Positions 1 through 36,823 of a stretch of DNA of 36,823 bases are shown piece by piece (positions within the stretch are counted from its first letter, which is position 1; each line of letters begins with the position of its first letter). The notes under the pieces were generated by a model. That model saw nothing but the letters and a program-made list of their open reading frames with translations, made no database searches and was not told where the DNA came from. The stretch is from positions 1 to 36,823 of the forward strand of contig MFPS01000005.1 in NCBI GenBank assembly GCA_001782825.1. Direction: 5' to 3'. Origin of the DNA: Candidatus Magasanikbacteria bacterium RIFCSPHIGHO2_01_FULL_33_34 (GTDB taxonomy: Bacteria; Patescibacteriota; Patescibacteriia; Magasanikbacterales; UBA922). The translations under genes and the position numbers were made by a program.

Positions 1-3000
1 GCGCACCAACACACACACCATCACCAGAGATAGTGTTACATCTGGAGTCTCTCGTACCAGAACATTGCCAACCATTTTCTATTTGACAAGTTGCACTACA
101 ACCGTCACCACTGGTGGTATTACCTTGATCACAAGCTTCATAAGGTTGATTAATTTGACCGTCTCCACAATAAGCGCCAGTAACAGTTCTGGTTTCACAT
201 GAATTAGTACACCAATTACAATTCAAGCCATAAGTGTCAGCTATACATCTAATACCATTTAAATTACCATTATCACATTGTTCATTAATATCTATGATAC
301 CGTCACCATTAATATCAAAATTAACATCAATATTATTACCATCTCCATTGGCATCAGCGCCACAATGGAAAGAACATGTATAAGCTCCACCTGGACCAAA
401 GTTTCCGCAAGCATAACCGGTTTCCACAGTACATGATGAACTACATCCATCCCCACTAGTACCAGGTGCTCCAGTATCATATTCACAATCTTCATTGGCT
501 GGATCATAAATTCCATCTCCACAATAACTAGTTATACCAGGTTGGGATACAGAACAATTTGTCAAACAAGTATTACAGGATGTAAGACCATATGAACAAT
601 TTGGATTATTATTGAGAGATGCGCCTAAATCACAAGCTTCTTCATTATCATCATTATTTCCATATATACCATCGGCACCCGCATTAATAGTATCCACACT
701 ATTATTACCACAATATGGAGCTACAAAATTCAAAATTTGACTGCAATCATTATTACAAAAAGTACATGACGGTACACCATAGGTACAGTTATTAACTGTT
801 TCAGTTATATTATTATTATCATCACAGGCTTCGCCAGCATCAATATTTCCATTGCCACATAATAGGGCACAGAGACTTTCGGGTGGGGTGCCGGTTCCAT
901 TGAAAAATGGATTGGTACCACAACTCCAACCAGGAGTAAATGGCGCAAAACAATTATTTGCGCAACCATCACCATTGACAGTATTGCCATCATCACAATA
1001 TTCTGGTCCTTCAATAATACCGTTGCCACAGCTATAACAGTCGTTAGTATCTATGGCTGAACAAGTGGTACAAGTTAGATTTCCAGAAGTGCGTGGTATT
1101 GGATCTCCGGCAGTCAAGCTTGCGCAGGTTGAGCCTCTGAATGGGTTTGTAGCTGTTTGATCACAGACTTCATTGGTTTCATTTATATATCCATCCCCAC
1201 AGGTATTAGATGTACATGCATATGGAGCATTACTATTATTCCAATTACAAGTAATAGTATCGTCATTATTTGGATCTGTATCAGAAATCCATTCATCGCA
1301 TCCTTCACCTAGGTCAACAAAATTATTTCCACAAACTGCTCCTCTACATTGTGTACTACATATACCACCAAGGGGAGTGGGTGAACCTGGAGGGTCACAT
1401 TCTTCAATTTGACCGGAGCCATTTGGTGTTTGTAGCACACTGTCTCCACAAATAGTAGGTCCTGTACAAGTAGCATTACAAGTACCATTATCAGTTGTAT
1501 TTCCATCATCACAGACTTCGTTTACGCCAACTCCATTTGGAGTTTGTACTATATTGTCTCCACATACAGTAAAAGCCGTACAAGTAGCATTACAAGTACC
1601 ATTATTTGTTGTATTTCCATCATCACAAATTTCATTTATACCAAGACCATTTGGTGTTTGTGTGATTCCATCTCCACATACTGTTAATGCAGTACAAGTA
1701 GCATTACAAGTACCATTATTTGTAGTATTTCCATCGTCACATATTTCTGTTAAACCTGCTCCATTTGGAGTTTGTAAAGTTCCATCTCCACATGTGGTAG
1801 GACCAGTACAGGATGCATTACATATGCCTGCATTGGTTGCATTGCCATCATCACAGGTTTCTAATATACCTATTCCGTTTGGGTTTTGGATTGTACCATC
1901 TCCACAGATTGTGTATGCTGTACAAAAAGCATTACAAAGACCAGCGTTGGTTGTTTCACCTTCGTCGCAAGCTTCAAATGTTCCAACTCCATTTGGAGTT
2001 TGTACTATATTGTCTCCACATACAGTAAAAGCCGTACAGGTAGCATTACAAGTACCATTATTTGTCGTATTTCCATCGTCACAAATTTCGGTTAGACCTA
2101 CTCCGTTGGGAGTTTGTTGGGTACCATCTCCACATATGGTAGGTCCCAGACAGGTTGCATTACAAGTTCCAGCGTTTGTGGCATTTCCATCATCACAAGT
2201 TTCAAAAGGTGTGGTAAGAACTCCATCTCCACACCCAGGACCATTGGATGTCTGTGTAGTACAGGCTAGATTTCCATCTGTTCCATCACTACAGTAGTTA
2301 CAAGCTGTGCCGTACATTGATGTACAGCTTGAATCATTAAAATTACCATCATCACATTCTTCACCAGGTTCAACTAATGCATTACCACATATTCCGAGTG
2401 TAATATCTGAACAAGTTGCATTACAATAGTTAGGCACACTTGAATCTCTAATTCTGACAACATCTAAACCAGTATTACCAACTAGATATATATAATCTTG
2501 ATTTATTGCTAGGTCAACAATACTATCTTGAACTCCAGTATTATAATAATCTGCAGAAAAGCTTGGGTTTAGGGGGTTGGATATATTAATTACTTGCATG
2601 CTATTTATATTAGCTATGAAGGAATAATTTCCATAAATAACTAGTTTATTGGAGGCCTCAGGCGTGTAAATATAACTACTTAATGTTGGTGCGCTTTTGT
2701 TAGACACATTTATTACAGCCATACCTCGGAACCTGTCACCTAAAAATATAAAATCATTTAAATATTTTATTCCACTTGAGACACTGCTAACAGAAATTGT
2801 TCCCTGAAGAAAAGGCGCTGACTTGTTTGTAATATTTACTACATTTAAATTATTTCCACCATTGTAATAGTTGCTAACATAAGCATAATTTCCAGATACG
2901 GTTACACCAAGTGCATTACCAAATGGAATATGTGATACCCATTGTACATTTTCAGGATTAGTTATATCTACTATATCAAATCCACCAACTCCATTTGCAA

Positions 3001-4555
3001 TATATGCATAATTATCAACTACATCAATTTCATTTGCTAGTCCACCACAGTAAGGTAATGCGCCAAAATTATCATCACATTGACTTACCCTTACTATATT
3101 TGTAGGATCTGATATTCTATAAACTTGTAATCCATAGTACATGCTTGCGCTATATAAATAATCTCCAACTACTTTAAGACCAGAAGTACTCCCTAGCATA
3201 TTATAATTTGGGTATGCTGGGTATGGGTTAAGAGGTATTGGGTTTATTGGGTCTGAGATATTAAATATTTTTAGATAGCTAGTTGAGCCATTACCTTCTG
3301 CCACATATAGTCTATTATTGGCTACAGCAATTTCATGGTAACCTGGGCTTGCAATATGATTGGATAGTATAGGTTGATATGTTGGTGAAATATCTATAAT
3401 TACCAAACCGCCAGTTTCTGCAGCAATGTATGCGTAATTGTTTTTAACCACTAAATCTACGGTATAGCCAGTTGTGTCTACAACACCCATTAAACGAGGG
3501 TTGGAAGTGTTAGAAACATCAATAATTTTCATACCATCATTACCAGCAGCAACATAAGCAATATTATTATTTACTACAACATCATTGATACCACCATTTA
3601 GTAGGCCGATTCGTATGGGGTTTGATTCGTTAGTGGTAACATCAATAATTTCTAGTTGATAGTTGGAAGCTATAAAAACTGTGTTATTGTATACAAAAAT
3701 ATCATTCATATAACCGTTGTCATAGTAAAAACCTACTTGAGTAGGAAAATCAGGGTTTGTTATGTTAATAGAGGTCATACGTTGATAACCATTAACAATA
3801 TATGCACGATTGCCGTTTACTGCTACACCGACAATATCGTTAGCAGGTCGATTATCATCAAAACGTCCTCTTAGAATAGGAGCGTTTGGATTTGCTACAT
3901 CGATTATTTGCATAGCTGTAAGGTCAGCTACATAAGCAAAATTTCCAGATACAACAACATCTATTGCATCTCCTGGTGTAGCTATATTACTTCGAGTTTG
4001 TGGACTGGCTGGATTTGATATGTCAACAATGCGTAGTCCATTTGTATAATCAGCAATATAAGCAAAATTTCCCTGGACATATATACCTTGTGCATTCCCT
4101 GGAGTAATATGAGTGGCGACAAATGTAGGGTTGGTTGGATTAGAAATATTCATAATAACCATATCTCCATTTGCTATAGTAAAAGCATAATTTCCAGATA
4201 CATCTACTGCATTTATGGAATATGAAGTTTGTGTTCCAGCAATTCTTTCACTCCAATCGGTAAATAGAAAGCCAGCCGGTTGGCCATTGTTTGGACCGTC
4301 ATCACAAGTTTCTCCAGAAGCAAAGTTTAGATAACCATCTCCACAGGATGCAAAAGTACAGGCTTGTTCGCCGTAGCCATTATCATAATCACAGGAGGCT
4401 GTATCAGCATTTGATGGCATATCGCATTGTTCAGGTGGTTCAACTGTATTATTTGTGGCGCCATTAATACAAGCTGCTTTAACAGTTTTTGTGTGTGTAC
4501 TAATTAAGAGACTAAATATAACAAAAAATAAAACTATTATATTTATTTTTCTCAT
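1..4555 (-). CDS. Giant secreted LVIVD-propeller / Cys-rich repeat protein (3' end outside window)
   Basis: Reading the minus strand from the ATG at 4555 gives about 1518 codons with no stop, continuing past the window edge. Residues 1-25 are a signal peptide (basic MRK, then a hydrophobic stretch). A short Cys-rich segment follows (CGDGYLNFASGETCDDG). From about residue 80 to 700 there are about 14 repeats ending in motifs such as GLRIVDISNPASP, GMKIIDVSNTSNP and GFDIVDITNPENV. These match the LVIVD family, which forms beta-propellers. From about 708 onward come Cys-rich repeats of the DUF4215/Myxococcus type (CGDG..Q.PNG.G..E.CDDGN.T..G.CNA.C), first seven or eight in exact 38-residue register, then irregular ones. 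The Cys spacing implies a disulfide-rich stalk outside the cell. No Shine-Dalgarno is visible. Inference: surface adhesin or cell-contact protein. The family calls are firm; the role is not known. Confidence 0.9.
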   Translation of the reverse strand, partial: MRKINIIVLFFVIFSLLISTHTKTVKAACINGATNNTVEPPEQCDMPSNADTASCDYDNGYGEQACTFASCGDGYLNFASGETCDDGPNNGQPAGFLFTDWSERIAGTQTSYSINAVDVSGNYAFTIANGDMVIMNISNPTNPTFVATHITPGNAQGIYVQGNFAYIADYTNGLRIVDISNPASPQTRSNIATPGDAIDVVVSGNFAYVADLTAMQIIDVANPNAPILRGRFDDNRPANDIVGVAVNGNRAYIVNGYQRMTSINITNPDFPTQVGFYYDNGYMNDIFVYNNTVFIASNYQLEIIDVTTNESNPIRIGLLNGGINDVVVNNNIAYVAAGNDGMKIIDVSNTSNPRLMGVVDTTGYTVDLVVKNNYAYIAAETGGLVIIDISPTYQPILSNHIASPGYHEIAVANNRLYVAEGNGSTSYLKIFNISDPINPIPLNPYPAYPNYNMLGSTSGLKVVGDYLYSASMYYGLQVYRISDPTNIVRVSQCDDNFGALPYCGGLANEIDVVDNYAYIANGVGGFDIVDITNPENVQWVSHIPFGNALGVTVSGNYAYVSNYYNGGNNLNVVNITNKSAPFLQGTISVSSVSSGIKYLNDFIFLGDRFRGMAVINVSNKSAPTLSSYIYTPEASNKLVIYGNYSFIANINSMQVINISNPLNPSFSADYYNTGVQDSIVDLAINQDYIYLVGNTGLDVVRIRDSSVPNYCNATCSDITLGICGNALVEPGEECDDGNFNDSSCTSMYGTACNYCSDGTDGNLACTTQTSNGPGCGDGVLTTPFETCDDGNATNAGTCNATCLGPTICGDGTQQTPNGVGLTEICDDGNTTNNGTCNATCTAFTVCGDNIVQTPNGVGTFEACDEGETTNAGLCNAFCTAYTICGDGTIQNPNGIGILETCDDGNATNAGICNASCTGPTTCGDGTLQTPNGAGLTEICDDGNTTNNGTCNATCTALTVCGDGITQTPNGLGINEICDDGNTTNNGTCNATCTAFTVCGDNIVQTPNGVGVNEVCDDGNTTDNGTCNATCTGPTICGDSVLQTPNGSGQIEECDPPGSPTPLGGICSTQCRGAVCGNNFVDLGEGCDEWISDTDPNNDDTITCNWNNSNAPYACTSNTCGDGYINETNEVCDQTATNPFRGSTCASLTAGDPIPRTSGNLTCTTCSAIDTNDCYSCGNGIIEGPEYCDDGNTVNGDGCANNCFAPFTPGWSCGTNPFFNGTGTPPESLCALLCGNGNIDAGEACDDNNNITETVNNCTYGVPSCTFCNNDCSQILNFVAPYCGNNSVDTINAGADGIYGNNDDNEEACDLGASLNNNPNCSYGLTSCNTCLTNCSVSQPGITSYCGDGIYDPANEDCEYDTGAPGTSGDGCSSSCTVETGYACGNFGPGGAYTCSFHCGADANGDGNNIDVNFDINGDGIIDINEQCDNGNLNGIRCIADTYGLNCNWCTNSCETRTVTGAYCGDGQINQPYEACDQGNTTSGDGCSATCQIENGWQCSGTRDSRCNTISGDGVCVGA
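1430..2262 (-). repeat. 114-bp tandem repeat encoding 38-residue DUF4215-like units
   Basis: The equivalent base of each unit falls at 1464, 1578, 1692, 1806, 1920, 2034 and 2148, an exact 114-bp period. Some units are nearly identical at DNA level (around 1540-1620 and 2000-2080), which points to recent duplication or gene conversion. Each unit encodes two CGDG/CDDGN half-motifs with six Cys. The repeat also keeps an antisense frame open at 1554-2297 on the plus strand; that frame is a shadow. Confidence 0.9.
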
Positions 4556-4614
4556 ACAAGGAGTTTAACGATTAAGAACTTAAAATTTATAAGAAACTAT
4601 ATTTCTATATATTT

Positions 4615-4643
4615 AGTATAGCACATTAATATAGTAATGTTAA
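4615..4643 (-). promoter_or_regulatory. Putative sigma-70 promoter of the giant repeat protein
   Basis: On the minus strand TTAACA (4643-4638) is followed after 17 nt by TATACT (4620-4615). This leaves a leader of about 50 nt before the ATG at 4555. The rest of the 4556-4756 gap is extremely AT-rich, with a self-complementary TTATTATAATAATATTATTAT-like stretch near 4710-4735 that could end transcription from either side. Confidence 0.5.
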
Positions 4644-4756
4644 TAAAAAATTAAAATTTAATTTTCAAATAATATTTATGATGGTTTTTTATAATTATTA
4701 TTTGATTATTATAATAATATTATTATAGACTTTTAATGTTATATAATCAGTATGGA

Positions 4757-5398
4757 TTAGTTGTTTAAAGATAATAATGATTCCCATCCAGTAATATTTA
4801 GTGGTTCTTGAATTACTTTGTTATCAATAAATATGGCTGGAACAGATTCAATGTCTAATCTGATTGCCAAGTCTTCATTTTTTTGGAGGAGGTTTAGAGT
4901 ATTATTGCTTGTAAGACAATTATTTAAATTTTCAGTGTTTAGTTGGACTGCCTGAGAAAATGATTTTAGAGAGTTTGTATCTAGTTCATTGTTTTCTAGT
5001 ATTATCTTTTTGAATTCATTTAGTTTATTTTGTTCATTTGAACAAAATAAATATTGATGAGCTTCTTTTGACGGAAAAGGAAATTGGGTGACATCTAAAG
5101 TTTTTAGAATAATTTTTATTTTATTTGGATATTTATTTTGTAATTCATCAAATATTTTCATTTGATCTTGACAGCGAGAACAGCCCAAGTCTTCAAAAGC
5201 GATTATTGTTTTTGGGGAATTTAAATTGCCTATTATTATATCTTCTTTAAATATTGGAACTATATTTAAGGATTCAAGTTTATTTGGGTCATTAAAAACT
5301 ATCCTTTTTGGTTGGTATTGAATGAAGCTGGCAAATAGAGCAAATCCGGCTAGAGCTATGGCTGGAATAAATATTAATAATATTTGCTTTGACTTCAT
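4757..5398 (-). CDS. Membrane-anchored DsbA-like thioredoxin-fold protein
   Basis: A 213-residue protein from the ATG at 5398. Residues 5-25 are a hydrophobic anchor or signal. The thioredoxin fold follows, with FEDLGCSRCQDQM (C73-S-R-C76, the redox CxxC) and the cis-Pro motif SVPAIFID near the C-terminus. This fits the DsbA/Thioredoxin_4 family, which forms or rearranges disulfides in exported proteins. It begins 7 nt after the stop of the upstream propeller gene. An ATG at 5431 would add 11 residues and overlap that gene, so 5398 is preferred; neither start has a clear Shine-Dalgarno. Context: the neighbouring gene encodes a giant extracellular protein full of cysteines, a plausible client (inference). 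Confidence 0.85.
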   Translation of the reverse strand: MKSKQILLIFIPAIALAGFALFASFIQYQPKRIVFNDPNKLESLNIVPIFKEDIIIGNLNSPKTIIAFEDLGCSRCQDQMKIFDELQNKYPNKIKIILKTLDVTQFPFPSKEAHQYLFCSNEQNKLNEFKKIILENNELDTNSLKSFSQAVQLNTENLNNCLTSNNTLNLLQKNEDLAIRLDIESVPAIFIDNKVIQEPLNITGWESLLSLNN

Positions 5399-5405
5399 AA
5401 AGAAA

Positions 5406-6632
5406 TTATAAATCAATAGAGAATAACCCATCTTGACTTTTGTCAGTAAAATGTAATTTTTTACCGTCGTCTGATATAAATATTTGGTCTATTACATGGG
5501 CATTGTCTGTGGCCACTGAAGTTTTACTACCAGTTTGTAAGTCAATCCTAAATATAGTGTCTTGTATATTGTCAGCAATAGTTGGTTCAAAACCAGCGCC
5601 AACTGGAAGTTCTACTGGCACTCCACAATAAACATATCTATCTCCGGAAAAAGTACATTTGTCTGCCCATGTATTTATAAGAAGTGGACGACGATTTGTA
5701 TCAATTTTATCCCCATCGGCATTGACTATCCATAATTCTGGTTTAAATTCACTTTCGGTACTGTATACACTATATAGTAGTTGTTGGCCTGTTGGTGACC
5801 ATGCGCTTTGCATACCACGACCTTCAACTGTCAGGGATTTAAAATTTTCATTATTTTGTCCTATAAGTAGTACTTCTTGACGATCTACTCCTAGTGGGTT
5901 ACCTGTTCTAGATAAAGCAACTATTTTTCTGGTTGGTGACCAATCAATATCTACTTTACTGCCGTTTTCTCCTAGTGGTGCAACATATTGTAAATTACTG
6001 CCGTCTGGGTTTGAGGTGACTATCCAACGATTTTCTGGTGAATAGCCAATACTTTTTGAAGCTATTTTTGATCCTTCTTCGGAAAATGAAAAATCTTCCC
6101 AATATTTTGGCAGAGTGACTTGTTGTTGTGTTTTGAAGTTGTAATATATATTTGATCCATCAGGGTATTCAATGATTGATTCATTGTCATTTGGCGACCA
6201 GGTGACTTTTTCTACATTATAAAAAATTTTATCACTCAGCGCGCGAACTGTACCATCACTTAAGACTTGGTAGAATTTACCATCATTTTTGTTGTAAAAT
6301 TGTGGGTCGCCATTATTATTCAAAGATGGATTTAAAATTGATGAATCAACAATTTTCTCTTCTTTTGCTGGTTTTGTTATTTGTCCTTGTCTAAATGAAC
6401 CACCGGCTCGTGTGTCGGATGGAGGAAGGACACCAGGTGCAATTTCACCTCTATCGGTAATATCACCGGTGTCTGATGGTGGAAATATTCCGGTTGTTGG
6501 AGTGGTTCCATCGCCTGGTTCAGTGATGGTGCCACTTGGTTTTTCAGCAAAAAATACCCAGTATAAGGCAAAGCCGAGTAAGAGTGTTACAATGATAAAA
6601 CCCACTATCATTAAAATTCTTTTTTTATCCAT
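5406..6632 (-). CDS. Membrane-anchored PD40/TolB-like beta-propeller protein
   Basis: A 408-residue protein. Residues 4-28 are one membrane segment (ILMIVGFIIVTLLLGFALYW), followed by a Pro/Gly/Thr-rich linker to about residue 110. The rest is a propeller with repeated WSP and S.DG elements (VTWSPNDNESI, DIDWSPTRKIVALS, QSAWSPTGQQLLYS, FISDDGKKLHFT), typical of the PD40/WD40-like families found in TolB. There is no catalytic signature. Topology predicts a short cytoplasmic tail and an external propeller. It precedes the DsbA-like gene by 7 nt, so the two are probably co-transcribed. A binding or scaffolding role is inferred; the partner is unknown. Confidence 0.8.
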   Translation of the reverse strand: MDKKRILMIVGFIIVTLLLGFALYWVFFAEKPSGTITEPGDGTTPTTGIFPPSDTGDITDRGEIAPGVLPPSDTRAGGSFRQGQITKPAKEEKIVDSSILNPSLNNNGDPQFYNKNDGKFYQVLSDGTVRALSDKIFYNVEKVTWSPNDNESIIEYPDGSNIYYNFKTQQQVTLPKYWEDFSFSEEGSKIASKSIGYSPENRWIVTSNPDGSNLQYVAPLGENGSKVDIDWSPTRKIVALSRTGNPLGVDRQEVLLIGQNNENFKSLTVEGRGMQSAWSPTGQQLLYSVYSTESEFKPELWIVNADGDKIDTNRRPLLINTWADKCTFSGDRYVYCGVPVELPVGAGFEPTIADNIQDTIFRIDLQTGSKTSVATDNAHVIDQIFISDDGKKLHFTDKSQDGLFSIDL

Positions 6633-6699
6633 AATATTTATAAGTTATTTTTTATATGTAAGCTAAAATAAACCATTGTTTATATTTTGAATCACGATC

Positions 6700-6802
6700 G
6701 CATTAATTTCAATTATTTGTTTTTACTCATTCTCGCTTCGGCTCCGAGGGTGATGCCTATTGAGGCATCAGATCCGTAAAAACAAATAATTGAAATTAAT
6801 GC
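6700..6802. repeat. Palindromic structured intergenic element, copy A
   Basis: Perfect 27-nt inverted arms (6700-6726 and 6776-6802, starting GCATTAATTTC) enclose a 49-nt core. The core holds the shared motif ATTCTCGCTTCGGCTCCGAGG, a perfect 8-bp hairpin TGATGCCT/AGGCATCA (6751-6770, loop ATTG) and GATCCG. On the opposite strand CTCG..CGAG closes a second small hairpin. Its right flank (TTAATGCTTAATTATAAATA) recurs at 15408 and 26478. There is no U-tract, so it is not a simple terminator. It lies between two minus-strand genes. See copies B and C. Confidence 0.85.
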
Positions 6803-6847
6803 TTAATTATAAATAACGTTTTCAATTCTTACATCATATTATAACAT

Positions 6848-7966
6848 TTAACTTTGATTTCTGGAAGACATTAGAGAAGCATTTTTTAATTGCATTTTTG
6901 TTTTTTGCATATCCATTATCTGTTTTTGTGGTATTTTGAGTTGTTCATTGAGATTTTTTATTTTATCTTGTATTGATTTTATTACTTTTATTATGGACTT
7001 TCTTCTCATTTTGAAAGTAGATTTTATCCTGCCTATTGTACCTACAACTCCAAAAACAGCTAATCCAACAGGAGAAAATATAATAGTAACACAGCAAATC
7101 AAAGCAATCATAGATAGTATTATTTGCGCAATCAAGAGTAGAGTTATAATTACTGTGAATAATTTTTTTGTAAGTTTTGGTTTAATTAGCGATTGTTGGA
7201 GTGTAGATTTTTGTTTAGTAATTTGTTTTGTTTGTTTACTTAATTGCCTTATTCCTTGGTTTAATTTAGATATTTGTTTTTTATGTTTAATGCTATTTAT
7301 AAGTTGTGTAGGAGCTGAACGTTGTTTTTCAGGTTTATTTTTTGGTATTTCTTGGTCTGATATTTCTGGCATACCTTCTTCTTTTGCTCTGGCGATTCCT
7401 TTGTCAGAAATTGGGGCGGTATATGGATCATATTCTGGTATTTTTTCAGGATCAGGTCTGCCTTGTTTTGTTAAACTATCTTTTTTAGCGTCATTAAAAT
7501 CTTTGGTGTTCTCTATTTCAGATTCAGGTGATGATTGTTTTGGAAAATTATTATTTTTTTCATTGGTTTGCTCTGTGGATGCGTTTTTATTGGTTGGTCT
7601 GTTTTTTGAGTCATTGACAAAATTGTTTTTATGCTGATTTTGTTGACTATTAGATTCATCTTCTTCAAATTTTTCAAACATTTTGTCTGAGTTATCTGTG
7701 TTTGTATATATAGAATTAGAAATGTCATTATCCATTATTTCATCTTGATTCCAGATATCTTCTAGAGATTTTTTTTTGTCTTCAATTGCTTTTTTACTTG
7801 CTTGAAGAATTTGTTTTTTTAAAGTAGCTGCAATTTGTTTTTCGACTTCTGCGGTATTAGCATTTGAATCTGCAGGTAAACCAAAATCACTGACTATATT
7901 TTTTGAAGCCTTATCAATTGGTTCGTCGATATCATTATTTTGGTTGTATTCCTCCGCCTCTGCCAT
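6848..7966 (-). CDS. Unknown membrane/coiled-coil protein encoded directly after clpC
   Basis: A 372-residue protein that I do not recognise. Residues 1-210 are highly polar, rich in Asn, Lys, Glu, Asp and Ser, and probably disordered, with a proline-rich patch DPEKIPEYDPYTAPIS. Residues 220-265 are Gln/Lys/Leu heptad-like (coiled coil). Residues 272-310 hold one or two membrane segments (FTVIITLLLIAQIILSMIAL and a Gly/Val-rich stretch). A basic coiled-coil tail ends the protein. Its ATG lies 3 nt beyond the clpC stop, so the two are translationally linked. Inference: a membrane adaptor or client-delivery protein for ClpC. No sequence motif proves this. Confidence 0.6.
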   Translation of the reverse strand: MAEAEEYNQNNDIDEPIDKASKNIVSDFGLPADSNANTAEVEKQIAATLKKQILQASKKAIEDKKKSLEDIWNQDEIMDNDISNSIYTNTDNSDKMFEKFEEDESNSQQNQHKNNFVNDSKNRPTNKNASTEQTNEKNNNFPKQSSPESEIENTKDFNDAKKDSLTKQGRPDPEKIPEYDPYTAPISDKGIARAKEEGMPEISDQEIPKNKPEKQRSAPTQLINSIKHKKQISKLNQGIRQLSKQTKQITKQKSTLQQSLIKPKLTKKLFTVIITLLLIAQIILSMIALICCVTIIFSPVGLAVFGVVGTIGRIKSTFKMRRKSIIKVIKSIQDKIKNLNEQLKIPQKQIMDMQKTKMQLKNASLMSSRNQS

Positions 7967-7969
7967 AAA

Positions 7970-10489
7970 CTAAATTAATTTATATGCATTATCTGATTTT
8001 GTAAGTATATATTCTTTTTTTCGGTTGTTTGTTTTTAATATTTCAATAATTAAGTTGTATACGCAATCTTGTATTACATTGTCAGCATTTCTGACACCGG
8101 TGTCATCTGAATAGGCGATTGATGCTAGCTCGGATAAAGCTGTGTCATCTGGGATTACTTTGAATGATTGTTTGGTATGTAATTCATCACTTAGTGTTTT
8201 GAGATTTTTTTCAATTATTTGTTTTACAAAATTAGGTTGTAATGGTGAAAATATACAAGTAGATTGAATTCGACTAAATAATGAATTGCTTAATTCTTGT
8301 TTCAGTTTATTAATTACAGAGGAGTAAATCTCATTACTTAAATTTAGTTGTTTATTTTTTTCATTATTACCAAAACCTATACTAGATGATTTGTATAATT
8401 CAGATCCAAGATTGGTGGTCATTATTATTATGCTGTGTTGCAAGTGTATTTTTTTGCCTTGACCATCTGTCAATTGACCTTCATCCAAAATCTGTAAAAG
8501 AAGTTTTTGAACGTCGCTGTGGGCTTTGTCAAATTCATCAAAAAGTATGACAGCATAAGGTTTTTTCTTGAGTGCATCTGTAAAATGATTTCTTTCTTTG
8601 TAGCCAACATATCCAGCTGGAGAACCGAGTAGGCGAGAGATGCTGTGTTGTTCTGCATATTCACTCATATCCAATTTGATTAGAGCTTTTTCATCCATAA
8701 ATAATTCACGAGCCAATACTTTGGCCATTTCAGTTTTGCCCACACCACTTGGTCCAGCAAACAAAAATGAAGCGAATGGTTTTTTGTTGGTGGATAGTCT
8801 GATATATGATTGACTGAGTGTTTGTGATAGTTTATCTATAACATGGTCTTGTCCAATGATATGTTGTTTGATATTTTTGTTGAGTTTTTGTAGTCTATCC
8901 CATTCACTACTTAATAAAAATTCAATTGGTATATTTACTTTTTGACTTAATATTTTTGCAATAGCTTCGGCATCAACTTTTGTTCTAGTTGGTTTTTTTG
9001 CTTTTTCGTTTTGGTTATTTAATATTTTTATTTTTTCTTTAATTTCCTTTTCCTTTTCTTTTAGATCACAAGCCAAATCAAATTTTTCTTCACTGATTGC
9101 TTCTTCTTTGTTTTTTTCTATATTTTCTAATTCTAATTCTAATTTGTGTAATTTTGTTTTTGTTGGAGAATCTTTTCTAGATGAACGAACATGAGCTGAG
9201 GCTTCATCAAGCAAGTCTATGGCTTTGTCTGGTAAAAAATTATCATGAATAAATCGAGTGCTTAGTTCAACTGCATTTTTGATAGCTTCTGATGTCAATG
9301 TAACATTGTGAAAATCTTCATAATGTTTTTTTATACCTTCAAGGATTTTTATGGTTTCTTCACTACTTGGTTCTTCGACATTGATTGATTGGAATCGTCT
9401 TTCTAGGGCTGGGTCCGAGGTAATGTGTTTTTTGTATTCGTCAATTGTGGTTGCACCTATACAACGAAGCAAACCACGGGACAAGGCAGGTTTCAAAATA
9501 TTGGCAGCATCCATTGTGCCTTGATTTGATCCAGCGCCGATAATATTGTGAATTTCATCAATAAAGAGAATATAATCTGGTTTGTTAGATACTTCATCAA
9601 TAATTTGTTTGAGTCTGGATTCAAATTCACCGCGATAGATTGTGCCAGCTATTAGGAGTGTGAGGTCAAGAGATAATATTTTCTTATTTTTCAAAATATC
9701 TGGTACATCGCCAGTTACTATTTTTTTGGCTAGTCCTTCTACAATTGCAGTTTTACCAACACCTGGTTCACCTACGAGTACGGGATTATTTTTGGTGCGC
9801 CTAGAGAGGATATTGATCAATCTTTCAATTTCTTTTTCTCGACCAATGATGGGGTCAAAAGAGTCGGCAGTTTTTTTGTCTGTCAAATTTGTGGTAAACA
9901 TGAAAAGTGCGCCAGAGTTTTTATTTTTTTTGTTTTTAAATAAGGTTGGTGTTGATGGTCGTGGATTTGACTGTGATTCATCACCAAAATCTTGACTACT
10001 TTCAATTGCATCTTGAACACTTTCAATATTTGGAAAATGTGCAGTACTGTGCATGATAGTATCAATTTCTTGAAGTAGTAAAGTTATTTTAATATCATTG
10101 TCTTTTAATAATCGGATTAGTTCTGCATCATTTGTTTTGAGAAGCCCAAATAAAAGATGTTCAGAACCAATATAGTTGTGACCTTTTTCATAAGAAATTA
10201 ACATAGCTTTTTCAAGGGCTGATTTGGAATTTTTGTCTAGTTCTGGGAATGTTTTTTTTGGGGGTGTTTTGGGTGCATTAAGTTCTAAAAATTTTAAAAT
10301 ATTTTTTGGTTCTAGATGTGTACGATATAAAATTTCTCCAGCAATTGAGCCAGTTTCTTCGGTTATGGTATGTAATATATGGACAGGTGAAACACTATCA
10401 TAATTCAAACTGCTGGCCATAGAGATTGATCTGGCGATAATATTTTTGAGGTGGGCAGAGAAATTTTCTATTAGTTTTTCTGGTTTCAT
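7970..10489 (-). CDS. clpC: ATP-dependent Clp protease ATP-binding subunit, ClpC type
   Basis: A double AAA+ unfoldase of 839 residues from the ATG at 10489 (MKPEKLIENF). An upstream in-frame ATG at 10516 would add nine residues, and neither start has a Shine-Dalgarno. Order: Clp-N domain (SVSPVHILH, YIGSEHLLFGLL repeats); D1 with Walker A GEPGVGKT and Walker B ILFIDEIHNIIGAG; a short middle region containing a UVR-like segment (EEAISEEKFDLACDLKEKE); D2 with GPSGVGKT and AVILFDEFDKAH. The IGF tripeptide in SSSIGFGNN fits the ClpP-docking loop of ClpC, and the short middle domain argues against ClpB. It should feed cytoplasmic proteins to ClpP, which is not in this window. First gene of a likely operon with the unknown membrane protein. 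Confidence 0.92.
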   Translation of the reverse strand: MKPEKLIENFSAHLKNIIARSISMASSLNYDSVSPVHILHTITEETGSIAGEILYRTHLEPKNILKFLELNAPKTPPKKTFPELDKNSKSALEKAMLISYEKGHNYIGSEHLLFGLLKTNDAELIRLLKDNDIKITLLLQEIDTIMHSTAHFPNIESVQDAIESSQDFGDESQSNPRPSTPTLFKNKKNKNSGALFMFTTNLTDKKTADSFDPIIGREKEIERLINILSRRTKNNPVLVGEPGVGKTAIVEGLAKKIVTGDVPDILKNKKILSLDLTLLIAGTIYRGEFESRLKQIIDEVSNKPDYILFIDEIHNIIGAGSNQGTMDAANILKPALSRGLLRCIGATTIDEYKKHITSDPALERRFQSINVEEPSSEETIKILEGIKKHYEDFHNVTLTSEAIKNAVELSTRFIHDNFLPDKAIDLLDEASAHVRSSRKDSPTKTKLHKLELELENIEKNKEEAISEEKFDLACDLKEKEKEIKEKIKILNNQNEKAKKPTRTKVDAEAIAKILSQKVNIPIEFLLSSEWDRLQKLNKNIKQHIIGQDHVIDKLSQTLSQSYIRLSTNKKPFASFLFAGPSGVGKTEMAKVLARELFMDEKALIKLDMSEYAEQHSISRLLGSPAGYVGYKERNHFTDALKKKPYAVILFDEFDKAHSDVQKLLLQILDEGQLTDGQGKKIHLQHSIIIMTTNLGSELYKSSSIGFGNNEKNKQLNLSNEIYSSVINKLKQELSNSLFSRIQSTCIFSPLQPNFVKQIIEKNLKTLSDELHTKQSFKVIPDDTALSELASIAYSDDTGVRNADNVIQDCVYNLIIEILKTNNRKKEYILTKSDNAYKLI

Positions 10490-10597
10490 ATTTTTAACAT
10501 TAAAACATATAAACATTCAAACATTTTAAATTGAGGTATTTGGCAGATTGGTAAAGATAAATAATAATGTAATTTTAGCCTTTAATATGAGCTTATT

Positions 10598-10626
10598 TTG
10601 CTTTATTTGTATAAGTATAATATAAT
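10598..10626 (+). promoter_or_regulatory. Sigma-70-type promoter of the phosphomannomutase gene
   Basis: TTGCTT (10598-10603), 17-nt spacer, perfect TATAAT (10621-10626). The predicted leader is about 105 nt and contains an imperfect hairpin, TTAGATAAA...TTGTCTAA, near 10648-10668. The divergent clpC gene starts about 100 nt to the left; I saw no equally good minus-strand promoter. Confidence 0.65.
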
Positions 10627-10740
10627 ATTTTTATTGTAAAGTCAATTAGATAAAAATTTGTCTAATGGGCGTATATATTTGAAAATATTAAAATTATCAA
10701 ATTGTTTAAATGTTTATATTTTTTAATGTTTATATGAATT

Positions 10741-12099
10741 ATGACTTTTCCAAAACATATTTTTAAAGCCTATGATGTGAGGGGATTGGTGGGAGAGGAA
10801 TTGACAGAGGAGATGTTTTATCGTATTGGTAGGGCGTCTATTGTTTATACTGGTGCTAACAATGTGTATGTTGGTGCTGATATGAGAAATTCTAGCGAAG
10901 CATTAAAAAATGCTTTAATCAAAGGGATTACAGATCAGGGTGCCAATGTGGTTGATATTGGATTGGTTAGTACACCAATGTTAAATGTTATGACTTTACG
11001 AGAAGACAGTACTGATTTGGGTATTATGATAACTGCTTCACATAATCCAGCAGAATATAATGGTTGTAAGTTTATCTACAAGAGAACAATGATGCCAATA
11101 GGGTTGGATAGTGGTTTGTCACAAATAAGGGACATGGTAGAAAATTATAATTTTGTTGATGTTGCAGAAAAAGGCCATGTGAAGACAAAAAATTTACAAA
11201 AAGAATATATTGATTTTACACGATCACTGATTGATTTGTCTGGGATGAAGCCTTTGAAATTGGTAGTTGATATGGGTAATGGTATTGAAGGTGTTTTGAT
11301 TGATCAGTTGTTGGCTGGTTTGCCAGTAGAAGTAGAGTATTTGTACAAAGAACCAGATGGTAATTTTCCCAATCATGAGGCAAACCCATTAAAATATGAA
11401 ACATTGAAAGATTTGCAAAAAAAAGTTTTGGAAGTTGGGGCTGATGTGGGTTTTGCTTTTGATGCTGATGCTGATAGAGTGGGATTGGTTGATGAAAAAG
11501 GCCAGATAGTTCCAGGTGATAAGATTTTGGCAATATTATCGTCAGAAATATTGAAAAATAATTCAGGTGCTTCAGTCTTGTTTGATGTGAGATGTAGTCG
11601 AAGTGTATCAGAAGCAATTGTAGACAATGGCGGTAGGCCAATTGAGGTGAGCGTTGGCAGAACTTTGATAATTCAAAATATGAGAAAAGAGTCGGCTATA
11701 CTTGGTGGAGAGCTGTCAGCCCATTTTTATTATAAAGATTTATTTGGTTTTGAATCAGGGGATTTGACTTTATTATATATTTTGAAAATAATCTCTCAGG
11801 CCAATAGTACTATCTCTGGAATAGCAAAGCCATATAACAAATATTTCCATTCTGGTGAAATTAATTTTGAAGTAGAAAATAAGGATGCAGTGATGGATAA
11901 TATAAAACAAAATTATAAAAGTTTGGCTAAAAATACTTCAAGTTTAGATGGTTTGAAAATGGAATTTGAAGATTGGTGGTTAAGTGTCAGAAAAAGCAAT
12001 ACGGAGCCTTTGCTACGCTTAGTTTTAGAGGCAAGTTCTGAAGATAGTATGAAAGAAAAAATAGCTGAAATTAGGCAGATAATTGAAGAAGGTAGTTAA
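10741..12099 (+). CDS. manB: Phosphomannomutase/phosphoglucomutase
   Basis: A 452-residue member of the alpha-D-phosphohexomutase family, which interconverts hexose 1- and 6-phosphates to supply GDP-mannose or UDP-glucose for glycan synthesis. Visible signatures: phosphoserine loop TASHNPAEYNG (S100), metal-binding loop DADADR (D241, D243, D245), sugar-recognition loop GGELSAHFYYKD, and the phosphate-binding C-terminal motif RKSNTEPLLRLVLEA. Length is normal. It is monocistronic, converging 6 nt before the Nudix gene. It probably supports the sugar-transfer genes at 21.8-28.8 kb. Mannose versus glucose preference cannot be read from the sequence. Confidence 0.93.
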   Translation: MTFPKHIFKAYDVRGLVGEELTEEMFYRIGRASIVYTGANNVYVGADMRNSSEALKNALIKGITDQGANVVDIGLVSTPMLNVMTLREDSTDLGIMITASHNPAEYNGCKFIYKRTMMPIGLDSGLSQIRDMVENYNFVDVAEKGHVKTKNLQKEYIDFTRSLIDLSGMKPLKLVVDMGNGIEGVLIDQLLAGLPVEVEYLYKEPDGNFPNHEANPLKYETLKDLQKKVLEVGADVGFAFDADADRVGLVDEKGQIVPGDKILAILSSEILKNNSGASVLFDVRCSRSVSEAIVDNGGRPIEVSVGRTLIIQNMRKESAILGGELSAHFYYKDLFGFESGDLTLLYILKIISQANSTISGIAKPYNKYFHSGEINFEVENKDAVMDNIKQNYKSLAKNTSSLDGLKMEFEDWWLSVRKSNTEPLLRLVLEASSEDSMKEKIAEIRQIIEEGS

Positions 12100-12105
12100 A
12101 GGTAA

Positions 12106-12513
12106 TTATTTTATAGGGCTATAACCTTTTTTAATCAAGTTTTCAATTGGAAGAAATAATGGGCTGGGCATATTGTTCCAATCATACCATTCCCAACATT
12201 CACATTTTTCAGGTTCCATAATCATTGGTTCGCCAGAATCATGATTAGCGGTCATAAAGATAGTGATGTAATGTTTGTTTTCATCAACAAAAATATCATT
12301 AGTAATATTTGCAAATTGTAAATTTTTTATTTTTATTCCAGCTTCTTCTAAAGTCTCTCTTTGGGCGCATTTTTCCAAACTTTCCCCAAATTCTAGATGC
12401 CCACCAGGAAAACTCCAAGTTCCGTCCCCATGAGAACTTTTTCTTTTGTGCATTAGAATTTTATTATTTTTTATAACAATAACCGCTATGCCAACTTTTG
12501 GTAATTTTTCCAT
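12106..12513 (-). CDS. Nudix hydrolase
   Basis: A 135-residue single-domain protein. The complete Nudix box GX5EX7REUXEEXGU is present: GHLEFGESLEKCAQRETLEEAGI written in two parts, GHLEFGESLEKC and AQRETLEEAGI. The catalytic RETLEE glutamates that bind Mg are intact. The N-terminal beta strand VGIAVIVIKNNKILMHKRK and a late aromatic strand WEWYDWNNMP resemble the MutT/NUDT15-like group that cleaves nucleoside diphosphate-X compounds. The substrate cannot be told. Last gene of the minus run that includes thymidine kinase, so nucleotide clean-up is a reasonable guess. Confidence 0.9.
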   Translation of the reverse strand: MEKLPKVGIAVIVIKNNKILMHKRKSSHGDGTWSFPGGHLEFGESLEKCAQRETLEEAGIKIKNLQFANITNDIFVDENKHYITIFMTANHDSGEPMIMEPEKCECWEWYDWNNMPSPLFLPIENLIKKGYSPIK

Positions 12514-12518
12514 ATTTT

Positions 12519-12956
12519 TTATTTATCAACAGCAGATGCAATCGCGTCAAATAATTGACTGGGTTCATCAGTGCCGATTCGGTATTTTTTTCCTGATTTT
12601 AATTTTATTTCAATTGCATTAAATCCAGATACATTGTATAGCCATCCGTCAGGTGTATAGTGGATTCCCCAGCCATAAATCCAAGGATTTTTTACTTTTG
12701 TAAAAGAGTCAATTTCTGTAATATTAAAATTTTTTTTGATTAAGCCTATACCAAATGCTAAGTTGATTTTTTCTTTATTAACCGTGACTGTGAGAGTGGG
12801 GAATAAAAAGAATATAGCTATAAAAGCGATTAATACTATTGTTGGGATTGGTTTGTTGATATTTTGGGTAAAAATGGGTACAAATAAAAAAAGTATAAAT
12901 AAAAAAACAGAGATTATCACGTAGCCTATTTGAGTGTGTTTATAAATTATTTCCAT
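12519..12956 (-). CDS. Small membrane protein with PH-like C-terminal domain
   Basis: A 145-residue protein. Two hydrophobic segments near residues 10-30 and 38-57 are followed by a beta-rich soluble domain (KINLAFGIGLIKKNFNITEIDSF, then GFNAIEIKLKSGKKYRIGTDEPSQLFDAI). This layout, with the ending typical of bacterial PH-like domains, suggests a membrane protein of the bPH type. The family assignment is by eye only. It lies 9 nt from thymidine kinase and 5 nt from the Nudix gene, so all three are likely co-transcribed. Confidence 0.7.
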   Translation of the reverse strand: MEIIYKHTQIGYVIISVFLFILFLFVPIFTQNINKPIPTIVLIAFIAIFFLFPTLTVTVNKEKINLAFGIGLIKKNFNITEIDSFTKVKNPWIYGWGIHYTPDGWLYNVSGFNAIEIKLKSGKKYRIGTDEPSQLFDAIASAVDK

Positions 12957-12965
12957 AAATTTGTA

Positions 12966-13562
12966 TTAATATTTACCAGGTACTTCATGATGTTTAATGC
13001 ATCGTGCTTCATAAATTTCTTTTCCAGCACCTTCTACAATAATTATTGGATCATTATAGTGAGAAGGTTTATTATTTATTAGTCTTTGGGTTCTAGTTGC
13101 TTTTCTGTGACAATGAGGGTAAAAACAAGTAGCAAATAATTTTTCTATGTGGTCTGCCATAGCGAGTAAATCTGCCATTATGTTGAAGGGGATACCACGA
13201 TAATCTAGATCAAGTCCTGCGATTATTACATTGATGTCTTGTTTCAATAATTTTTCTACAATTGCAATAATATCTTTTTGGAAAAATTGTGCTTCGTCGA
13301 TGGCAATCAGATCACATCCATTTATATTTTGGAGTATTTCATCTGGGTATTTGATGGTAATACATTGTACTTCTAGATCATTGAATCTGGTTTTAATATT
13401 TTTTGTACGAGTATCTTTGTCAGGCTTGAAAAATAAATATTTACTGCCTTCTAGATACTTTAATTTTTCAACTCTGTGTATGAGTTCAAAGGTTTTTCCA
13501 CTAAACATTGGTCCACATATAACCTCTAATACGCCTGGGTTTATGAGATTATGTTTAGTCAT
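12966..13562 (-). CDS. tdk: Thymidine kinase
   Basis: A 198-residue type II thymidine kinase; phosphorylates thymidine to dTMP for salvage. P-loop GPMFSGKTFELIHRVEK near the N-terminus, Walker B/catalytic DLIAIDEAQFF, and the lasso region with ATRTQRL and HYNDPIIIVEGAGKEIYEARC. The structural zinc site looks modified: the first pair reads C-FYPH-C (CX4C rather than CX2C) and the second reads CIKHH (CX2H rather than CX2C). Length is normal. Salvage fits a reduced genome that may depend on external nucleosides (inference). Confidence 0.93.
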   Translation of the reverse strand: MTKHNLINPGVLEVICGPMFSGKTFELIHRVEKLKYLEGSKYLFFKPDKDTRTKNIKTRFNDLEVQCITIKYPDEILQNINGCDLIAIDEAQFFQKDIIAIVEKLLKQDINVIIAGLDLDYRGIPFNIMADLLAMADHIEKLFATCFYPHCHRKATRTQRLINNKPSHYNDPIIIVEGAGKEIYEARCIKHHEVPGKY

Positions 13563-13575
13563 ATGTTAAGGTTTG

Positions 13576-14082
13576 TTAATTCATTGATTTGGCAATTTTT
13601 GTCAGTTCTTCAACATCATAATAATTGGATGAAAGTTTGATGGTGTTGGAATTTTCTGTCCAAAATATAACATGATAATATGTTTTAGAATCTACTTCAT
13701 TTGTGATATAAAATCCATTTAATAAGCCCTCAATTTTCTCTGCAGTTTTTTGGATTTCGGTGTATTCACCAGTATCTTTTTGTTCCAAGATTATGACCCA
13801 AGGTTCAGCAGTATCGGTAGATTTTCCTAGTAAATAAGTTGCGCCTTTACGGTTATCAATTCCACTAAATGTAACTAAATTTTCTCTATTAAATTCAAGT
13901 CCATTTGGTATATATGATGGATAATGTATTTTAAAACCTATTTTTTCTTCTATTGTTGGTTCTTTGACTACATTTGTGTCTGGTAGTTTATTTGTTTGGT
14001 TGGTAGTTATCGGAGGTGTGTTTTTTGTGCAACCTATACCTAAAAAAAATAATAAACTGGTTAATATAATAATTTTTTTCAT
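13576..14082 (-). CDS. Putative lipoprotein of unknown function
   Basis: A 168-residue protein. N-terminal KKIIILTSLLFFLGIGC is a lipoprotein signal with lipobox LGIGC (Cys18), followed by a Thr/Pro/Asn-rich linker. The folded part has alternating strands and aromatic residues (IGFKIHYPSYIPNGLEF, YLLGKSTDTAEPWVIILEQ, GFYITNEVDSKTYYHVIFWTENSNTIKLSS), resembling DUF4367-type domains found in anti-sigma or sporulation lipoproteins. That likeness is by eye. It starts about 40 nt after the small membrane gene and ends 13 nt before tdk. Confidence 0.7.
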   Translation of the reverse strand: MKKIIILTSLLFFLGIGCTKNTPPITTNQTNKLPDTNVVKEPTIEEKIGFKIHYPSYIPNGLEFNRENLVTFSGIDNRKGATYLLGKSTDTAEPWVIILEQKDTGEYTEIQKTAEKIEGLLNGFYITNEVDSKTYYHVIFWTENSNTIKLSSNYYDVEELTKIAKSMN

Positions 14083-14123
14083 AGGGGTTAGATTAGTAAT
14101 AATATGATGTATTATATACTTTT

Positions 14124-14357
14124 TTAGTTATTTTGTATATTTGTTTTATTTATTTTTTTGAAATAGTCAAAAATAGCGCTGAGAATAAATATTAGTTGTA
14201 AAACAATAAAAATTTTATCTCCAATATAAATACTATAAATTTCTAATAATATACCACCAACAATATAATACAGATCTTGTTTTTTTCTTTGTTTGGTAAT
14301 GATCCCAATAGAAATAAGTATAAGACCAAATGCACCAAATATTTTATATATATCCAT
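14124..14357 (-). CDS. Small integral membrane protein, unknown
   Basis: A 77-residue protein with three hydrophobic stretches (about residues 4-20, 29-45 and 47-64) and a basic tail FDYFKKINKTN. The layout resembles small CBU_0592-like or YgjV-like membrane proteins with two or three helices, but no motif settles it. It starts 3 nt after the htpX stop, so it is very likely translated from the htpX transcript. Confidence 0.6.
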   Translation of the reverse strand: MDIYKIFGAFGLILISIGIITKQRKKQDLYYIVGGILLEIYSIYIGDKIFIVLQLIFILSAIFDYFKKINKTNIQNN

Positions 14358-14360
14358 ATA

Positions 14361-15245
14361 TTAAGCCATTTCTCTGAGTTTTTTTATTCTGTCTTCAGAT
14401 GGTGGGTGGGTTGAGAAAAGTCTGGAAAGAGTTTTCTTTTTGAGAGGGTTAGAAATAAACAAATGGGCCGTGGCTGTACTGGCAGTTTTTAATTCGGCTG
14501 GACTTTGATTTATTTTTTCCAAGGCTCGCGCTAGTCCTTCTGGGTAGCGGGTAAGTAGAGAGCCAGATGCATCCGCCATATATTCTCTTTTTCTAGAAAT
14601 TGCTAGCTTTATTATCTCAGCAATTATTGGGGACAATAATATAAAAATAATACCAATAATAAGTATGATACCATTACCACCTTTATTGTCATTTGAACTT
14701 CGACTGTGTCCTCCAAAAAAATTCCAGCGTAAAAAAAAGTCGCCAACCAGAGCTATTATACCTACCAAAACAACTACTATTGTCATTAGTCGTATATCAT
14801 AATTTTTGATATGAGAGAGTTCATGGGCGATTACACCTTCTAATTCTTCATTTTCTAGAGCTTCAATTATTCCAGAAGTCAAGGCAATAGAAGCATGCTC
14901 AGGATCGCGTCCAGTGGCAAAGGCATTCATGGCTTGAGAATTTATGATGTGAACTTTTGGCATTGGTATGCCAGAAGTTATACAAAGATTTTCAACCATC
15001 CTGTAAACATAGGGTGAATCATCTTTTTGAATTTCTTTTGCGCCAGTAGAAAAAAGCGCAATTTTGTCAGATTTGTAATAACTGGTGACAGACATCACGA
15101 TTGATAAAACCAGAGCAAAAATCAAGATACCATAACCAGCATCCATATAATAATCCAAAAACCAGCCAATGCTAGCAATTACAAGAATAAAAATACTGAT
15201 GAGAAGCCAGGTTTTTCTCTTGTTTGATTCAATTTGTTGATACAT
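14361..15245 (-). CDS. htpX: Membrane zinc metalloprotease HtpX (M48)
   Basis: A 294-residue M48B protease. Two N-terminal membrane helices (residues 13-30 and 36-53), then MPKVHIINSQAMNAFATG, the zinc motif HELSH (near residues 141-145) in GVIAHELSHIKNYD, two more helices (IVVVLVGIIALVGDFF and IILIIGIIFILLSP), and the third ligand region KREYMADASGSLLTRYPEGLA. The ending STHPPSEDRIKKLREMA is typical. It degrades misfolded membrane proteins. As in many bacteria it lies downstream of lemA, here separated by a 218-nt gap filled by palindromic element B. Confidence 0.95.
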   Translation of the reverse strand: MYQQIESNKRKTWLLISIFILVIASIGWFLDYYMDAGYGILIFALVLSIVMSVTSYYKSDKIALFSTGAKEIQKDDSPYVYRMVENLCITSGIPMPKVHIINSQAMNAFATGRDPEHASIALTSGIIEALENEELEGVIAHELSHIKNYDIRLMTIVVVLVGIIALVGDFFLRWNFFGGHSRSSNDNKGGNGIILIIGIIFILLSPIIAEIIKLAISRKREYMADASGSLLTRYPEGLARALEKINQSPAELKTASTATAHLFISNPLKKKTLSRLFSTHPPSEDRIKKLREMA

Positions 15246-15293
15246 AAAAATTGTGAGCTATAATAATATTGTCTATACTTCTAATTATGATCA

Positions 15294-15413
15294 CATTAGT
15301 TAAAATATTTGTTTTTATTCCATGCCTGCCGGCAGGCAGGATTCTCACTTTGGTTCCGAGGGTGATGCTTGTTAAAGCATCAAATCCGTAAAAACAAATA
15401 ATTTAAACTAATG
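15294..15413. repeat. Palindromic structured intergenic element, copy B
   Basis: Arms 15294-15317 and 15389-15413 are near-perfect inverted repeats (CATTAGTT... / ...AACTAATG). The core shares ATTCTC.CTT.GGTTCCGAGG with copy A, and its 8-bp hairpin TGATGCTT/AAGCATCA (15363-15382) differs from copy A by a compensating base-pair change. A 14-bp perfect palindrome GCCTGCCGGCAGGC (15324-15337) is inserted between left arm and core, next to a repeated ATTC. It sits between lemA and htpX. Confidence 0.85.
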
Positions 15414-15463
15414 CTTAATTATAAATAACACGTTCAATCCTTACACATAAATTTATCTTTGTG

Positions 15464-16027
15464 TTAGAATTTTACTTCTATATTTTCTCTTTCTTTTTCA
15501 TCTTTGATTTCAAAGAAATCAAATTTTGCAAATCCTAAAATTTTTGCGAACAAACTGTTAGGGAACATTTCAATTTTGGTGTTGAAGTCTCGTACTTGTC
15601 CATTGTAGAAACGGCGAGAAGCTTGGATTTTGTTTTCTGTATCAGAAAGTTCGTCCATCAATTGAGCCACATTTTGATTGGCTTTGAGATCTGGATAGGC
15701 TTCAACCGCAATTTGTAATTTACCCAATGCATTGCCAAGTAATCCTTCTGCGCCAGCAAGAGCGTTGGTGTTGCCAGATTTTTGAGCGTCCATTGCTTGA
15801 GTACGATATTTGGTAACATTTTCTAATAATTCTTTTTCGTGGGTCATGTATCCTTTGACGCTAGCCAAAAGATTAGGGATGAGATCATGCCTGCGTTTTA
15901 GTTGAACATCAATATCACTCCAACCCTCTTTGGTGCGATTGCGTAGGCTTACGATTGAGTTATATAGGAAGACTACCCATAGTAATAATACAACTATTGC
16001 CCCCAAAATAATATACAGAAAATTCAT
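15464..16027 (-). CDS. lemA: LemA family membrane protein
   Basis: A 187-residue protein of normal LemA length. N-terminal helix at residues 3-23 (IILGAIVVLLLWVVFLYNSI) followed by the conserved R.R..EGW.D.DVQLKRRHDLIPNL segment (SLRNRTKEGWSDIDVQL) and a long helical domain ending in PNSLFAKILGFAKFDFFEIK. LemA proteins are membrane-anchored coiled-coil proteins of unclear function, commonly paired with HtpX or TPM-domain proteins. It is bracketed by palindromic elements B (downstream) and C (upstream). Confidence 0.95.
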   Translation of the reverse strand: MNFLYIILGAIVVLLLWVVFLYNSIVSLRNRTKEGWSDIDVQLKRRHDLIPNLLASVKGYMTHEKELLENVTKYRTQAMDAQKSGNTNALAGAEGLLGNALGKLQIAVEAYPDLKANQNVAQLMDELSDTENKIQASRRFYNGQVRDFNTKIEMFPNSLFAKILGFAKFDFFEIKDEKERENIEVKF

Positions 16028-16098
16028 ATTTTTTGATTTAAAAATTAAAATTTTAATTTATTGCAATTAAATTGTATTTATGCAATAATTACTTAATT

Positions 16099-16290
16099 AA
16101 TGAATAATGTGAATTAAATTTTTAATTATTCTTTAGTAGAATATTAATAATTTAGAGATTATCATTCGCTCATTCTCACTGTGGTTCCGAGGTGTTTGCC
16201 TGTTGTGGCAAACAAATCCGCTCATAATAATCTCTAAATTATTAATTATATTTTAGATTATAATTTATAGATTAATTCACATTATTCATT
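16099..16290. repeat. Palindromic structured intergenic element, copy C (long arms)
   Basis: Nested inverted repeats: a perfect 19-nt outer pair (16099-16117 with 16272-16290) and a perfect 20-nt inner pair (16143-16162 with 16227-16246). The sequence between them is partly complementary, giving arms of about 64 nt each. The core CATTCTCACTGTGGTTCCGAGG, hairpin TGTTTGCC/GGCAAACA (16193-16214) and AAATCCG follow the same plan as copies A and B, although arm and hairpin sequences are different. It fills the divergent gap between lemA and rseP. Confidence 0.85.
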
Positions 16291-16326
16291 TAATATTTTA
16301 ATACATTAAGGTAATAAAGTCAATTT

Positions 16327-17502
16327 ATGTTTACAATCATTATATTTGTTTTAATATTAAGTACTTTGGTTATTGCTCATGAGTTTGGGCATTTTATAAC
16401 TGCTCGTAAGTCAGGGATGAGGGTTTATGAGTTTGGACTTGGGTTTCCACCTAGAGCTTTTGGGTTTTTTAAGGATCCAAAAACAGGGAAATGGGTATTT
16501 GTAAAAGGAAAAGGAAAAAGTAGCTTAAAAGAAACTGTTGGTGGAGAAGGGGCTGAAGAAGAGTTTCCAAATACATTATATAGTTTGAATTGGTTACCAC
16601 TTGGTGGTTTTGTAAAAATAAAAGGAGAAAATGGTGAGGCACCAAATGATAAGGATAGTTTTGGCAATCAAAAAGCTTGGAAAAGGTTTGTAGTAGTTGT
16701 TGCCGGTGTTACTATGAATGTTTTGTTGGCTGGAGTATTGTTGGGTGTAGGTTATATGATTGGTATCCCAACTGATATTACTGATGGAGTTGATGGTAAG
16801 GCAGTTTTAAAAGATGAAATGGTTTTGATTCAACAAGTTTCAGAAGGTTCGCCAGCTAGCTTGGCTGGGGTTAAATCTGGAGATCAGGTATTGTCTTTGA
16901 ATGGTGAGTCAATTTTGACATCGGATCAGTTTTTGAATTTTGTTCGTACCAATTCAAATATTGAAATGACATTGGCTGTAGAGCGTGACAGTAAAATGAT
17001 GGAATTTGTATTGACACCAACATTATTGGATAGTCAAGAGGATGATATTCCAAGATTGGGTGTAATGATGTCTGACACTGCTATATTGAGTTATCCTTGG
17101 TATATTGCCATTTACAAAGGTTTTGTATCAGCTTTTTATGGATTTGCTGTGATATTTGGATTATTTATAACAGTAATCAAAAATCTAATAATGGGACAAG
17201 GCTTGGCTTATGAAGTGTCTGGTCCGGTGGGGATTGCCAGTATGGTTGGTCAAAGTGCTAGAATGGGAATTAACTATTTGATCAGTACAGCTGCTATGTT
17301 GTCTATTACTTTGGCAGTGATTAATATTTTACCATTTCCAGCATTAGATGGTGGTAGAGCATTTTTTATCATTATTGAAAAAATTATTAAAAGACCAGTG
17401 CCTATTAAATATGAACAGCTTGCGCATACATTAGGTTTTGTACTTTTGATGTTGTTGGTTGTGATAGTAACAGTAAAGGATATTTGGAAGATTTTTGTTT
17501 AG
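16327..17502 (+). CDS. rseP: Site-2 membrane protease RseP (M50)
   Basis: A 391-residue regulated-intramembrane-proteolysis protease. Helix 1 carries the zinc motif HEFGH (residues 18-22). A PDZ domain spans about 165-240 (VSEGSPASLAGVKSGDQVLSLNG). Later helices follow, with the second metal motif NILPFPALDGGRAFF. A single PDZ domain is common outside proteobacteria. It cleaves membrane-embedded anti-sigma factors or signal-peptide remnants. The start at 16327 has no Shine-Dalgarno but places HEFGH correctly in the first helix. It is followed by a 250-nt gap holding a palindromic element and then pheS. Confidence 0.95.
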   Translation: MFTIIIFVLILSTLVIAHEFGHFITARKSGMRVYEFGLGFPPRAFGFFKDPKTGKWVFVKGKGKSSLKETVGGEGAEEEFPNTLYSLNWLPLGGFVKIKGENGEAPNDKDSFGNQKAWKRFVVVVAGVTMNVLLAGVLLGVGYMIGIPTDITDGVDGKAVLKDEMVLIQQVSEGSPASLAGVKSGDQVLSLNGESILTSDQFLNFVRTNSNIEMTLAVERDSKMMEFVLTPTLLDSQEDDIPRLGVMMSDTAILSYPWYIAIYKGFVSAFYGFAVIFGLFITVIKNLIMGQGLAYEVSGPVGIASMVGQSARMGINYLISTAAMLSITLAVINILPFPALDGGRAFFIIIEKIIKRPVPIKYEQLAHTLGFVLLMLLVVIVTVKDIWKIFV

Positions 17503-17566
17503 ATTGATTGAAAGTATAATATTATTGTGTTAAAATGGGCTATATATACTCATTTAAAGTTTTACC

Positions 17567-17665
17567 ATGTCATTCCCGCGCAGGCGGGAATCTAGAGGTT
17601 AAACTAGAGAATTTATGGATTCCCGCTGGAGTTTATCCTAGTGTAGACGGGGACAGGAATGACAT
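17567..17665. repeat. GTCATTCCCGC-type miniature palindromic element
   Basis: A 99-bp unit bounded by perfect 10-bp inverted ends ATGTCATTCC (17567-17576) and GGAATGACAT (17656-17665). Inside is the hairpin ATTCCCGC-GCAG-GCGGGAAT (17572-17591) and a second GATTCCCGC half near 17638. It is much more GC-rich than its surroundings. Elements of this GTCATTCCCGC type are known as dispersed intergenic repeats in many bacteria. A TTGACA box at 17672-17677 directly follows and might form part of the pheS promoter, but I found no convincing -10. Confidence 0.8.
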
Positions 17666-17753
17666 AATGTATTGACACTAAATAAACCTTTATATTAATT
17701 ATTATTTAGGTCAAAATTAAGATTAACTTTAGACGGGTTCTATTTGGATTTTT

Positions 17754-18782
17754 ATGCAAGATTATCTACAAATAAAAGAAAAATTTAATAGTCAAATCAA
17801 TAGTGTTCAAGACCTAAATTCTTTGGAATTATTAGAACAAGAATATTTTTCTCGTAAAGCTGGAGAAATTACTTTGTTGATGAGAGGTTTGGGAGATGTA
17901 CCAGAAGAAGAAAGAAAAGAAAAAGGACAAAAAATAAATGAATTAAAGGTTGCTATGGTGCAATCAATTGAGTCAAAGAGGCTTGAATTAAAAGAAAATG
18001 AATACAAAAAAATAATTGAAACTGAGAGTATTGATATAACTCAGCCTAATTTACCAAAACATGAATCAGGTCATTTGCATCCGATTACATTGGTTCAGAA
18101 TCAACTGGAAGATTTGTTTACTTCCATGGGTTTTGCTATTGAAGATGGTCCAGAGCTTGAAAGTGAATATTATAATTTTACTGCGCTCAATATTCCAGAA
18201 ACTCATCCAGCTCGTGATACCCAAGATACTTTTTATATCAAGGATCATGCCGGTTGGGTGATGAGGACTCACACTTCGTCAATGCAGGTGCGGGCTATGC
18301 AGTCCAATGATTTACCAATGCGAGTCATAATGCCGGGCAGATGTTATCGTAATGAATCCACAGATGCGCGACATGAACACACTTTTTATCAATTGGAAGG
18401 TTTTGTGGTTGATGAAAATATTTCATTTGCAAATCTAAAGGGAATTTTGGAAGTAGTGGCCAAAAATTTGTATGGACCTGAGGCAAAAATAAGATTGCGA
18501 CCAAAATTTTATCCTTTTGTGGAGCCGGGGGTAAATGGGGAAGTCTCTTGTTTTTTGTGTGAAAGCAAAGGTTGTAGGGTTTGCAAACAATCTGGCTGGT
18601 TGGAAATATTTGGGGCAGGTATGATACACCCAAATGTTTTGTCTGCTGGTGGGATTGATGCGCAAAAGTATCAAGGTTTTGCCTTTGGATTGGGATTAGA
18701 TAGGTTAGTAATGCTCAAATATGGTATAGAGGATATACGGCATTTTCAGGGTGGAGATTTAAGGTTTTTAAAGCAATTTTAA
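17754..18782 (+). CDS. pheS: Phenylalanyl-tRNA synthetase alpha subunit
   Basis: A 342-residue class II synthetase subunit that charges tRNA-Phe as an alpha2beta2 tetramer. An N-terminal coiled coil (residues 1-90, rich in Glu/Lys) is followed by the catalytic core. Motif 1 region HPITLVQNQLEDLFTSMGF, DTFYIKD and RTHTSS, motif 2 PGRCYRNESTDARHEHTFYQLEG, and motif 3 FGLGLDRLVMLKYGIEDIR are all visible. A CFLC...CRVC cysteine cluster lies in the insertion before motif 3. It ends one base before the pheT start. Confidence 0.97.
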   Translation: MQDYLQIKEKFNSQINSVQDLNSLELLEQEYFSRKAGEITLLMRGLGDVPEEERKEKGQKINELKVAMVQSIESKRLELKENEYKKIIETESIDITQPNLPKHESGHLHPITLVQNQLEDLFTSMGFAIEDGPELESEYYNFTALNIPETHPARDTQDTFYIKDHAGWVMRTHTSSMQVRAMQSNDLPMRVIMPGRCYRNESTDARHEHTFYQLEGFVVDENISFANLKGILEVVAKNLYGPEAKIRLRPKFYPFVEPGVNGEVSCFLCESKGCRVCKQSGWLEIFGAGMIHPNVLSAGGIDAQKYQGFAFGLGLDRLVMLKYGIEDIRHFQGGDLRFLKQF

Positions 18783-18783
18783 T

Positions 18784-21252
18784 ATGTTGATATCAAAAAA
18801 ATGGCTTGAAGATTTTCTCGTATTGCCAAAAAAAATAAAATCAGAAGATATAGGTCATGATTTAACCATGAAAACTGTTGAAGTAGAAAAGATAAACAAT
18901 TTAGCGCATAGTTTACAAAAAGTTGTAGTTGGTGTTATTACAAAAGTTGAAAAACATTCTAATGCTGATACTTTAAAAGTATGTCAGGTAGATGCTGGCA
19001 AAAATTATGGACAGTTGCAGATTGTTTGTGGTGGAATGAATTTAAAAGAAAATATGAAAGTAGCATTGGCTTTAGTTGGAGCCAAAGTACATTGGCATGG
19101 GCAAGATGAACTTTTTGAATTAGCCAAAGTAAAATTGCGAGGAGAAGAATCAAATGGCATGATCTGCGCATCAGATGAACTTGGTTTGGAGGAAATGTTT
19201 CCTAAACAAGATGAGAAGGAAATAATGGACTTGTCGTATTTGGATGCCAAAGAAGGGGTATTGTTGAGTTCAGCTTTGGGGCTTGATGATACAATTTTTG
19301 ATATTGATAATAAATCAATGACGCATAGATCAGATTTGTGGGGCCATTATGGGATTGCTCGTGAATTGTCGGCTTTTTATAATATAAAATTAAAACCACT
19401 TAATCCAAAGAAAATTTCTGTTGGTAAAAATACAAAATTAACAGTAGAAATAAAGGACAGTGAGTTGTGTCCGAGGTATTTGGGATTGGTAGTAAATAAT
19501 ATTAAAATTGAACCATCGCCAGACTGGATGCAAAAAAGATTAATGGCTGTGGGTGTGAGACCAATAAATAATGTAGTTGATGTAACAAATTATGTGATGC
19601 ATGAAATTGGTCAACCAATGCATGCGTTTGATGCTAGAGAAATTTTGACCAAAGTTGGTACAGATAAGAACAAGAAAATTGTTGTCCAAAGAGCCAAAGA
19701 TGGAGAGACTTTCAAAGCTTTGGATGGCAAAGAGTATAAATTGAAATTAACTGATTTGGTGATAGCTGATTCTCAAAGAACGATAGCCCTCGCGGGTATT
19801 ATGGGTGGTGAAAATAGTGAAATTAAAAATGATACTAATACAATAATTTTTGAATCAGCCAATTTTGATGCCAAAACAATTAGAAAAACTTCAACAAGAC
19901 TTGGCTTGAGGACAGATTCTTCTACTAGATTTGAAAAAAGTTTGGATAGAGAATCGGCCGAGCTCGCTATGAGGCGCGCAGTTGAGTTGTTGCAAAAGAT
20001 TTCACCAGATGTAAAAGTGGCAAGTGTTTTGGTAGATGTGTACAAGAAAAAATTAAAAGCCAATGCTATAAAATTGGGTGAATTTGATATAGCTAAAAAA
20101 ATTGGATTTAATATACCAAAAATTGAAATCATACGAAGTCTAAAATCATTTGGTTTTACAGTAGCCATAAAAGGGAAGGATTTGGCAGTGGTGCCACCAT
20201 CATGGAGATCCGAGAGAGATATAGTAAGTAAAGAAGATGTTATTGAGGAGGTAGTGCGTTTGTATGGTTATGACAAAATTCCTTCAAGTTTGCCATGTTT
20301 ACCAATAGTAGTATCAAGAAAAAATCAATCACGAACGATTGAAAGATTATTGAAGAATTGTTTGTCTATGGAATTTGGATATTCTGAAGCACATAATTAT
20401 TCATTTGTGGCGCCAGGAATGATAGAAAAGATGGGAGAAAGTACAGAAAAATATATTGAGTTGGATAATCCTATTGCCAAAGATAGACCATATATCAGAC
20501 GAAGTTTATTAACAAATTTACTTGAAAATGCTGAATATAATTTGCATAGATTTGAGAGTATAAAATTATTTGAAGTTGGTAAGGTGTATATTTTGGAAGA
20601 GGATGGAGTGTTGGCAGAAAAAGGTTCAAAAAAACATTTGCCTGCTCAAGTTGTAAATTTGGGGGTTGTGTTGTCGCAAAAAAATAATGTCAATCCTTTT
20701 TTTGCCATGAGTGAAGCGATTGAATTAGCGCTCAATAAAGTTGGAGTGCTTAATATTGATTTTGTTTATAATACAAAATCAGCTAATTTGTTGCATAGTG
20801 GACGAGGAGCTTTGGTAGTCAGTAATGGTATTGAGTTGGGCTTTGTTGGTGAACTTAATCCAATTGTGCAGGATAAAATTGGTATTCCATATAGAATAGC
20901 AGTCTGTGAATTGAGTGTTGCAAATATTTTAAAATGTGTTACAGAAAAAAGTGAATATACTCCATTGTCGCATTTCCCAAGCGTTGAACGTGATATTGCG
21001 TTTGTGGTGGATAAAAAAATTCAACACAAAGATATTTTAAAAATGATTAATAATTTTCATGAATTGATTGAGAGTTGTGAGTTGTTTGATATTTATCAGA
21101 GTGACAAGATTGGAGAAGACAAAAAAAGTATGGCTTATCATATAGTATACAGATCAAGCAGTAAAACATTAGAAGCAAAAGTGGTAGATGATATTCATAC
21201 AAAAGTTTTAGATAGTTTGAAAAATAATTTTAGTGCAGATATTCGTGAATAA
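18784..21252 (+). CDS. pheT: Phenylalanyl-tRNA synthetase beta subunit
   Basis: An 822-residue protein of normal length. Order: EMAP/OB tRNA-binding domain (GVITKVEKHSNADTLKVCQVD, residues about 45-150); B3/B4 editing domain (RPINNVVDVTNYVMHEIGQPMHAFDA and GIMGGENSEI); B5 domain (about 400-480); catalytic-like core (NPIAKDRPYIRRSLLTNLLENA); and the C-terminal FDX-ACB anticodon-binding domain (FPSVERDIAFVVDKKI). Start ATG at 18784 is 1 nt after the pheS stop, so the two subunits are translationally coupled. Confidence 0.97.
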   Translation: MLISKKWLEDFLVLPKKIKSEDIGHDLTMKTVEVEKINNLAHSLQKVVVGVITKVEKHSNADTLKVCQVDAGKNYGQLQIVCGGMNLKENMKVALALVGAKVHWHGQDELFELAKVKLRGEESNGMICASDELGLEEMFPKQDEKEIMDLSYLDAKEGVLLSSALGLDDTIFDIDNKSMTHRSDLWGHYGIARELSAFYNIKLKPLNPKKISVGKNTKLTVEIKDSELCPRYLGLVVNNIKIEPSPDWMQKRLMAVGVRPINNVVDVTNYVMHEIGQPMHAFDAREILTKVGTDKNKKIVVQRAKDGETFKALDGKEYKLKLTDLVIADSQRTIALAGIMGGENSEIKNDTNTIIFESANFDAKTIRKTSTRLGLRTDSSTRFEKSLDRESAELAMRRAVELLQKISPDVKVASVLVDVYKKKLKANAIKLGEFDIAKKIGFNIPKIEIIRSLKSFGFTVAIKGKDLAVVPPSWRSERDIVSKEDVIEEVVRLYGYDKIPSSLPCLPIVVSRKNQSRTIERLLKNCLSMEFGYSEAHNYSFVAPGMIEKMGESTEKYIELDNPIAKDRPYIRRSLLTNLLENAEYNLHRFESIKLFEVGKVYILEEDGVLAEKGSKKHLPAQVVNLGVVLSQKNNVNPFFAMSEAIELALNKVGVLNIDFVYNTKSANLLHSGRGALVVSNGIELGFVGELNPIVQDKIGIPYRIAVCELSVANILKCVTEKSEYTPLSHFPSVERDIAFVVDKKIQHKDILKMINNFHELIESCELFDIYQSDKIGEDKKSMAYHIVYRSSSKTLEAKVVDDIHTKVLDSLKNNFSADIRE

Positions 21253-21281
21253 TTTATACTACTCATTTAATATCAATTTAT

Positions 21282-21310
21282 TTGTCTGTAATTTAAAAGT
21301 GTGTTATAAT
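21282..21310 (+). promoter_or_regulatory. Strong sigma-70-type promoter downstream of pheT
   Basis: TTGTCT (21282-21287), 17-nt spacer, perfect TATAAT (21305-21310). The start would be near 21317, leaving a leader of about 100 nt before the ATG at 21418. The leader repeats the word GCCTGTC at about 21339 and 21385, and an AGGAG Shine-Dalgarno precedes the start codon. Confidence 0.65.
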
Positions 21311-21417
21311 AGATTTATTATATTTAACTTCTGCTACAAGCCTGTCTGTAGTTTGTCTCATGGTAAATGGGATATATCATAATAGCCTGTCACTTGTAAA
21401 AGAATTAGGAGAAATTT

Positions 21418-21744
21418 ATGTTAGGTTCAAGTCAAGATATTTTTTATATTGTTTTGTCATTGGCAATTTTGTGGTTTACAGTTTTTTTGTGTTGGCTTTT
21501 GTATCAAGCAGCCAGAGTATTACGAAATGCAAATAATATTATAGAGACTATTACAGATAAATTGGAATTAATTACTGACGCAGTGCATACCATGAAAGAA
21601 AAAATGGAAAGTATGAGTGGTCTGGTAGGGATTATGAATACTGTGGTTGGCGGAGTAGCAGAAAAGTTTTTATCAGAAAAGTTATTCAGTAAGAAAGTGG
21701 CAGAAAAACTGAAAAAAAGAAAAAAAGATCGTAAAGATAAATAA
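21418..21744 (+). CDS. Small membrane-anchored coiled-coil protein, unknown
   Basis: A 108-residue protein preceded by AGGAG at good distance. One membrane helix (residues 9-30, YIVLSLAILWFTVFLCWLLYQ) is followed by an amphipathic helix (ETITDKLELITDAVHTMKEKMESM), a Gly/Val-rich hinge, and a strongly basic tail KKVAEKLKKRKKDRKDK. The plan resembles DUF948-type proteins, but I cannot confirm the family. It has its own promoter and a bidirectional terminator, so it is a single-gene unit. Confidence 0.75.
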   Translation: MLGSSQDIFYIVLSLAILWFTVFLCWLLYQAARVLRNANNIIETITDKLELITDAVHTMKEKMESMSGLVGIMNTVVGGVAEKFLSEKLFSKKVAEKLKKRKKDRKDK

Positions 21745-21769
21745 AAAAAATCCCGAAAGGGATTTTTTT
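21744..21769. terminator. Bidirectional rho-independent terminator
   Basis: ATCCC-GAAA-GGGAT (21750-21763) with a stable GAAA tetraloop, flanked by seven A on the left and seven T on the right. It can end both the plus-strand 21418 gene and the minus-strand sugar transferase gene at 21774. Confidence 0.9.
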
Positions 21770-21773
21770 ATTT

Positions 21774-23171
21774 TTATTGTCCCATCAACCGCATCAAAAC
21801 ATTGGTAGTACGAAGAAGTATAACAATATCCAAAAGTAATGATCTGTTTTTGATATAATACAAATCATATTGCAATTTTTCAATGGATTTTTCGCGGGTT
21901 GAAGTATAATTTTGGTGTATGAGCGCCCAGCCAGTGAGACCTGGTTTGACTACATGGCGTAGTGGGTAATAAGGCATTTCGGTTTTTAGGTCATCAACAA
22001 TTTCTGGTCTTTCAGGCCTAGGTCCTATCAACGTTAATTCTCTTTTCAAAAGGTTTATGGCTTGTGGCCATTCATCAATTCTAGTTCTTCTCAAAAATTT
22101 ACCAACGGTTGTAATTCTATTATCTTTTTTCTTGGCTACCCATTTGTCAAATTCATATTCACCAACTTCTGCGCTACCATCAGAGGACAATACATGCATT
22201 GAACGAAGTTTGTATATCCAAAATATTTCGCCAAATTGTCCGATTCTTTTTTGTTTATAAAATATTGGTCCGGGTGAATTTAATTTGATTGCTAATGTGA
22301 TAATTGGCAATAATATTAATAAGCATAGGCCTAAAATAATTCCAAAAATTAAATCAATTATAGTACGGAATCGGTCATAAATTGGTTGTTGGGTATCTTG
22401 TAAATTTTGCAAAAACCAGCCATCAGAAAATGTTGATGGTGGAATTCTGCCAGTTATTTGTTCATAAAATGAAGTTAGATCTGTCAATTGCACATCCCAA
22501 AAAAGTAATTCATATAGTTCACGAAGGGCTTCTGAATTTTGGTGAAGATGTGGAGCAATGATAACTAATTGAGCTTTGTGATTGGTGATGGCTGGTCTGA
22601 TGGTATTTAAATTGTGATATACATCAAATTTATAGGTGATAGGTTTTACTTCATTTGTTGGGTCTATCAAGGCTTTTACTTCATAACCTTTTTCTGGTTC
22701 TTTATTTAGTATATCAATTAATTCTTTTGTTTCATTGGTAAAGCCAACAAAAATTAAATTATTTTTTAGAGCTTCTGCACCTAATATTTTTTGGAATGAT
22801 AGTCTCCAAATTGCACTGATACCATAACCTAGAAAAATATTTGCTAGCAATATAGTTTTTGGGGCTATTTGTTTGTCTGGAAATAAATAAAAGAAAGTAA
22901 TGCTGATGATTAGTGAAATAATCGCTGTTTCAGAAAACCTTCTATAAAAAGAGCGATCATTTGTCAGTCTACCTAGATCATATAGGCCATTTATGTAATT
23001 TACAATTATCCAAAAAATATAAACAATCAAAAACAATAGTAAGTGGAATTTAATTTTTTCCCAGTCAGGTATTTTAAAGTATCTGAGAGTGATACTTAAT
23101 AAAAAGGCAAGGATAAACGATACGAAATCACCAAAAACTAAAAGTAACTGTTTGAATCGGTATATTAGCAT
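21774..23171 (-). CDS. Polyprenyl-phosphate sugar-1-phosphate transferase (WbaP/WcaJ type)
   Basis: A 465-residue protein with the full polyprenyl glycosylphosphotransferase layout. Four or five N-terminal membrane helices (residues about 8-125), a Rossmann-like CoA_binding_3 domain (NLIFVGFTNETKELIDIL), a re-entrant helix (IIDLIFGIILGLCLLILLPI), then the catalytic domain with KLRSM, FLRRTRIDEWPQ, LTLIGPRPERPE and the ending RHVVKPGLTGWALI. It moves a sugar phosphate from a nucleotide sugar to undecaprenyl phosphate at the inner membrane face, the first step of a glycan repeat unit. It is divergent from the glycan genes at 25.4-28.8 kb but most likely starts the same pathway. The sugar is unknown. 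Confidence 0.93.
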   Translation of the reverse strand: MLIYRFKQLLLVFGDFVSFILAFLLSITLRYFKIPDWEKIKFHLLLFLIVYIFWIIVNYINGLYDLGRLTNDRSFYRRFSETAIISLIISITFFYLFPDKQIAPKTILLANIFLGYGISAIWRLSFQKILGAEALKNNLIFVGFTNETKELIDILNKEPEKGYEVKALIDPTNEVKPITYKFDVYHNLNTIRPAITNHKAQLVIIAPHLHQNSEALRELYELLFWDVQLTDLTSFYEQITGRIPPSTFSDGWFLQNLQDTQQPIYDRFRTIIDLIFGIILGLCLLILLPIITLAIKLNSPGPIFYKQKRIGQFGEIFWIYKLRSMHVLSSDGSAEVGEYEFDKWVAKKKDNRITTVGKFLRRTRIDEWPQAINLLKRELTLIGPRPERPEIVDDLKTEMPYYPLRHVVKPGLTGWALIHQNYTSTREKSIEKLQYDLYYIKNRSLLLDIVILLRTTNVLMRLMGQ

Positions 23172-23285
23172 AATTGCTTTTTTAGGTGTTTATATATATA
23201 ATTTAGTAAAATAAAGTATTTTTTGATTGGTATATGTATATCATAATTATATCAAAAAATCAAGTATTAAGTAAATATTGCTTGT

Positions 23286-25274
23286 ATGAAGAATTTAATA
23301 GTATTTTGGATGTGTTTGGTTTATTTGTTTGCATCAAATATTGTTTTTGCGCGTATGCCAAATGATCCATTGGTTGAACAGTGGGCATTTAAAGATGCTC
23401 AAGTTTATGATGCTTGGAATAAGGCTACTGGTTCAGGTGATGTGGTTGTGGCAGTGATTGATAATGGTTTTGATACATTTCATCCAGATCTTTATCCTAA
23501 TGTTTGGAAAAATATAGATGAAATTCCAGATAATTTGGTTGATGATGATGAGAATGGTTATGTTGATGATGTTTGGGGTTGGGATTTTAGTTCATATGAT
23601 GCCAATCAGGATGGTATTTTTACAGATGAAGAACAAGATATTGGTAATAATAATCCACGACCATGGGTGGTTGGTAGACAAAAAATTAAGGATGATATTC
23701 ATCATGGTTCTCTTGTAGCTGGATTAATTGGTGCAGTTGGGAATAATGGTGAATCTGGAGTAGGGGTAAATTGGCGAGTTCAATTGATGAATTTAAAAGT
23801 ACTTGAAGTGAGTGGGGCTGGTGATTTGTCGCCATTGGTACGCGCAATTTATTATGCCGTAGACAATGGGGCAGATATTATTAATATTAGTCTTGTGGGG
23901 GACGTGGATGTGAGTGTAAAAGAAGCTATTAAGTATGCTTATGATAACGGAGTAGTTGTTGTTGCTGCAGCTGGTAATGAGAGGGTTGCACTTAATTTTT
24001 CACCAGTATATCCAGTTTGTGCTGATGTTGGCGAAGACGAACAGTGGGTTTTGGGTGTGACTGCAATTGATGAGGATCATTATTTGGCTCCATTTTCAAA
24101 CATTGGTGCATCTTGTATTGATATTACTGCGCCAGGTGTTAATGTTTCAAGTACTTTGCGATATGCACCAAAATATGGTTTGACAGAAAAATATTCAGGT
24201 GGCTGGCAAGGTACATCTTTTGCTGCTCCGATAGTGTCTGGTGCGGCTGCTCTTATCAAATCTATCCAACCATCATGGGGTCCAAAACAGATTTATAAAG
24301 CAATTTTGTCCACAGTTCACAGAACTCCACCATCTGATCCTCAGGCATATCAAGAATTATATGGGGCTGGACTTATCCAAATTGCTAATGCAGTAGATTA
24401 CGCTTTTAGTAATATTGTTTCAGCCCACTTATTAAAATATTTTTATGCTTTTGATATTACAGATGGTACTACTCAAAAAAGTGTGCCTAATGATTCAGAA
24501 ATGATTGAGAGCGAGAATAAACAGATTTTAAATATTGATGACATTGCGAGTTTTGTGAGTGGTTTTGTAACGGTAAAAGAATTTGGTTCAAATAAATCTG
24601 AAGTTATAATTTATGACAAAAAATTGGATATTGTAGATAGTTGGAAAGTAGATTCATTGGGTAAATTAAATATTGTGGTTGGGGATATTTTGGGAGATGA
24701 AGAAGTAGAAATTGTCTTGTCACCACAATATAGCAGTAAAAATATTTTTAGAATTTTTGATCTTGACGGAAATGAGTTACATAGTTTAAGTGAAGATGTT
24801 TTCTATAGAGGAGTTTCATTGGGCTTAATAGATGCAGATTTGAGAAAAAAAGAAATTCTTGCTGTGTATGGAAAAGTTGGGGCAGTTAAATTGAAACATT
24901 TTGATAAGGATATGAGTGTGGTTCGTGAAATAGAATTGCCTTTTATAAAAGACACGGGTGTACCAGACTCTGGGGATATTGATGGAGATGGTGTTCAAGA
25001 ATATATTGTTGGCGGTGGAGTTGGTGATACACCATATATTGCTTATTATAACAATGATGGTAGTATTAAAAGAAAATTTTTTGGTTATGATCCTGGTTAT
25101 TTGGGTGGCTTAGATATTTTTTCTGGGGATTATGATGGGGATGGCAAAGATGATGTGTTTGTGGGTCCTCAAGCAGATGAAGGTTCAATAATATTTTGGA
25201 ATAATCGGTCACATAAAATAGCAGAGTGGAAATTTGTTGATGGTGGTGTGATGAAATATTTGCCTGTTTTTTAA
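23286..25274 (+). CDS. Secreted subtilisin-family serine protease with Asp-box repeats
   Basis: A 662-residue exported S8 peptidase. Residues 1-22 form a signal peptide ending at VFA. The catalytic triad is Asp59 in VVAVIDNGFDTFHPD, His140 in HHGSLVAGLIGA (HGS in place of the more usual HGT) and Ser311 in GTSFAAPIVSGAAALI. The segment DDDENGYVDDVWGWDF is typical of the Ca-binding insertion of this group. The C-terminal 250 residues hold FG-GAP/VCBS-like calcium motifs (SGDIDGDGVQEYIVGGG, SGDYDGDGKDDVFVGPQ), predicting a beta-propeller. There is no sorting signal or transmembrane tail, so it may be released. Family call firm, substrate unknown. Confidence 0.93.
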   Translation: MKNLIVFWMCLVYLFASNIVFARMPNDPLVEQWAFKDAQVYDAWNKATGSGDVVVAVIDNGFDTFHPDLYPNVWKNIDEIPDNLVDDDENGYVDDVWGWDFSSYDANQDGIFTDEEQDIGNNNPRPWVVGRQKIKDDIHHGSLVAGLIGAVGNNGESGVGVNWRVQLMNLKVLEVSGAGDLSPLVRAIYYAVDNGADIINISLVGDVDVSVKEAIKYAYDNGVVVVAAAGNERVALNFSPVYPVCADVGEDEQWVLGVTAIDEDHYLAPFSNIGASCIDITAPGVNVSSTLRYAPKYGLTEKYSGGWQGTSFAAPIVSGAAALIKSIQPSWGPKQIYKAILSTVHRTPPSDPQAYQELYGAGLIQIANAVDYAFSNIVSAHLLKYFYAFDITDGTTQKSVPNDSEMIESENKQILNIDDIASFVSGFVTVKEFGSNKSEVIIYDKKLDIVDSWKVDSLGKLNIVVGDILGDEEVEIVLSPQYSSKNIFRIFDLDGNELHSLSEDVFYRGVSLGLIDADLRKKEILAVYGKVGAVKLKHFDKDMSVVREIELPFIKDTGVPDSGDIDGDGVQEYIVGGGVGDTPYIAYYNNDGSIKRKFFGYDPGYLGGLDIFSGDYDGDGKDDVFVGPQADEGSIIFWNNRSHKIAEWKFVDGGVMKYLPVF

Positions 25275-25284
25275 CTGTGATTTG

Positions 25285-25293
25285 TGCTATACT
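25285..25293 (+). promoter_or_regulatory. Extended -10 promoter for the glycan operon
   Basis: TGTGCTATACT contains TGC directly before TATACT (25288-25293), an extended -10, with no clear -35. The predicted leader is about 115 nt. It contains a perfect 10-bp inverted pair TGAATTAATT/AATTAATTCA (25314-25323 and 25387-25396) around a small CTACTTAGTAG hairpin, so the leader probably folds. Confidence 0.45.
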
Positions 25294-25413
25294 CATAATA
25301 TAAGTTCGTAGCGTGAATTAATTATAAAATATTTAATAAATTACTACTTAGTAGGATAATTAAGTTTATAATTTTTAAACATTATTAATTAATTCAATAT
25401 AAAATGAATAAAT

Positions 25414-26448
25414 ATGTTAAACGAAACTCCAATTTTTGAAAAAAAGAATGTAATAGTGACAGGCGGAGCTGGTTTTTTGGGTTCTCATTTGTGTGAAAAA
25501 CTTTTGCGTGAAGCAAAGGTAATTTGTATTGATGATTTGTCCAATTCTACTATTCAAAATATTGATCATCTTTTGCAATATCCTGATTTTGAATTTATTA
25601 AATATGATGTTAACAAACCAATTAATTTAGATGATTTTGATGAACTTGAAAAATTTAAAGTTAAATTTCAAGGTGTTCAAGAAATTTATCATTTGGCATG
25701 TCCGACTAGTCCACGTAATTTTGAAAAATTAAAATTACAGTCTTTGTGGGCGAATTCTAATGCTATGATTTCTACATTGAATTTGGCAGTAAAATACAAG
25801 GCAAAATATTTGTTTGCATCAAGCTCTGTAGTTTATGGCGATCCAACACCTGAGCGTAATATATTTTCAGAAGAGGATGAAGGTGTGGTCAAACATATGT
25901 CGCCTCGGGGTTCATATGATGAGGGCAAACGTTTTGCTGAGACTTGTGTAGATACCTATAGACAAGTTTATGGAATTGATGTAAAAATAGCTAGAGTATT
26001 TACTACTTATGGTCCTAGGATGAAGTTAAGAGATGGTTTGATGGTACCGGATTTTATTTTAAATGCAATTGAAGGGAAAGATTTGATTATATATGGTGAT
26101 GAGGATATTGCTATGTCTTTTGCATATATTACCGATATTACAGACGGGTTTATAAAATTAATGAAAACAGGGCCAGAAATGTCTATAGTAAACTTGGGTT
26201 CAGATCAGATTGTAAAGATTGCACAAGTGGCAGATATGATAATACAGATGACCAATTCAAATTCCAAAGTAGTATATGATGACCCGTTGATATTTTTGAG
26301 TAAAAAAGGTGTGCCAAATTTGACTCGGGCCAAAGAGATGTTGGGTTGGATACCATTGGTTAGACTTCAAGATGGTATTAGAAATACAATAAATTATACA
26401 ATTGCAAATAAAGAAATGGTCAGTCTAAATCAATCACAGAATATATAA
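25414..26448 (+). CDS. NAD-dependent epimerase, UDP-glucuronate decarboxylase-like
   Basis: A 344-residue extended SDR enzyme. Rossmann motif TGGAGFLGSHLCEKLL, YHLACPTSPRNFE, and the active site S-YDEGK (Tyr168, Lys172) in GSYDEGKRFAET. The combination LACPxSP and YDEGKRxAE is characteristic of UDP-glucuronate decarboxylase (UXS), which makes UDP-xylose from UDP-glucuronate; RVFTTYGPRM and DGLMVPDFI also fit. Inference: supplies an activated pentose to the glycosyltransferases next to it. No UDP-glucose dehydrogenase is seen in this window. Confidence 0.9.
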   Translation: MLNETPIFEKKNVIVTGGAGFLGSHLCEKLLREAKVICIDDLSNSTIQNIDHLLQYPDFEFIKYDVNKPINLDDFDELEKFKVKFQGVQEIYHLACPTSPRNFEKLKLQSLWANSNAMISTLNLAVKYKAKYLFASSSVVYGDPTPERNIFSEEDEGVVKHMSPRGSYDEGKRFAETCVDTYRQVYGIDVKIARVFTTYGPRMKLRDGLMVPDFILNAIEGKDLIIYGDEDIAMSFAYITDITDGFIKLMKTGPEMSIVNLGSDQIVKIAQVADMIIQMTNSNSKVVYDDPLIFLSKKGVPNLTRAKEMLGWIPLVRLQDGIRNTINYTIANKEMVSLNQSQNI

Positions 26449-26474
26449 GATATAATAACATTGTTTATAATTGG

Positions 26475-26515
26475 AACTAATGCTTGATTATAAATAGTGT
26501 TCTCAATTGTTAGAT
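26475..26515 (+). repeat. Possible remnant (copy D) of the palindromic element flank
   Basis: AACTAATGCTTGATTATAAATA and the following TTCTCAATTGTTAGAT closely match the right flanks of copies A (from about 6792) and B (from about 15406). The conserved core and left arm are absent. A short local pair AATTGGAAC/GTTCTCAATT surrounds it. It lies directly upstream of the GT2 start. Confidence 0.6.
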
Positions 26516-26529
26516 ATAAGGGAAGTAAT

Positions 26530-27192
26530 ATGAAAATCGCTATTATTCCAGCGTATAATGAAGAAAAAAGTTTAGGTTCCGTTGTTCGGAGCCTTTTAAA
26601 TCATGTTGATCGTGTGGTAGTAGTTGATGATGGCTCAAAAGACAAAACTGCCAAGGTGGCATTTGAGGAAGGTGCTGTAGTATTGCGACACAAAATAAAT
26701 CGTGGACAAGGAGCAGCTTTGCAGACTGGTCATGAGTATGCTCGTCTGCATAAAGTTGATTATGTTTTACATTTTGATGGAGATGGACAATTTGATGCTA
26801 TAGATATAGTGCCAGCATTTGAGAAAATTCAATCAGAGCAGGCTGATATTTTGTTTGGTTCAAGATTTTTGGGTAAAGAGTCAAATATTCCTTTTATCAA
26901 AAAAAACTTAATTTTTCCTATAGCGCGTGTTTTTAATAGATGGATGACTGGTATAAAACTATCGGATATCCACAATGGTTTTAGGATATTGAATAAACGA
27001 GCATTTACAGAGATTAATATCAAACAAGATAGAATGGCACATGCCACAGAAATTATAAATCAAACTCGTTTGAATAATCTAAAATTTGTTGAATTTCCAG
27101 TAAAAGTGATGTATCGTGAATATGGGCAGGGTTTTTCTGGTGGAATAAAGATAATCAGTGATTTGTTTACTAGTAAGTTTGTGAGTAAATAG
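26530..27192 (+). CDS. Glycosyltransferase family 2 (DPM1/polyprenyl-phosphate type)
   Basis: A 220-residue GT-A enzyme from the ATG at 26530, chosen because GGAAG lies 5 nt upstream and because MKIAIIPAYNEEKS is the family's usual N-terminus. An in-frame ATG at 26497 would add 11 residues. Visible motifs: AYNEEKSLGSVV, VVVDDGSKDKT, HFDGDGQFD (metal-binding DxD region), DIHNGFRILNKRAF. There are no membrane helices at the C-terminus, as in soluble DPM1-like enzymes that load a sugar on polyprenyl phosphate. Followed by two hairpins (perfect palindrome 27191-27206 and stem 27218-27242), then the DUF2304 gene, its usual partner. Confidence 0.92.
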   Translation: MKIAIIPAYNEEKSLGSVVRSLLNHVDRVVVVDDGSKDKTAKVAFEEGAVVLRHKINRGQGAALQTGHEYARLHKVDYVLHFDGDGQFDAIDIVPAFEKIQSEQADILFGSRFLGKESNIPFIKKNLIFPIARVFNRWMTGIKLSDIHNGFRILNKRAFTEINIKQDRMAHATEIINQTRLNNLKFVEFPVKVMYREYGQGFSGGIKIISDLFTSKFVSK

Positions 27193-27290
27193 TAATAATT
27201 ATTACTATTTAAAATAGAATTAATAATTAAAGATTATTAATTAGTTTATCAAAGTATTCTACAGTTAATTTATATTATTTATTAAGTAAT

Positions 27291-27638
27291 ATGATAATAA
27301 TTTTTCAAATTCTATTTTTAATTTTTACACTTTTTGCGATTGTTTTGGTTGTAAAAAGAAAGAAAGCTGGTGAAATTGGCAAAAAAGGTGCATTTTTTTG
27401 GGTGTTATTTTGGTTAACTGCTTTAGTTGCAGTATGGTGGCCAAATAGTACCAGTATATTGGCAAATTATCTTGGTATAGGTCGTGGTACAGATTTTGTA
27501 TTGTATATTTCTCTTATAGTTATATTTTATTTATTGTTTAGACTTCATGTAAAAATAGAATCAATTGGTCGAGATATTACAAAAGTAGTTAGAAAGGAGG
27601 CGCTTGATAATACATATGAAAATAGCACACATAGTTAG
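27291..27638 (+). CDS. DUF2304 membrane protein
   Basis: A 115-residue protein with three membrane segments (residues 2-21, 33-50, 68-86). The second includes FFWVLFWLTALVAVWWPN, and the protein ends with the cytoplasmic helix RLHVKIESIGRDITKVVRK. This is the DUF2304 pattern. Such proteins regularly accompany DPM1-like GT2 genes in bacterial and archaeal cell-surface glycan clusters and may anchor them. The 3' end contains AAAGGAGG (27593-27600), the ribosome site of the overlapping GT4 gene. Confidence 0.85.
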   Translation: MIIIFQILFLIFTLFAIVLVVKRKKAGEIGKKGAFFWVLFWLTALVAVWWPNSTSILANYLGIGRGTDFVLYISLIVIFYLLFRLHVKIESIGRDITKVVRKEALDNTYENSTHS

Positions 27639-28815
27639 TTCATTTCCGCCGTATTATGGGGGTATGGGCAATGTTGTTTTCCAGACCGCTGGAGAACTTC
27701 GAAATAGAGGACATGAAGTAGTTGTATATACACCACAATATTTTGAAGAAAAAGAAATTAAAGATATAGACGCGCCAGAAGAAAAAGAGCATTCAAAAAA
27801 ATTGCAAGATCAAATTGATAATGTAAAACGTTTGCGTCCATCATTTCAATATGGCAATGCAGCGCGCTTGCCACAATTGTATGAGGAATTGCAAGGTTTT
27901 GATTTGGTGCATATGCATTATCCTTTTTTTGGTACAGCTAGTATTATTCGGAAATGGAAGAAAAAAAATCCTACAATTCCGTTGGTCATAACTTATCATA
28001 TGGATCCACGTGGATTGGGTTGGAAAGGTTTTGTCTTCAAAATATATTCAAAATATTATTGTGGCAGAGTTTTGACAGTGGCTGACAAAATTATTGCCAG
28101 TTCTTTTGATTATGTAGAATCAAGTGAGGCATTTCAATTGTTAAAGAATTTTCCAGACAAATGGATAGAATTGCCTTTTGGGGTGGACAGTGAGCGATTT
28201 TCACCTAGAGATATACCAGTAAATCTTTTGGAATTATATAATTTAAATCCAAAAATTCCTATTGTTCTTTTTGTTGGCGGTATGGATATAGCTCATTATT
28301 TTAAGGGGATTCCTATATTACTTGAAGCTATTTTGATGCTCCAAAAACAAAATACACCAGTCCAAGCATTGTTGGTAGGGGATGGAGAATTGAGAAAAGA
28401 GTTTGAAATCAAAGTACAAGCTTATGATTTATCAGAATATGTGAAGTTCGCTGGTTATGTTAGTAATGAAGATTTGCCATATTATTATAATTTGGCGGAT
28501 ATTTTTGTTTTACCTTCTATTCACCAAGGTGAAGCATTTGGTATGGTACTTTTGGAAGCGATGTCCAGTGGTTTACCAGTCATTGCTAGTAATCTTCCAG
28601 GTGTTCGAACAGTTGCAGTTGATGGTGGCAAGGTATTTGAAACTAGCAATGCTCATGATTTGGCTGAATCTATATATGGTTTTTTTCTAAATGATTCTGA
28701 AAATCAATTGTTGTGGAGAAAGAAAGTTCGGGAAATGGTTGAAAAAAAGTATTCATGGTATAAAATTGTGGATAAATTGGAAGGAATATATAATGAGCTT
28801 GTTAACAAAAGTTAA
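27616..28815 (+). CDS. Glycosyltransferase family 4
   Basis: A 399-residue GT-B enzyme. MKIAHIVSSFPPYYGGMGNVV is the classic GT4 N-terminus; the C-terminal half has LFVGGMD, LLVGDGELRKEF, VKFAGYVSNEDLPYYY and the EX7E motif EAFGMVLLEAMSSGLPVIA, which binds the nucleotide-sugar donor. Start choice: the ATG at 27616 is 15 nt after AAAGGAGG, while an in-frame TTG at 27604 is only 3 nt after it. Either way the gene overlaps DUF2304 by 23-35 nt, so translation is coupled. It likely extends the lipid-linked glycan on the cytoplasmic side. Confidence 0.93.
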   Translation: MKIAHIVSSFPPYYGGMGNVVFQTAGELRNRGHEVVVYTPQYFEEKEIKDIDAPEEKEHSKKLQDQIDNVKRLRPSFQYGNAARLPQLYEELQGFDLVHMHYPFFGTASIIRKWKKKNPTIPLVITYHMDPRGLGWKGFVFKIYSKYYCGRVLTVADKIIASSFDYVESSEAFQLLKNFPDKWIELPFGVDSERFSPRDIPVNLLELYNLNPKIPIVLFVGGMDIAHYFKGIPILLEAILMLQKQNTPVQALLVGDGELRKEFEIKVQAYDLSEYVKFAGYVSNEDLPYYYNLADIFVLPSIHQGEAFGMVLLEAMSSGLPVIASNLPGVRTVAVDGGKVFETSNAHDLAESIYGFFLNDSENQLLWRKKVREMVEKKYSWYKIVDKLEGIYNELVNKS

Positions 28816-28828
28816 AATATGTTATACT
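28799..28828 (+). promoter_or_regulatory. Putative promoter of the YtxH-like gene
   Basis: TTGTTA (28799-28804), 18-nt spacer, TATACT (28823-28828), overlapping the end of the GT4 gene. The leader to the ATG at 28868 is about 33 nt. Confidence 0.5.
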
Positions 28829-28867
28829 TGATATATATAAATTGAATAAATTTTAATATTTGTTTTT

Positions 28868-29221
28868 ATGGGTAAATTTAAAAAAGGCATTTTTTTGGGT
28901 GGTTTATTGGGTGCATCTATGGTGTGGATGAGTACAACTAAAAAAGGCAAAGAAGTAAAAGAAAAACTTTTGGATGGGGCAGCAGAAGTTTATGTTGATT
29001 TGAAAGAAAAAATAGAATCATCAGAAGCGTATGCAAAAATGACAAAACATGATTTTGTGAATATGGTTCGAGAGACAGTAGACAAATATGCTGTTCAGAA
29101 TGGTTTGGCAGATAAAACAAAAACTATGATGACAAAACTCGTTTCAGCTCAATGGTCAAATTTACAAGGTCAATTGCACAAAAAATGTAAATGTGGTGGT
29201 AAAAAATGTGAGAAAAAATAA
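28868..29221 (+). CDS. YtxH-like small protein with Cys-rich tail
   Basis: A 117-residue protein. Residues 6-22 (GIFLGGLLGASMVWMST) followed by KKGKEVKEKLLDGA is the Gly-rich helix plus KGxE..E.L pattern of YtxH-type stress proteins. A long amphipathic Lys/Glu helix follows, then a tail KKCKCGGKKCEKK with three cysteines that could bind metal. No partner is obvious. It is a single-gene unit followed by a structured 3' region and terminator. Confidence 0.75.
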   Translation: MGKFKKGIFLGGLLGASMVWMSTTKKGKEVKEKLLDGAAEVYVDLKEKIESSEAYAKMTKHDFVNMVRETVDKYAVQNGLADKTKTMMTKLVSAQWSNLQGQLHKKCKCGGKKCEKK

Positions 29222-29228
29222 AATATAT

Positions 29229-29327
29229 AAGACTTCTAGGATGGGTCTTTATAAAACAGAAACGGAGGCCTGCTTGTTGCTGACCCCCGCTGGTTTATAG
29301 GAAGTTTTGTATACTTCCGTATTTTTT
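29229..29327 (+). ncRNA. Structured 3' region with terminator; possible small RNA
   Basis: After the stop come AAGAC..GTCTT (29229-29252), then an imperfect stem TATAAAACAG..ACGGAGG with CCCCCGCTGGTTTATA (about 29252-29298). This segment is far more GC-rich than its surroundings. Last is GGAAGT-TTTGTAT-ACTTCC (29300-29318) followed by six T, a rho-independent terminator. The early ACTTCTAGGA could also pair with TATAGGAAGT and compete with the terminator. The terminator is well supported; the RNA function is speculative. Confidence 0.5.
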
Positions 29328-29335
29328 ACTTGATT

Positions 29336-29530
29336 TTAGGCTGGCGCTTTGCCTAGCCTATACCCAAGCATATAGCTATCGCTTGTTTTTTTTGTTGGTT
29401 CTCTTTTTAGTCTACCATCTTGTACTCCAGCGGAGTACTCTTCTTGGTTACCACCATTATTTGGGCAACCTTTATCGTGGAGTTGGACTCCACTACCATT
29501 TTCACCATAAAAACAAATCTGACATGCCAT
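29336..29530 (-). CDS. Mini zinc-finger-like protein, copy 1 (unknown family)
   Basis: A 64-residue protein that I do not recognise. Residues C3-x2-C6 in MACQICFYG and H18-x3-C22 in LHDKGCP make a plausible C2HC zinc site. The C-terminal half reads YSAGVQDGRLKREP..., then YMLGYRLGKAPA. The same plan occurs in the gene at 29686-29886, so the two are paralogs. An unusually strong Shine-Dalgarno AAAAGGAGGGG precedes the ATG, suggesting high translation; most genes in this window have none. Single gene with its own promoter. Confidence 0.75.
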   Translation of the reverse strand: MACQICFYGENGSGVQLHDKGCPNNGGNQEEYSAGVQDGRLKREPTKKTSDSYMLGYRLGKAPA

Positions 29531-29558
29531 AGTTTTCCCCTCCTTTTAGGGTGATTAA

Positions 29559-29587
29559 TGTATAATATATATTTACTTTTTTGTCAA
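29559..29587 (-). promoter_or_regulatory. Promoter of mini zinc-finger gene copy 1
   Basis: On the minus strand perfect TTGACA (29587-29582), 17-nt spacer, TATACA (29564-29559). It gives a short leader that carries the strong Shine-Dalgarno. Confidence 0.55.
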
Positions 29588-29630
29588 CACATCGTATTGA
29601 TTATACAATGGTTATTGTAAATTGTTTATA

Positions 29631-29667
29631 AAATAAAAAAGGAGATATGTCTAAAGCATATCCCCTT
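29631..29667 (-). terminator. Rho-independent terminator of mini zinc-finger gene copy 2
   Basis: On the minus strand AAGGGGATATG and CATATCTCCTT form a stem of about 11 bp with one mismatch around a CTTTAGA loop, followed by TTTTTTATTT. It lies about 20 nt after the stop of the 29686-29886 gene. Confidence 0.8.
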
Positions 29668-29685
29668 GATTTTTATTGAATATTT

Positions 29686-29886
29686 TTAATCATATTCATC
29701 TTCCTTTTCAATTTCTTTCTTAGCATCTAAGTATCCTTTCATATATCGAGGATCGTCGGGTTTTTGTGGTTCAAGATCTCTTCTGGCATCTAATTTACCA
29801 TCAAAATAAGCTGGTGCTTTAGTTTCTGACTTTGTTGGACATGTGTCTAGGTGTCCAATATCTAGGTGGCAGTATTTACATGGCAT
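29686..29886 (-). CDS. Mini zinc-finger-like protein, copy 2 (unknown family)
   Basis: A 66-residue protein, paralog of the 29336-29530 product. Cys pattern C3-x2-C6 (MPCKYCH) and H12-x3-C16 (HLDTCP); the C-terminal half has YFDGKLDARRDLEPQKPDDPRYMKGYLDAKKE. The shared skeleton is M.C..C...H...CP, Y..G..D.R...EP, Y..GY..(G/A)K. There is no Shine-Dalgarno here, unlike copy 1. It has its own promoter and terminator. Function unknown; a small metal-binding cytoplasmic protein is the most that can be said. Confidence 0.75.
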   Translation of the reverse strand: MPCKYCHLDIGHLDTCPTKSETKAPAYFDGKLDARRDLEPQKPDDPRYMKGYLDAKKEIEKEDEYD

Positions 29887-29907
29887 AAGTTTTTTATATT
29901 ATTGTTA

Positions 29908-29937
29908 ATTATAATATAATTTTACTTTTTTTGTCAA
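29908..29937 (-). promoter_or_regulatory. Promoter of mini zinc-finger gene copy 2, overlapping the pilT promoter
   Basis: On the minus strand perfect TTGACA (29937-29932), 18-nt spacer, perfect TATAAT (29913-29908). Its -35 shares five bases with the -35 of the plus-strand promoter at 29931. Confidence 0.65.
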
Positions 29938-29959
29938 TATATTTTCTCTATGCTAAAAT
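29931..29959 (+). promoter_or_regulatory. Promoter of pilT (and probably the PBP gene)
   Basis: TTGTCA (29931-29936), 17-nt spacer, TAAAAT (29954-29959). The leader to the pilT ATG is about 55 nt. Only one of this and the divergent promoter could be occupied by RNA polymerase at a time. Confidence 0.6.
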
Positions 29960-30022
29960 ATATGCATAATATATAAGTCTTAGAAGCTAGATTGTTTTTT
30001 AAGATTTTTAAGAATTTAAATT

Positions 30023-31057
30023 ATGGCTCAGATTAATTCATACTTTAAAAGTGCAATAAAAAACAAAGCATCTGATATACATTTGGTGGCCGGAGAAAAA
30101 CCAATGATCAGAATAGAGGGGGAATTGAAAGATTTGGCAGATTCAAATTTACCAGAAAAAGAGCTGGAGACGGCTATTTTTGGTATTTTGTCTGCTGAGC
30201 AAAAAGTTAAATTTGAGGAGGAATTAGAGTTGGATATGGCTTATGAGGTTGATGGTGTGCGTTTTAGAGTAAATGTACACAAACAAGAGGGAAAAATTGG
30301 TTTGGCAGCGCGTTTAATACCAAAAGAAATTCCAACTCCAGATGATCTTCGTTTTGAAGCGCCATTGGTTGAATTCCCTAGTCTTATGGACGGTTTGGTA
30401 TTGGTAGTAGGTCCGACTGGACACGGTAAATCAACTACGCTTGCTTCAATGATTGAAGAAATAAACAAAAAACGCAAAACTCATATTGTAACGGCTGAAG
30501 ATCCAATTGAGTTTTTGTTTGAGGATAAAGAAAGTTTGATTGAACAAAGAGAAGTAGGGACTGATACCAAATCATTTGCCAATGCTCTTAAACATATTTT
30601 GCGTCAAGATCCTAATGTGATTTTAGTAGGGGAAATGCGTGATCCAGAAACTATAGCGACTGTTTTGACAGCCGCTGAAACAGGTCATTTGGTATTTTCA
30701 ACTTTGCATGCTTCAAGTGCAGCAGAGGCAATAGAGCGTATCGTAGATGTTTTTGAAGGTGCTAAACAAAAGCAGATTTTGATCCAACTTAGTTCTGTCT
30801 TGCGTGGAGTGATAGCGCAACAACTTGTACCGAGTATAAAAGGTGGGCGAGTAGCAGCTAGAGAAATATTGATAAATACCCCAGCTGTGGCTAACTTGGT
30901 TCGAGAAAATAATATTGCTCAATTGAAAAGTGCTGTGCAAACAGGAGCAAAAGATGGCATGATAACTATGGAAAATTCATTGAAACAATTAGAAAAAGAT
31001 GGTTTGATTGATGCTGAGACTGTAAAGAATAGAACTGGAAGACAGAAAAAATTGTAA
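30023..31057 (+). CDS. pilT: PilT-type twitching ATPase
   Basis: A 344-residue secretion-superfamily ATPase of normal PilT length. N-terminal ASDIHLVAGEKPMIRIEGEL, Walker A GPTGHGKSTT (from residue 130), Asp box TAEDPIEF, Walker B NVILVGEMRDPETI, and the His box HLVFSTLHASSAAEAIERIVDVF. The C-terminus REILINTPAVANLVRENNIAQL matches the AIRNLIRE-type motif region that marks PilT retraction motors. It powers type IV pilus retraction from the cytoplasmic face. No pilin or PilB is in the window. Probably co-transcribed with the PBP gene 45 nt downstream. Confidence 0.95.
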   Translation: MAQINSYFKSAIKNKASDIHLVAGEKPMIRIEGELKDLADSNLPEKELETAIFGILSAEQKVKFEEELELDMAYEVDGVRFRVNVHKQEGKIGLAARLIPKEIPTPDDLRFEAPLVEFPSLMDGLVLVVGPTGHGKSTTLASMIEEINKKRKTHIVTAEDPIEFLFEDKESLIEQREVGTDTKSFANALKHILRQDPNVILVGEMRDPETIATVLTAAETGHLVFSTLHASSAAEAIERIVDVFEGAKQKQILIQLSSVLRGVIAQQLVPSIKGGRVAAREILINTPAVANLVRENNIAQLKSAVQTGAKDGMITMENSLKQLEKDGLIDAETVKNRTGRQKKL

Positions 31058-31102
31058 TTTGTTTAGTTTAAATTTATTAACAAATTTTTATATAGTATTT
31101 TT

Positions 31103-32875
31103 GTGTATACAACTGTTAATAGAAATAAATTAATTTCAAACATTTCCAATCATAATCAACGTTTGTTGATTGTTTTTGGTATTGCTTTTTTTGGGGCTTT
31201 TGTGATAGTTATAAGATTATTTGTTTTGATGATTATGCAACATAATTTTTATGGACTATTAGCAGAAAAGTCGCATGGTGCTTTTTCAGAATTATTTTCT
31301 AATAGAGGTTCAGTATATATACAAGATTCAAGAACTGGTGAAGAGTATCCTCTAGCGATAAATCGAGACTTTTTTACAGTTTTTTCTGATACTAGAGAAA
31401 TAAAAGAAGATAAAATAGCTGAAGATGTGGCTGAAAAAATGGCGTCAGTATTTGGTTATGATGATGAACAAAAACTTGAATTATTTTATAAATTAAATAA
31501 GCGTGATGATCCTTATGAACCAATTGAAAATAAAGTTGAAGAGGAAATTGTAGATAAGTTAAAAGAGTTGGATTTGCCTGGAATTGGGTATTTGCGTCGT
31601 CCAGAAAGGTATTATCCAGAAGGCAATTTAGCTTCACATGTGATTGGGTTTTTGGGTAAAGATGAATCTGGTCAAAGTGTTGGCTATTATGGTGTAGAAG
31701 GTTATTGGAATACTACGCTTTATGGTAGTGGGGGATTTTTTTCAGGAGATAGAAGTGCTGCTGGTGGATTGGTAAATGTAGCAAAAAGTTCCTTTAAATT
31801 GCCAGAGGATGGGCCGGAAATGTTGTTGACAATTGATAGAACATTGCAATATATGGCTTGTGAGAGATTGAGAGATGCTATGGAAGAATACAAAGCTGAA
31901 ACAGCTTCTCTTATAATTATGGATCCATTTACTGGTGCCATCAGAGTAATGTGTAGTCTGCCTGATTTTGATCCAAATACATACAATGAGGTAGAGTCAG
32001 TTACAATATATAATAATTCAACTATTTTTTCTCCGTATGAACCTGGTTCTATTTTCAAGCCATTTATTATGGCTGCCGCTATAAATGAAGGTTTGGTTAA
32101 ACCAGAGACTGAATTTTATGATATAGGATCTGTTGATGCTGGTTGTTCTAAATTAATCAAGAACGCTGGTGACAGAAGTTATGAACAACAAAATATGATA
32201 GGCGTGCTTGAGAATTCTATTAATACTGGCATGGTTTTTGTAGCCGAAAAACTTGGCAAGAAAAAGATGAAAAAATATGTTGAAGATTTTGGATTTGGGA
32301 TCAAAGAGGGGATTGAACTTGATAGTGAAGTTGCGGGCGATGTCAATACACTTAGTCTGAATGAAGATAGGAGTTTTGATTGTTATGCAGCTACAACTTC
32401 TTTTGGTCAAGGAATTACTGCCACACCATTACAAATTGTTACAGCGTTTGGAGCCATTGCTAATGGTGGTACATTGGTTAAGCCGTATATCGTAGAAGAA
32501 TTAAGATACTCAGATGGAAAATTAGAAAAAACAAAAGTAAAGGAAATCAGACGAGTATTGGATAAAAGGACAACTTCATTACTTGGTGGAATGTTAGTAA
32601 ATGTGGTAGACAGTGGACAAGCACGTAGCGCACGCGTGGACGGATATTATGTTGCTGGCAAGACTGGTACAGCTCAGATTGCTGGGGCTGGTGGTTATAC
32701 TGAAGAGTATAATCATTCATTTGTTGGTTTTGCTCCGGTTGATGACCCAAAATTTGTGATATTAGTAAAATTTGAAAAACCGCAAGTCTTGTATTCTGCG
32801 AACACAGCCGCACCGGTGTTTGGAGATATTGCTAAATTTATTTTACAATATTATCAAGTACCACCAGGTAGATAA
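31103..32875 (+). CDS. ftsI: Class B penicillin-binding protein (FtsI/PBP2-like transpeptidase)
   Basis: A 590-residue protein starting at GTG 31103. One N-terminal membrane helix (residues 21-44, LLIVFGIAFFGAFVIVIRLFVL), a dimerisation/pedestal domain with NRGSVY and the RRPERYYPEGNLASHVIGFLGKD stretch, then the transpeptidase domain. Active-site motifs are S316-I-F-K319, S372-I-N and K520-TGT. It cross-links peptidoglycan at the septum or side wall. There is no PASTA domain. FtsI and elongation PBP2 are hard to separate by eye; the GxLAxxVIGxxG region favours FtsI/SpoVD. Peptidoglycan synthesis argues for an own cell wall. Confidence 0.93.
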   Translation: MYTTVNRNKLISNISNHNQRLLIVFGIAFFGAFVIVIRLFVLMIMQHNFYGLLAEKSHGAFSELFSNRGSVYIQDSRTGEEYPLAINRDFFTVFSDTREIKEDKIAEDVAEKMASVFGYDDEQKLELFYKLNKRDDPYEPIENKVEEEIVDKLKELDLPGIGYLRRPERYYPEGNLASHVIGFLGKDESGQSVGYYGVEGYWNTTLYGSGGFFSGDRSAAGGLVNVAKSSFKLPEDGPEMLLTIDRTLQYMACERLRDAMEEYKAETASLIIMDPFTGAIRVMCSLPDFDPNTYNEVESVTIYNNSTIFSPYEPGSIFKPFIMAAAINEGLVKPETEFYDIGSVDAGCSKLIKNAGDRSYEQQNMIGVLENSINTGMVFVAEKLGKKKMKKYVEDFGFGIKEGIELDSEVAGDVNTLSLNEDRSFDCYAATTSFGQGITATPLQIVTAFGAIANGGTLVKPYIVEELRYSDGKLEKTKVKEIRRVLDKRTTSLLGGMLVNVVDSGQARSARVDGYYVAGKTGTAQIAGAGGYTEEYNHSFVGFAPVDDPKFVILVKFEKPQVLYSANTAAPVFGDIAKFILQYYQVPPGR

Positions 32876-32879
32876 AATA

Positions 32880-32908
32880 TTGACAAAGGGATTATTTTGC
32901 CGTATAGT
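32880..32908 (+). promoter_or_regulatory. Promoter of tRNA-Glu
   Basis: Perfect TTGACA (32880-32885), 17-nt spacer, TATAGT (32903-32908), 13 nt before the first tRNA base. Confidence 0.7.
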
Positions 32909-32921
32909 TGTGAAGCTAAAT

Positions 32922-32993
32922 GGCCCATTCGTCTAGTGGTTAGGACACATGGTTCTCATCCATGAAACAGGGGTTCGATTCTCCTATGGGCTA
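32922..32993 (+). tRNA. tRNA-Glu (anticodon CTC)
   Basis: Cloverleaf: acceptor GGCCCAT/ATGGGCT (first pair G-U), D-arm GTCTAGTGGTTAGGAC, anticodon stem CATGG/CCATG with loop TTCTCAT (anticodon CTC), T-arm AGGGG-TTCGATT-CTCCT, discriminator A. CCA is not encoded (CAA follows). Confidence 0.93.
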
Positions 32994-33033
32994 CAATAAA
33001 AAAACTACTGGCTGTAATCTGGACGGAAATAAT

Positions 33034-33077
33034 AAAAAAGGAACCAAGGGTCAAAAAACCCAAGGCCCCTCGGTTCC
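33034..33077 (-). terminator. Terminator of GC-rich paralog unit 1 (GGAACC type)
   Basis: On the minus strand GGAACCGAGGGGCCTTGGG, a T-rich loop and CCCTTGGTTCC form a stem followed by six T. It starts 8 nt after the stop of the 33086 gene. The stem base GGAACC/GGTTCC and the flank TTTGGAACC are shared with the terminator of the second unit at 34278. Confidence 0.85.
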
Positions 33078-33085
33078 AAACGCCG

Positions 33086-33469
33086 TCACGCACAGCGACG
33101 TACAACAAGATCATACTCGTTCCACCGGAGGCCGTCGGGGTCGCTCCAGAGCCGTGCCCAGTAGTGGCCGTGCTGGGCCCAGTAGTGGCCATGCCGGACG
33201 AAGCACCGGACACTGCGCGGGCGATCAGGGTGGCGCCAGGCGGTTACCAGATTGTGCGACCACAGTTCTTGTGACCAGTCCTGTTTGAAGCACTCATCGA
33301 GGAACTTGCCTTCTTCTTCGCCGATGGCATCCGGCACGCGTTTGAACATCTCGTCGTCGTTGATCGGCAACTCTCCTTCGTTGAGGAATCCGACCGCCTC
33401 AAAGTGACGGGTTTCTCCAGTGGTTGGATGCGTTGCCGAAAACGACTTCTTGATGTCTTTGTGGGTCAT
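33086..33469 (-). CDS. Unknown protein of duplicated leader-ORF unit, copy 1 (GC-rich)
   Basis: A 127-residue protein from the ATG at 33469, preceded by AAGGA at 8 nt. The in-frame ATG at 33571 is rejected because it lies upstream of the predicted transcript start. I do not recognise the family. The N-terminal half has HFEAVGFLNEGELPINDDEM, then RVPDAIGEEEGKFLDEC and QDWSQELW, nearly the same as in the 33927 gene. The C-terminal half is rich in His, Trp and Arg, with a short tandem repeat (GHYWAQ, GHYWAR), ending VVRRCA. No signal peptide or membrane segment. Codons favour C/G third positions (about 55-60% G+C), unlike the AT-rich neighbours, suggesting recent transfer or unusual selection. 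It lies in the interval between two tRNA genes. Confidence 0.75.
   Translation of the reverse strand: MTHKDIKKSFSATHPTTGETRHFEAVGFLNEGELPINDDEMFKRVPDAIGEEEGKFLDECFKQDWSQELWSHNLVTAWRHPDRPRSVRCFVRHGHYWAQHGHYWARLWSDPDGLRWNEYDLVVRRCA
33156..33197 (-). repeat. 21-bp in-frame tandem duplication
   Basis: GCCCAGTAGTGGCC plus seven bases is repeated twice head to tail (33156-33176 and 33177-33197) with two differences. It encodes the doubled HGHYWA. motif and is absent from the paralog at 33927. Confidence 0.85.
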
Positions 33470-33574
33470 TATGTCATCCTTCTTGTGGTTGGTTGTCCGC
33501 TCCATTGCGTGGTTTGAGATATAAAACATTTTTGTATGCCAAACACCGCAATCGGACGAAAAGAACAACATATA
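33470..33574 (-). promoter_or_regulatory. Structured 5' leader of copy 1
   Basis: The RNA should begin near 33569 at GTTGTTCTTTTCGTCCGATTG. The 3' half, CAAACCACGCAAT and CGGACAAC, can pair back: ATTGCG/CGCAAT, then GTTTG/CAAAC after two mismatches, plus GTTG/CAAC at the base. The same first 13 bases and the same hairpin plan occur in front of copy 2, with different stem bases. Likely regulatory; ligand or protein unknown. Confidence 0.6.
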
Positions 33575-33602
33575 ATGATAGCATAAAATGGTGTTTTGTC
33601 AA
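33575..33602 (-). promoter_or_regulatory. Promoter of copy 1
   Basis: On the minus strand perfect TTGACA (33602-33597), 16-nt spacer, TATCAT (33580-33575). Five bases separate the -10 from GTTGTTC, exactly as in copy 2. Confidence 0.6.
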
Positions 33603-33797
33603 ATTTAAGGGGATATAAGGAGTGGGGTATGGTGAAGAGAAATAAATTTATTTTTTTCATAAGTTTTGGGTAAAACACGTTTGAACTTGGTTGTAAAGTG
33701 ATATAATTATCAGACTTTACTTAATTTTTTTATAAATAATTATTAAGAGATTTTAATTTTTTTCTAATAATAATTATTTTTTAATTGTTCAATAAAG

Positions 33798-33826
33798 TTG
33801 ACAAAGTTATTATTTTTTGTTATTAT
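33798..33826 (+). promoter_or_regulatory. Promoter of copy 2
   Basis: Perfect TTGACA (33798-33803), 17-nt spacer, TATTAT (33821-33826), followed after five bases by GTTGTTC. The interval 33603-33797 between the two promoters is very AT-rich and holds no open frame or motif I recognise. Confidence 0.65.
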
Positions 33827-33926
33827 TAGATGTTGTTCTTTTGTTCAATTGTATAGATTAATCTATAATTTTTTATATTTTAAATTATACAATTGAGCTT
33901 GTAGACAACAATAATAGGGGGTTATC
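33827..33926 (+). promoter_or_regulatory. Structured 5' leader of copy 2
   Basis: GTTGTTCTTTTGTTCAATTGTATA (33832-33855, given here as one arm) pairs with TATACAATTGAGC...GACAAC (33887-33910). A perfect inner 11-bp stem TCAATTGTATA/TATACAATTGA and a basal GTTGT/ACAAC flank an internal loop. An AGATTAATCT palindrome sits in the apical part. The Shine-Dalgarno-like AGGGGG follows the hairpin, 5 nt before the GTG start. Same plan as the leader of copy 1. Confidence 0.65.
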
Positions 33927-34268
33927 GTGATTCACAAGGATATACTTATCAAGTTTGAAGTTGAAGGTGTTTGCTTTAAGGCAGTTGGATTTTTGGAGAA
34001 AGGGAATTTGAGCGTAAGTGGTGACGAGATGCTTCGGCGTGTGTCGGATGCCATCGGCGAGGAAGACGGCAAGTTTCTCGATGAGTGTGTTAGCCAGGAC
34101 TGGTCGCGAGATCTTTGGTTGTATCGTTTGGCGACTGCCAAGCTATACTCCGATGGTTCGCGTCGTATCTTATACTTCTCCAGATATAATAATAGTTGGA
34201 ACCGAGGCTGGGGTCGACTTGGTGGAAGTTGGGGGAAGAATTCTCTTGTGATTTGTCGCTGTGCATAA
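33927..34268 (+). CDS. Unknown protein of duplicated leader-ORF unit, copy 2
   Basis: A 113-residue protein starting at GTG with AGGGGG upstream. Paralog of the 33086-33469 product: MxHKDI, AVGFLEKGNL, DEMLRRVSDAIGEEDGKF, LDEC, QDWSRDLW, a Trp/Gly/Arg-rich C-terminal part (NSWNRGWGRLGGSWGK) and the ending VICRCA against VVRRCA. The middle (about 34015-34115) is GC-rich like copy 1, while both ends are AT-rich, as if partly adapted to the host. No membrane or export signal. I know no family with this pattern. Its terminator matches that of copy 1, so the whole unit was duplicated and inverted. Confidence 0.75.
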   Translation: MIHKDILIKFEVEGVCFKAVGFLEKGNLSVSGDEMLRRVSDAIGEEDGKFLDECVSQDWSRDLWLYRLATAKLYSDGSRRILYFSRYNNSWNRGWGRLGGSWGKNSLVICRCA

Positions 34269-34277
34269 GCGACATTT

Positions 34278-34340
34278 GGAACCAATGGTATCTTGGGTCT
34301 TTGGACACTTGACCATTTGGTTCCTTTTGATTTTTGTTTT
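34278..34340 (+). terminator. Terminator of copy 2 (GGAACC type)
   Basis: GGAACCAATGGT and ACCATTTGGTTCC pair with one bulge around a loop that contains TTGGGTC, followed by TTTTGATTTTTGTTTT. The preceding CGCTGTGC and TTTGGAACC are shared with copy 1. Confidence 0.85.
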
Positions 34341-34384
34341 AGTTAATTAGGTGTTTAAATATTTATTTTATTCAAAATTAAAAC

Positions 34385-34413
34385 TTGACTTTGGCGATAA
34401 TTTTGGGTAAAAT
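34385..34413 (+). promoter_or_regulatory. Promoter of tRNA-Met
   Basis: TTGACT (34385-34390), 17-nt spacer, TAAAAT (34408-34413), 13 nt before the tRNA. Confidence 0.65.
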
Positions 34414-34426
34414 ATGTTCTAATTAT

Positions 34427-34503
34427 GTCAGGGTAGCTCAGTTGGTAAGAGCGTAGGATTCATAACCCTAAGGTCGGGAGTTCGACTCTCCCTCCTGACA
34501 CCA
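34427..34503 (+). tRNA. tRNA with CAT anticodon (tRNA-Met, elongator-like)
   Basis: Acceptor GTCAGGG/TCCTGAC, D-arm GCTCAGTTGGTAAGAGC, anticodon stem TAGGA/CCCTA with loop TTCATAA (anticodon CAT; inner pair A-C mismatched), T-arm GGGAG-TTCGACT-CTCCC, discriminator A, encoded CCA (34501-34503). The paired G1-C72 argues against an initiator. A tRNA-Ile read through lysidine cannot be excluded. Confidence 0.9.
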
Positions 34504-34527
34504 AAAACTATATCATGTAGTTTTTTT
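34503..34527 (+). terminator. Terminator of tRNA-Met
   Basis: AAAACTA-TATCATG-TAGTTTT hairpin followed by a run of T, directly after the CCA. Confidence 0.75.
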
Positions 34528-34590
34528 GTTTATAATTATAATTAAATCAGGTATAAAAATAGTTAGTTTATCCACATTTGATATATTTTT

Positions 34591-34619
34591 TTGGATTTGA
34601 TATAGTTAAAAACTATAAA
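34591..34619 (+). promoter_or_regulatory. Promoter of the cupredoxin gene
   Basis: TTGGAT (34591-34596), 17-nt spacer, TATAAA (34614-34619). Gives a leader of about 20 nt. Confidence 0.45.
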
Positions 34620-34643
34620 ATAAATATTTAATTAATATAAAAT

Positions 34644-35165
34644 ATGCAAAGTAAAATTTTGAAACCAGTTGGTTTTGTTGGTCTCTTATTTGGTCTTACA
34701 ATGGTTGTGGGGGCTGGTTGTAATTCAGGGGTTCCGACTAATGACGAAGTGACAGAAGTAAATTTAGGACAGGTTGTAATGGATGAGGATGTAGATGTGG
34801 ATGAGATGGTGGTTGAAGATGAAGTAGTGATGGAAAATAAAGATGAAGTAGTGATGGAAGAATCTATTACAAAAGAATTTTCTATGAATTCTTTTGTAGT
34901 GATGGAAGATGGTAAACCAAAGCCACAGTTTTCTGTAAAAAATATAGAAGTAAAAAAAGGTGATAAAGTAAAGATTAAAGTTACTGTAACAGCAGGGAAT
35001 CATGATTTTAATATTGATGAGTATGAAGTTCATGAGAAAACTCCATTAAATGAAGAAGTAGTAATAGAATTTACCGCTGATAAAACTGGTGAATTTGTAT
35101 ATTACTGTAATATGCCTGGACATAGAGCAAATGGACATTGGGGAACACTTACAGTGGTTGAATAA
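34644..35165 (+). CDS. Cupredoxin (plastocyanin-like) lipoprotein with His at the axial-ligand position
   Basis: A 173-residue exported lipoprotein: signal peptide with lipobox VGAGC (Cys26), an acidic Asp/Glu/Val linker built from a repeated DEVVME unit (residues 40-75), then one cupredoxin domain (about 80-173). Type 1 copper ligands: His120 in AGNHDFNIDEY, Cys155 and His160 in YYCNMPGHRANGHWGTLTV. The usual axial Met in PGHxxxGMWG is His165 here. Sited at the cell surface, it could carry electrons or sequester copper. No oxidase or other redox partner gene is seen nearby. Single gene with terminator. Confidence 0.9.
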   Translation: MQSKILKPVGFVGLLFGLTMVVGAGCNSGVPTNDEVTEVNLGQVVMDEDVDVDEMVVEDEVVMENKDEVVMEESITKEFSMNSFVVMEDGKPKPQFSVKNIEVKKGDKVKIKVTVTAGNHDFNIDEYEVHEKTPLNEEVVIEFTADKTGEFVYYCNMPGHRANGHWGTLTVVE

Positions 35166-35193
35166 GGAAAAAGTATAAAATATTTTAAATAAC

Positions 35194-35221
35194 AAAAAAT
35201 CTCCTAAGCAGGAGATTTTTT
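35194..35221. terminator. Bidirectional terminator between cupredoxin and HU genes
   Basis: AAAAAATCTCC-TAAGCA-GGAGATTTTTT: a perfect stem with A-tract on one side and T-tract on the other, serving the convergent genes. Confidence 0.9.
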
Positions 35222-35238
35222 GTTGGGGGTGGTTTTAT

Positions 35239-35529
35239 TTATTCAGTTTTAGGTTTTTTTAATGCATCTTTCAATCCTTTGCCTGCTTTAAATTTTGGTA
35301 CAACTACTGATGGAATTTGAATTTTTTCTTTTGGGTTTTGAGGGTTTACTCCAACACGGCCGGCACGAGTACGAGCAGAAAAAGCTCCAAATCCAGCTAT
35401 ATTTACTTCACCACCTTCTTTTAAGGTTGAAGTTACAATATCTACAAATGTTATTACCATTTCTTCGGCTTCTTTTTTTGAAACACCAACCTTGTTGGCA
35501 ATTGTTTGAGCTAATTCTGCTTTATTCAT
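35239..35529 (-). CDS. hup: HU-family DNA-binding protein
   Basis: A 96-residue HU/IHF-fold protein. MNKAELAQTIANKVGVSKKEAEEMV is the helical dimerisation part; GEVNIAGFGAFSARTRAGRVGVNPQNPKEKIQIP is the beta-arm with the conserved GFGxF and the tip proline in NPQNP; the ending is VPKFKAGKGLKDAL. It bends and packs chromosomal DNA as a dimer. Single gene with its own promoter and terminator. Confidence 0.96.
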   Translation of the reverse strand: MNKAELAQTIANKVGVSKKEAEEMVITFVDIVTSTLKEGGEVNIAGFGAFSARTRAGRVGVNPQNPKEKIQIPSVVVPKFKAGKGLKDALKKPKTE

Positions 35530-35568
35530 ATTTGTTGTTTAAAATATTACTTAGTAAGTTATAGCTAT

Positions 35569-35597
35569 ATTGTAATTTATTACTAAATTTGTGTCAA
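35569..35597 (-). promoter_or_regulatory. Promoter of the HU gene
   Basis: On the minus strand perfect TTGACA (35597-35592), 17-nt spacer, TACAAT (35574-35569). Leader about 33 nt. Confidence 0.65.
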
Positions 35598-35650
35598 CAC
35601 AGTAAATATTTAAATGTGAATAAATAGAAAAAAACTTATTTTTTACATCA

Positions 35651-35679
35651 TTGACAAACTAAAAAAAATGCATTATTCT
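35651..35679 (+). promoter_or_regulatory. Promoter of the secreted protein at 35876
   Basis: Perfect TTGACA (35651-35656), 17-nt spacer, TATTCT (35674-35679). It implies a leader of about 190 nt, unusually long here. Confidence 0.6.
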
Positions 35680-35691
35680 ACTTTTTAATAA

Positions 35692-35780
35692 AGACATTAG
35701 TAATTAATTTTTTTTGCTCATGGCATATCTAGATGAAACCGGTCGAATTCATCTTTTTTAATGTCTAAAAATAGTTAGAC
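35692..35780 (+). promoter_or_regulatory. Attenuator-like leader with mutually exclusive hairpins
   Basis: AGACATTA (35692-35699) pairs perfectly with TAATGTCT (35759-35766), enclosing AGATGAA/TTCATCT (35731-35737 and 35748-35754, loop ACCGGTCGAA). Alternatively GTCTAA (35763-35768), which overlaps the closing strand, pairs with TTAGAC (35775-35780), followed by TTGTGTTTTTGTT. That second fold looks like a weak terminator. No known riboswitch consensus was recognised. Confidence 0.45.
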
Positions 35781-35875
35781 TTGTGTTTTTGTTAAACTAT
35801 TTGTTATTTACAATTTACATTTTTTATGTGTTATAGGTAACATGTAGTATTTAATTTAGCGTAATTAAACTGCAT

Positions 35876-36823
35876 ATGAGAAAAACAAAGAGAGGAAATC
35901 GCAGAATAATTAGAAAGATTTTTTCTTTTGTAACTATTCAAGCATTTATTTTCTCTCTATTGGGTATATCAATACAAGGTGTGCAGGCTACCTATAGCTC
36001 TTCTTACATGAAGATATGGGCAAGTAAGGTGGTATGTGAAGACGAATCAGACCTTCCTAATTGGGGAGACGGTGGACCAGACATAACAGCTTCAACTGCT
36101 TCTGATTGGGTTGAAGACCATCCAAATTGTGAATTAGTAGATGGTTGGAAATTCCAATGGGGAGACCAAGATGTGGTTGATCCAGGGAGTGATTTCCTTG
36201 GAGAAGCTGAAGATGGCTGGAATACTTTTGGACCAACTTACAGTGGCACTACTTATGTAATGATATATGATGTATCAGAAATCTCTAAAATATGGGTTCG
36301 TGAAGTACTTAAAGAAGGTTACCTTCCTTTTTCACACCCAGAAGATAGCGATGTGTCAGCTGAATTTTACTGCGATCAAGATGTAAATAATTATGATAAT
36401 TATGATTTCATCGATGGTCCAGAATTAGACAATTGGTATTATTGTGTAGCTTTTAATGTTTTAGATGATGAAGAAGAGGAAGAAGAAAAAGTCAATATTT
36501 GTCACGCAACAAGTTCAGAGACAAATCCATATACTTTTCTTGAGGTACCTGAAAGTGCAGTCGATGGTGAAGGTGTTAATGATCACGCTCTACATATAGA
36601 GGATGGCGATATTATTCCAATTACAGATTTAAATGGGGATGAAGTCATTGATGTAGATGACTGTAATTATGAAGAGCCTGAAACACAGTGTAGTGATGGT
36701 GTTGACAACGACGGTGACGAATTGGTTGATGAATTGGATCCAGGATGTTGGAGTGATCCAGATGATCCTGAAACATACAATCCAGACGACAACGACGAAA
36801 ACCAACAACCAATAATCACATTA
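35876..36823 (+). CDS. Acidic secreted protein (3' end outside window)
   Basis: An open frame of 316 codons running off the right edge. Residues 1-40 are a long signal peptide (basic MRKTKRGNRRIIRK, hydrophobic core, cleavage near VQA). A beta-rich domain follows (residues about 42-200) with paired cysteines and many Trp, then an acidic EEEEEE hinge. Next is a segment VNICHATSSETNPYTFLEV with GDIIPITDLNGD, a CHAT/GDIIP motif seen in surface proteins. It continues with CSDGVDNDGDELVDELDPGC and PDDPETYNPDDNDEN, calcium-box-like Asp repeats. Likely a surface protein. No family name for the first domain. Leader and promoter suggest regulated expression. Confidence 0.8.
   Translation, partial: MRKTKRGNRRIIRKIFSFVTIQAFIFSLLGISIQGVQATYSSSYMKIWASKVVCEDESDLPNWGDGGPDITASTASDWVEDHPNCELVDGWKFQWGDQDVVDPGSDFLGEAEDGWNTFGPTYSGTTYVMIYDVSEISKIWVREVLKEGYLPFSHPEDSDVSAEFYCDQDVNNYDNYDFIDGPELDNWYYCVAFNVLDDEEEEEEKVNICHATSSETNPYTFLEVPESAVDGEGVNDHALHIEDGDIIPITDLNGDEVIDVDDCNYEEPETQCSDGVDNDGDELVDELDPGCWSDPDDPETYNPDDNDENQQPIITL

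Follow-up and report, generated by a model that had tools for sequence, protein, structure and literature searches.

Probable free-standing DGR target genes in two inverted units between tRNA genes of a Candidatus Magasanikbacteria genome

The closest described systems are the diversity-generating retroelements (DGRs) of CPR bacteria (Patescibacteria), clade 2 (Roux et al. 2021, PMC8144416). In related genomes, targets of the protein family considered here adjoin a template repeat (TR) and a reverse transcriptase (RT) gene. CPR DGR targets have a variable C-terminal third and are proteins without recognisable domains, and the annotated variable repeat (VR) regions in general are C-type lectin domains (PMC8144416). 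Surveys have sought targets next to the RT, and remote targets are missed in this way (PMC8144416). In the DGR of Bordetella phage BPP-1, an inverted repeat with an uninterrupted 8-bp stem and a GRNA tetraloop lies right after the VR and stop codon of the target, where it belongs to the retrohoming target and is needed for efficient retrohoming (PMC3240598). The locus described here resembles these systems in its proteins, which appear to have the same C-terminal variable third, and in an inverted repeat at the corresponding position. It is unlike CPR DGR clade 2 in that the genome has no detected RT or TR and that two apparently lone targets stand inverted between tRNA genes.

Architecture of the two units and their protein family

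The window, i.e., the whole stretch of 36,823 nucleotides that was analysed, corresponds to contig C5; the genome measures 1.0 Mb, comprises 9 contigs, and is 99.8% complete. Two units, A on the plus strand and B on the minus strand, were found inverted and back-to-back between tRNA-Glu (32922..32994, plus strand) and tRNA-Met (34427..34503, plus strand), which form the left and right borders of an accessory site and are adjacent to each other in relatives. In each unit, a promoter and a hairpin leader starting with GTTGTTCTTTT precede the gene of a small protein, which is followed by a 3' hairpin of the form GGAACC...GGTTCC. The observation made in an earlier, sequence-only reading of this DNA is confirmed. 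The promoters of A (TTGACA-17-TATTAT, 33798..33826, plus strand) and B (TTGACA-16-TATCAT, 33575..33602, minus strand) both showed 11/12 matches, with a TG before the -10 box in A. GTTGTTCTTTT begins five bases past each -10 box, and the leader hairpins occupy 33832..33909 on the plus strand (GTTGTTCTTTT ... GACAAC) and 33492..33569 on the minus strand, respectively. Protein A (113 aa, GTG start) is encoded at 33927..34268 on the plus strand and protein B (127 aa, ATG start) at 33086..33469 on the minus strand. Their C-terminal VR equivalents, assigned by alignment to the VRs of TR-linked relatives, lie at 34140..34265 and 33089..33238, and the 3' hairpins follow at 34278..34324 (plus strand) and 33040..33077 (minus strand), the latter with a T-rich tail.

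The two proteins were 50% identical to each other. At the DNA level, the units were 75–80% alike in the leader (78% over 60 bp), the core of the coding sequence (80% over 97 bp), and the 3' element (75% over 68 bp), and homology of the whole unit extended to the sister species, which bears out the earlier claim that conservation extends to the non-coding parts. The G+C contents of the two coding regions were 47% (A) and 58% (B), compared with 33% in the window. DGR targets at other loci likewise had a G+C content far above that of the genomes carrying them.

No credible match to A or B was retrieved from Pfam, NCBIfam, or PHROGs, nor from solved structures searched by sequence. A first contig scan with protein B as the sole query gave no match, and a second scan yielded five loci in close relatives, which are Candidatus Magasanikbacteria MAGs and place the organism among the CPR bacteria. 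Homologues of A and B were found in related genomes, some of them at loci without an adjacent TR. At several of the homologous loci, the C-terminal block recurs in a short frame further downstream, now with Asn in many places, a hallmark of TRs. The repeat pairs were approximately 100–150 bp long, and at most loci examined they differed almost solely at the adenines of one copy. In G024, G248, G069, and G265, where the target gene is an A/B homologue directly beside the TR, 15/16, 20/20, 20/21, and 7/7 of the VR/TR mismatches, respectively, fell on template adenines (62/64 when pooled).

An HMM was trained on these four TR-linked DGR variable proteins alone. Among the 321 ORFs of the window it matched exactly A (E 1e-14) and B (E 2e-13), both of which aligned through the VR, and the next-best ORF scored E 1.3. 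By this profile comparison, A and B are assigned to a variable-protein family of CPR DGRs. The sequence-only reading had recognised no protein or RNA family and had proposed an undescribed system; the first statement holds for Pfam and NCBIfam models and Rfam families but fails for the DGR variable proteins, and the second is superseded by probable free-standing DGR target genes, identified through the HMM from TR-linked proteins. An AlphaFold2 model of B reached a pLDDT of 92.3 and a pTM of 0.86, and Foldseek found no match for it in PDB or BFVD. The fold comparison was uninformative because the model of a control DGR protein also lacked a significant match, and the idea of a non-lectin fold for B was dropped since the control was equally unrecognised. 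A third family member in the same genome (L045, G000:C8:52097-52426) was AT-rich and more distant; its post-stop element had decayed, and a clear leader was lacking.

Retroelement search and history of the tRNA site

No RT was detected in the genome by PF00078 or by the DGR-RT profile A7, while PF00078 run alongside detected RTs in 7 of 10 related genomes. A TR-like query returned only family genes from the genome, no TR was found near units A and B, and no TR matching the VR of either was recovered, the two TRs of the sister species belonging to other protein families. The RT and TR that make up a complete DGR were therefore both lacking from what was detected in this genome. Since neither was found in a genome that is 99.8% complete, we consider it probable that A and B are free-standing DGR target genes without a retroelement of their own, and they are probably frozen variants. 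In the relatives, the RT copies the adenine-rich TR and randomises its adenines, and the cDNA replaces the VR; here, A and B are most likely expressed as fixed variants, or could be rewritten only by a DGR acting from outside the assembly.

The latter possibility, in which A and B would continue to serve as remote targets for a DGR missed by the assembly or located on a separate element, appears unlikely. Remote targets are known (PMC8144416), the RTs of relatives lie on contigs other than those carrying the unlinked homologues, and the promoter, leader, and hairpin of the units are intact, all of which would suit an active target. Against it stand the near-complete assembly of 9 contigs, with neither an RT nor a TR-like match, and the fact that the two TRs of the sister species belong to other protein families.

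The reading of A and B as stranded targets was also compared with the distribution of the family. Of 31 family-bearing genomes, 19 had an RT and 12 did not; in the class as a whole, approximately one genome in two carries an RT, and the enrichment of RTs with the family was weak and not significant (61% vs 48%, p 0.19). With 12/31 genomes lacking an RT, stranded members are thus common, and together with the weak enrichment this suggests that the family may persist without DGRs. The same count favours a second alternative, which we regard as quite unlikely: an ordinary small CPR protein family would have been captured several times by DGRs, A and B would never have been diversified, their fast-evolving C-terminus would bind a changing partner, and the 3' hairpin would be a plain terminator. 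However, the variation in unlinked members falls on AAN columns. Among six members that have no TR beside them, A and B being two of these, identity was 12% at columns corresponding to AAN codons in the TRs of relatives and 43% in the rest of the VR (0/2000 permutations). This pattern fits past diversification, though it is also compatible with a ligand-binding surface tolerant of substitutions.

In 14 relatives, tRNA-Glu and tRNA-Met lie next to the same PBP2 gene and are separated by 12–209 bp that contain no unit. In the sister species, a single unit orthologous to B lies between the two tRNA genes and the spacing is 780 bp; in the present genome the spacing is 1432 bp, and unit A was inserted as an extra piece of approximately 738 bp. 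This piece is bounded by 22–23 bp imperfect copies of sequence resembling the tRNA-Met promoter, one at 33659..33681 and the other beside tRNA-Met at 34397..34418 (both plus strand), which could have arisen by duplication of a target site or could be a scar left by recombination. On the basis of the empty sites in relatives, the single unit in the sister species, and the G+C-rich coding regions, the cassette is accessory, in agreement with the earlier suggestion, and probably mobile.

The element downstream of the variable region

Both 3' elements were predicted to fold (z -2.9 and -3.0). Because many windows downstream of TRs also fold, the motif count was used as the discriminating measure. 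CTTGG-type motifs occurred 2.9 times per 80 nt after the stop codons of 13 TR-linked targets, compared with 0.54 downstream of TRs and 0.56 downstream of control genes; unit A had four and unit B three. The motifs recur at intervals of approximately 8 or 16 nt, and a long hairpin is often present in this DNA as well. This CTTGG-rich element is common to TR-linked targets of unrelated protein families and absent after TRs, which argues against the repeated capture of an ordinary family, although the 3' element of B, with its T tract, passes a terminator-like scan as that alternative would have it.

Given that the CTTGG motifs follow VRs and not TRs, and by analogy with the inverted repeat of BPP-1, the element that had been called a terminator is better read as a post-VR hairpin. 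Unlike the BPP-1 stem, the CPR stems are longer, interrupted, and not uniform, with variable loops. In addition, the element might serve in termination, given the T-rich tail of B. The earlier terminator claim is corrected on one point: only the element of B passed the scan and that of A did not, and terminator-like sites were no more frequent than in shuffles (2 against 1.8 expected). A strict pyrimidine-loop hairpin was found at 4/13 TR-linked targets and 4/120 controls; with these frequencies, a general rule of 6-bp stems with pyrimidine 2x2 loops was dropped, and our claim is therefore limited to the excess of CTTGG motifs. At several loci the motifs arise from stem segments of 4–6 bp split by TT/TT internal loops. 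Examples of CTTGG-type post-stop DNA include L092 (from position 3063, minus strand), L089, L041, and L029.

The leader RNA and target genes marked at both ends

Long hairpins at or near the 5' end of the transcript, upstream of the ribosome-binding site, are characteristic of 5' stabilising stem-loop leaders such as those of ompA-type mRNAs. The leaders of A and B share this placement; unlike ompA-type leaders, they have a covarying sequence specific to a gene family and no Rfam family, and their function is putative. Only three exact copies of GTTGTTCTTTT are present in the 1.0 Mb genome, and units A and B account for two. The leader folds had z values of -5.8 (A) and -2.3 (B). Over A, B, the sister-species unit (L010), and L004, the 16 pairs of the leader were kept in 90.6% of cases, 7/16 showed compensatory change, and the covariation signal was lost when the pairing partners were slid. 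The leader hairpin is thus real. Model R2, trained on these four units, matched only the same four in 182 related genomes. The most likely role is that of an RNA-level stem-loop starting right at the 5' end of the transcript, which would protect or control the mRNA.

The sequence-only reading had stated that homologues elsewhere lacking the leader and terminator would count against it, and such a result was obtained in part: the homologue L003 has no leader, and DGR-linked homologues bear a different, longer one. A GTTCTTT start was found upstream of 14/34 family members compared with 11/206 control genes. The longer leader, with further hairpins, is present at many homologues, both DGR-linked and unlinked. 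Model R1, built on its conserved block, had matches in 28 of 381 genomes of the class at E 0.01, the weakest of which are probably due to chance. Two of the confident R1 matches that had not been used in training, L113 and L127, lie upstream of TR-linked targets from unrelated families, where 14/16 and 17/18 of the mismatches, respectively, are on template adenines. In Rfam, the window matched tRNAs only, with no leader family above the gathering threshold, and a permissive search of 11 related loci returned tRNAs and chance matches, again with no leader family; hits such as 'mir-5014' in these loci were far below their cut-offs and were rejected as chance. A regulatory or toxin-antitoxin-like cassette of an undescribed type, to which the lack of Pfam, NCBIfam, PHROG, and Rfam matches and the specificity of this leader for A/B-type units might point, is highly improbable in view of the clear HMM homology to DGR variable proteins and of the presence of two homologous proteins rather than a toxin and its antitoxin.

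Judged from the papers searched, three features appear to be new: the inverted pair stranded between tRNA genes, the CTTGG element that follows the VR in different CPR target families, and the structured leader that precedes DGR target genes, which is the newest of the elements found. Their priority over the main CPR DGR survey (Paul et al. 2017) is not certain. Beyond the reading of A and B as free-standing targets, we tentatively propose, with somewhat more doubt than confidence, that CPR DGR targets are marked at both ends, by a structured 5' leader RNA dedicated to them (GTTCTTT start, long stem, and further hairpins) and by a segmented CTTGG hairpin, and that cassettes marked in this way may enter intergenic sites and persist frozen after the retroelement is lost. 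Under this proposal, both end marks would be common to target genes of unrelated protein families. The findings also prompt one to ask why a structured leader RNA should be common to DGR target genes. DGRs are abundant in CPR bacteria, and the protein profile, the CTTGG post-VR element, and the leader model provide three RT-independent ways to reach stranded or remote targets, making the fate of a hypervariable gene after loss of its mutator testable.

Examples of the long leader were seen upstream of target genes at L009, L024, L026, L033, L035, L046, L050, L051, and L040. Its covarying hairpins lie upstream of DGR targets from several unrelated protein families, and two of the pairings seem unable to form at the same time, like those of an attenuator or riboswitch.
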